Origin: Spirochaetia bacterium | Lineage (GTDB): Bacteria; Spirochaetota; Spirochaetia; Sphaerochaetales; Sphaerochaetaceae | Direction: 5' to 3' | Length of the DNA: 41,764 nt | NCBI GenBank assembly: GCA_009930325.1 | Contig: RZYO01000012.1 | Span: 1-41,764 of the forward strand | Shown here: positions 1 to 41,764 of the stretch, piece by piece | Layout: each line of letters begins with the position of its first letter | How positions within the stretch are numbered: position 1 is the stretch's first letter | Made by a program: the position numbers and the translations under genes | Notes under the pieces: generated by a model | Seen by the model: the letters and a program-made list of their open reading frames with translations, nothing else | The model's database searches: none | Told to the model about the DNA's origin: nothing

Positions 1-1
1 T

Positions 2-952
2 GATAATCCTAGAATATCAAAACAAACAATTGAAAAAGTTAAAAAAGTTGCTAATGATTTAGGTTTTGAAAAAAATAATAATGCAAGATCCTTATCAACT
101 TCAAAAACAGGCAACATTGCTTTAATTTATGAAAGTTCATTTGATTCTAATGGCTCTAGAGCTTATATTGACCAATTGTTTTTAAATTTACGTCATGAAT
201 TAAATAAAAAGAATTTAGATACTATCATTTGTGAAGCAACTAATTTTTCAACCAACTCAAGTAACTCAATTAGATTAATAAAACAAAGAAAAATAGATGG
301 CTTACTATTTTTACATGATTCAATTAGCAGAGAAGATAGAGAATATGCAAAGAAAATGAATATACCTGCTATCAACATTCATATTAAACCCGAAAACAAT
401 AGTAACATTGATTATTTTGTCACTGATAATATCCATGGTGGCTATTTAGCTGGTAAACACTTATATGAGAAAGGCTGCAGAAAAATATTAATCATATCTT
501 GCTCTTCAAATATCGGAAAAGAGCATACTGAAAGAACTCAAGGCTGTAAAAAAGCCTTTCTTGAAAAAGGTATTGAAATCTCTCAACCATGTATTATTTC
601 AATAAATACTAATTTCTACAGTGGATACCAATTTGCAATTAACAATTATGAATTTATTTCAAAATTTGATGGAATATTTGCACAAGCAGATGTTATAGCC
701 GCAGGAATTATTGCTGGATTAAAAACTGTTAATATTTCAGTTCCAAATGATATCAAAATTATAGGTTATGATGATTGTTTATACAGCACTCTTTTTAATC
801 CTTTCTTAACAACTATTCATCAACCAAAAGAAGAAATAACAAAAAAAGTTATTGAACGACTCACTCAATTGTTAAAAGAAAATAAACAAAACAATAACGA
901 ATTTATACATTCACAATTAAAACCGACTCTTGTAATAAGAGAATCGACATGA
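2..952 (+). CDS. LacI-family transcriptional regulator (5' end outside window)
   Basis: The open frame runs in from the left edge. The first visible residues (DNPRISKQTIEKVKKVANDL) are the end of a LacI-type helix-turn-helix and hinge, followed by the usual stretch leading to the periplasmic-binding-protein-like sensor domain (GNIALIYES). The sensor domain includes GGYLAGKHLYEKG near the middle and the family hallmark IIGYDDCLYST...LTTIHQPKEE near the C-terminus. The true start lies upstream of the window, so 316 residues are visible of an expected 330 or so. It precedes a disaccharide phosphorylase and beta-phosphoglucomutase on the same strand, so it probably represses that pathway in response to an alpha-glucoside (inference). 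No operator for it was recognised downstream. Confidence 0.93.
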   Translation, partial: DNPRISKQTIEKVKKVANDLGFEKNNNARSLSTSKTGNIALIYESSFDSNGSRAYIDQLFLNLRHELNKKNLDTIICEATNFSTNSSNSIRLIKQRKIDGLLFLHDSISREDREYAKKMNIPAINIHIKPENNSNIDYFVTDNIHGGYLAGKHLYEKGCRKILIISCSSNIGKEHTERTQGCKKAFLEKGIEISQPCIISINTNFYSGYQFAINNYEFISKFDGIFAQADVIAAGIIAGLKTVNISVPNDIKIIGYDDCLYSTLFNPFLTTIHQPKEEITKKVIERLTQLLKENKQNNNEFIHSQLKPTLVIREST

Positions 953-1107
953 GAAAACAAATTCAAAGAGGGAAAAAAGAATGGTTAAAATTAAAAAATT
1001 TTCAATTGTATTAATATTTTATTAAAATCTCATTGGATAAAAGAACAAATTATTAAGAATTATTAAATAGAGACAAAGATTCTGTCAAAGAAAAAAAAAG
1101 GATTATT
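953..1107 (+). other. Gap between regulator and phosphorylase with a 14-codon signal-peptide-like ORF
   Basis: A purine-rich AGAGGGA lies just upstream of an ATG at 981, which opens a 14-residue peptide (MVKIKKFSIVLIFY) ending at a TAA at 1023-1025. The peptide looks like the first half of a signal peptide. In many related loci a sugar-binding protein gene sits between a LacI regulator and sugar enzymes, so this could be the stump of a deleted transporter gene. It is far too short to be sure; it may equally be a leader peptide or chance. Confidence 0.25.
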
Positions 1108-3273
1108 ATGAATAATTTAATTATAGAAAAAAAATTTTTCCCATCTTCAAATTCTGAAAAACAAATTTATGAAACGCTTTTCCATGTTGCTAATGGGTAC
1201 ATAGGAACAAGAGGTTCTCTTGAAGAATCTCCAATTCATCCTGGAACTTATATAAATGGAGTATATGAAGAAATAGACTTAGAACATGCAGAACCTCTTT
1301 TTGGTCTTCCTAAAAAGAAAGATAGTATTGTAAATATTGGCAATCTCCAAGGATTAAATATTTACATCAATAAAATTAAAGTTGATTTTTCAAAATGCCA
1401 CGTTTTAAATTTTTATCAATATTTAGACATGGAAAAAGGAGTTTTATCAAGAAATACGACATACAAAGATATTAATAACAATGAAATAACAATAAATACT
1501 GATAGATTAGCAAGTTTTACACACCCAAATTTAATTCATTTTTCCTATTCAATAAACATTAACAATGATAAAGAATTATGTGTTGAAAGCTTTACAACAA
1601 ATAAAGTTTCTAATTATGTAAAAAAAGATGATCCTAGAGCTAATCATAAGGTTCTTGCTCCAATTATTCCACAAAGTTCAACAAACACTACTCTAACTTC
1701 AGAAATAAACAATAGTAAAATTAAAATACTAGTAAAAGTACATTACATTACCAATCACAATAAAAATATAGTACATGATGAAAATACTATAACTTGTACT
1801 ATTAAAAACAAATCCTCAATATATTTCGAAAAGAATGTTCTAATCTCTGACAGCATAAGAAAGTTAAATATAGATTCTAAAGAAATTTATTTTGATGATT
1901 ATAAATTAAAAACAGAACAAGAAAATTATTTAAAAAAATTCTGGGATATTTCTAAAATAACAATAGGAAATGATGATCAACTTGAAAAAGGTCTAAATTA
2001 TAATCTCTTCCAATTAGAACAATCAAGAAGCATTGATTGTTATGGACACCTTGGAGCCAAAGGACTAAGTGGTGAAGGTTATGAAGGACATTATTTTTGG
2101 GATACAGAAATGTATTGCCAGCCATTTTTTACTTTAACAAATCCTCAAATTAGTAAAACCTTATTAAAATTTAGATATAATCAAATGAATCAAGCTAGAG
2201 ATAATGCAAAAAGAATGGGACATAAAAAAGGCGTTTTATTCCCTTGGAGAACAATTTCAGGAAAAGAATGTTCAGGATTTTTTCCAGCAGGAACAGCACA
2301 ATATCACATAAATTGTGCTATTGCATATGCAATTATTATGTATTATAGAGTCACAGATGATAAAGAATTTATGCTAAACTATGGAATGCAAATGTTATTA
2401 GAGATATGTAGACTATTTATTGATTTAGGTAATTTTTATGAAGATAGATTTGAAATTCATGAAGTAACAGGCCCTGATGAATATACATGTCTTGTAAGTA
2501 ATAATTATTATACAAATGTCTCAGTAAAATATGATTTAGACAATTTATTACAAATATCAAATAGTTTAAACTTCAAAATTGATGAAGATGAATTAATTAT
2601 ATTTAAAAATGCAGCTGATAAAATGTATCTTCCAAAATCAGAGAAATTAAAAATTTGTCTTCAAGATGATAGTTTCATTGAAAAGCCAATTTGGGATTTA
2701 AAAAATACCGATGAAAAAGAGTTCCCACTTCTTCTAAATCATCACCCTTTAGAATTATATCGATATCAAGTTTGCAAACAACCAGATGTAGTATTAGCGA
2801 ACACTTTATACCCAAATTATCAAACAAAAGAATATATTGAAAATAGTTATGAATATTATAAAAAAATAACAACCCATGACTCTTCTCTTTCTCCAACTGT
2901 TTTTAGTATTGCTGCTTCAAGATTAAATAAAAATAACGAGGCACTTAATTTCTTTGGAAACTCTGCTCTTTTAGATTTAGAAAATTTAAAAAAGAATACT
3001 GAAGATGGAATACATACTGCTAATATGGGCGGTTGTTACCTTGCAATAATATTTGGTTTTGCTGGATTGAAAATAAAAAACAACATCCTTTCAATAAATC
3101 CTATATTACCTAAAAATTGGACTAATTATTCATTTAATTTATTTTTTCAAGGATCAAGAATAAATTTTATTATAAAAAAAGGCAATGGAGAAATAATTAG
3201 TAACCAAGACATAGAAATAGAAGTAAACGATAAAATCACAACAATAAAAGGATGTTCAGAAAATGAATATTAA
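1108..3273 (+). CDS. GH65 disaccharide phosphorylase, probably maltose phosphorylase
   Basis: A cytoplasmic inverting phosphorylase of 721 residues that would split an alpha-linked glucose disaccharide with phosphate into beta-glucose 1-phosphate and glucose. GH65 marks are the N-terminal FHVANGYIGTRGSLEE, the (alpha/alpha)6-barrel motif GHYFWDTEMYCQPFF, the catalytic-acid segment GPDEYT (Glu at residue 458), KQPDVVLA, and THDSSLSP plus HTANMGG, which are expected to line the phosphate site. The form VTGPDEYT...NNYYTN resembles maltose phosphorylases more than kojibiose or trehalose phosphorylases, which usually have GPDEYH; substrate assignment from this alone is an inference. It is somewhat shorter than the usual 750-790 residues. 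An AAGGA ribosome site precedes the ATG. It overlaps the next gene, beta-phosphoglucomutase, by 11 bases, the standard partner for its product. Confidence 0.93.
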   Translation: MNNLIIEKKFFPSSNSEKQIYETLFHVANGYIGTRGSLEESPIHPGTYINGVYEEIDLEHAEPLFGLPKKKDSIVNIGNLQGLNIYINKIKVDFSKCHVLNFYQYLDMEKGVLSRNTTYKDINNNEITINTDRLASFTHPNLIHFSYSININNDKELCVESFTTNKVSNYVKKDDPRANHKVLAPIIPQSSTNTTLTSEINNSKIKILVKVHYITNHNKNIVHDENTITCTIKNKSSIYFEKNVLISDSIRKLNIDSKEIYFDDYKLKTEQENYLKKFWDISKITIGNDDQLEKGLNYNLFQLEQSRSIDCYGHLGAKGLSGEGYEGHYFWDTEMYCQPFFTLTNPQISKTLLKFRYNQMNQARDNAKRMGHKKGVLFPWRTISGKECSGFFPAGTAQYHINCAIAYAIIMYYRVTDDKEFMLNYGMQMLLEICRLFIDLGNFYEDRFEIHEVTGPDEYTCLVSNNYYTNVSVKYDLDNLLQISNSLNFKIDEDELIIFKNAADKMYLPKSEKLKICLQDDSFIEKPIWDLKNTDEKEFPLLLNHHPLELYRYQVCKQPDVVLANTLYPNYQTKEYIENSYEYYKKITTHDSSLSPTVFSIAASRLNKNNEALNFFGNSALLDLENLKKNTEDGIHTANMGGCYLAIIFGFAGLKIKNNILSINPILPKNWTNYSFNLFFQGSRINFIIKKGNGEIISNQDIEIEVNDKITTIKGCSENEY

Positions 3274-3907
3274 TGCAATAATTTTTGATTTAGATGGGGT
3301 TATTTGTCATACTGATAAATTTCATTATTTAGCATGGAAAAAGATTTGTGATGAAAATAATTTGATATTTAATAAAAATATAAATGAAAAGCTAAAAGGC
3401 GTTTCAAGAATAGAATGTTACAATATTATATTAAAAGAAAACAATAAATTTGATAATGAAGATAATAAAATTTCAATAACAAATAAAAAAAATGAATATT
3501 ATAAAGAATATTTATTAAATATGGATAAATCATATCTAAGTGAAGATGTAAATTATACTCTAAAAAAGCTTAAAGAAAAAAAAATACTTATGGCAATCGG
3601 CTCTTCAAGTAAAAATGCAAAATTAATATTGGAAAAATTAGGGTTACAAAACTTTTTCGACGCTGTTAGTGATGGTAATGATATAAAATTCTCAAAACCA
3701 AACCCTGAAGTATTTATAAAAGCCTGTCAAAAATTGAATATGGAAGCCTCAGAATGTGCTGTTGTAGAAGATGCCTTTAGTGGTGTTCAAGCGGCGTTAA
3801 ATGCAAAGATGACTGTATTTGCTTACAATCAAGAACATACAACTTTCAATAATGGAAATGTTATAAAAATAAATAATATTTCAGATATTTTAAATTATAT
3901 AAACTGA
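3263..3907 (+). CDS. pgmB: Beta-phosphoglucomutase (HAD superfamily)
   Basis: Converts beta-glucose 1-phosphate, the product of the upstream GH65 phosphorylase, into glucose 6-phosphate for glycolysis. The 214-residue protein has HAD motif I FDLDGV (nucleophile Asp9, acid/base Asp11), the cap-domain signature LKGVSR around residues 44-49, motif II GSSS, the motif III lysine in FSKPNPEVF and motif IV VEDAFSGVQAA. GVSR together with VEDA is typical of beta-phosphoglucomutases rather than generic phosphatases. The start codon lies inside the end of the phosphorylase gene, so the two are translationally coupled. Length matches the family (about 215-225). No clear terminator follows in the next 90 bases. 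Confidence 0.93.
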   Translation: MNINAIIFDLDGVICHTDKFHYLAWKKICDENNLIFNKNINEKLKGVSRIECYNIILKENNKFDNEDNKISITNKKNEYYKEYLLNMDKSYLSEDVNYTLKKLKEKKILMAIGSSSKNAKLILEKLGLQNFFDAVSDGNDIKFSKPNPEVFIKACQKLNMEASECAVVEDAFSGVQAALNAKMTVFAYNQEHTTFNNGNVIKINNISDILNYIN

Positions 3908-3963
3908 TTAATTAAAATCTTAATATATTTAGTACAAATTAAAAAACAAATAGCATTAATTTC

Positions 3964-3994
3964 TTTACACAAATTCATTTTTCTATAGTATAAT
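3964..3994 (+). promoter_or_regulatory. Promoter of the CBS/ATPase operon; predicts a leaderless mRNA
   Basis: TTTACA at 3964-3969 and a perfect TATAAT at 3989-3994, with a 19-base spacer. The hexamer ends only six bases before the ATG at 4001, so a start site about seven bases downstream of the -10 falls on or next to the start codon. No Shine-Dalgarno sequence is present (TTTCCTC precedes the ATG). Confidence 0.6.
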
Positions 3995-4000
3995 TTCCTC

Positions 4001-4933
4001 ATGCAAGAAATACCAATAAACACCTATTCTTCACCAACTGTAATTCTAGATTTAATTTACAGATTGAAAGTTAAAGACGTTATGTATAAAGATTTAGTTT
4101 GTGCTAGTATGAACTCTTCTTTAAGAGAGATACAACATCTAATGAAAAAAGAAAAAATAACTGGAGTACCAATTGTTCAAGGCAAACGTCTAATTGGCTT
4201 AGTTTCAATGGATGATATTATTCAAGCTTTAGATAAAGGATATATAGAAGAACCTTGTAAAGCATATATGAGCAGAAATATTATTGTTTTAGAAGATGAT
4301 ATGCCAATCTCTTTTGCAATAAATTATTTTGATAAATTTTCATTTCATAGATTCCCAGTATTAAACAAGAAAAAAGAATTAGTTGGAATGATTACCTCAA
4401 GAGATATCTCTGCTACCCTTTTAGTAGAAATAAACAGAGAAATGGAAATACTTGAAAAATCACAAGCAAGTAACAGACCAACACAACCCAATAATATAAA
4501 TGGTGAAGTCCATAGCTATAATATTATAAAACATGATTTTGAAAATGCAGGATATGCAAGTACCCAAATAAAGAAAAAACTAAAAAATGGTGGTGTTGCA
4601 ACTCCGATAATCAGACGTGCAGCTATAGCCTCATATGAAATGGAAATGAATATTGTTGTCCATTCAAATGGAGGGCAATTAATAGCCACATACACTCCTG
4701 ATAAAGTTGTAATTTCTGCACAAGATAGAGGACCTGGAATAAAAGATTTAGAAAAAGCACTTACTCCTGGATGGTCAACAGCTAATGACTGGATTAGATC
4801 CTTAGGATTTGGAGCTGGTATGGGACTTCCAAATGTAAAAAATGTAAGTGATGATTTTTCAATTGAAAGTAGTACAAAAGGCACAACAGTAACTTGTACA
4901 ATAAATTTACAAAAAAAAGACGAGGAAAAATAA
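4001..4933 (+). CDS. CBS-pair protein with anti-sigma-type HATPase domain
   Basis: A 310-residue cytoplasmic signalling protein. Residues about 25-150 form two CBS domains (DVMYKDLVCASMNSS... then CKAYMSRNIIVLEDD...), which normally bind adenine nucleotides. A linker leads to an SpoIIAB/RsbW-like GHKL ATPase from about residue 168: N-box RRAAIASYEMEMNIVVHS, G1 AQDRGPGI and G2 GFGAGMGLPNVK. There is no histidine phosphoacceptor, so it is not a sensor kinase; a serine-kinase or switch role is likely (inference). It abuts a DRTGG protein and a PHP protein, a trio known in anaerobic Firmicutes and Thermotogae next to [FeFe]-hydrogenase genes; no hydrogenase gene is seen here. Translation appears leaderless: see the promoter just upstream. 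Confidence 0.88.
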   Translation: MQEIPINTYSSPTVILDLIYRLKVKDVMYKDLVCASMNSSLREIQHLMKKEKITGVPIVQGKRLIGLVSMDDIIQALDKGYIEEPCKAYMSRNIIVLEDDMPISFAINYFDKFSFHRFPVLNKKKELVGMITSRDISATLLVEINREMEILEKSQASNRPTQPNNINGEVHSYNIIKHDFENAGYASTQIKKKLKNGGVATPIIRRAAIASYEMEMNIVVHSNGGQLIATYTPDKVVISAQDRGPGIKDLEKALTPGWSTANDWIRSLGFGAGMGLPNVKNVSDDFSIESSTKGTTVTCTINLQKKDEEK

Positions 4934-5266
4934 ATGACTGTAAAAGATCTTACAAAGATTGATGGATTTAAAACTGAATTATTAAGTGATGAAACACTTG
5001 AAGTAAAAACAGCATATACTGGAGATTTATTAAGTGATGTAATTGCAAATGTAGAAGAAGATAGTGTATTAATAACAATTCAAGCACATAAAAATACTAT
5101 TGCAGTATGTTCTCTCTCTTCAATGCCTGCAATTATTATTTGCAATGGACGAAGTTGCCCAGATGACATGATAAAAGCAGCAAGAGAAAATGATATTTCA
5201 ATATTTTCTACCGACGATACTCAATTTTTGGCAAGCGTAAAAATAGCAAAAGCACTAAATTTATAA
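4934..5266 (+). CDS. DRTGG-domain protein
   Basis: A 110-residue protein starting at the ATG that directly follows the stop of the CBS/ATPase gene, so the two are coupled. The fold of small DRTGG-type domains is suggested by the pattern of a ligand-like N-terminal part (KTAYTGDLLSDVIANVEEDS), a central LITIQAHKNTIAVCSLSSMPAIIICNG and a C-terminal helix with ISIFSTDDTQFLAS. The family is thought to bind small ligands but has no proven biochemical role. Two cysteines (one in AVCSLS, one in GRSCPD) plus another in IICNG could matter for redox sensing, but that is speculation. It acts presumably with the ATPase upstream and the PHP protein downstream. Confidence 0.75.
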   Translation: MTVKDLTKIDGFKTELLSDETLEVKTAYTGDLLSDVIANVEEDSVLITIQAHKNTIAVCSLSSMPAIIICNGRSCPDDMIKAARENDISIFSTDDTQFLASVKIAKALNL

Positions 5267-5270
5267 TTTT

Positions 5271-5978
5271 ATGAAAATAAAACTAGATTTACACAATCAC
5301 AGTTGTTTATCCCCTTGTGGAAGCGATGATATGTTACCCTCTCTTTTAGCTTTTGAAGCTATGGAGAAATCAATAGACATATTGGCTTTAACAGATCACA
5401 ATTGTACAAGAAATCTAGAACCTTTTGGCCAAGCATGCGAGCTTTGTCAAATCCTTCCCATTTTTGGTATGGAAGTCAATACAATTGAAGATGTACATGT
5501 ACTTACCTTATTTAAAAATATAGAAGATGCTCAAGAATTTGGTTTTTATATTGAAACTCTATTACCAAACATTAAAAATGACCCAAAACTATTTGGTAAT
5601 CAAAACATTGTTGATATTGAAGGGAACATAATATCTACTTTTAAAAAATCCTTATTAACAACATGTGGAATTTCATTAGAAGATGTAATTAGTGAATGTT
5701 TATCACGAGATGGTTTAGTTATCCCAGCACATATTGATAAAAATGCAAATAGTATATTAGCTAACCTTGGGTTTCTTCCTGATTTGGATTATTCTGCATT
5801 AGAGGCAATTAGACCATCTCAAATAAAAGAGAGATATAACAAAACAATTATTCAAAGTTCAGATGCACATTATTTAGAACATGTTGGAAGAAGGTCTTGT
5901 TTCCTTGAAGTAGAAGAAATATCATATGAAGGCTTAAAACAAGGCTTAATAGATGGAAAAGTTTCTTACATACAATAA
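5271..5978 (+). CDS. PHP-domain metal-dependent phosphoesterase
   Basis: A 235-residue soluble PHP protein. The metal-binding motifs are all present: DLHNHS near the N-terminus, LTDHN, FGMEVNT, VIPAHIDK and the terminal SSDAHYLEHVGRR. The set resembles the TrpH/YciV-type single-domain PHP phosphoesterases, which cleave nucleotide or oligonucleotide phosphates; the real substrate here is unknown. It starts four bases after the DRTGG stop with no Shine-Dalgarno sequence (TTATAATTTT precedes the ATG), so it depends on translational coupling, or on a TATAAT at 5262-5267 acting as a promoter. It is the last gene of the trio and is followed by a bidirectional terminator. Confidence 0.88.
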   Translation: MKIKLDLHNHSCLSPCGSDDMLPSLLAFEAMEKSIDILALTDHNCTRNLEPFGQACELCQILPIFGMEVNTIEDVHVLTLFKNIEDAQEFGFYIETLLPNIKNDPKLFGNQNIVDIEGNIISTFKKSLLTTCGISLEDVISECLSRDGLVIPAHIDKNANSILANLGFLPDLDYSALEAIRPSQIKERYNKTIIQSSDAHYLEHVGRRSCFLEVEEISYEGLKQGLIDGKVSYIQ

Positions 5979-5980
5979 AA

Positions 5981-6025
5981 AACCCTTTCGTAAATTAAAC
6001 AAAAAAATGTTTATACAAAAGGGTT
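5981..6025. terminator. Bidirectional terminator between convergent genes
   Basis: Arms AACCCTTTCGTA (5981-5992) and TACAAAAGGGTT (6014-6025) pair with one mismatch, extended inward by TAAAC/GTTTA. A-rich sequence precedes and T-rich sequence follows, so it can end both the PHP operon (+) and the Bax-inhibitor gene (-). Confidence 0.8.
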
Positions 6026-6048
6026 ATTATTTTTCTAAATTTCAGTTT

Positions 6049-6759
6049 CTATTTATTTCTACCACCAAATATTCTCAACAAAAATAAGAATAAATTAATA
6101 AAATCAAGATATAATGTTAATGCTCCATATATACTTGCTCTATGATAATCAATATCACTCATACTTGATAAAAATTGGTCATTGGTTCTCTTTATTTTCT
6201 GTACATCCCATGCAGTTAAACCTAAAAATGCAGCCACTCCAATTAAAGAAATAAAGTAATCTAAAGCAGAAGATTTAAAGAAGAAATTTAATAACATTGT
6301 TACAATTATTCCCCATAAAGCCATTCGTGAATAATAACCCACGCCTGATAAATCTTTTGTAGTAAATTGAGCATAAGCTGCCATTCCAACAAACATTAAT
6401 GCTGCAGTTAAAAAAGCCAAAAATATAGTTTGGATTTGAAATGCATAAAAAATAGTGCTAAAAGTAACGCCAGTTACAAAAGCATAAGCTAAAAAAGCCA
6501 AAGTCGAAGCATTTTTACTTAAATTTTGTATTCTACTAGATAAATAAATTACCAATCCAATTTGGACAAAAAATAACATCATAAAGGATAATCGATTTGA
6601 TAGTAATGCTGTCATCAACCCTTGGTTATTTGCAACTCCATAAGCAGTCAATGCAGTTAAACCTAAGCCAGCACTCATCCATGCATATACATTTTTTACA
6701 ATACTTCTTTCACGAAGTTTTATATCGCTAGCTGAAGCAAAATTAATATTATTTGCCAT
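6049..6759 (-). CDS. Bax inhibitor-1 / YccA-YetJ family membrane protein
   Basis: A 236-residue integral membrane protein with about seven hydrophobic helices, matching the TMBIM/BI-1 family, whose bacterial member YetJ is a pH-sensitive calcium leak channel. C-terminal hallmarks are LTAWDVQKIKR and YLDFINLFLFLLRIFGG, which carry the two aspartates that form the pH-sensing pair in YetJ. The start is taken at the ATG at 6759 (MANNINFASASD) because AGAGGAGG sits just upstream; a longer frame that begins 19 codons earlier lacks such a site. The gene is a single transcription unit divergent from the lipoprotein gene. A physiological role in this organism cannot be read from sequence. Confidence 0.93.
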   Translation of the reverse strand: MANNINFASASDIKLRERSIVKNVYAWMSAGLGLTALTAYGVANNQGLMTALLSNRLSFMMLFFVQIGLVIYLSSRIQNLSKNASTLAFLAYAFVTGVTFSTIFYAFQIQTIFLAFLTAALMFVGMAAYAQFTTKDLSGVGYYSRMALWGIIVTMLLNFFFKSSALDYFISLIGVAAFLGLTAWDVQKIKRTNDQFLSSMSDIDYHRASIYGALTLYLDFINLFLFLLRIFGGRNK

Positions 6760-6941
6760 TATGGCCTCCTCTAATATCTTTGTTATAAAGGTAAATCCTT
6801 TATTAAAAATCGTCAAGTTATTATATAATTTTATATACTTAAATATATCTTTTTTTTTATAATTAATTATAATATAAAGAAATATAGAATGTGTTTTTTA
6901 TGTGAATATTTTCTATTTAAAAAAATTAACTAATCCATTAG

Positions 6942-6970
6942 TTTAAAAAATTTTACTTCAATGCTATAAT
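6942..6970 (+). promoter_or_regulatory. Promoter of lipoprotein-rarA unit; nearly leaderless
   Basis: A perfect TATAAT at 6965-6970 with TTTAAA at 6942-6947 (17-base spacer). The ATG is at 6980, so the expected leader is only about three bases long, and no Shine-Dalgarno sequence precedes the ATG (TAAAAAAGC). Confidence 0.55.
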
Positions 6971-6979
6971 TAAAAAAGC

Positions 6980-7684
6980 ATGAGAAAAATACTATACATT
7001 TATTCTTTATTATTAATTTTTCTACTCTCTTCCTGTCAAAGTGTTGAGATAGTTTCTATATCTGAAAAGCAGACTCAAGTCTCAGATATTAGAGATTATA
7101 TTTTAATGCAAAGTATAAACAATTTAGATACAACATCTTTTTCAAAACTATCTCTGAATCAAATCATTGGAGAATCTTATGCAAATTTAGATTTGCAACG
7201 AAATGAAATACCCTATTTAAATTCTAATTTAATTAGTTTTAAAGCTCAAATACAAAAGGCTTACATTAAATCTCTTTTCGAAATACAAACAGTATTAAAA
7301 ATATATGCAAAAAAAATTAAATATCCTTTGTTATATCCAAATGTTAATAACAAATACATAATTAATAAAAAAAGTTCAACAGTTTTATTTGAACAATATA
7401 GAGATGAGCTTTATCTTGAAATTGAAATCATTCTTGATAAGAATCTTACAGATATCCATTCACTCTATACTCAAATGGCAAAAGAATATAATATATATTG
7501 TAATGGATTACAAAATCTTAACAGACAAAGTCCCCCTTTAATTTCTACTAATATTTTACCTAGAATGAAAACAATATTTATAAAAACTTTACTAACTGAA
7601 TTAAGTAATAATGAATTAGATTTACAGCTTATAAATATTGAAATAGACCCAACAAAAATAAATATAAACAAAACTGGGAATTAA
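6980..7684 (+). CDS. Hypothetical lipoprotein
   Basis: A 234-residue protein of unknown function. The N-terminus (MRKILYIYSLLLIFLLSSC) is a lipoprotein signal with Cys19 as the likely lipidated residue, so the protein should be anchored in a membrane facing the periplasm or the surface. The rest is rich in Asn, Ile, Leu and Lys, without transmembrane helices or a motif I recognise; the segment around residues 85-150 is predicted helical by eye. It sits two bases upstream of rarA, ending TAAC before that ATG, so the two are co-transcribed. Nothing suggests a functional link with rarA beyond shared transcription. Confidence 0.8.
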   Translation: MRKILYIYSLLLIFLLSSCQSVEIVSISEKQTQVSDIRDYILMQSINNLDTTSFSKLSLNQIIGESYANLDLQRNEIPYLNSNLISFKAQIQKAYIKSLFEIQTVLKIYAKKIKYPLLYPNVNNKYIINKKSSTVLFEQYRDELYLEIEIILDKNLTDIHSLYTQMAKEYNIYCNGLQNLNRQSPPLISTNILPRMKTIFIKTLLTELSNNELDLQLINIEIDPTKININKTGN

Positions 7685-7686
7685 CA

Positions 7687-9945
7687 ATGCCAACAACAAC
7701 ACTATTTTCTAAAGAAAATCCTGATAATCAACCTTTAGCCGCAAGAATGCGCCCAAGAAATTTAAATGAATATATTGGCCAAGACCATATTGTTGGAAAA
7801 GGAAGATTATTACGTCGAGCTATTCAAGCTGATCAATTATCATCTGTAATATTTTATGGACCACCAGGAACAGGCAAAACAACCTTAGCAAGAGTAATTG
7901 CAAATACTACAAAAAGTCACTTTACAACATTAAATGCTGTTCTCTCTGGTGTAAAAGAATTAAGAGAAGAAATTGAAAGAGCAAAAGATAGAAGAGACTT
8001 TTATCAGACAAAAACTATATTATTTGTCGATGAAGTACATCGATGGAATAAAAGCCAACAAGATGCTCTTCTTCCTTGGGTTGAAAACGGAACTTTCATT
8101 TTAATTGGAGCAACAACTGAAAATCCATTTTTTGAAGTCAATGCAGCATTAGTAAGTAGATCCAGAATTTTCCAATTAAAAACACTAAAAGACGAAGATT
8201 TATTTAAGATTGCCCAACAAGCGTTGAAAGATAAAGAAAGGGGTTATGGTAATTTCAAAATTTCATTTGAAGAAGGGGCTCTTGAACATTTAGTTGATGT
8301 TGCAAAAGGTGATGCAAGAAGCATATTAAACTCATTACAATTAGCAATTGAAACTTCAGTTGATAGTTTTCCACCTCCATTAAATACAGAAATATATATT
8401 ACCAAAGAAACAGCTGAAGAAAGTATTCAACAAAAAGCAGTATTATATGATAAAGAAGGAGATTATCATTATGATGTAATATCAGCTTTTATAAAAAGCA
8501 TTAGAGGCAGTGATCCAGATGCAACATTATATTGGCTTGCAAAAATGATAAGTGCAGGCGAAGATCCAAGATTTATATTTAGAAGAATGCTTATTAGTGC
8601 GGCCGAAGATGTTGGTTTAGCAGACCCAATGGCAATTACTGTAGTTAATTCAGATGCTAGTGCATTTGATAGAATTGGTTTACCAGAAGGAAGGTTTCAC
8701 CTAACACATGCAGCGCTTTATCTATCAACATGTGATAAAAGTAATAGCACTTTATCCTTTTTTGATGCCTTAAAAACTGTAGAAAAAGAAAAACAAGATG
8801 CCGAGGTTCCAAATCATCTAAGAGATTCTTCAAGAGACAAGGAAGGCTTTGGCCATGGAGAAGGATATTTATATCCTCATGCGTATAAAGATCATTTTGT
8901 AGCTCAACAATATTTACCAAATTCTCTTCAAGGTAAAATATTTTATAATCCAGGTGACTTAGGGTATGAAAAGAAAATTAAACAAAATGTATTATCAAAA
9001 AGAGAAGCTCAGTTAGAGGCAACTTTAGAAGATGCTTTTATCGAAAATTTAACCTTTTCACCAAACGATAAAGATAGAGAAAGATGGTTAATGAGAACAA
9101 CAAGTGAAAGAGGTGCCCTTTTAGAAAAAATCAAAGATACATTATATAGTAAAATTAATATTCTAAGATCTGATAGAATATTAATTCTAGGAGCTGGTCA
9201 TGGATTATTACTTTGGCAAGCTTTTAGACAAACCCCAGAAGGCTTTGTTTGTGCCCAAGTAAATAACACTGAACAATTTGATTATATTACTCATTACAGC
9301 TCTAAATTAGATGAAATCAATAGACCCTTTATTAGAAAAGCTGAAATTAATGATTTTATTAAAGAATTAGACAAAGATTTATTTTTTGAACACATTATCT
9401 TAAGAAATCAATTTTCAGATTTTTCTAAAATTGAACCTTTATTAGAGTTGATAAGTACAAAATTAGCACCTAAAGGAAATATATTATTAGCACAAACAAT
9501 TGCAAGTGAAGGTTCTAGACTATCAAATTTCTTAATTAATCCCGAAGCAAAAGCCTTAATATTCGCCTGTGAACAAATTATTTATGAAAATACAAAAACA
9601 GGTATATGTGGTTGGAATATTGATGATTTAATAAATTTATTTAAAACAAATGGATTCGAATGTGATACATCCATTCTATCACAAAAAGAATTAAGATATG
9701 TAAATTCTAAAGACATTACTAGATGGATTGAAAAAACTTATGCACCAACATTAAATACGTTAAAAATTGAATTTGATAAAAAAGATTTAGAAAAAACAAT
9801 TATAATGGAATTAGCAAATAAAAATATTAATTGGTATCATAAAGTTGCAGTTATAAAATTACTAAAAAATAATAAAAAAATTAAAGAAAAAAAAGAAGAA
9901 ATAGGAGAAAAAGAATGGAAAGTAATACATAAAAAAATTAAATAA
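7687..9945 (+). CDS. rarA: RarA/MgsA AAA+ ATPase fused to a C-terminal extra domain
   Basis: The first 430 or so residues are the replication-associated recombination protein RarA: Walker A GPPGTGKTT (residues 58-66), Walker B ILFVDE (111-116), sensor I LIGATTENP, SRSRIF, and the clamp-loader-like C-terminal part (AEDVGLADP, AQQYLP). RarA acts at stalled forks and gaps. The protein is 752 residues, about 300 longer than ordinary RarA. The extension begins near LTFSPNDKDRERW and contains ILILGAGHGLLLW, resembling the SAM-binding motif I of class I methyltransferases, followed by a beta-alpha pattern (HIILRNQFSD, GNILLAQTIASEG) that also fits that fold. RarA fusions to an unknown domain are known in spirochaetes; methyltransferase activity is inference. 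The C-terminus is strongly lysine-rich. Confidence 0.93.
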   Translation: MPTTTLFSKENPDNQPLAARMRPRNLNEYIGQDHIVGKGRLLRRAIQADQLSSVIFYGPPGTGKTTLARVIANTTKSHFTTLNAVLSGVKELREEIERAKDRRDFYQTKTILFVDEVHRWNKSQQDALLPWVENGTFILIGATTENPFFEVNAALVSRSRIFQLKTLKDEDLFKIAQQALKDKERGYGNFKISFEEGALEHLVDVAKGDARSILNSLQLAIETSVDSFPPPLNTEIYITKETAEESIQQKAVLYDKEGDYHYDVISAFIKSIRGSDPDATLYWLAKMISAGEDPRFIFRRMLISAAEDVGLADPMAITVVNSDASAFDRIGLPEGRFHLTHAALYLSTCDKSNSTLSFFDALKTVEKEKQDAEVPNHLRDSSRDKEGFGHGEGYLYPHAYKDHFVAQQYLPNSLQGKIFYNPGDLGYEKKIKQNVLSKREAQLEATLEDAFIENLTFSPNDKDRERWLMRTTSERGALLEKIKDTLYSKINILRSDRILILGAGHGLLLWQAFRQTPEGFVCAQVNNTEQFDYITHYSSKLDEINRPFIRKAEINDFIKELDKDLFFEHIILRNQFSDFSKIEPLLELISTKLAPKGNILLAQTIASEGSRLSNFLINPEAKALIFACEQIIYENTKTGICGWNIDDLINLFKTNGFECDTSILSQKELRYVNSKDITRWIEKTYAPTLNTLKIEFDKKDLEKTIIMELANKNINWYHKVAVIKLLKNNKKIKEKKEEIGEKEWKVIHKKIK

Positions 9946-9968
9946 TTATATTTTTTTTATGAAACCCC

Positions 9969-9997
9969 TAGACAAAAATATTCTTTTTTGGCATATT
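9969..9997 (+). promoter_or_regulatory. Putative tRNA-Gly promoter
   Basis: TAGACA at 9969-9974 and CATATT at 9992-9997, separated by 17 bases, 34 bases upstream of the tRNA. A palindrome, GTTAAGT-G-ACTTAAC (10005-10019), lies at the expected transcription start. Confidence 0.45.
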
Positions 9998-10030
9998 TAT
10001 TCGAGTTAAGTGACTTAACAAAGATTAGAT

Positions 10031-10102
10031 GCGAAAGTAGCTCAGTGGTAGAGCTCCACCTTGCCAAGGTGGATGTCGCGGGTTCAAGTCCCGTCTTTCG
10101 CT
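10031..10102 (+). tRNA. tRNA-Gly (anticodon GCC)
   Basis: A full cloverleaf: acceptor GCGAAAG (10031-10037) pairs with CTTTCGC (10095-10101). The D-arm is GCTC-AGTGGTA-GAGC, the anticodon stem CCACC/GGTGG with loop TTGCCAA (anticodon GCC at 10063-10065), and the T-arm GCGGG-TTCAAGT-CCCGT. The discriminator is U at 10102, as usual for glycine tRNAs. The CCA end is not encoded (TTA follows). A strong terminator begins five bases later, so the gene is monocistronic. Confidence 0.97.
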
Positions 10103-10106
10103 TATA

Positions 10107-10134
10107 AAAAATTGCCTAATTAAAGGCAATTTTT
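10107..10134 (+). terminator. Rho-independent terminator of tRNA-Gly
   Basis: Stem AAAAATTGCCT (10107-10117) / AGGCAATTTTT (10124-10134), loop AATTAA, followed by more T residues. The A-rich left arm could also serve the convergent mscS gene, which ends at 10151. Confidence 0.9.
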
Positions 10135-10150
10135 TTTATTCTCATATTAA

Positions 10151-11008
10151 CTATTCTTTATCAAAATGAACATCCATTTGAGGAAATGGTACTGAAATAT
10201 TTTTCTCTGCAAGTTTATCAACAACTTCACTATTAAACCTATATAGAACAGGCCAATAATTAGAAGGCAATACCCAAGGTCTTACAACAAAGTTAATTGA
10301 AGAATCTCCTAATTCTGAAATCTCAACAGTTACTCCCAAATCTTGAATTACTTCTGGATATGAATTAATTAAATCACTTAATACTTGTTTTGCAACTTTT
10401 AAATCACAATCATAAGGAACGCCTACAATAATATCAACACGACGCTTATCAATATCAGAAAAATTAGTAACTGGAGCGCCCCAAACAATATTATTACTAA
10501 CTGTTATATTTTTACCATCAGGAGTACTAAGTCTAACGCTCATTAAATCCATACTCTTTATGGTACCAGCTAAAGAACCCAATTGCACATAATCTCCTTT
10601 TCTAAATAATTGATTAATAATAATCATAAATCCAGCAAAGAAGTTTGAAATAGAATCTTTTAAAGCTAAGCCTAAAACAACCCCTGTTATTCCAAGACCG
10701 GCTATCATAGGTGCCATATTTATTCCAAGTTGAGCTAAAACAGTTACTAAAAGAACTACCCAGCAAAGAATTTTGACAATTTTAATTATATAATCTTGGA
10801 ATAATTCACTTAACTTTTTGCTTCGTCTTAAAGTTTTCTTAATAATAGAAACAACAATTTTTAAAGCAATCCATCCAATTATCAAAACCAAAATAGCAGA
10901 AATAAAATTTTTCAAAAAAGAAAAAAACTCATCAGAGTTCCAAAATGCCAATGAATTAAATAATTTATCTGAAGATGCTTCAGATGCTAATGCAAAAAAT
11001 AGACTCAT
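10151..11008 (-). CDS. mscS: Small-conductance mechanosensitive channel, MscS family
   Basis: A 285-residue inner-membrane channel that would release solutes upon hypo-osmotic shock. It has three hydrophobic helices; the third is the pore helix with the alternating Gly/Ala pattern GLGITGVVLGLALKDSISN, followed by FFAGFMIIINQLFRKGDYV leading into the beta domain (AGTIKSMDLMSVRL, PDGKNITVSNN). The end, ISVPFPQMDVHF, is the typical MscS C-terminus. Length equals the E. coli MscS class (286). An AGGAGG ribosome site lies before the ATG and a TTGCTA/TATAAT promoter upstream. It is a single gene, convergent with the tRNA. Confidence 0.95.
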   Translation of the reverse strand: MSLFFALASEASSDKLFNSLAFWNSDEFFSFLKNFISAILVLIIGWIALKIVVSIIKKTLRRSKKLSELFQDYIIKIVKILCWVVLLVTVLAQLGINMAPMIAGLGITGVVLGLALKDSISNFFAGFMIIINQLFRKGDYVQLGSLAGTIKSMDLMSVRLSTPDGKNITVSNNIVWGAPVTNFSDIDKRRVDIIVGVPYDCDLKVAKQVLSDLINSYPEVIQDLGVTVEISELGDSSINFVVRPWVLPSNYWPVLYRFNSEVVDKLAEKNISVPFPQMDVHFDKE

Positions 11009-11032
11009 AAATAAATCCTCCTAATATTTTTA

Positions 11033-11062
11033 ATTATATATATAATTATCAGAATTTAGCAA
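11033..11062 (-). promoter_or_regulatory. Promoter of mscS
   Basis: On the minus strand TTGCTA (11062-11057) and TATAAT (11038-11033) are separated by 18 bases. The -10 overlaps a 16-base AT palindrome. Confidence 0.5.
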
Positions 11063-11112
11063 AATAAAAAATCATTTATTACTAATAGATATATTATTAA
11101 TAATAATCTTCA

Positions 11113-12336
11113 TTATTTATTTATCACATCAATAGGGCAATTGATAGATTTCAAAATAGGAAATGCTATTAATGTTAATAAAGCAGAAATAATAAAAATA
11201 GTTGAATATCCAATAATTGAAATAAGCGTACCAAGAATAAGTGGGAATATAATAATAGCCAAATTTAACGTTCCTGCAAGTGCGGAATATATAACCCTAT
11301 TACTCTCATTAGATAATTCAATAAGTGCTGCATCCTCACTTACTATTCTTGCACTTAATGCAAAGCCAATAAAAAAGAAAATACTCAAATATCCATACAA
11401 AGATCCAATATTAGAAATTAAAACCGCTAAAAGAGGTAAAAAGAAATGTAATAATATCCTAAATTTTAAAATACCTTTAAATCCACTTTTTTTTATTACT
11501 TTTGGAAAAACAAATGAGGCAATAAACATACCACTAATTTGAATAATTAATACTGAACTCAATATTGTACTATCCATTCTAAAAGAATTCTTAGCAAAAC
11601 CAATGTAGAATGGAATTAGAGTAAGAGCAGCACCCATAATATTAGAATAAATTAGAAATTTAAAAAAGTTTTTATCATTTTTTAATATATTGGGAATATC
11701 TTTTAAAACATTTAATAGAGGAACTCTATTACTAACAGCAGAAGGTTTCTCCTCAATAATCCAAAATCCTAATGATGCAACAATTAAAGCAATTGCAGAA
11801 AGGGAAAATAATATTACATATTGAAATGGATAACTCCAGTTAGCTAAAATAAATCTTGCAGTTACTACAGATAAAAGCATACCTATGCTAGTAATCATGG
11901 ACCTTCTTGTAAAAAACCTTATTCTTGTTTCTTTTTTAAATCCACCTAATAAGTAAACATACGGCAAACTTGCAAAAGCTCCACCAACTGAGAAAATTAA
12001 TAATTCAAAATATAATAACAAAATTATTACAACAAAGCTAAAATTTTTATAAAAAACTAAAGTAATAGCTATACTTATAAGCGACAAAATTCTTAAATTT
12101 ACTCCAAAAAGAAGATAAGGCTTTTTCATTTTCCTTGAAGATAAAAAACTTGAAAAAAATAATTTTGTTACTACCGGTAAGCCGATAACAATAGCTGACA
12201 CTATTCCAACATGTATAGAATTGCCACCAATATTTAAGATTAGCGCAGGAATAACGGTATTTACTTCTGTAAATGTTGTTGTTAAAGCTAAAAATATTGC
12301 GTGCCACAGAAAGCCTTTATAGTTTCTATCTTTCAA
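11113..12336 (-). CDS. Major facilitator superfamily transporter
   Basis: A 407-residue protein with about 12 hydrophobic helices, fitting an MFS permease of the inner membrane. An MFS-type positively charged loop follows helix 2 (SSFLSSRKMKKPYLLFG), and a second short basic loop lies in the C-terminal half (VFPKVIKKSGFKGILKFR). Substrate cannot be told; neither neighbour points to one. The start is a TTG at 12336: AAGGGGTG precedes it at proper distance, the alternative GTG four codons earlier is out of frame and stops at once, and no ATG lies near the conserved N-terminus. It is preceded by a good promoter with an extended -10. Confidence 0.88.
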   Translation of the reverse strand: MKDRNYKGFLWHAIFLALTTTFTEVNTVIPALILNIGGNSIHVGIVSAIVIGLPVVTKLFFSSFLSSRKMKKPYLLFGVNLRILSLISIAITLVFYKNFSFVVIILLLYFELLIFSVGGAFASLPYVYLLGGFKKETRIRFFTRRSMITSIGMLLSVVTARFILANWSYPFQYVILFSLSAIALIVASLGFWIIEEKPSAVSNRVPLLNVLKDIPNILKNDKNFFKFLIYSNIMGAALTLIPFYIGFAKNSFRMDSTILSSVLIIQISGMFIASFVFPKVIKKSGFKGILKFRILLHFFLPLLAVLISNIGSLYGYLSIFFFIGFALSARIVSEDAALIELSNESNRVIYSALAGTLNLAIIIFPLILGTLISIIGYSTIFIISALLTLIAFPILKSINCPIDVINK

Positions 12337-12666
12337 AGCTCACCCCTTTTTAATAATTTAAGTATATTATAGCACTCAAAAAATATAAATGTCATATGTT
12401 ATTTAAATATCAAAATTCAACACTTGTAGCTTTTGTTACCATGATACAAAATATATAAAATAGTATTTTATAACAGTGACTTTATTACATAATTTTTTTT
12501 AAAGTTTAAAATACATATTGATACATATTTTCTTATAAGTAAAAGAAATAAGCACTTATTTTTTTCAAGAAAAAAAATAATAACTTCTGTTGTTAAATTC
12601 AATTATATAACTTATCATAAATATATAATTATAAAAAAATCTAGTTTTTATGCTAAGGGAGAATAC
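12337..12666. other. Divergent intergenic region between MFS gene and nrdA
   Basis: About 330 bases, very AT-rich, no gene. Besides the MFS promoter (separate entry) it holds a palindrome TATAAAATA-G-TATTTTATA (12454-12472), a tandem decamer ATACATATTG/ATACATATTT (12511-12530) and an inverted repeat AAATAAG-CA-CTTATTT (12546-12561) running into T residues. A TATAAT at 12624-12629 could be the nrdA -10, but no good -35 was found. No sequence fitting the NrdR-box consensus was recognised, though ribonucleotide reductase genes are commonly NrdR-controlled. Confidence 0.5.
12366..12395 (-). promoter_or_regulatory. Promoter of MFS gene with extended -10
   Basis: On the minus strand ATGACA (12395-12390) and TGC-TATAAT (the TATAAT at 12371-12366), spacer 18 bases. 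The TG one base upstream of the hexamer makes an extended -10 element. Confidence 0.6.
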
Positions 12667-15198
12667 ATGAAATTAACACATATTGTTAAACGCAATGGAA
12701 AACTTGAAGTTTACAAAAAAAATAAAATTCTTCAAGCTATTGAAAGTGCCTTTAACGCGAAACAAATAGATTGTTCAAAAAAAACTTTAAATTTATTAGT
12801 TAAAGAAATAGAAACTAAACTTTTAGAAGAAAAACAAGAAAATATTGATGTTGAAAGAATTCAAGATTTAGTTGAACAATCTTTGATGGAACATAAATAT
12901 TTCGATGTTGCAAAGTGTTATATATTATATAGGTCAAATCAAAGTCAAAAGCGAGAAGATAGGAGATTGATTTGTTCTCATTTTAATTTTATTGAATTAA
13001 ATGATGTACTAAGAGAAGTTCAAAATGAATTTTCTTCAAATCAATATAGTTTAAATTTACTTTATAATAAATATATAGCATTCACTAAAGCTCAGATGAC
13101 TCAAGAAGATAAATTAAATGCCTTATTAAAAGCAAGCGTTGAACTTACAACAATAGAAGCTCCCGATTGGGAATTTATTGCTGCAAGAATATTATATCTC
13201 CAATTTATTACTAATCTAAAAAAATATAAAACCCAATTTGGGTTTGATGGTCTTTATGAAAAAATCTGCTTCATGAGTGAAAATGAGTTATATGGTAAAT
13301 ATATATTAGAAAACTACACTAAAGAAGAAATTGAAAAAGCTGAAACATTTATTGATGAAGATAGAAATAAATTATTTACTTTTAGTGGCTTAGATCTAAT
13401 GTTAAAAAGATATGTAATTAAAACCCATGACAATAAATTAATTGAAACGCCTCAGCAAATGTATTTAGGTATTGCTTTACATTTAGCAATGAAAGAGACA
13501 AAAAATCGATTGGATTGGGTAAAAAAATTCTATGATATGCTTAGCGAGCAAAAAGTAACAATGGCTACACCTACTCTAAGCAATGCAAGAAAACCTTATC
13601 ATCAATTATCGTCATGCTTTATTGATACTGTCCCAGATTCTTTAGATGGAATTTATAGATCCCTAGACAATTTTGCAAAAGTTAGTAAATTTGGTGGCGG
13701 AATGGGATTATATTTTGGAAAAGTAAGAGCTGTAGGCTCTGCAATAAGAGATTTTAAAGGTATTGCTGGGGGAATAATTCGTTGGATTAAATTAGCTAAT
13801 GATACAGCAGTTGCGGTTGATCAATTAGGAGTTAGACAAGGAGCTGTTGCAGTTTATCTTGATGCTTGGCACAAAGATCTACCAGAATTCTTGCAATTAC
13901 GAACAAACAATGGGGATGATAGAATGAAAGCTCACGATCTATTTCCTGCTGTTTGTTATCCAAATTTATTTTGGGAAATGGCAGAAAAAGATATTAATGG
14001 GACTTGGTATTTAATGTGTCCTTATGAAATCTATAAGGCAAAAGGCTATCATTTAGAAGATTATTATGGAAAAGAATGGGAAGAAAAATATAATAGCTGT
14101 ATTAAAGATTCAAAAATTTCTAAAAGACCTATAATCGTTAAAGATTTAGTTAGATTGATTTTGAAATCTGCTATTGAAACTGGAACCCCATTCACGTTCA
14201 ACAGAGATATTGTTAATGAAGCAAATCCTAACAAACATAAAGGTACAATTTATTGTTCAAATTTATGTACTGAAATAGCTCAAAATATGAAGGAAATTAA
14301 ATTAATTAGTAATGAAATTACAACAGAAGATGGTGATAGTGTAATTGTTGAAAAAACTATGCCGGGTGATTTTGTAGTATGTAATTTAGCCTCTTTAGCC
14401 TTAGGAAATATTGATGTTGAAAATCAAAAAGATATTGAAAATACAGTAAACAGTGTAGTTAGAGCATTAGATAATGTTATTGATTTAAATATGTATCCTG
14501 TACCATATGCAAAAATAACAAACCAAAAATATAGAGCAATTGGCCTAGGTGTTAGTGGATATCATCATATGCTCGCAAAAAACAAAATTAGTTGGGAAAG
14601 CCAAGCCCACTTAGATTTTGTTGATAAAGTTTTTGAATTAATAAATTATAGTGCAATAAAAGCTAGCATGAATATTAGTAAAGAAAAAGGAAGCTATAAG
14701 TTATTTAAAGGAAGTGAATGGCAAACTGGTAAATATTTTGAAAGAAGACATTATAATGATGAGAAATGGACTAATCTAAAAAAAGATGTTAATACTTTTG
14801 GATTAAGAAATGCTTATTTAATGGCAATAGCCCCTACAAGTAGTACAAGTATTTTAATTGGAACGACTGCAGGATTAGATCCAATAATGAATAAATTCTT
14901 TTTAGAAGAAAAGAAAAATATGATAGTCCCAAGAGTTGCACCACAATTAAGCCCTGATACTTTCTGGTATTATAAAAGTGCACATTTAATTGATCAAAAC
15001 TGGAGTATTAAAGCAAGTGGCGTAAAACAACGACACATAGATCAAGCAATGAGTTTGAATATTTATATTACAAATGAAATGACATTTAGAACAATTTTAA
15101 ATTTATACATTGAAGCATACAAGAATAATGTAAAAACAATATATTATTTAAGAAGTAAATCATTAGAAGTCGAAGAATGCGTTTCATGCAGTTCATAA
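12667..15198 (+). CDS. nrdA: Class I ribonucleotide reductase, large (alpha) subunit
   Basis: Reduces ribonucleoside diphosphates to deoxyribonucleotides together with the NrdB gene just downstream. The 843-residue protein opens with an ATP-cone (residues about 3-95, VKRNGKLEVYKKNKILQAI), so it should respond to dATP/ATP. The catalytic core has the redox pair Cys317 (LSSCF) and Cys572 (VVCNLASLALGN), the active site NLCTE with Asn532, thiyl Cys534 and Glu536, and the substrate loop MAIAPTSSTSILIGTTAGLDP. The C-terminus has the radical-path tyrosines (KTIYYLRS) and the reducible pair Cys838/Cys841. A GGGAGAA ribosome site precedes the ATG. No NrdI or NrdH gene adjoins, arguing for class Ia-like rather than class Ib. 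Confidence 0.96.
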   Translation: MKLTHIVKRNGKLEVYKKNKILQAIESAFNAKQIDCSKKTLNLLVKEIETKLLEEKQENIDVERIQDLVEQSLMEHKYFDVAKCYILYRSNQSQKREDRRLICSHFNFIELNDVLREVQNEFSSNQYSLNLLYNKYIAFTKAQMTQEDKLNALLKASVELTTIEAPDWEFIAARILYLQFITNLKKYKTQFGFDGLYEKICFMSENELYGKYILENYTKEEIEKAETFIDEDRNKLFTFSGLDLMLKRYVIKTHDNKLIETPQQMYLGIALHLAMKETKNRLDWVKKFYDMLSEQKVTMATPTLSNARKPYHQLSSCFIDTVPDSLDGIYRSLDNFAKVSKFGGGMGLYFGKVRAVGSAIRDFKGIAGGIIRWIKLANDTAVAVDQLGVRQGAVAVYLDAWHKDLPEFLQLRTNNGDDRMKAHDLFPAVCYPNLFWEMAEKDINGTWYLMCPYEIYKAKGYHLEDYYGKEWEEKYNSCIKDSKISKRPIIVKDLVRLILKSAIETGTPFTFNRDIVNEANPNKHKGTIYCSNLCTEIAQNMKEIKLISNEITTEDGDSVIVEKTMPGDFVVCNLASLALGNIDVENQKDIENTVNSVVRALDNVIDLNMYPVPYAKITNQKYRAIGLGVSGYHHMLAKNKISWESQAHLDFVDKVFELINYSAIKASMNISKEKGSYKLFKGSEWQTGKYFERRHYNDEKWTNLKKDVNTFGLRNAYLMAIAPTSSTSILIGTTAGLDPIMNKFFLEEKKNMIVPRVAPQLSPDTFWYYKSAHLIDQNWSIKASGVKQRHIDQAMSLNIYITNEMTFRTILNLYIEAYKNNVKTIYYLRSKSLEVEECVSCSS

Positions 15199-15213
15199 TA
15201 TGGAGATAATATA

Positions 15214-16263
15214 ATGGAAAATACAAAATTAAAAAGAAGGCCCTTATTTAATGAAAATGGAGATATTACTTTAGATAAAAGAAAAATGGTTGGCGGGAAC
15301 ACTACAAACCTAAATGATTTTAATAATATAAAATATAGTTGGGTAAGTGATTGGTATAGACAAGCAATGAATAATTTCTGGGTTCCTGAAGAAATAAATA
15401 TGAATACAGATATTCAAGATTATAGACTTTTAGATACTTATGAAAAAACCGCCTACGATAAAGTTTTAAGTTTTTTAATTTTCTTAGACAGTGTTCAAAG
15501 TGCAAATCTTCCTAATGTAAGTAATTTTATCACAGCAAATGAAGTAAATCTTTGCTTAACAATTCAAGCTTTCCAAGAAGCTGTTCATTCTCAAAGCTAT
15601 GGATATATGTTAGATACAATTTGTTCTCCTGATGAAAGGACTGAAATTCTATATCAATGGAAAGATGATAAACATCTATTAGAAAGAAACAAATTTATTG
15701 GAGATTTATATAATGAATTTCAAGAAAATCCAAATATAAAAAATCTTGTAAAAACTATGGTTGCAAATTACATACTTGAAGGAGTTTATTTTTATTCAGG
15801 ATTCATGTTTTTTTACAACTTAGGAAGAAACAATAAAATGCCAGGATCTGTTCAAGAAATTAGATATATAAACCGTGACGAAAATACACATCTATGGTTA
15901 TTTAGATCGATTCTACTTGAAATGAAAGAAGAAGAACCTAAAATGTTTACCCCTGATTTAGTTAATACTTATAGGGAAATGATTAAAGTTGGTTGTGAAA
16001 TGGAAATAGAATGGGGACATTATGTAATTGGAGATAGTATATCTGGTCTTAATAAGCAAATGATAACAGACTATATCCAATATTTAGGAAATTTACGTTG
16101 CACACAATTAGGCTTTGAAAAATTATATGAAGGGCATGATAGTGAACCTGATACTCTTCAATGGGTAAGTCAATATTCAAATGCAAACTTAATCAAAACT
16201 GACTTTTTTGAAGCAAAAAGTACAGCCTATGCAAAAAGTTCAGCACTAATAGATGATTTATAA
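15214..16263 (+). CDS. nrdB: Class I ribonucleotide reductase, small (beta) subunit
   Basis: The radical-generating ferritin-like partner of NrdA, 349 residues, beginning 15 bases after nrdA with GGAGA before the ATG. The dimetal ligands expected for R2 proteins are all present: Asp92 (FLDS), Glu122 and His125 (QEAVH), Glu189 (ILEGVYF), Glu223 and His226 (RDENTH). The radical tyrosine is in place four residues after His125 (Tyr129, HSQSY), so this is a conventional tyrosyl-radical protein and not a class Ic or metal-free type. The C-terminal tail SSALIDDL would dock on NrdA. A bidirectional terminator follows. Confidence 0.96.
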   Translation: MENTKLKRRPLFNENGDITLDKRKMVGGNTTNLNDFNNIKYSWVSDWYRQAMNNFWVPEEINMNTDIQDYRLLDTYEKTAYDKVLSFLIFLDSVQSANLPNVSNFITANEVNLCLTIQAFQEAVHSQSYGYMLDTICSPDERTEILYQWKDDKHLLERNKFIGDLYNEFQENPNIKNLVKTMVANYILEGVYFYSGFMFFYNLGRNNKMPGSVQEIRYINRDENTHLWLFRSILLEMKEEEPKMFTPDLVNTYREMIKVGCEMEIEWGHYVIGDSISGLNKQMITDYIQYLGNLRCTQLGFEKLYEGHDSEPDTLQWVSQYSNANLIKTDFFEAKSTAYAKSSALIDDL

Positions 16264-16280
16264 ACTTACAATAAATAATG

Positions 16281-16339
16281 AAACCATTGCTTTTAAAATT
16301 TGAAATTTATCTTCTAAATTAAATAAAATGCAATGGTTT
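16281..16339. terminator. Bidirectional terminator between nrdB and amylosucrase genes
   Basis: Perfect 10-base arms AAACCATTGC (16281-16290) and GCAATGGTTT (16330-16339), partly extended inward by TTTTA/TAAAA. T-rich sequence follows and A-rich sequence precedes, so it can serve both convergent genes. Confidence 0.75.
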
Positions 16340-16355
16340 TCTTTATTAAACGAGA

Positions 16356-18188
16356 TTAATTAGAAACTTTTTTTGCCCAAATATATTGATGTGGCTTTAT
16401 TTCATATCCCCAACCAGGAGTAAGTCGTTCATCACTAAATAAGTCAACATAATCTCCAACTAAGCTATTTGTATAGAACTTTTCTATACTGTCACTCAAA
16501 GATGAAATGCATAACAATTCTTCATTTTGATATGTTCTTCTAATTATCAAAACTTTTTTATTATGGGAATCCCAAGTGCTTACAAAAGCTTCACTCTTAA
16601 AACAATTATTTGATTTTTTTATATCTCTTAATTCTAAAAGCCCATCGAATATTTTTTGTTGATAAGTTCCCTTTACTTTTCTAAGTTTAGCTTTTTCCCA
16701 ATCAAATTTTGAACGATGAACATTTCTTTGATCTTCAACTTTTAATGAATCTAATTTATAAGAATAATCATTTAATTGACCAATTTCATCACCACTTGAT
16801 AACAAAGGGAATCCTTGTATTGAATACATCATTGCATGCATTAATAAATCCCTTTGAATAGCTTTTTCTAATTCAAATTGATTCTTACTTTCAAGTGCAG
16901 CTTCTATCCCACAAAAACTAGCTGTTGTTCCACAGCTTCTTGCATCTTGAGATATAGGATCATAATTATAAAGTTCTCCCCTACTATAAGAATAAGGGAA
17001 ATTTCCACTAAAAAAATTATAAACAAATTTTTTGTGTTCTAGAGGATCTTGTCCCATATTATATTGTGCTTCAGCATCTAAAGCCCAACCAATATCATCA
17101 TGACATCTAATATAATTTACAAAATTACAATGTGAGGGCAAAGATAAAATACTATTTAATTGATCAATCAACAATGTTGTATCTTGAGAAGCTAAAGAAT
17201 CCCAAAAATTAGCCATTACAGCTGCATTGTATAGAAGATGACATTCAGGTTTTTCTTTTGTACCAAAATATGCCGCTAACTCACTTGGAGCCATTACAAC
17301 TTCACCTTTTAAAACTATTGCAGGACATACTATTTCCATTACGATATGAATTAATCTAACAATATCATGTACTTGAGGTAAATTTCTGCACTTAGTTCCT
17401 AATTTTTTCCAAATGTAAGGAACTGCATCTAATCTAAATATTTCATTACCTAAATTTGCTAAAATAAGCATACTATCAATTATATCAAATAATACTTTTG
17501 GATTTGCATAATTCAAATCCCATTGGAATGGATAGAATGAAGTTAATACCCATTCATTCAATTCTTCCACATATGTGAAATTACCTGGAGCTGTTGAAGG
17601 AAATACATCTGGAACTAAAGAATCATAGTAATCTGGTATATCTCTATTAGGATAAAAAACATATCTTTCTTTTGCTTCTATATCTCCAGATAATGCTTTA
17701 AGAGCCCATGGATGTGTTGATGCAGTATGGTTTAAAACATAATCGAGACAAAGACTAATCCCCTCTTTTCTCAAAGCTGATGATAATTTTTCTAAATCTT
17801 TATTTGTACCAAATTTTGGATCTATTTCATGAAGACTCTCTACTGCATAACCTCCATCATTTTTATCCTTTGGCATTTTTAATATTGGCATTAAATGAAG
17901 ATAAGTTATTCCAATTTCTTTTAAATATGGAATCTTTTCGATAATACCATTCAATGAAGATGAAAACAAATCTGTGTACATTGTTATACCTAACATATTT
18001 TTATCTACATACCAATTTGGATTACTAATTCTATTTTCATCAAGTTCTTTTAAAGATTCAGGTCTTTCAATAAATCTTTTTTTCATTATAGTATCTAAGT
18101 CTTCTAGTAAATCATTTCTTCCATAGAGAGAAGATAGAATAGCTTCTATTTCATTTTTAAAACTAGAAAATCTTTCTAAATATTCCAT
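16356..18188 (-). CDS. Amylosucrase-type GH13 enzyme (GH13_4)
   Basis: A 610-residue cytoplasmic enzyme predicted to act on sucrose, either building alpha-1,4-glucan (amylosucrase) or hydrolysing it (sucrose hydrolase). The similarity to Neisseria amylosucrase is strong along the length: YLHLMPILKMPKDKNDGGYA, VLNHTASTHPWA, FYPFQWDLNYANP, then the catalytic residues Asp254 (FRLDAVPYIWKK), Glu296 (LKGEVV) and Asp364 (CHDDIGW). No secretion signal is seen. The ATG at 18188 was chosen because TTTGGAGGA lies just before it. A LacI-type operator sits between the regulator gene upstream and this start, identical in all but two bases to one before the binding-protein gene of the same locus. Which of the two activities dominates cannot be told from sequence. 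Confidence 0.92.
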   Translation of the reverse strand: MEYLERFSSFKNEIEAILSSLYGRNDLLEDLDTIMKKRFIERPESLKELDENRISNPNWYVDKNMLGITMYTDLFSSSLNGIIEKIPYLKEIGITYLHLMPILKMPKDKNDGGYAVESLHEIDPKFGTNKDLEKLSSALRKEGISLCLDYVLNHTASTHPWALKALSGDIEAKERYVFYPNRDIPDYYDSLVPDVFPSTAPGNFTYVEELNEWVLTSFYPFQWDLNYANPKVLFDIIDSMLILANLGNEIFRLDAVPYIWKKLGTKCRNLPQVHDIVRLIHIVMEIVCPAIVLKGEVVMAPSELAAYFGTKEKPECHLLYNAAVMANFWDSLASQDTTLLIDQLNSILSLPSHCNFVNYIRCHDDIGWALDAEAQYNMGQDPLEHKKFVYNFFSGNFPYSYSRGELYNYDPISQDARSCGTTASFCGIEAALESKNQFELEKAIQRDLLMHAMMYSIQGFPLLSSGDEIGQLNDYSYKLDSLKVEDQRNVHRSKFDWEKAKLRKVKGTYQQKIFDGLLELRDIKKSNNCFKSEAFVSTWDSHNKKVLIIRRTYQNEELLCISSLSDSIEKFYTNSLVGDYVDLFSDERLTPGWGYEIKPHQYIWAKKVSN

Positions 18189-18203
18189 AATAAAATCCTC
18201 CAA

Positions 18204-18227
18204 ATATATCAACCGTTTAATATATTT
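18204..18227. promoter_or_regulatory. LacI-type operator before the amylosucrase gene
   Basis: ATATATCAACCG at 18204-18215 followed by TTTAATATATTT. The core TCAACCGTTTAA is an imperfect palindrome with central CG, as in LacI/GalR operators. It differs at two of 24 positions from the site at 22591-22614. It ends close to the ribosome site of the amylosucrase gene, so binding would block transcription. Confidence 0.75.
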
Positions 18228-18260
18228 ATATACAAAATTTCACTTCCCAATTTTTGTTTC

Positions 18261-19244
18261 TTATAATGCTGAGCTTTCTCTAGCAACAAGTTCAACTGGG
18301 AAAACTTGTGTCTGGTCTATATTCTCGCCATTTTTAAATGCAATAAAACTCTCAATTGAAGCTTTTACCATTTTCTTAATAGGCTGTTTTATTGAAGTAA
18401 TATTAGGATTTGACCATTTACAAACAAAAGTATCATCGTAACCTACAATTTTTATATCTTTTGGAACTAGAATTTTTTCCCTTGATAAATAAGATATTAA
18501 TTGCATTGCTTGTACATCTGATGTACAAAATATACCATCTATATCTTTATTCTTAGTTAATGCATTTTTAATTATTTTTTCATAATCCATGCTTTGATAA
18601 AACTTATATGTAGCTATTTGAACAGAATGATTTACATTATTATTTAATGCAACTTCATTAAACCCTTTAACACGTTCATCTGCAGGCATATCAATTTTAC
18701 CTTTTCCACAAATACATAAAAGGTTTTTACAACCTTGATTAATTAAATGCAGTGTAGCTAATTTACCACCTTGAAAGTTATCACAAATAATTGAAGTAAT
18801 GCCATTTACATGAAATCTTTCAATACTTATTACTGGAATACCGTTCGTTTCAAAATTTTCTGAAAAAATATTTTCACTACACAAAATAATTCCAAATACT
18901 CTGTTTTTTCTACATTCTATAATTAATTCTTTTTCATTATTTTCATCTTCATAAGAAATCATTACAATAGTCTGAAATCCTTTTGCTCTATACTGAGATT
19001 CTATTTCAGATACTAAAGTTGAAAAATAAGGATGTTCGATATTTGGGACAATTACACCAATCAAATTACTAGAAGTCTTAGATAAATTTTGAGCCATTAA
19101 ATTTGGTTGATAATTTAACTCTTTCATTGCATCTTCAACTTTTTTCTTGCTCTTCTCGCTAATGTAACCTCTATTGTTCATTATTCTAGATACTGTACCA
19201 ACAGCTAATCCAGATTTATTTGCAATATCTTTAATTGTTACCAT
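18261..19244 (-). CDS. LacI-family repressor of the sucrose/alpha-glucoside locus
   Basis: A complete 327-residue regulator. The helix-turn-helix is residues about 3-22 (IKDIANKSGLAVGTVSRIMN), the hinge helix follows (NYQPNLMAQNLSKTSS), then a sugar-sensing domain (GVIVPNIEHPYFSTLV, DNFQGGKLATLHLI, IKIVGYDDTFVCKWSNP, SIKQPI). It lies between the importer genes and the amylosucrase gene on the same strand. Two near-identical CG-centred palindromes, one before the binding-protein gene and one before amylosucrase, are its probable targets (inference). The inducer is likely the imported sugar or a derivative. No such site precedes its own gene, so autoregulation is not evident. The Shine-Dalgarno sequence is weak (AAGGATAG). 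Confidence 0.95.
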   Translation of the reverse strand: MVTIKDIANKSGLAVGTVSRIMNNRGYISEKSKKKVEDAMKELNYQPNLMAQNLSKTSSNLIGVIVPNIEHPYFSTLVSEIESQYRAKGFQTIVMISYEDENNEKELIIECRKNRVFGIILCSENIFSENFETNGIPVISIERFHVNGITSIICDNFQGGKLATLHLINQGCKNLLCICGKGKIDMPADERVKGFNEVALNNNVNHSVQIATYKFYQSMDYEKIIKNALTKNKDIDGIFCTSDVQAMQLISYLSREKILVPKDIKIVGYDDTFVCKWSNPNITSIKQPIKKMVKASIESFIAFKNGENIDQTQVFPVELVARESSAL

Positions 19245-19389
19245 TTTATTCTATCCTTATCTTACTAGTAGAAATATTTTATCATCTTTCTAAGATTAAT
19301 GCAAAAGTTTCGTAAGGTTTTGTTTTTCCTTTTTTATATAATTATATTTCTTCTGAATAAAAAAACATCAAATTAATTATAAAAAATTA

Positions 19390-19425
19390 ATAATATTGCA
19401 ATAAAAAAATCTACTGCAATATTAT
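19390..19425 (-). terminator. Terminator after the sugar permease genes
   Basis: Perfect 11-base arms, ATAATATTGCA (19390-19400, as ATAATATTGCA read on plus with first base at 19390) and TGCAATATTAT (19415-19425). On the minus strand the hairpin is followed by a T-rich tract, and it lies about 35 bases beyond the stop of the second permease, separating the importer from the regulator gene. Confidence 0.7.
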
Positions 19426-19457
19426 AGTGTCTGTCTGTTATTTATTTATATAATTAA

Positions 19458-20318
19458 TTATTTAACTGCACCAGCAACAACCCCATCAATTATTTTTCTT
19501 TGTAATACAAAGTAAAGAATTAAGATAGGAAGAACAGTTAAAACTAAAGCAGCCATTATTACGCCATAATTAGCACTATATGTTCCATAGAATGTATAAG
19601 TTGTTAAAGGAAGTGTTAATATTTCCTTCTTTGATAAAACAAGTGAAGGAAGAAGATAGTCATTCCAAAATGCTAAAACATTTAATATAACCAGAGTTGC
19701 AGTTGTAGGTCCTAATAAAGGAAATACAATTTTAAAAAATATTCCATATTTTGAAGCTCCATCTATTAATGCTGCTTCTTCTAAAGCCTTAGGAATATTA
19801 GATTTTATAAAACCTTGATATATAAAGGTACCCAAAGCCATGGAAAACCCTAAATGCATTAACACTAATGTCGTTCTACTATTTAATATTCCAAAACGTG
19901 CTCCATAAATTGAAACTAGAGGGATCATCAAAGCTTGGAAAGGAATAATCATTGAAGCAACTATCCAGTTTGACATAAATTGACTAAATGGATTTATATA
20001 TCTAACTAAATAATATGCTAACATACTTGAAAATAATATTGTTAATAATGTTGCAAAACTAGTAACAAATAATGAATTTCCAAACGCTCTTAAATAATGC
20101 ATACCTTGAAAAGCATCAATATAATTTTGTATGCTGAAACCTTTTGTGGGAGACAGAGATAAGGGAGCTCTAATAATATCGATTTTGGCTTTGAAAGAAT
20201 TTAATACTACCATTACAAATGGAAACAAAACACATAGAAATAATATTATAACAACAACTGTAAAAATAAATGAAATTATTTTTTCTTTTGTACTTTTTAC
20301 TTGATTTGATTTTGCCAT
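19458..20318 (-). CDS. Sugar ABC importer permease, MalG type
   Basis: A 286-residue inner-membrane subunit with six hydrophobic helices, family CUT1. The cytoplasmic EAA loop, which contacts the ATPase, reads LEEAALIDGASKYGIFFKIVFPL, followed by the C-terminal DGVVAGAVK usual for MalG-like proteins. It overlaps the stop of the preceding permease by one base (TAATG), so translation is coupled. With the partner permease and the binding protein upstream it forms an importer, probably for sucrose or another alpha-glucoside, judging from the amylosucrase gene in the same regulon. No ATPase gene lies in the locus. Confidence 0.93.
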   Translation of the reverse strand: MAKSNQVKSTKEKIISFIFTVVVIILFLCVLFPFVMVVLNSFKAKIDIIRAPLSLSPTKGFSIQNYIDAFQGMHYLRAFGNSLFVTSFATLLTILFSSMLAYYLVRYINPFSQFMSNWIVASMIIPFQALMIPLVSIYGARFGILNSRTTLVLMHLGFSMALGTFIYQGFIKSNIPKALEEAALIDGASKYGIFFKIVFPLLGPTTATLVILNVLAFWNDYLLPSLVLSKKEILTLPLTTYTFYGTYSANYGVIMAALVLTVLPILILYFVLQRKIIDGVVAGAVK

Positions 20319-21196
20319 TAAGCTTCTACCTCCTTAGAGCGTCCAGCTCTAACTTGGATTACAGATATAATTGCTACTACTAAGAATAGGAATAAAGCTT
20401 CGGCTTGGCCAACACCATATAACCTTTCAGTAAATGCTTTATTATAAACATGCATAGCAACTAATACTGTGCTCATAAAAGGTCCACCCTTTGTAAGTGT
20501 TAAATTAATATCATAAACCATAAATGCTCTAGATAAAGTTAAGAAAGTACAAATTACAACAGAAGGCATCATTAATGGGAAAATAATATCTTTAACCCTT
20601 CTTAAACCTGTAGCTCCATCGATACTTGCAGCTTCTAATACATCTTTACTCATTGAAGTGAAACCAGATATATATATTAACATCATATATCCAACAAGCT
20701 GCCAAACGGTTACAATCACTAAGGCCCAAAATGCTGTATTTGGAGAGGATAACCAGGAACTTGATAAACTTTCAAAACCACTAGATTTACCTATTGCCAC
20801 AAAAACTCTTGAGAATAAGAATTCCCAAATAAAACCTAAGACTATTCCTCCAATGAGGTTTGGAGTAAAAAAACCTGATCTAAAAAAGTTTTGACCTTTT
20901 AAACCATTAGTTAATAAATAACCTAAAATAAAACCCAATACATTTACTAATATTACTACCCATATAACATATTTTAGAGTAAGTAGCATTGAATTCCAAA
21001 ATGCGGGATCACTAATTGTTGTTTTATAATTTGATAATCCAACAAATATTTTTTGTGCATTAACTCCATTCCAATCCGTGAGAGTCAAATAAAATCCATA
21101 AAAAAATGGAACAAGTACAACCATAGCAAAAAAGAATAACCCAGGAGATGCAAACATAAATCCAGCTCTAATATGTTCGTTTTTCTTTTCTATCAT
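20318..21196 (-). CDS. Sugar ABC importer permease, MalF type
   Basis: A 292-residue inner-membrane subunit of the CUT1 importer with six hydrophobic helices and an EAA loop (LEAASIDGATGLRRVKDIIFPL). The typical MalF-like end FLTLSRAFMVYDINLTLTKGGP is present. The start is placed at the ATG at 21196 (MIEKKNEHIRAGFMF), with AAAGGG upstream. A frame open to an ATG at 21238 would add 14 residues, but those codons lie inside a perfect hairpin, and the conserved region begins only after 21196. It is followed with one base overlap by the MalG-type gene. Confidence 0.92.
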   Translation of the reverse strand: MIEKKNEHIRAGFMFASPGLFFFAMVVLVPFFYGFYLTLTDWNGVNAQKIFVGLSNYKTTISDPAFWNSMLLTLKYVIWVVILVNVLGFILGYLLTNGLKGQNFFRSGFFTPNLIGGIVLGFIWEFLFSRVFVAIGKSSGFESLSSSWLSSPNTAFWALVIVTVWQLVGYMMLIYISGFTSMSKDVLEAASIDGATGLRRVKDIIFPLMMPSVVICTFLTLSRAFMVYDINLTLTKGGPFMSTVLVAMHVYNKAFTERLYGVGQAEALFLFLVVAIISVIQVRAGRSKEVEA

Positions 21197-21214
21197 ATAT
21201 AAACCCTTTATTAA

Positions 21215-21240
21215 ATATGGAGGAGATTTCTCCTCCATAT
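21215..21240 (-). terminator. Hairpin between binding-protein and permease genes
   Basis: A perfect 26-base palindrome: ATATGGAGGAGA (21215-21226) TT TCTCCTCCATAT (21229-21240). It starts 17 bases after the binding-protein stop. There is no long T-tract, so it is more likely a partial terminator or an RNA 3'-end stabiliser that lets the binding protein be made in excess of the permeases. The stem hides an AGGAG ribosome-site-like sequence. Confidence 0.75.
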
Positions 21241-21256
21241 TATTATTCTTTTACGA

Positions 21257-22552
21257 CTATTGTTGTTTTTTCCAATATTCATCAAAATCTTTTGCTAATT
21301 CTTTTCTATTTGAAATACCAGCAACATATTTTTGCATTGCTGCACCCATTACACTCCAGTGATCAGATGGAGCTGCAAAACCAGCGAGATAATAAGTTTT
21401 ATTATTTGCAAGTTTTTCAACAATATTTTGACTTAATGGATTTGATTGAGGAACAGTATTGTTTTTAGCTGCTGAAATTAAAGCTGCGTCATTTACAAAC
21501 ATTTCTTGACCTGTTTTACTATAAACTAACCAATTTAAGAAATCTTTAGAAGCTTGTTGCTCTTCAATTGAAGATTGTACTCCATCAATAATTACACATT
21601 TAGAAGGAGATGCTTGAATTTCAGTATTTACAAAGTATGAAGAATCATCGCCTAAATAGAAAGGTAAGAATCCAAAATTACCATCATTTTGAGCGCCACC
21701 TTCTGCCATATTAGGCCATGCCCAAGAACCATTTGCCCAAAAAGCTACAGTTCCATCAGCTAATAACATAGCACCTTCATCATAATCAGCTCCAAGTGGA
21801 TCATTGTGGAAATAGTTATATTCAATCTCTAAATCTAAAGTATCAATTAATTGATTAAAAGTTTCATCATTTATTGCATCATAGCCAGCTCTTAATTCTT
21901 TATTTAAAGAATCTGAACTACCTTCATAAACATCATATAAATAACCTAATTGATGAGCACCTAAAGACCAATCTTCTTTTGCAAGGAATATAGGATATTC
22001 CATACCATTAGTTCTTAGTTCTTTTAATAAAGCTTCAAACTTTGCTGTAGTGTTAATTGTTGAAACATCAACATGTCTACCTAAAACAGTGTCAATTGCA
22101 TCACCATTATAAATAAAACCTCTGCCTTCAACACAGAATGGATATGCATAAACTTTTCCATCAATTGTTAATGCGTTTGATCCAACTTCACTAACCCACT
22201 TTTCATTACTTAAATCTAATGCATATGAATCATATAAAGCATAAACATCTGTTGGGTCTAACATAGAAAGATTAGGAGCATTACCAGCATTATATAAAGT
22301 AGTTACTTTTGTATAAGGAACTTCTCCAGCACCACAAGCAATTATTTCTACCTCGTTTCCAGTCTCGGCTTTATATGCAGCAGCAATATTCTCTAAAGCA
22401 ACTTGAATTTCACCTTTACTGTTAAGAAAAGTAATTTTTTGAGTACTTGATTCTTTCACACTTTGATTTGTTTCACCTTCTTTTTGACCATTAGCTAATA
22501 GTCCTGAAAGAGCCATTGTTAAAATAAGAATAGTAATTAAACTTTTTTTCAT
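21257..22552 (-). CDS. Sugar ABC importer binding protein (MalE/UgpB type)
   Basis: A 431-residue exported solute-binding protein. The N-terminus MKKSLITILILTMALSGLLANG is a signal peptide without a lipobox cysteine; the LANGQKEG junction is the spirochaete-style end of such signals, so a soluble periplasmic protein is likely. The mature part follows the family-1 fold (AYKAETGNEVEII, YPFCVEGRGFIYN, MLLADGTVAFWANGSWAWPN, KDFLNWLVYSKTGQEMF). The C-terminus has the usual aromatic sugar-site style (AGFAAPSDHWSVMGAAMQKYV). GGAGAAAG precedes the ATG, and a LacI-type operator lies 39 bases upstream. The stop TAG is followed two codons later by TAA. Substrate is inferred as sucrose or an alpha-glucoside from the operator shared with the amylosucrase gene. 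Confidence 0.94.
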   Translation of the reverse strand: MKKSLITILILTMALSGLLANGQKEGETNQSVKESSTQKITFLNSKGEIQVALENIAAAYKAETGNEVEIIACGAGEVPYTKVTTLYNAGNAPNLSMLDPTDVYALYDSYALDLSNEKWVSEVGSNALTIDGKVYAYPFCVEGRGFIYNGDAIDTVLGRHVDVSTINTTAKFEALLKELRTNGMEYPIFLAKEDWSLGAHQLGYLYDVYEGSSDSLNKELRAGYDAINDETFNQLIDTLDLEIEYNYFHNDPLGADYDEGAMLLADGTVAFWANGSWAWPNMAEGGAQNDGNFGFLPFYLGDDSSYFVNTEIQASPSKCVIIDGVQSSIEEQQASKDFLNWLVYSKTGQEMFVNDAALISAAKNNTVPQSNPLSQNIVEKLANNKTYYLAGFAAPSDHWSVMGAAMQKYVAGISNRKELAKDFDEYWKKQQ

Positions 22553-22590
22553 TATTCTTTCTCCTTTTTTTATAATCCGGAATAATTAAA

Positions 22591-22614
22591 ATATATCAAC
22601 CGGTTAACATATTT
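22591..22614. promoter_or_regulatory. LacI-type operator before the binding-protein gene
   Basis: ATATATCAACCGG at 22591-22603 followed by TTAACATATTT. The centre AACCGGTT is a perfect palindrome. The 24-base site matches the one at 18204-18227 except at two positions, and it lies 39 bases upstream of the binding-protein start, where a promoter must be. Confidence 0.8.
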
Positions 22615-22676
22615 TTTTTTAATATTTCATTTTTTTATTAAATTTGTTTATTTTAAGAATTTTTAACTATACATAA

Positions 22677-22704
22677 AATAACTATATTTAAAAATATAGT
22701 TATT
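22677..22704 (-). terminator. Hairpin after the VOC pseudogene
   Basis: Perfect 13-base arms AATAACTATATTT (22677-22689) and AAATATAGTTATT (22692-22704), two-base loop. It lies 40 bases past the end of the broken VOC gene and is followed on the minus strand by TTTATG and further T residues, so it probably ends the importer/two-component/phosphomutase transcript. Confidence 0.6.
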
Positions 22705-22743
22705 ATAATTTGTTAGTACAGTTGTGATAATATTTTTATATAA

Positions 22744-23133
22744 TTATTTATTAAAAGAACCAATTTCAATTAAATTACCCTCAGGGTCTGCTATATAACA
22801 AGTTCTTTGCACCCAAGGTTCTGTGGTAGGAGGCATAATAACAGCTGCTCCTTTGTTTATAACTTCATTTTAAGTTTTATCGACATTTTCATAATTGTCT
22901 ACTTCCAAAGCTATCTCAAAATGGCCATTATATTTTTTTGCATATTCAAAAGTATTATTAGTCATGTCTTCAAAATCACTTCTTCGATATAATAAAAACA
23001 AAACTTCATCCTTTTCTAGATATACATTTGATGTATCAAAATTATCTTTAATTTCAAAACCTAATACATCCCTATAAAAACTTATCATAGTTTTCATATC
23101 TTTAACAAATAACCCAAAACCTTGTAATCTCAA
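22744..23133 (-). pseudogene. VOC/glyoxalase-family gene broken by an in-frame TAA
   Basis: The N-terminal part (RLQGFGLFVKDMKTMISFYRD... LGFEI) and the segment GHFEIALEVDN are typical of vicinal-oxygen-chelate proteins (glyoxalase I / bleomycin-resistance fold). A TAA at 22870-22872 interrupts the frame after NVDKT. The same frame then continues without a shift through NEVINKGAAVIMPPTTEPWV and ends with CYIADPEGNLIEIGSFNK at a TAA at 22744-22746. That end is the normal VOC C-terminus with its metal-ligand Glu (LIEIG). So a single base change, for example from TAT (Tyr) or CAA (Gln), has cut a protein of about 130 residues to about 90. Start is taken at the TTG at 23133, with GGAG six bases upstream; an in-frame TTG at 23145 is an alternative. 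Confidence 0.85.
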
Positions 23134-23150
23134 TTTATTCTCCAATTGTT

Positions 23151-24533
23151 TTATAATTCTGTTAATTTATATTTTGTTTTATTTATATAATTTTTCAAAT
23201 CCCTTACAACAATATCATAATCCTTTATACTATCAGATTCACAATACAAAGTGATATGTGGTTCGGTATTTGATTTTCTTAATAACCAAAAACCATTACT
23301 TGAATCAACTCTCATTCCATCTATATCTACATAAGTTCTTTTATCTTTATCAAGAGCTTCTTTAATAGTTTTCAAAAATAGAGTTCTCTCATCTTCTTTC
23401 ATTTTAAGTCTAATTTCCCCAGAACCAATAATTGGCGAAATTTCATCAATAATTTGCGATAATGATCTATTCTCTTTGATTAAGTAGTTTAATAATTTAA
23501 TAGCTGCAAACATTCCATCATCAAAATAATTATTCTCTTTATAAAAAATATGCCCACTAGTTTCTCCAGCAAATTTTATATTATCCATTTTCATTTTAGA
23601 TTTTTGATTAGTATGTCCAACTTTCCACATTACAGCAATTCCACCAAAATCTTTAATACTATTATATAAAGTTTTACTTGCTTTAACTTCGCTCATAACT
23701 TTTTCACCAGGATTTTCTAATAAAAAGTTTTTGGATAAAATGATTAACAATTGATTGCCATCAACATATCTTGCTTTATTATCTACAAATCCAACCCTAT
23801 CGCCATCACCATCAAAAGAGATACCAATATCTGCTGATACTTCTTTTACTTTAATTTTTAATAACTCTAAATTTTCTTCTTTACTTGGATCAGGTTTATG
23901 ATTAGGAAATGTGCCATCAGGTTCTTCAAAAATCAAAATATTTTTTGAAGGCAATTCTTTAACAAAATCTTTAATACAAAAACTAGTTGCACCATTTGCA
24001 CAATCCCATACTATTTTTAAATCTTTTAACTTTTCTAAATTAAGTTTTGAAAGTAAATAATTAATGTATTCATTTTTTATATCAATCAATTCTTCTTCTG
24101 TAGTTTTATTCCCTATAAATTCTTCAAATTCAATTATCTTATTTAAATCTGTAATATCATCTTGATGAAATATCCTATCATTAATTACAAATTTACATCC
24201 ATTATAAACATATGGATTATGAGATGCTGTAATCATTACTGCACTATCAGCTTTTAAAAAAGTTGTTGAAAAATAAAGTGCTGGTGTACTAATAAAATAT
24301 GGAAAGTAATAAACCTTTATTCCACCATCTAACAACCCTTGTTTAAATTTTTCAAATAAAGCTGGTGATGAAATTCTGCAATCATAACCTAGAACACAAT
24401 TTTTTTTATTTTCTTTATGTAATATTGTTGCAAAAGCTTTTGCAATGTAATAAAAATCATCATCAAAAAGTGATTCATTATATACACCTCTAATATCACA
24501 TGCCTTTAATATTTCTTTATTTATTTTGTACAT
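23151..24533 (-). CDS. Phosphomannomutase / phosphoglucomutase (alpha-D-phosphohexomutase)
   Basis: A 460-residue cytoplasmic enzyme that interconverts hexose 1- and 6-phosphates. The four active-site segments are present: phosphoserine loop TASHNP (Ser104), metal loop DGDGDR (241-246), sugar loop GETSGH (323-328; usually GEMSGH or GEYSGH) and phosphate loop RKSNTEP near the C-terminus. The pattern fits PMM/PGM (AlgC/ManB-like) enzymes rather than GlmM, whose metal loop is DGDGDRC with a different sugar loop. It lies one base beyond the histidine kinase gene and downstream of an AfuABC-type importer; if that importer carries hexose phosphates, this mutase would be its metabolic partner (inference). 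Confidence 0.93.
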   Translation of the reverse strand: MYKINKEILKACDIRGVYNESLFDDDFYYIAKAFATILHKENKKNCVLGYDCRISSPALFEKFKQGLLDGGIKVYYFPYFISTPALYFSTTFLKADSAVMITASHNPYVYNGCKFVINDRIFHQDDITDLNKIIEFEEFIGNKTTEEELIDIKNEYINYLLSKLNLEKLKDLKIVWDCANGATSFCIKDFVKELPSKNILIFEEPDGTFPNHKPDPSKEENLELLKIKVKEVSADIGISFDGDGDRVGFVDNKARYVDGNQLLIILSKNFLLENPGEKVMSEVKASKTLYNSIKDFGGIAVMWKVGHTNQKSKMKMDNIKFAGETSGHIFYKENNYFDDGMFAAIKLLNYLIKENRSLSQIIDEISPIIGSGEIRLKMKEDERTLFLKTIKEALDKDKRTYVDIDGMRVDSSNGFWLLRKSNTEPHITLYCESDSIKDYDIVVRDLKNYINKTKYKLTEL

Positions 24534-24534
24534 T

Positions 24535-26256
24535 TTATTTCCTTTTTATTTTAACAATAAAGGTAGACCCTCTACCAATTTCACTAGATACATTTATTTC
24601 TCCACCAATTGCTTCTAAAAATAATTTAACAATTGAAAGACCTAATCCACTGCCAGCTATTTCACTATTTCTTGATTTTTCTACTCTGTAAAATCGATCA
24701 AATATTTTATCTTGATCTTTTTTATCAATACCAAAACCTTCGTCTTTTATTGAAAAAATGTAATATTCATTACTCAAATACTCATTAATTAAAATATCAG
24801 TATTAATTGGGGAATATTTGATGGCATTATCAATTAAATTATTTATAATTTGTCTAAAATAAATTATATTTGAGAACAAATCACATTGATCATTAGTATC
24901 ATTTGATATTTGTATATTTATATTTTTCTCAACTGCTTTATTTAAAAATAATGCAACTTGTTGTTTAACAATTTCAAAGGGATTAAATATTTCCTTTTTA
25001 TTCTTAATTTCAGAATTTTCAACTTGCGATATCTGTAATAATTCATTAGTCAAATTTGTTAATTTTTTTACTTCATTATTAATTGAATCAATACAAATTT
25101 TTTTATCTTCTTCCTCAATTTCTCTATTCAATAATGCTTGTGAAAATCCACTAATTATTGTTAATGGAGTTCTAAGCTCGTGTGATACATTTGATACAAA
25201 ATCTTCTCTTATCATAGATATTTCTCTCATTTCTGTAACATCTCTAAATAAAAAAAGGACTCCAATTAATTCATAAGGGCTGTATTTATCTAATAATGGC
25301 ATGGCTTCGATTTCAATAATCTTATCAGATATTATAATATCTTCTATTCTTATTTTATTGTCTTTTACCACTAAATCTCTAATTTTATATATTCTATCTA
25401 ACCCTTTTATACTTTTTGAATTAATAATTTCTCTCTTACGTATATTTAATAAAAAGTTAACTCTTTCATTCATCAAAGTAATATCTTTATTACTATCAAT
25501 AATCATAATACCTGTTGGTATATTTGATAAAAAAGAATTAATTGTTGAAAACCTTTTTTTATCATTATCTAAAATTGAATCATACTGCTTTTTAAATGAA
25601 TTAAGAGTTTCAATTAATCTTATTACCTCACTGTTATCACTTGGTGATGAAAATTCCATATTATGATAATCAATTGAATTATATATATTATTGTTTTTAA
25701 CAAATTTATTTAGATCCCAAATATATGAATTAATATAAATTGATGCAATTAAATAAGTATCAACAAATATCAATAATATTGAGATAATAATTATAGTTAA
25801 TAATATTTGTTTAAATTCATTATACATATAAAAAGGATATTCTATACTAATTACAATTATTTCATTTTCTAGAGAGCCCCTTTTCGAATATACTAAGGAT
25901 AGAGCTCTTCCAATATCTTTTTTTATAAACGAATAAGCACTCCCTTCTAATTTTGCATATGTAATATTATTTGAAAAATATTGTGTTCTCAGAGTTGATG
26001 CGGTTGTTTTTAATACCTGATAATTATTATCAACAATTATAATTTCTAAATTTCTTGATTGGTTAAAATTATTAACTGCTAAATCTACTGAATTATAATT
26101 ATCAATTAATCCAATTATATTATTTGTATCAGAATCAGCCCTTTCAATTATATTAGAAACAACAGTTCGAAAAGACATGTAATATAGAGATATCAATAAT
26201 GATAATATTAAAATTGAAAATACTATAATAAATATTATTCTATTTTTGGATTTCAA
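24535..26256 (-). CDS. Membrane sensor histidine kinase (PhoR/WalK-like)
   Basis: A 573-residue kinase. Membrane helices at about 7-27 and 151-173 flank a periplasmic sensor region of about 120 residues. A PAS-like domain follows (about 235-345, NIPTGIMIIDSNKDITLMNE), then the dimerisation/phosphoacceptor helix with His359 (NVSHELRTPLT). The ATPase domain has the N-box INNLIDNAIKYSP, G1 DEGFGI, F-box FDRFYR and G2 GSGLGLSIVK. It begins with a TTG inside the end of the response regulator gene, a 17-base overlap, so the pair is coupled. The signal is unknown; position behind an AfuABC-type importer suggests it senses that importer's substrate. Confidence 0.94.
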   Translation of the reverse strand: MKSKNRIIFIIVFSILILSLLISLYYMSFRTVVSNIIERADSDTNNIIGLIDNYNSVDLAVNNFNQSRNLEIIIVDNNYQVLKTTASTLRTQYFSNNITYAKLEGSAYSFIKKDIGRALSLVYSKRGSLENEIIVISIEYPFYMYNEFKQILLTIIIISILLIFVDTYLIASIYINSYIWDLNKFVKNNNIYNSIDYHNMEFSSPSDNSEVIRLIETLNSFKKQYDSILDNDKKRFSTINSFLSNIPTGIMIIDSNKDITLMNERVNFLLNIRKREIINSKSIKGLDRIYKIRDLVVKDNKIRIEDIIISDKIIEIEAMPLLDKYSPYELIGVLFLFRDVTEMREISMIREDFVSNVSHELRTPLTIISGFSQALLNREIEEEDKKICIDSINNEVKKLTNLTNELLQISQVENSEIKNKKEIFNPFEIVKQQVALFLNKAVEKNINIQISNDTNDQCDLFSNIIYFRQIINNLIDNAIKYSPINTDILINEYLSNEYYIFSIKDEGFGIDKKDQDKIFDRFYRVEKSRNSEIAGSGLGLSIVKLFLEAIGGEINVSSEIGRGSTFIVKIKRK

Positions 26257-26926
26257 GGGTATATCCGATTCCTCTAAGTGTTAATATTTTACAATTTGAA
26301 TCATAAGATTCTAATTTCTTTCTTAAATTTCTCATATGAACATCAAGTATTCTTTTATTTTGAAAAACACAATCACCATAGATTAATTGAGTTAATTCAT
26401 CTTTATTTAGTCCATTTTTTGATTTAAGTAATTCTGCTAATATCTTAAATTCGGTTAAAGTTAAGTCTACTTCTTTTGAAGAACAAGTTACACTAAATGC
26501 AGATAAATCCATTACTATATTACCTTTAACTAATATTTTTTTCTGACTTTCAATTGCATCAACTTGTCTTAAAACAGCCTCAATTCTTGATCTAAGTTCT
26601 TGAATATCAAATGGTTTTATTAAATAATCATCTGCTCCATTATTTAAGCCTAAAACTCTATCTTCAACTTGAGTTTTTGCACTAATAATTATTATAGGTA
26701 TGGCTCTTGTATTAGGATTTTCTTTAATTTTATTACAGACTTCTAAGCCACTAATTTCAGGCATCATTATATCTAATAATATTACATCCACTTTTTCATA
26801 TTGTAATAATTCTAGTGCTTCATACCCATTATATGCTGATAATACTTTATAGCCAAAACTCTTTAAATTGATACTAAGCATTTGAACAATTGCTTTTTCA
26901 TCATCTACAACTAAAACCTTTTTCAT
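26240..26926 (-). CDS. OmpR/PhoB-family response regulator
   Basis: A 228-residue two-component regulator. The receiver domain has the acidic pocket Asp8-Asp9, phosphoacceptor Asp52 (VILLDIMMPE) and Lys104 (DDYLIKPFD). The C-terminal winged helix shows the family form LTLTEFKILAELL, DVHMRNLRKKL and the final LRGIGYTLE. AGAGGT precedes the ATG. It sits 72 bases after the ATPase gene of the importer, with a hairpin between, and overlaps its cognate kinase. The gene order importer, regulator, kinase, phosphomutase suggests one regulon. The TAG stop is genuine because the protein ends where the family ends. Confidence 0.95.
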   Translation of the reverse strand: MKKVLVVDDEKAIVQMLSINLKSFGYKVLSAYNGYEALELLQYEKVDVILLDIMMPEISGLEVCNKIKENPNTRAIPIIIISAKTQVEDRVLGLNNGADDYLIKPFDIQELRSRIEAVLRQVDAIESQKKILVKGNIVMDLSAFSVTCSSKEVDLTLTEFKILAELLKSKNGLNKDELTQLIYGDCVFQNKRILDVHMRNLRKKLESYDSNCKILTLRGIGYTLEIQK

Positions 26927-26959
26927 TAATTACCTCTTAAAATAATTAATAATAGTTTA

Positions 26960-26979
26960 CCCCGTATAATAATACAGGG
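26960..26979 (-). terminator. Hairpin between importer ATPase and response regulator genes
   Basis: CCCCGTAT (26960-26967) and ATACAGGG (26972-26979). As RNA of the minus strand all eight pairs form, one as G-U; on the plus strand it has an A-C mismatch. The tract after it is only moderately T-rich, so it may be a partial terminator or a processing site. Confidence 0.45.
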
Positions 26980-26998
26980 CAATATAAAAAGTTATTTA

Positions 26999-28111
26999 TT
27001 AAGATAATTTCCCACAAGCTAATTGAACTTCAGAAGCTTTATCGAATATTAAGTATTTTGAACTATCAAATGCAATTTTTACTTTTTTACCGATTTCAAA
27101 ATCAACATCGCCAAATACTACTGAAGTTAAAATAATATCATTTATCTTTATTTTTACAATAGTTTCCATACCTGAAGGAAGTGTAGAATAAACCTCAGCA
27201 TCAAAATCACCTTTAGTATCAATTGTAATATCTTCTGGTCTTATCCCAAGCAATAATTCTTGATTCTCACTTAATGAAACTACTTTATTTGTAGGAGTAA
27301 ATAATAAGTTAATTGAAGGATTAGTTAATTTAACTTCATCTATATTTACAATATTACCTTTAACATTGATTATATTAATATTAGGAGACCCAACAAAATC
27401 TGCTACAAAAAAGTTTGCAGGATTTCTGTATACTTGTAGAGGTGGTTCATATTGTTGTAATAAACCTTCCTTTAATAAACAGATTTTTGTTGATAAAGTC
27501 ATAGCTTCAAGTTGATCATGAGTTACATATACAAATGTTGATTTTGTTTCTAAGTGCAATCTCTTTAACTCTGTTCTCATTTCCATTCTTAATTTAGCAT
27601 CTAAGTTACTTAAAGGTTCATCCATAAATAATATTTTTGGACCAGTAGATAATGTTCTTGCAATTGCAACACGTTGTTGTTGTCCACCTGACAATTCAGA
27701 AGGATAACGATCAATATATTCTTCAATTTTCAACATTTTAACAAGTTCCATTACTCTTTCTTGAATTTTAACCTTATCCCATTTCATGTTTTCAAGGCCA
27801 AAAGAAATGTTTTTATAAACAGTCATATGAGGCCAAAGAGCATAGTTTTGGAATAGAAAGCCTACATTTCTTTTATCTGGAGATACATCAATTGCATTTT
27901 TAGCAGAGAAAACACAAACATCATCTATATATATTTCTCCATCTGTTGGTGTTTCTAGACCAGCAATCATTCTAAGAGTGGTGGTTTTACCACATCCACT
28001 AGGCCCTAAAAGAGATACAAATTCCCCATCATTTATTGTCATTGATAAATTATCAACTGCAACTGACTTACCAAATCTTTTTGTTATATTTTTTAATTTT
28101 ATTTCTGGCAT
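26999..28111 (-). CDS. ABC importer ATPase, FbpC/AfuC/PotA type
   Basis: A 370-residue nucleotide-binding subunit. Walker A GPSGCGKTTT, Q-loop FLFQNYALWPHM, signature LSGGQQQR, Walker B ILFMDEPLSNLD and H-loop VYVTHD are intact. The C-terminal third is a TOBE-type regulatory domain (LLGIRPEDITI). The start is the ATG at 28111 (MPEIKLKNITKRFG), with GGAGG eight bases upstream; the permease stop is one base away. It energises the two-domain permease encoded just upstream. As the only ABC ATPase in the window it might also serve the two CUT1 sugar importers, though MsmX/MalK-type ATPases elsewhere in the genome are likelier. Confidence 0.94.
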   Translation of the reverse strand: MPEIKLKNITKRFGKSVAVDNLSMTINDGEFVSLLGPSGCGKTTTLRMIAGLETPTDGEIYIDDVCVFSAKNAIDVSPDKRNVGFLFQNYALWPHMTVYKNISFGLENMKWDKVKIQERVMELVKMLKIEEYIDRYPSELSGGQQQRVAIARTLSTGPKILFMDEPLSNLDAKLRMEMRTELKRLHLETKSTFVYVTHDQLEAMTLSTKICLLKEGLLQQYEPPLQVYRNPANFFVADFVGSPNINIINVKGNIVNIDEVKLTNPSINLLFTPTNKVVSLSENQELLLGIRPEDITIDTKGDFDAEVYSTLPSGMETIVKIKINDIILTSVVFGDVDFEIGKKVKIAFDSSKYLIFDKASEVQLACGKLS

Positions 28112-28112
28112 A

Positions 28113-29906
28113 TTAATTTCCTCCGATACCTTTATCAATTGAGGCACCTGTAACTTTATTAACAATTAAGTTACTTCCTACAACAAAGAATACTATTAAT
28201 AAGTTAATAGCGTTAGCATATTGACTCCAACCTTTTTCATTATATTGGAATAATAAAGTTGTTAAAATTCTAGTAGCTGGTGTAACTAGTAGGATAAATA
28301 GAGACAATTCTCTCATACAAGAAATAAAAGGTAATAAATAGCCTGATATAAAACTTGCTTTTTGAATTGGAATAATTATCTTCACCATTCTCTTTAACCA
28401 AGGAATTCCTTGTATAGTACCAGCTTCTTCAATTTCTCCACTTAATTGATGCATTGCACCAATACTTGCACGGGAGGCAAATGGTAAATATTTAATTGAG
28501 CCTACAATTACTAATAAAGCAAAGGTCCCATACAAAGGAGGAATAAAACCTCTTCTTTGAGCAAACATTGATAAATATATTGCACCAAAGGCCATTGATG
28601 GCATTAAATAAGGGAAGAAAGCTAAATTATTTACTATTGAAGCAAGTTTTGTACCCCTTGCTTTTGAAATAGCGTATCCTGTTAATATACCTAATGTTCC
28701 TGAAACTAAAGCTACAATAACTGATAATTTAACACTATTTATCAATCCAACTAATATTGAAGGGTTTCTTAATATTCCAGGTTCTCCATTTGCAATTTCT
28801 GGAGATCCAGAACCAATCCAGAAAATAGTAGAGAAATTTGAAAGTGAATAATTACCAGGTTCAACAATAAAGGATTCAACAGCAAATGAAATTAATGGAA
28901 CAATACATACTAATACTGTTGAAATTAATACAAGCAATGAAACAAATAGTCTTCCTCTTCTAAGCTTAATTAAAGCAATATTTGAAGATTTACCTGTAAT
29001 AGTTGTAAAAGATTTTCTTCTACCTATAATTTTTTGATTCATAGATAAAATAAAAATTCCAATAACTATCATAATTAAAGCCATAATATAGCCATAACCA
29101 GGATTCAAACCATTCAAAGTCCTATACATTTGAGTTGTTAGTACTTGATATCTTACAGGGGTTCCTAAAAAAGCAGGTACTGCAAAAGCACTCATTGCAC
29201 TTGAAAATACTAGTAAGAAAGTTGAAAGAAGTGCAGGTAAAACTATTGGAATTGTTATTTTTCTCATAATTCGAGCTCTACTTGCTTTCATTAATAATGC
29301 AGCTTCTTCTAAGTTAGCATCCATATTTCTTAGTATCCCACCAATCAATATGTATGAAAATGGTGCATAGTGTAAGCCTAAAACCATGATTATTGGAAAT
29401 TGCCCATAAGCAAACCAGTTTGCTGTTTCAATATTTGTTAATACAGTAAACAAACCTGGAGCTCCACCGACTAAAGGATTTTTAAAAAAGTTTAGCCAAG
29501 CCATTGCTAGAGTCCAAGATGGCATAATATATGGGAAAATAAATAAAGTTGAAATAATAGTTTTATATTTCATATCTGTTCTTGTAATTAACCAAGCAAC
29601 AGTACCACCAACTAATATCGATACTAAACAAGTTCCTAACGCAACAATCATTGTATTAAATAATGGTTGATAAAACATCTTATTACTTATCGAAGAAAAT
29701 AATACTTTTGACCAATGGTAAAGAGTAAAAGAACCAACTTTAGATCCTTTAATTCTCATTAACTCTGATTGGTGAACAGTAAAAGTATCAACAATAATTG
29801 TAATCATCGGAATGATAGTAAGATATATTAGAATTATAAATAATAATGTTAAAATTACATTATGGGGCTTCTTGAAATACATTTTTAATCTATTTCTATA
29901 AGTCAT
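28113..29906 (-). CDS. ABC importer permease with two fused domains, FbpB/AfuB type
   Basis: A 597-residue inner-membrane protein of about 12 helices in which both permease halves are one chain, as in the iron/putrescine/hexose-phosphate class of importers. Two EAA loops, one per half, are visible: LEEAALLMKASRARIMRKITIP and IEEAGTIQGIPWLKRMVKIIIP. AAAGGA precedes the ATG. The gene ends one base before the ATPase start. Together with the binding protein upstream and the ATPase downstream it forms a complete importer; the substrate may be ferric iron or a phosphorylated sugar, see the findings. Confidence 0.94.
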   Translation of the reverse strand: MTYRNRLKMYFKKPHNVILTLLFIILIYLTIIPMITIIVDTFTVHQSELMRIKGSKVGSFTLYHWSKVLFSSISNKMFYQPLFNTMIVALGTCLVSILVGGTVAWLITRTDMKYKTIISTLFIFPYIMPSWTLAMAWLNFFKNPLVGGAPGLFTVLTNIETANWFAYGQFPIIMVLGLHYAPFSYILIGGILRNMDANLEEAALLMKASRARIMRKITIPIVLPALLSTFLLVFSSAMSAFAVPAFLGTPVRYQVLTTQMYRTLNGLNPGYGYIMALIMIVIGIFILSMNQKIIGRRKSFTTITGKSSNIALIKLRRGRLFVSLLVLISTVLVCIVPLISFAVESFIVEPGNYSLSNFSTIFWIGSGSPEIANGEPGILRNPSILVGLINSVKLSVIVALVSGTLGILTGYAISKARGTKLASIVNNLAFFPYLMPSMAFGAIYLSMFAQRRGFIPPLYGTFALLVIVGSIKYLPFASRASIGAMHQLSGEIEEAGTIQGIPWLKRMVKIIIPIQKASFISGYLLPFISCMRELSLFILLVTPATRILTTLLFQYNEKGWSQYANAINLLIVFFVVGSNLIVNKVTGASIDKGIGGN

Positions 29907-29925
29907 TGTAAATCCTTTCTTTAAT

Positions 29926-29950
29926 TATGGGGTTGTTAAACAACCCCATA
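29926..29950 (-). terminator. Hairpin between binding-protein and permease genes (second importer)
   Basis: Perfect 12-base arms TATGGGGTTGTT (29926-29937) and AACAACCCCATA (29939-29950) around a single A. It lies between the stop of the binding protein gene (29966) and the start of the permease gene (29906). On the minus strand no clean T-tract follows directly, so partial termination or mRNA 3'-end protection is likely. Confidence 0.75.
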
Positions 29951-29965
29951 TTTTCATTTATTAAA

Positions 29966-31108
29966 TTAATAAAGATACTCGTTTAAAAATTCTTCAACTT
30001 GAGCTCTGTTTTCAAAACACCAAACAGGATCTTCTGAAATTAAAATATTTTCCCAATAACTTACAGGATAATCACCATCTTGTATTTTAACATTTGGGTT
30101 TGAAGAATATGTTCCCATATCACTTGACCAAGGAGAAAATCCTTCTTCTGTTAATAAGAACTCAATAAATAATTTTGCTGCTGCAGGATGTTTAGCATTG
30201 CTTACCATCAGTGCATATAATGGATAATAGAATCCACAGAAAGGTTCAGCATTTAAAATAGGTTGAAGTGCTAAATTTTTGCTTTCAACATAACGTAGTT
30301 TTGAGAATACGAATAGTCCAGCATTTTCAGCTTTATGTTGACCTTTTACTCCAATACTTTCAGCAGTTTTAGTATCTGAAGTTGTAACAATTAAGTCATT
30401 TTCATATAAAGCTTTAATCCATTCATAACCAGCATTTTCTGTAGTTAATACAATATCTTTTTTGAAATAATCTTTATATGCTTTAGCAATTTGATCAGCT
30501 ATTTCTGGTTTAGTAACCATTGTTAAAAAGTTTGCATTTACACTTTCTTGGAAGGGGTTCTTAAATTGGAATTTACCTCTCCATTGTTCTGTTGTTAATG
30601 CCCAAATATTATCAAATGGTTCAACAGTTGAATCTTCATTATTAAAAATAAATAGTTTATTAATAATAGAAAATACTAATGGGTCTTGATATTGAGAAGG
30701 AATAATACTTTTCATGCTTTCAGGTACATAAGAATAAAGATAACCAAGATTAATTAGTTCTCCCATTACTCTACCACCATCTTGTGCAATAACAAAGTCA
30801 GCACCAACTACACCACTTGTAGATTCTTTTGAAATTTTTTCAATTAATTCAAAATCTTTAAGATTAGATGTTTCAGCTTTAATTCCATATTTTGCTTCAA
30901 AGGCTTCAGCAGCATTTGCTATTCTACTAGTAGTAGCATATACAACAACACTACCTTCTTGCTTTGCAGCAGCTACTAACTCATCGTGAGTCATTACTTT
31001 TTCTTCTACTTTATTCATTGGAGCAGAAACTTCTTCTTTACTTCCATTTGCAAATAATGGAAGACTAAATAAAACTAATGATAGAGCAATAATCAATGTT
31101 TTTTTCAT
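29966..31108 (-). CDS. ABC importer binding protein, FbpA/AfuA type (COG1840-like)
   Basis: A 380-residue exported binding protein. The signal peptide MKKTLIIALSLVLFSLPLFANG has no lipobox cysteine and ends in the spirochaete-style FANGSKEE. Mature-protein features of the AfuA/FbpA class are AAKQEGSVVVYATTS, AFEAKYGIKAE, GADFVIAQDGG and AAKLFIEFLLTEEGFS. Whether it binds ferric iron (as FbpA) or a hexose phosphate (as Actinobacillus AfuA) cannot be settled by eye; a YY pair occurs in CGFYYPLYALMV. The ATG at 31108 is chosen because AAAGGAGA is correctly placed and the signal peptide starts there; in-frame codons further upstream are AT-rich leader. A consensus-like promoter lies just upstream. 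Confidence 0.92.
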   Translation of the reverse strand: MKKTLIIALSLVLFSLPLFANGSKEEVSAPMNKVEEKVMTHDELVAAAKQEGSVVVYATTSRIANAAEAFEAKYGIKAETSNLKDFELIEKISKESTSGVVGADFVIAQDGGRVMGELINLGYLYSYVPESMKSIIPSQYQDPLVFSIINKLFIFNNEDSTVEPFDNIWALTTEQWRGKFQFKNPFQESVNANFLTMVTKPEIADQIAKAYKDYFKKDIVLTTENAGYEWIKALYENDLIVTTSDTKTAESIGVKGQHKAENAGLFVFSKLRYVESKNLALQPILNAEPFCGFYYPLYALMVSNAKHPAAAKLFIEFLLTEEGFSPWSSDMGTYSSNPNVKIQDGDYPVSYWENILISEDPVWCFENRAQVEEFLNEYLY

Positions 31109-31491
31109 AAATATCTCCTTTATGTTAATTTTTCTTAACATAGTTAGAATAACTTGATTAATTGCACTTGTCAAATAAATAATTAAAATTTTATTTTCAT
31201 ATAGATGATTTTTATTTTTCCCGTTTGCCATCAATTTGCAATGACAACTAAAAAGTAAAAAAAATCAATTATAAAATAAATCTATAATAATCGTCTTTAT
31301 TAATTAATAAATAAATATTATTGTTAATTAAAAACTTTTTTATTATAATTAATTATTTCCTTGATAATTAGAGGAAAAGAGAAAAAACACATATCATTAA
31401 CCTAAAATTATTTTTACTTATTAATCAAATGTCTAATAAATATATAACATAATTTTTAATTTTAAGAAAAATAAAAATTTAATAGGCAAAT
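31109..31491. other. AT-rich upstream region of the second importer
   Basis: About 380 bases. The first 65 hold the promoter and ribosome site of the binding-protein gene on the minus strand. The rest is AT-rich, with runs of TTAATTAA-like sequence and no open frame of note; I see no RNA gene or clear regulatory motif in it. Confidence 0.4.
31146..31174 (-). promoter_or_regulatory. Promoter of the AfuA-type binding-protein gene
   Basis: On the minus strand a perfect TTGACA (31174-31169) and TATTCT (31151-31146) are separated by 17 bases. The predicted start lies about 30 bases upstream of the ATG, leaving room for the strong ribosome site. Confidence 0.7.
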
Positions 31492-31925
31492 ATGGACTAT
31501 GCTTATATATTGAATAAAAAACAAAAAAATATCTTTTAGATAGTGGACAAAACAATAATATAATAACTAATTCTAAAAGATGGAATGTTGATTTAAGTAA
31601 AATTTATGTTGATATTCTTTCCCTTGCACATTTTAATCATGCAACTGTGTATGAAGGATTCTTTAGAGAAAATAAAACAGCAAAGATTTCTAATGTACAG
31701 GAATGCTGTAAACACCATTTATCTTTTAGAACCCCAACCTTATATAATAATTCAATAATAGTAAAAAATGACTCTCCTATTTCTTGTCCAATCATTATGT
31801 CACATCTAATGGAGAGGATATTGGAAATTTGTGGATATCAAAACAAAAAGCAATTTGCAAAAGAAAGTAATATAGAACTTAATTTTTTCAATTTTGTTTA
31901 TTACTTAAATTATTATAAAAGTTAA
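31492..31925 (+). pseudogene. Frameshifted ORF of unknown family, probably a gene remnant
   Basis: An ATG at 31492 opens MDYAYILNKKQK and stops at a TAG at 31537. One frame over, an open stretch of about 135 codons runs from 31518 to the TAA at 31923-31925, entered through an A-rich slippery run (31516-31530). Joined, the pieces make about 140 residues. So long an open frame is unlikely by chance at this base composition, so it is or was coding. I do not recognise the family. The last 45 residues (MERILEICGYQNKKQFAKES...) faintly resemble the helix-turn-helix of phage CI-like repressors. No good ribosome site precedes 31492. A remnant of a transferred regulator or phage gene is possible but unproven. 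Confidence 0.4.
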
Positions 31926-31997
31926 GAAATTACAGAATCAATACAAAAATTTATTAATAATAAATTTTAAATTACTACTTATTATATTATTCTATTT

Positions 31998-32042
31998 TTA
32001 TTAATACTACTAAATGAAATTTTAATTCAGTAGTATTAATAA
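31998..32042. terminator. Inverted repeat after the remnant ORF
   Basis: Perfect 14-base arms, TTATTAATACTACT (31998-32011) and AGTAGTATTAATAA (32029-32042), with a 17-base loop. On the plus strand T-rich sequence follows (TATTTTGTTT), so it may end the remnant ORF. On the minus strand an A-rich tract follows, which is poor for terminating the DUF2812 gene. Confidence 0.5.
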
Positions 32043-32077
32043 TATTTTGTTTAAAATCTAAAAAGATTAATTCAAAC

Positions 32078-32602
32078 TTAAACACTTTCCTTTTGAGAAA
32101 TAAAATTCTTTACTTTTTCGTCCATTTTTGAATATCCCCCAAAAATAGCAATAGCAAAAAAAGCTATAAGAGCTATATATATAAAATTAATAAATCTCAT
32201 TTCAGATACAATTACAGGAACGATTACCTCTACAAACAAACATATTAATTCGATAATAAAAGCAATTTTAAACATTTTTTTAATTTTTGTATAATGTTCA
32301 ATTTTAGAATCTAAATCAGTATATAATTCAAACCCTTTATAATCGTTTACTTTTCTTACATATACCCATCTGTACCATCTTGAAACTACTTCCACATTAC
32401 TTTCATTCATAAAATTTTTAAAATTCTCATAGTCATTAAATGAATTTAAAAAATCTATATCGTATACATATTCATCTTCTTCACATTTATCAAAAAAATA
32501 AAAACCTAGAAAAAATTTTTTTAAAGCATTTCCTTTTCTAGCCTCATTGTTCAACCATTTTACTTCTTCATCTTTATCTAAATATAATTTAAATTTAACC
32601 AT
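32078..32602 (-). CDS. DUF2812 membrane protein, partner of PadR regulator
   Basis: A 174-residue protein. The N-terminal half carries the DUF2812 pattern (KDEEVKWLNNEARKGNALKKFFLGFYFF) with conserved aromatic residues and SRWYRWVYVRK in the middle. Two transmembrane helices follow (residues about 110-130 and 137-155) with a short charged tail. It starts inside the 3' end of the PadR gene (8-base overlap). Such pairs are frequent in low-GC bacteria; the membrane protein is often thought to be the sole regulon member or an anti-regulator of PadR, but this is not demonstrated. Function otherwise unknown. Confidence 0.85.
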   Translation of the reverse strand: MVKFKLYLDKDEEVKWLNNEARKGNALKKFFLGFYFFDKCEEDEYVYDIDFLNSFNDYENFKNFMNESNVEVVSRWYRWVYVRKVNDYKGFELYTDLDSKIEHYTKIKKMFKIAFIIELICLFVEVIVPVIVSEMRFINFIYIALIAFFAIAIFGGYSKMDEKVKNFISQKESV

Positions 32603-32915
32603 TGTTTTCCCCCATTAGTTTAGAAAAACTTAATAATTCTTTTAATCGTACTACTTCAAGATTAAAAGCATTCTTACCTTCTTTAGTAATAATATATTCT
32701 TTCTTTTTTCTTGACGTTTTATCTTCACTATATAATTCAATCCACTTCTTTTTTATCAATAAATTTATAGCACCATACAGCGTTCCTGCTCCAAGAATTA
32801 CTCTTTTATTTGTTAATTCTTCTACTTCTTGTATTATTCCATATCCATGATTTGGATGTCTTAATGCAAGTAATATATAATAGGTTGTTTCGGTTAGAGC
32901 AATTTCTTTAGTCAT
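32595..32915 (-). CDS. PadR-family transcriptional regulator
   Basis: A 106-residue winged-helix repressor. The N-terminal PadR domain is typical: TTYYILLALRHPNHGYGIIQEVEELT, AGTLYGAINLLIKKKWIE and KKKEYIITKEGKNAF. It has the short form without the long C-terminal coiled-coil. GGAGAAAAT precedes the ATG. It is followed by, and overlaps, a DUF2812 gene. Its promoter is bracketed by a 63-base inverted repeat, most simply an autoregulatory operator. Confidence 0.94.
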   Translation of the reverse strand: MTKEIALTETTYYILLALRHPNHGYGIIQEVEELTNKRVILGAGTLYGAINLLIKKKWIELYSEDKTSRKKKEYIITKEGKNAFNLEVVRLKELLSFSKLMGENNG

Positions 32916-32924
32916 ATTTTCTCC

Positions 32925-32987
32925 TTGTCTATATTACGTTAGTCAATATATCACTCGTCGATATATTTGTCAACGTAATATAGACAA
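32925..32987. repeat. Long inverted repeat around the padR promoter
   Basis: Outer arms TTGTCTATATTACGTT (32925-32940) and AACGTAATATAGACAA (32972-32987) are perfect over 16 bases. After four unpaired bases each side, inner arms AATATATC (32945-32952) and GATATATT (32960-32967) pair perfectly around a 7-base centre. One outer arm lies just upstream of the -35, the other covers the predicted start site. Confidence 0.9.
32945..32973 (-). promoter_or_regulatory. Promoter of the padR-DUF2812 unit
   Basis: On the minus strand a perfect TTGACA (32973-32968) and TATATT (32950-32945) with an ideal 17-base spacer. The predicted start is near 32938, about 23 bases before the ATG. Confidence 0.8.
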
Positions 32988-32990
32988 AAA

Positions 32991-33019
32991 AATCTCTTGT
33001 TTTTTTAGAACAAGAGATT
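32991..33019 (-). terminator. Terminator of the importer/CutC/ROK/M81 operon
   Basis: Perfect 11-base arms AATCTCTTGTT (32991-33001) and AACAAGAGATT (33009-33019). On the minus strand the hairpin is followed by a run of seven T residues. It lies 14 bases after the stop of the M81 gene. Confidence 0.88.
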
Positions 33020-33032
33020 CTTTAGAACTTTT

Positions 33033-34511
33033 TTAAATATAATTTAAATTTGGTTCAAAATCTTTATCTAATGGATAAATTGGCCTTTCCATATTCTTAT
33101 AAGGCAATCTTTGAAATAATTCGTCTGAAGAACCATCGGTTAAAGCCATAAGGGATCTTTTTGCAATTGCTCGTATTTCTGGCTCTAAATATCCTAACTT
33201 TACGACAATTATTTTCCTTTTTTCAACGTCTACACCTAAAGCTCTCATAATATTCGGGTCGTAACATCCTATATGCTTATCTGAGACTACAACCTCAACA
33301 CCTTCTATATTTATTAATATTAAATTAGTATTTTCAGCTTCTTCAAAATTTTTATATTTACTAATTAATTTTGCCTTTGCTTCAACACTACTACTTTTTT
33401 CAGTATCGTATTTTGCACCTAACTCAATTTCAAGTTGTGTTCCAATGGGTAAGTCAATTAATTTAGATACTAAAGGTTTATCATAGAATGATTGATAAAT
33501 TAATGGAGGATCAAGATTTTTAATTTCATCATTAGCTAATAGCATTTTCAAGAAATTAGTTACATCTGAAGAAGACCCTGCTGTTGGATTATCCCCAGAG
33601 TCAGAAATAACAACTGGATATTCATCATTCTTAACACAATTAATTGAAGTTATTAATGCCTCGTAAGGCATTTTTGTTTCGTTATAAAAACAGAAATCAT
33701 CTCTTTTATTCCAAAATAATTTTGCCAAATCCATAGCTTTAGTTTTTGCTAAACTATCATTGTTTTTTGTTACAACTAGAGCGGTTACTCCATTTTCTTT
33801 AGTATCTGCCCAAGGGAATCCCAGTAGATAAGAACAAGCAAAAATTTCAGAATTAATTTTTTCTTCTGCTCTTAAAATATCTGTTAAACTTTTCATTGGT
33901 TCAACAGAGGTTTCACTTTGTTCACCAGCCACTATAAAAGGAATATGTACAGCGCTCATAGTCGGTTTTATGCCTTTATCTAAAGCTTCAATTACGATAT
34001 TTGCTGCATGAATACCTGTTTCAAAGGTATCTGTATGTGGAGCACATTTATATCCAACATATGCATCACAATACTTAATCATCTTTTCAGTAATAGTAGC
34101 ATGCATATCTAATGATGAAACAATCAATATATCAGGATAAATCTCTCTAATTGATTCAAGCAAATCACCTTCAGCCTCACCAATTCCTTTTACTCTCATT
34201 GAACCATGTAAGGATAAACATAAAGCATCTAAATTTGTAACATTCTTTAGCTTTTTAAGGAATTCATTTTTTAATTCTAAATAATAGTCTTTATCCCATT
34301 CTCCATTAGGAACAGCTCTAGCTACTAAAGTTGGAATTACTTCATAATTATTATCTAATAAAGTTTTTATTATTCCTGAAGCGGAATCTTTACCTAGATT
34401 ATTAATTAGATTTTGATCTCTTTTAATCCAAATATCATCTCTTGATGTTATTATTGGATTAAAAGTGTCAGATTCATGGTGCAACCCACCAACTAACACT
34501 CTCTTTTTCAT
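33033..34511 (-). CDS. M81-family metallohydrolase (MlrC/microcystinase-like)
   Basis: A 492-residue protein of the MlrC family (M81, DUF1485), metal-dependent amide hydrolases of which the only well-studied member opens microcystin degradation products. Zinc-ligand regions are conserved: GGLHHESDTFNP, LSLHGSM, SLDMHATIT and APHTDTFETG. The C-terminal half has SDSGDNPTAGSSSD, also a family trait. It has no signal peptide, so it acts in the cytoplasm. The ATG at 34511 is preceded by AGGAG; an upstream in-frame ATG at 34532 lies inside the ROK gene end and lacks a good site. It is the last gene of an importer operon with CutC and a ROK regulator, so its substrate is probably something imported by that operon. 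Confidence 0.9.
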   Translation of the reverse strand: MKKRVLVGGLHHESDTFNPIITSRDDIWIKRDQNLINNLGKDSASGIIKTLLDNNYEVIPTLVARAVPNGEWDKDYYLELKNEFLKKLKNVTNLDALCLSLHGSMRVKGIGEAEGDLLESIREIYPDILIVSSLDMHATITEKMIKYCDAYVGYKCAPHTDTFETGIHAANIVIEALDKGIKPTMSAVHIPFIVAGEQSETSVEPMKSLTDILRAEEKINSEIFACSYLLGFPWADTKENGVTALVVTKNNDSLAKTKAMDLAKLFWNKRDDFCFYNETKMPYEALITSINCVKNDEYPVVISDSGDNPTAGSSSDVTNFLKMLLANDEIKNLDPPLIYQSFYDKPLVSKLIDLPIGTQLEIELGAKYDTEKSSSVEAKAKLISKYKNFEEAENTNLILINIEGVEVVVSDKHIGCYDPNIMRALGVDVEKRKIIVVKLGYLEPEIRAIAKRSLMALTDGSSDELFQRLPYKNMERPIYPLDKDFEPNLNYI

Positions 34512-34521
34512 CACTTTTCTC

Positions 34522-35658
34522 CTATTCTTCAATCCCGATTGGAGATCTCTTTGTATCCCAACCTTTAAGTCTTGAAGTAACAGATGGCATATTAAATAAA
34601 TACTCTAAAACGAGTTTACTAGCACCTTCACAGATATCCTCTTCATAAGTACTAGATATTGTAAAACAATCACTTTCATTTTCAATTTGACTATTTATGA
34701 TGACATCCATAAGCAAATTTTCCCATTTAGTAAGATATCCACCAATATAAATAATCCTTGGGTCTAATAAACTATGAGCAAAACGTAAATTATCAACAAT
34801 TTCTTTGAAAAATTCTTTTAATATATTTTCATCATTTTCAATATTTGCTAAATCTTCATTTGAGATAGATAATTGTTGATTAAAATCTTTTCCATGATAT
34901 AAAACACTTTTAAATTTTCCGGCATGAGATGTATAACCTCTTCTTAATCTTCCATCAATTACAACACCCATACCAACTCCAACAGGAGGAACACCTTCAG
35001 GAATTTCTGTTGTTTTATAAACTTGGACTAATGCATATATAAATGAATCATTTCCAATGCCCACATGGCTAAATGCTGCACAATTAGCATCATTTTCAAA
35101 AAATATATTATAATTATATTTTTCAGTTAAAGAACTTGTATAATAATTATATAGACCTTGAGTCCAACTAAACATTATCTTCTCGCCTCTTTGATCAACT
35201 ATACCAGCGATTGCTATACAAGCTCCTAAAATCTTATTTGAACAATGTGACTCTAGCTTTCTTAAAACATAATCTACAATAAACTCAAATCTTTCCACAC
35301 TTCCTTTTGGATAAGGAATAATATTGTTATCATATTCTTGAGTAACGTGATATATAATATTTCCACTAAAATCAGTAATATTTGCATGAAAATGATTAAC
35401 CAATAATTCAACTCCAAAAACACATCCATAATTTGAATTCAAGCCTACTAGAGTTCTTCTTCTTCCCATTTTTATATTACTATCTTCACCTTTTTCTTCT
35501 ACTAATCCAATTTCTATTAATCTTGCAATTGCATAAGTAACTGTTGAAGGCTGTAGGGAAAGTTCATCAGCTATTTGTCTTCTTGACAAATACCCTTCTC
35601 TAAGCTTTTGAAGAATTAAAAAATTATTTGTTTCTTTTTGGAATTTACCATTAGCCAT
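34522..35658 (-). CDS. ROK-family transcriptional repressor (NagC/XylR-like)
   Basis: A 378-residue regulator. The N-terminal winged helix (about residues 10-65, LILQKLREGYLSRRQIADELSLQPSTVTYAIARLIEIGLV) is joined to a ROK sugar-kinase-like domain (VELLVNHFHANITDFSGN, AIAGIVDQRGEK, FFENDANCAAFSH, VGMGVVIDGRLRRGYTSHAGKF, DPRIIYIGGYL). The zinc-binding Cys motif of classical ROK proteins is not visible, so ligand binding may differ. It lies one base after cutC in the operon and presumably represses it in response to a sugar-like inducer. Ribosome site AAAGGA is ten bases before the ATG, rather far. Confidence 0.93.
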   Translation of the reverse strand: MANGKFQKETNNFLILQKLREGYLSRRQIADELSLQPSTVTYAIARLIEIGLVEEKGEDSNIKMGRRRTLVGLNSNYGCVFGVELLVNHFHANITDFSGNIIYHVTQEYDNNIIPYPKGSVERFEFIVDYVLRKLESHCSNKILGACIAIAGIVDQRGEKIMFSWTQGLYNYYTSSLTEKYNYNIFFENDANCAAFSHVGIGNDSFIYALVQVYKTTEIPEGVPPVGVGMGVVIDGRLRRGYTSHAGKFKSVLYHGKDFNQQLSISNEDLANIENDENILKEFFKEIVDNLRFAHSLLDPRIIYIGGYLTKWENLLMDVIINSQIENESDCFTISSTYEEDICEGASKLVLEYLFNMPSVTSRLKGWDTKRSPIGIEE

Positions 35659-35659
35659 T

Positions 35660-36400
35660 TTAAATCAATCCTTTTATCGTTTTTACCCTTCTATTATCAG
35701 TATTTGTAATAACAAACTCAGCTTGTCTCAATTCTCCACCCATATAAATATGGTCAGGCTGATAAATCATTTTAGAAGGTTGCCCTTTAGGTAAATATAC
35801 ATGATATTCTTTAGCTTGTAACTCTTTTTTGATAAATTGAAAATTTCTTTCGCTAATTCCACAACCTGGCATAACAATAATATCATCTTTTGCATAACTT
35901 ATCATTTGTTTTAAAGTAACTAATCCTTCCATAACAGTAGCTTCTAATCCACTTGTCAAAACTCTATCAACTTTTAAATCAATTAAAGTTTGAAGAGAAT
36001 CAATTGCAGAGGGACTCATGTCAATTGCTCTATGAAAAGTAACTTCTAAGGGTCTTGCAACTTCTATTAATTGTTGACTTCTCTCTTTATCTATTGTTCC
36101 ATCTGGATTTAAAATTCCAAAAACAATTGCATTAGCGCCTTCTTCTTTGAAAATCTTTGTATTTTCAAGCATTGTTTCAAATTCAATATCTGAATAACAA
36201 AAATCCCCTCCTCTTGGTCTTATCATAACATTCATATCAATAGAGCAATACTTTCTTGCAGTTCTAAACATTCCTAAAGTAGGAGTTAATCCTCCTTCAA
36301 AAAGATCACTACAAAATTCAACTCTGTCAGCACCACCTTCTTGTGCTGCAATAATTGATTCTATATTTTCTAAACATATTTCGATTTTTGGATTAATCAT
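35660..36400 (-). CDS. cutC: CutC-family TIM-barrel protein
   Basis: A 246-residue protein with the CutC signatures: EICLENIESIIAAQEGGADRVEFCSDL, MIRPRGGDFCYS, VTFHRAIDM, VDRVLTSG and IIVMPGCGI. CutC has been linked to copper handling in E. coli, but that assignment is disputed and no copper genes are near. Here it overlaps a sugar-type permease by four bases (ATGA) and is followed by a ROK regulator and an M81 hydrolase. The fold is a TIM barrel, so an enzymatic role in catabolism of the imported compound is an attractive alternative (inference). Length agrees with the family. Confidence 0.93.
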   Translation of the reverse strand: MINPKIEICLENIESIIAAQEGGADRVEFCSDLFEGGLTPTLGMFRTARKYCSIDMNVMIRPRGGDFCYSDIEFETMLENTKIFKEEGANAIVFGILNPDGTIDKERSQQLIEVARPLEVTFHRAIDMSPSAIDSLQTLIDLKVDRVLTSGLEATVMEGLVTLKQMISYAKDDIIVMPGCGISERNFQFIKKELQAKEYHVYLPKGQPSKMIYQPDHIYMGGELRQAEFVITNTDNRRVKTIKGLI

Positions 36401-37245
36401 TCTTTTAAAGCTCCTTCGCCAAAACCTTCTATAAAGGCATTATGGGCAACTAAGTAAAATATAAACATAGGTATAGTTCCTATAACTAAAGCAGCAAATT
36501 GTAATCCATAATCTTGATTCAATCTTCCTGCAAAGGAATTAATTGTAACAGGTAAACTTCTCATGTTTTCTCCACTGGTTAATGTAAATACCATTAAAAA
36601 TTCATTCCAGTTCCCTAAAAAAGTAAGTACAGATATTGTTGCTATAACAGGTGTTGATACAATAAGTATTATTTTCCAAAAAATCTGTTGATATGTTGCA
36701 CCATCAATAATTGCTGCTTCAATTAATGCATCAGGGATTCCTCTAATATAAGAACTTGCAATTAATACAGCCATAGGAAGCCCAAATGCAACATAAGGTA
36801 AAATTACACCTAGATATGTATTATAAAGGCCAGTATTTGTCTCCATTATAAATAAAGGAGTAATAACAGAATTAACTGTTATTAAAAGGCCAACAGTAAA
36901 TAAAGCTGAATAGACTTTTCTACTTTTATAGGGAAATTTTGTAAGTGCAAAACCAGCCTGAATTGACAATAATACAACTAATAAAGTAGATACAGTACTG
37001 TAAATAACGCTATTTAAAAAAGCATAATCCATATTACCAAATTCAATACATTTCTTATAATTATCTAATGTAAAATCTTTTGGTAAAGATAATGGATGCA
37101 TCATAATCTCACCCATACTTTTAAAAGATGAATAAGACATCCAAATAATTGGAAATAAAGTTACTAAAGTAAATAAAATCAAAAAAGTATATGAAAATAC
37201 GATAGTATGAACTGAAATTTTTCTTTCTCTTAAATTGTTTTTCAT
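36397..37245 (-). CDS. ABC importer permease, MalG type (third importer)
   Basis: A 282-residue CUT1-type inner-membrane subunit with six hydrophobic helices. The EAA loop is LIEAAIIDGATYQQIFWKIILIV, and the end is typical of the class (AHNAFIEGFGEGALKE). AGGAG precedes the ATG, nine bases after the previous permease. It is fused into the operon by a four-base overlap with cutC. Confidence 0.93.
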   Translation of the reverse strand: MKNNLRERKISVHTIVFSYTFLILFTLVTLFPIIWMSYSSFKSMGEIMMHPLSLPKDFTLDNYKKCIEFGNMDYAFLNSVIYSTVSTLLVVLLSIQAGFALTKFPYKSRKVYSALFTVGLLITVNSVITPLFIMETNTGLYNTYLGVILPYVAFGLPMAVLIASSYIRGIPDALIEAAIIDGATYQQIFWKIILIVSTPVIATISVLTFLGNWNEFLMVFTLTSGENMRSLPVTINSFAGRLNQDYGLQFAALVIGTIPMFIFYLVAHNAFIEGFGEGALKE

Positions 37246-37254
37246 ATCTTTCTC

Positions 37255-38142
37255 CTAATTATATTTCTTACCAATTTTTTCAAACATTCTTTGACATATA
37301 GTAATTAAACCAACACTTAAAATAACTATTATTATTGAAACAGCACTACCATATCCATAATTATTAAATGTAAAGGTTTGTTGATATAAATAAAGGGCCA
37401 TTACATAAGTATAATGAACTGGTCCACCTCCAGTCATAGCAAAAACTAGATCGAAACTCTTCAAACTACCTGAGATTGCTAAAACAGAACATGTATATAT
37501 AACACCGGCTAAAGCTGGCAATACTATTTTTCTAACTATTGTAAATTCTGAAGCACCATCAATTGTTGCAGCTTCAAATACTGACTTTGGTATTCTTTGT
37601 AAATTTGCAATAAAAATAACCATATATAAACTTGTATGTTGCCATAGTAATACAAATAATACAGGAACAATTGCATGTTTTTCATTTTCAAATATTTTTA
37701 CAACATAATCAGGATTATCAGTTACACTTCTTATAAATGTTGTATATATTCCAACAGGAGAAAAAACTCTATTCCATAACAATGCTACAACAATAGATGA
37801 AATTGTAATTGGTAAAAAAATCATCATTTCAAAAAATTGACTACCACGAACCCATTTCCTAAATAGCAAATAAGCTAATATTATTCCAAGAGGAATTTGT
37901 CCTAAAACCGAGAGAAGCATTATTTTTACATTATTTTTTACTGCTATTTGGAAAATAGGGTCTTTAACTATGTTTATATAATTTTGGATGCCAACAAAAC
38001 CTTTTAATTGGAAATGTCTCCATTTTGTAAAGGATAGTCCAAAACTTACAACAACTGGAAATATTATTATTGCTATATATATAATAAAAGCTGGTAATAA
38101 TAAGCTTAAATAACTCATTTTTTTATTCTTATCTCTTATCAT
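37255..38142 (-). CDS. ABC importer permease, MalF type (third importer)
   Basis: A 295-residue CUT1-type inner-membrane subunit with six hydrophobic helices. The EAA loop reads VFEAATIDGASEFTIVRKIVLPA, and FDLVFAMTGGGP near the C-terminal part is the class hallmark. AAAGGGGGG precedes the ATG. A hairpin separates it from the binding-protein gene upstream. It pairs with the MalG-type permease downstream; no ATPase gene is in the operon. Confidence 0.93.
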   Translation of the reverse strand: MIRDKNKKMSYLSLLLPAFIIYIAIIIFPVVVSFGLSFTKWRHFQLKGFVGIQNYINIVKDPIFQIAVKNNVKIMLLSVLGQIPLGIILAYLLFRKWVRGSQFFEMMIFLPITISSIVVALLWNRVFSPVGIYTTFIRSVTDNPDYVVKIFENEKHAIVPVLFVLLWQHTSLYMVIFIANLQRIPKSVFEAATIDGASEFTIVRKIVLPALAGVIYTCSVLAISGSLKSFDLVFAMTGGGPVHYTYVMALYLYQQTFTFNNYGYGSAVSIIIVILSVGLITICQRMFEKIGKKYN

Positions 38143-38161
38143 ATTTCCCCCCTTTAGTAAT

Positions 38162-38189
38162 TATGTCGCTAGCAAATACTAGCGACATA
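38162..38189 (-). terminator. Hairpin between binding-protein and permease genes (third importer)
   Basis: Perfect 11-base arms TATGTCGCTAG (38162-38172) and CTAGCGACATA (38179-38189), loop CAAATA. It is GC-rich relative to its surroundings and lies between the binding-protein stop and the first permease. The T-tract on the minus strand is weak, so partial termination or transcript protection is likely. Confidence 0.78.
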
Positions 38190-38201
38190 TAAACTTATAG
38201 A

Positions 38202-39515
38202 TTATTCTCTATTGGTGTCGTTTTGTGCTACCCATTTTTCATATTGAGCAGCTATTTCTTTTGGATCACCATTACCCATCATCATAGCTTGAATATTTGC
38301 ATTTAATAGAGATACACCTTCACCATTCATTACTGAGTCAAATACATAACCCATTTCATGATCAATTTGGAATTGTGCGTATTTCTTTTGCATAATACCC
38401 ATTTCAATATTACTAAAATCAATATTACATGTAGGGATATCACCATGTTCAGCAAAAATCTTTGAACCTTCTTCACCAGTATAGAAAGCAATAAATTTCC
38501 ATGCAGCATCAGCTTTTGCAGTGCCTTCAATTGCTTTTGCAATACCAAAACCTTCACCTGTAACAGCTGTTGAAGTATTACTTCTTACTTCACCATTAAT
38601 AGCTGGGAATACATGCATTTCAATGTTTTTGTTAAATTCTTCAGATAGTTGAGAATCCATTCCACCTGATCTCCAACCAGCATCGATTAGATATACAGAT
38701 TTACCTTGATAGAATTCTTGGTCAGCTTCTCCATTACCCATTTGGTTAACACCAGGTGAGAATAGGTTTTCATCAGTCATTTCTTTGATAATTTCTAATG
38801 TTTTTACAAATTGAGGATCAGTAAATTTAGCACCATTCTTTCCAGTTGCTGCATCCATAAACCACTGTGGTCCACCAGTTCTATCAACAAGTAGAGACAA
38901 TAACCATGAATTTACAACCTATTGGTCTTTATTTCCCATTGAAATTGGATAATAACCTGCTGCTCTAATTGTTGGAACTTGAGCAATCATTTCTTCAAAT
39001 GTTTTTGGATAGTCTAAACCTAATTCATCTAAAATAGCTCTATTTGCATAAACTACATGACAAACTGCAAGAGTTGGAGGAATCATCCATAATTCACCAT
39101 TTGCACCTTGAGCTTTAAATGTAACAGGTTTAAATTGAGATTTAAAATCAGAAGTTAAATAACTTGTTTTATTTAAATCTAAAACTAATCCTGCATCTTG
39201 GATATATGCTGTTCTTGCTCCACCATAACAAGTAAAAATATTTGGTATTTTTCTTGAAGCGGCCATAGCTTGGAATTTTTGGTGAAAAGCTTCACCAGAA
39301 GCATACTCAATATCTAATTTAATATTAGGATATTCTTTTTCAAAAGCTTCGATTACTGCATTGTGTCCTGCATAAGCTGGATTTGCTGGGTCAATTTGCA
39401 TGTACCCTGTTAATGTAATAACGCCATCATCACTAACACTTTCTTTTGCACCTGATGCAAAGATACTAGTAACTGCAATTAAACTTACCATTACTAATGC
39501 TAAAATTTTTTTCAT
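38202..39515 (-). pseudogene. ABC importer binding protein interrupted by an in-frame TAG
   Basis: A sugar-binding protein of 437 codons with a TAG at codon 199 (38921-38919). Before it lie a signal peptide ending FASGAKE and a full family-1 N-lobe, up to YYPISMGNKDQ. After it the same frame continues at once with VVNSWLLSLLVDRTGGPQWF and runs to the normal end (WVAQNDTNRE), with no shift or deletion. The homologous position in such proteins is usually tryptophan (GNKDxW), so TGG to TAG is the simplest cause. The first half alone would not be functional, and no ribosome site precedes a restart codon. Start at the ATG at 39515, with GGAGG upstream. The rest of the operon is intact, so readthrough, suppression or sequence error must be considered. 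Confidence 0.9.
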
Positions 39516-39537
39516 ATACAATCCTCCTTCGACTGCT

Positions 39538-39579
39538 ACTTATTTCATTCACTGAATTATATAAACGGATACTTATTTC
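39538..39579. promoter_or_regulatory. Direct repeats flanking the -10 of the third importer promoter
   Basis: ACTTATTTC occurs exactly at 39538-39546 and 39571-39579, 33 bases apart (about three helix turns), one on each side of the TATAAT. TTCACTGAA (39548-39556), a small palindrome, lies between. These are candidate operator sites for the ROK regulator of the same operon. Confidence 0.4.
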
Positions 39580-39585
39580 TGTCAA
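39556..39585 (-). promoter_or_regulatory. Promoter of the third importer operon
   Basis: On the minus strand perfect TTGACA (39585-39580) and perfect TATAAT (39561-39556), spacer 18 bases. The predicted leader is about 35 bases with a good ribosome site. It is the most consensus-like promoter in the window. Confidence 0.8.
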
Positions 39586-39733
39586 TGAAAAAAGTAATAA
39601 AAATTTAAAACCTGTTATAACTCCTATCAATTACTAAACATTAGTAGACCAAATTGTAACATTCAATAGGAATAAATATGATTTGTGATAACTTAAACAG
39701 GTAAAGATTTAGAGTATTTATGAAATAAAAAAA

Positions 39734-39758
39734 TGAAGCAGTATTTTTAACTACTTCA
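39734..39758 (-). terminator. Terminator of the GH31 gene
   Basis: TGAAGCAGT (39734-39742) and ACTACTTCA (39750-39758). On the minus-strand RNA all nine pairs form, one as G-U, with a 7-base loop, followed by a run of seven T residues. It lies about 30 bases after the GH31 stop. Confidence 0.85.
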
Positions 39759-39790
39759 CTTAATATTTTTTTGTAAATTACATACAAGTT

Positions 39791-41764
39791 TTATTCAGAG
39801 AGAATAATTTCTAGCAAAGAATTATATAAATCATTATCAAGATTTAAAGCAATAAGATTTGAAATAATTAAATCATTGTTTTCTAATTGAAGAATTTTAA
39901 ATATTTTATCTTTCAATTTAATACTCATCTCACATCTTTCGAGAATTTCTCTTAATATTTCAATTTTATCTTGTTTTGCTAATTTAATATTTTCAAATAT
40001 AATTTTTGTTCTTGATTTAACATTAATATCATATAAATTAATATTTAATTCTTTTTTATCATTATCATATTCTTTTTTAAATTCAATTTCGATATCATCA
40101 TTAAATATTTTTATTTCAGTATCACAAATACCAACAAATGCAATTTGATAATCTCTGATATTAGGGATTAAAGACAAATCACCAACTGCTTGTTCAATTT
40201 TAAACTCACTATTATCAAAATCATTTACAAACTTTGTAATGACATTTTTATTATCCAAATAATCTTCACTAATATTATCATCTTCATAAAGAGAAAAACT
40301 TCCATTATCACCCATATATGATTTAATTAATAATGATTTAGGATTTTTAGAATTATCTTCATCATTTGATAATACTAAAATATCCCCTTCTTTTATAAAT
40401 ATTGGGATAGTATCTAAAGGTCTGTATACTTTTAATCTTCTATCTCCAATATATCTTTTAGATGAAAAGAAATCATAATAAGTACCTTTTGGGAGCCAAA
40501 CAATAGATGAGGCCATTGAAAGTTTTTTATTTTGTTCTTCAATAATTGGAGATACAATCATAGATGAACCAAAATAATATTGAGATTCAACTTCATAAGC
40601 TTGTGAATCTTCACTATGGTAATAATACATAGCTCTAATTAAAGGAATATCATTCTTCCATGAGTGATAATTCATAGTATAAATATAAGGAATAAGCTTA
40701 TTTCTCAATTGCAAAAAGTTAATCATTACGTCTTGGGTTTCTTTATTAAATTTCCAAGGTTCTTTTGAATTAAATATTTCATTACTACTATGCAATCTCA
40801 TAATTGGAGAAAAAACACCAAATTGTGTCCAACGGGCCATAAGTTCATTATCCTTATACCCTCTCATATGCCCGCCTATATCATGAGACCACCAACCATA
40901 CCCAATATTTGATGCACATATAGTAAATTTAGGTTGAAAAGCTAAAGATTTCCAAGAAATTATAGTATCTCCAGAAAATCCAATTGGATATCTATGAGAG
41001 CCAACTCCAGCATAGCGAGAAAAAATTAATGGCCTTTTATTCTCTTTCTTTGCAGAATTAAATCTATGATAATTCAAAATCCAAAGAGGATCTAAGCCTT
41101 CAAGCTTTGAAGTATTTCCTTGTTGCCAATCTATCCACCAGAAATCAACACCATCATTTTCTAATGGTTCTAATATAATGGTTTGTAAAGAATCTAAATA
41201 TTTTTTATCACTAGCGTCAAATAGGACAGCTCGACCCTCATCAACACCCATTTCTTTTGCTATTTTATCATAATTATCTTCAAAGGATCTAACACCATCT
41301 GCGGGGTGATCATTAAGAGTAACTTTTAAGGCTCTTTTGTGCAATTCTTCTAAAAAAGCTTTTGGGTCTGGAAATAATTCCTTATTCCAAGTATACCCTG
41401 TCCAACCACTTCCAAAATTTTTATCAATATCTACTAGATGCCAATCCATATCTATAACTGCAACAGAAAAGGATATATTATTTTCTTTAAATCTATCTAA
41501 GAGTGCTAAATAACTTTCACTTGTATATTTGTAATATCTACTCCACCAATTGCCCAATGCATAGCGAGGTATCATAGGAGTTTTTCCACTCAATTTATAA
41601 AAGTCTTTTAAACATTGCAAATAATTATGATTATAGCCAAAGAAATATATATCTTTATTTCCTTTAGCTCTTGGAACATAAAAATCATTAACTTCTAACA
41701 TTGAAGAAGAATCATCAATTATAGAAAAGCCTCTTCTTGATAATAATCCAGCTTCTAATTCAAT
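39791..41764 (-). CDS. GH31 alpha-glucosidase/alpha-xylosidase-type glycosidase (5' end outside window)
   Basis: At least 657 residues, read in from the right edge (visible start IELEAGLLSRRGFSIIDDSS, the GH31 N-terminal domain end). The barrel follows: MIPRYALGNWWSRYYKYTSE, FSVAVIDMDWH, the nucleophile segment DFWWIDWQQG and the acid/base region PIGFSGDTIISW, then CASNIGYGWWSHDIGGHM, WTQFGVFSPIMRLHSS and the beta-rich C-terminal part (VWLPKGTYYDFFSS). The WIDWQQG form is that of a GH31 subgroup distinct from classical alpha-glucosidases with WxDMNE. No export signal can be judged because the start is missing. An internal ATG at 41701 is not the start, because the frame and homology run on upstream. 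It precedes the third importer operon but has its own terminator. Confidence 0.92.
   Translation of the reverse strand: MELEAGLLSRRGFSIIDDSSSMLEVNDFYVPRAKGNKDIYFFGYNHNYLQCLKDFYKLSGKTPMIPRYALGNWWSRYYKYTSESYLALLDRFKENNISFSVAVIDMDWHLVDIDKNFGSGWTGYTWNKELFPDPKAFLEELHKRALKVTLNDHPADGVRSFEDNYDKIAKEMGVDEGRAVLFDASDKKYLDSLQTIILEPLENDGVDFWWIDWQQGNTSKLEGLDPLWILNYHRFNSAKKENKRPLIFSRYAGVGSHRYPIGFSGDTIISWKSLAFQPKFTICASNIGYGWWSHDIGGHMRGYKDNELMARWTQFGVFSPIMRLHSSNEIFNSKEPWKFNKETQDVMINFLQLRNKLIPYIYTMNYHSWKNDIPLIRAMYYYHSEDSQAYEVESQYYFGSSMIVSPIIEEQNKKLSMASSIVWLPKGTYYDFFSSKRYIGDRRLKVYRPLDTIPIFIKEGDILVLSNDEDNSKNPKSLLIKSYMGDNGSFSLYEDDNISEDYLDNKNVITKFVNDFDNSEFKIEQAVGDLSLIPNIRDYQIAFVGICDTEIKIFNDDIEIEFKKEYDNDKKELNINLYDINVKSRTKIIFENIKLAKQDKIEILREILERCEMSIKLKDKIFKILQLENNDLIISNLIALNLDNDLYNSLLEIILSE

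Follow-up and report, generated by a model that had tools for sequence, protein, structure and literature searches.

A single in-frame TAG codon interrupts an otherwise intact sugar-binding protein gene in a spirochaete genome

Introduction

Nonsense-mutated bacterial genes are known as incipient pseudogenes, in which a lone in-frame stop is found in a gene that is otherwise intact and recently constrained, and whose orthologues are also intact. Stops within the reading frame have been reported to occur widely in bacterial genes, and many of them have been argued to be read through (Belinky et al. 2021, PMC7918605). That study required a stop to recur at one position in at least two genomes, and its cases combine purifying selection with suspected readthrough. 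In-frame stops have also been related to errors in the inference of genetic codes. In a screen for alternative codes, tryptophan was wrongly assigned to UAG or UGA in some yeasts, which the authors blame on in-frame stops in pseudogenes, mostly due to single changes (PMC8629427).

The gene analyzed here encodes an ABC sugar-binding protein with an in-frame TAG. It lies in a stretch of 41,764 nucleotides, called the window hereafter, from the draft genome of an uncultured environmental spirochaete. Like the incipient pseudogenes, it carries one stop in an otherwise intact and recently constrained gene with intact orthologues, and no notable difference from them was observed, the case being known from one assembly only. 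Like the cases of Belinky et al. (2021, PMC7918605), it shows a TAG with conserved flanks, but the stop is present in one genome here and not in two or more. Concerning the protein, the best matches of solved structure are ABC-importer proteins that bind xylo- and chitin-oligosaccharides (PDB 4g68, 7eho, 8xba and 3vxb), which share the fold with 20-24% identity over about 400 columns in a fold comparison. In contrast to these, the gene is interrupted here.

The interrupted gene and its operon

The gene is encoded on the minus strand, from 39515 to 38202; the sequence-only reading that preceded this analysis gave no strand. Its frame of 437 codons starts with the ATG at 39515 and ends with the TAA at 38204-38202. 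Codon 199 (38921-38919) is TAG, all the other codons are open, and the gene has no frameshift. The previous description of a stop in an otherwise open frame, with no frameshift or loss accompanying it, is thus borne out. The read-through translation is 437 residues long and contains a signal peptide as well as an SBP_bac_1 domain (PF01547) whose profile match reaches 99.7 bits against a cut-off of 26, and the 5' and 3' pieces each match this profile separately. The features of the locus are displayed in Table 1.

The gene heads an operon with two BPD_transp_1 permeases, as family membership requires, and AAGGAGGA is located directly before the ATG as a strong ribosome site. The same operon, with the gene order kept and 82% DNA identity, is present in a same-genus relative (G001, which matches Pleomorphochaeta sp. 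JB015), and the five downstream genes are collinear with those of this relative. The promoter, the ribosome site, the second half of the gene and the five downstream genes had been proposed to be intact, which agrees with the consensus promoter, with AAGGAGGA, with the dN/dS values described below and with the collinearity with G001. The presence of CutC-family, ROK and MlrC/M81 genes in a sugar-importer operon (33033-36400) should also be noted, their order being that of G001. Upstream of the importer there is a GH31 glycosidase gene (39791-41764), which is cut by the contig end; a different gene occupies this place in G001.

Table 1. Position and strand of the features of the interrupted sugar-importer operon in the window
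Feature	Position	Strand	Basis
Promoter TTGACA-18-TATAAT, perfect consensus	39556..39585	-	Sequence
ABC sugar-binding protein gene, 437 codons, interrupted at codon 199	38202..39515	-	SBP_bac_1, PF01547
5' part: signal peptide and residues 1-198	38922..39515	-	SBP_bac_1 profile positions 11-148
In-frame TAG, codon 199; TGG in all relatives	38919..38921	-	Sequence and homologue comparison
3' part, constrained like the 5' part against G001	38202..38918	-	dN/dS 0.107
ABC permease 1 (BPD_transp_1), intact	37255..38142	-	Profile and G001 comparison
ABC permease 2 (BPD_transp_1), intact	36397..37245	-	Profile and G001 comparison
CutC-family gene, intact	35660..36400	-	G001 comparison
ROK-family regulator, intact	34522..35658	-	G001 comparison
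M81/MlrC-like metallopeptidase, intact	33033..34532	-	G001 comparison

Conservation of codon 199

A scan of the collection revealed that all 55 homologues have tryptophan at the site of codon 199, encoded by TGG in every case, and the ten relatives aligned in A1 have tryptophan there as well. That is, the in-frame stop stands where the intact relatives carry a sense codon, as in an incipient pseudogene. The sequence-only reading had placed the tryptophan of the family after GNKD. More exactly, the motif is GNKD-Q-[W/stop], with a glutamine codon between GNKD and the stop.

In G001, the binding-protein gene is intact, has TGG at codon 199 and encodes a protein with 90% identity. Homologues ending at the same point had been named as evidence that would speak against the previous reading; none of the 55 ends there or has a stop at codon 199. 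In this comparison, the binding protein departs from no other column that is invariant among the relatives, and the alignment agrees with the single TGG-to-TAG change proposed before, in a gene otherwise undamaged. Since TGG is found in G001 and in the 55 homologues, the stop struck a fully conserved residue, and to judge from these sequences the TAG would most simply have arisen after the divergence from G001. A homologue of the gene from a different spirochaete draft genome (L133, Spiro_04 record LVBF01000013) carries an in-frame TAA at codon 271 of the match, in a conserved stretch.

Use of TAG in the genome and search for suppressors

TAG terminates six of the 34 ORFs listed in the window, and 105 of the 623 ORFs of at least 150 amino acids (17%) counted in 0.8 Mb of the 3.5 Mb genome. 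The response regulator gene is one of the six, as had been noticed from the sequence. Furthermore, RF1 is present and intact; an apparent stop within it was rejected, being its own terminator. A reassignment of TAG to tryptophan or any other residue throughout the genome has nothing in its favor apart from codon 199 itself, and the use of TAG as a terminator together with the intact RF1 excludes a TAG-recoded genetic code for practical purposes, in line with the earlier opinion that global recoding was unlikely.

Neither a covariance model with ARAGORN nor a pattern search revealed a tRNA with a CUA anticodon, among 38 recovered tRNAs that include no tryptophan tRNA. The tRNA set is therefore incomplete, and the absence of a suppressor is only suggestive. 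The hits of the suppressor pattern were not in excess over a reversed-pattern control; those that represent tRNA genes are Arg(TCT) and Leu(TAG), neither of them CUA. The incomplete tRNA with which contig C46 begins reads by eye as Glu(TTC). Neither the genome nor its relatives gave a PylS match above the cut-off, and pyrrolysine was discarded because the weak matches below the cut-off are those expected of other tRNA synthetases. Regarding the RNA around the stop, it folds no better than its shuffles (z 0.12), with no unusual structure. Local recoding at codon 199 is thus unsupported.

Selection on the two halves of the gene

Against G001, dN/dS was 0.111 ahead of the stop (codons 1-198) and 0.107 past it (codons 200-437), both inside the range of the neighboring genes (0.05-0.19). 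A conserved frame of 238 codons past the stop with such a value is not a random ORF and represents more than chance. Relaxed selection was not seen in either half against G001, but it would not be expected yet after a very recent event. Because this dN/dS averages both lineages, a very recent death and a working gene are indistinguishable by it, and the equal values of the two halves are those expected in both situations.

Possible explanations of the stop

The codon, its invariance in the relatives, the intact remainder of the gene and operon, and the standard code are observed. They point to a single, very recent TGG-to-TAG nonsense mutation as the probable explanation, which would disable the importer in the sampled strain. 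One G-to-A transition, recent in this lineage or strain, would have changed the TGG of the invariant tryptophan in an otherwise healthy sugar-importer gene. Translation would then stop after residue 198, leaving a product that keeps the signal peptide but has the two-lobed fold in part. In the predicted structure, the stop precedes the helix 203-224 and everything that follows. In the two-lobed fold of this family, the region from the start of that helix onwards comprises a large part of the C-terminal lobe, together with the strands returning to the N-terminal lobe. Lacking codons 199-437, the product should not form the complex with bound sugar, so the permeases would not be fed and the importer should be inactive, a first step to pseudogenization. 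The expression of the downstream genes could also be lowered by polarity. The TAG allele is presumably genuine and has gone to fixation in the strain that was sampled, the truncated product would be non-functional, and the change is probably recent given that no further decay is present. Moreover, of the 34 ways in which a single transition can create a stop in this gene, 14 involve a tryptophan codon, and the case therefore fits the pattern described in the genetic code screen (PMC8629427).

The main rival, less likely but with a real share of the probability, is a consensus error or a minority allele, in which case most cells would have TGG and the gene would work. The source genome is a 3.5 Mb draft of 413 contigs, 92% complete and with an estimated contamination of 7.9%; the fragmentation and contamination favor this rival and, like the representation of the species by one assembly, count against a recent nonsense mutation. 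Only one base is changed while all else is intact, and a second single-base stop is found on the same contig, which also speak for an error or minority allele. This second stop is a lone TAA (22872-22870) in a gene of the VOC/glyoxalase family (PF00903; 22747-23145, minus strand) whose remaining frame is conserved; the site is Phe in G001 and Tyr in the relatives G003 and G005, with the gene intact in all three. The two stops in the window are, however, the only genuine mid-gene stops among about 50,000 codons compared with G001 (about 150 orthologue pairs, within the same 0.8 Mb), with zero frameshifts in this genome, a count filtered by hand in which most raw internal stops were antisense ORFs or misplaced starts or ends. 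This indicates that the assembly is not generally poor. In addition, the locus has no second copy in the assembly. The next match in the genome is 34% identical, and a paralogue replacing the interrupted gene was rejected on the same grounds. Still, the occurrence of both stops on the same contig would fit local strain variation, relaxed selection or error.

Functional readthrough or suppression, in which the TAG is decoded usefully to give a low and possibly regulatory amount of full-length binding protein, is improbable. It would agree with the low and equal dN/dS of both halves and with the arguments of Belinky et al. (2021, PMC7918605), but that dN/dS covers all the divergence from G001 and is blind to a recent event. 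RF1 is present, the stop occurs in one genome and, being absent from the 55 relatives, is not itself conserved. The negative searches for a CUA-anticodon tRNA (in the incomplete set), PylS and a special RNA structure also lean against suppression. Still less credible is a lineage-specific, tolerated TAG, read through weakly, that would set the amount of a binding protein normally in excess over the permeases. As for a restart after the stop, with the two halves acting jointly as a split protein, there is an in-frame TTG at 38900, but it is not preceded by an evident ribosome site, and the C-terminal piece would lack a signal peptide and so be unable to join the exported N-terminal piece, which makes this the most doubtful of these possibilities. 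Recent gene death, readthrough or suppression, and a variant or error were the options offered by the sequence-only reading; this reading is supported, and the results point more toward recent loss of the gene or a strain variant than toward suppression.

Significance

The recent nonsense mutation would be one further example of ordinary bacterial gene loss by a single change, caught before more decay. If readthrough were true instead, this would be a natural TAG readthrough in a spirochaete with the standard code, and it would therefore bear on how many annotated bacterial pseudogenes actually work.
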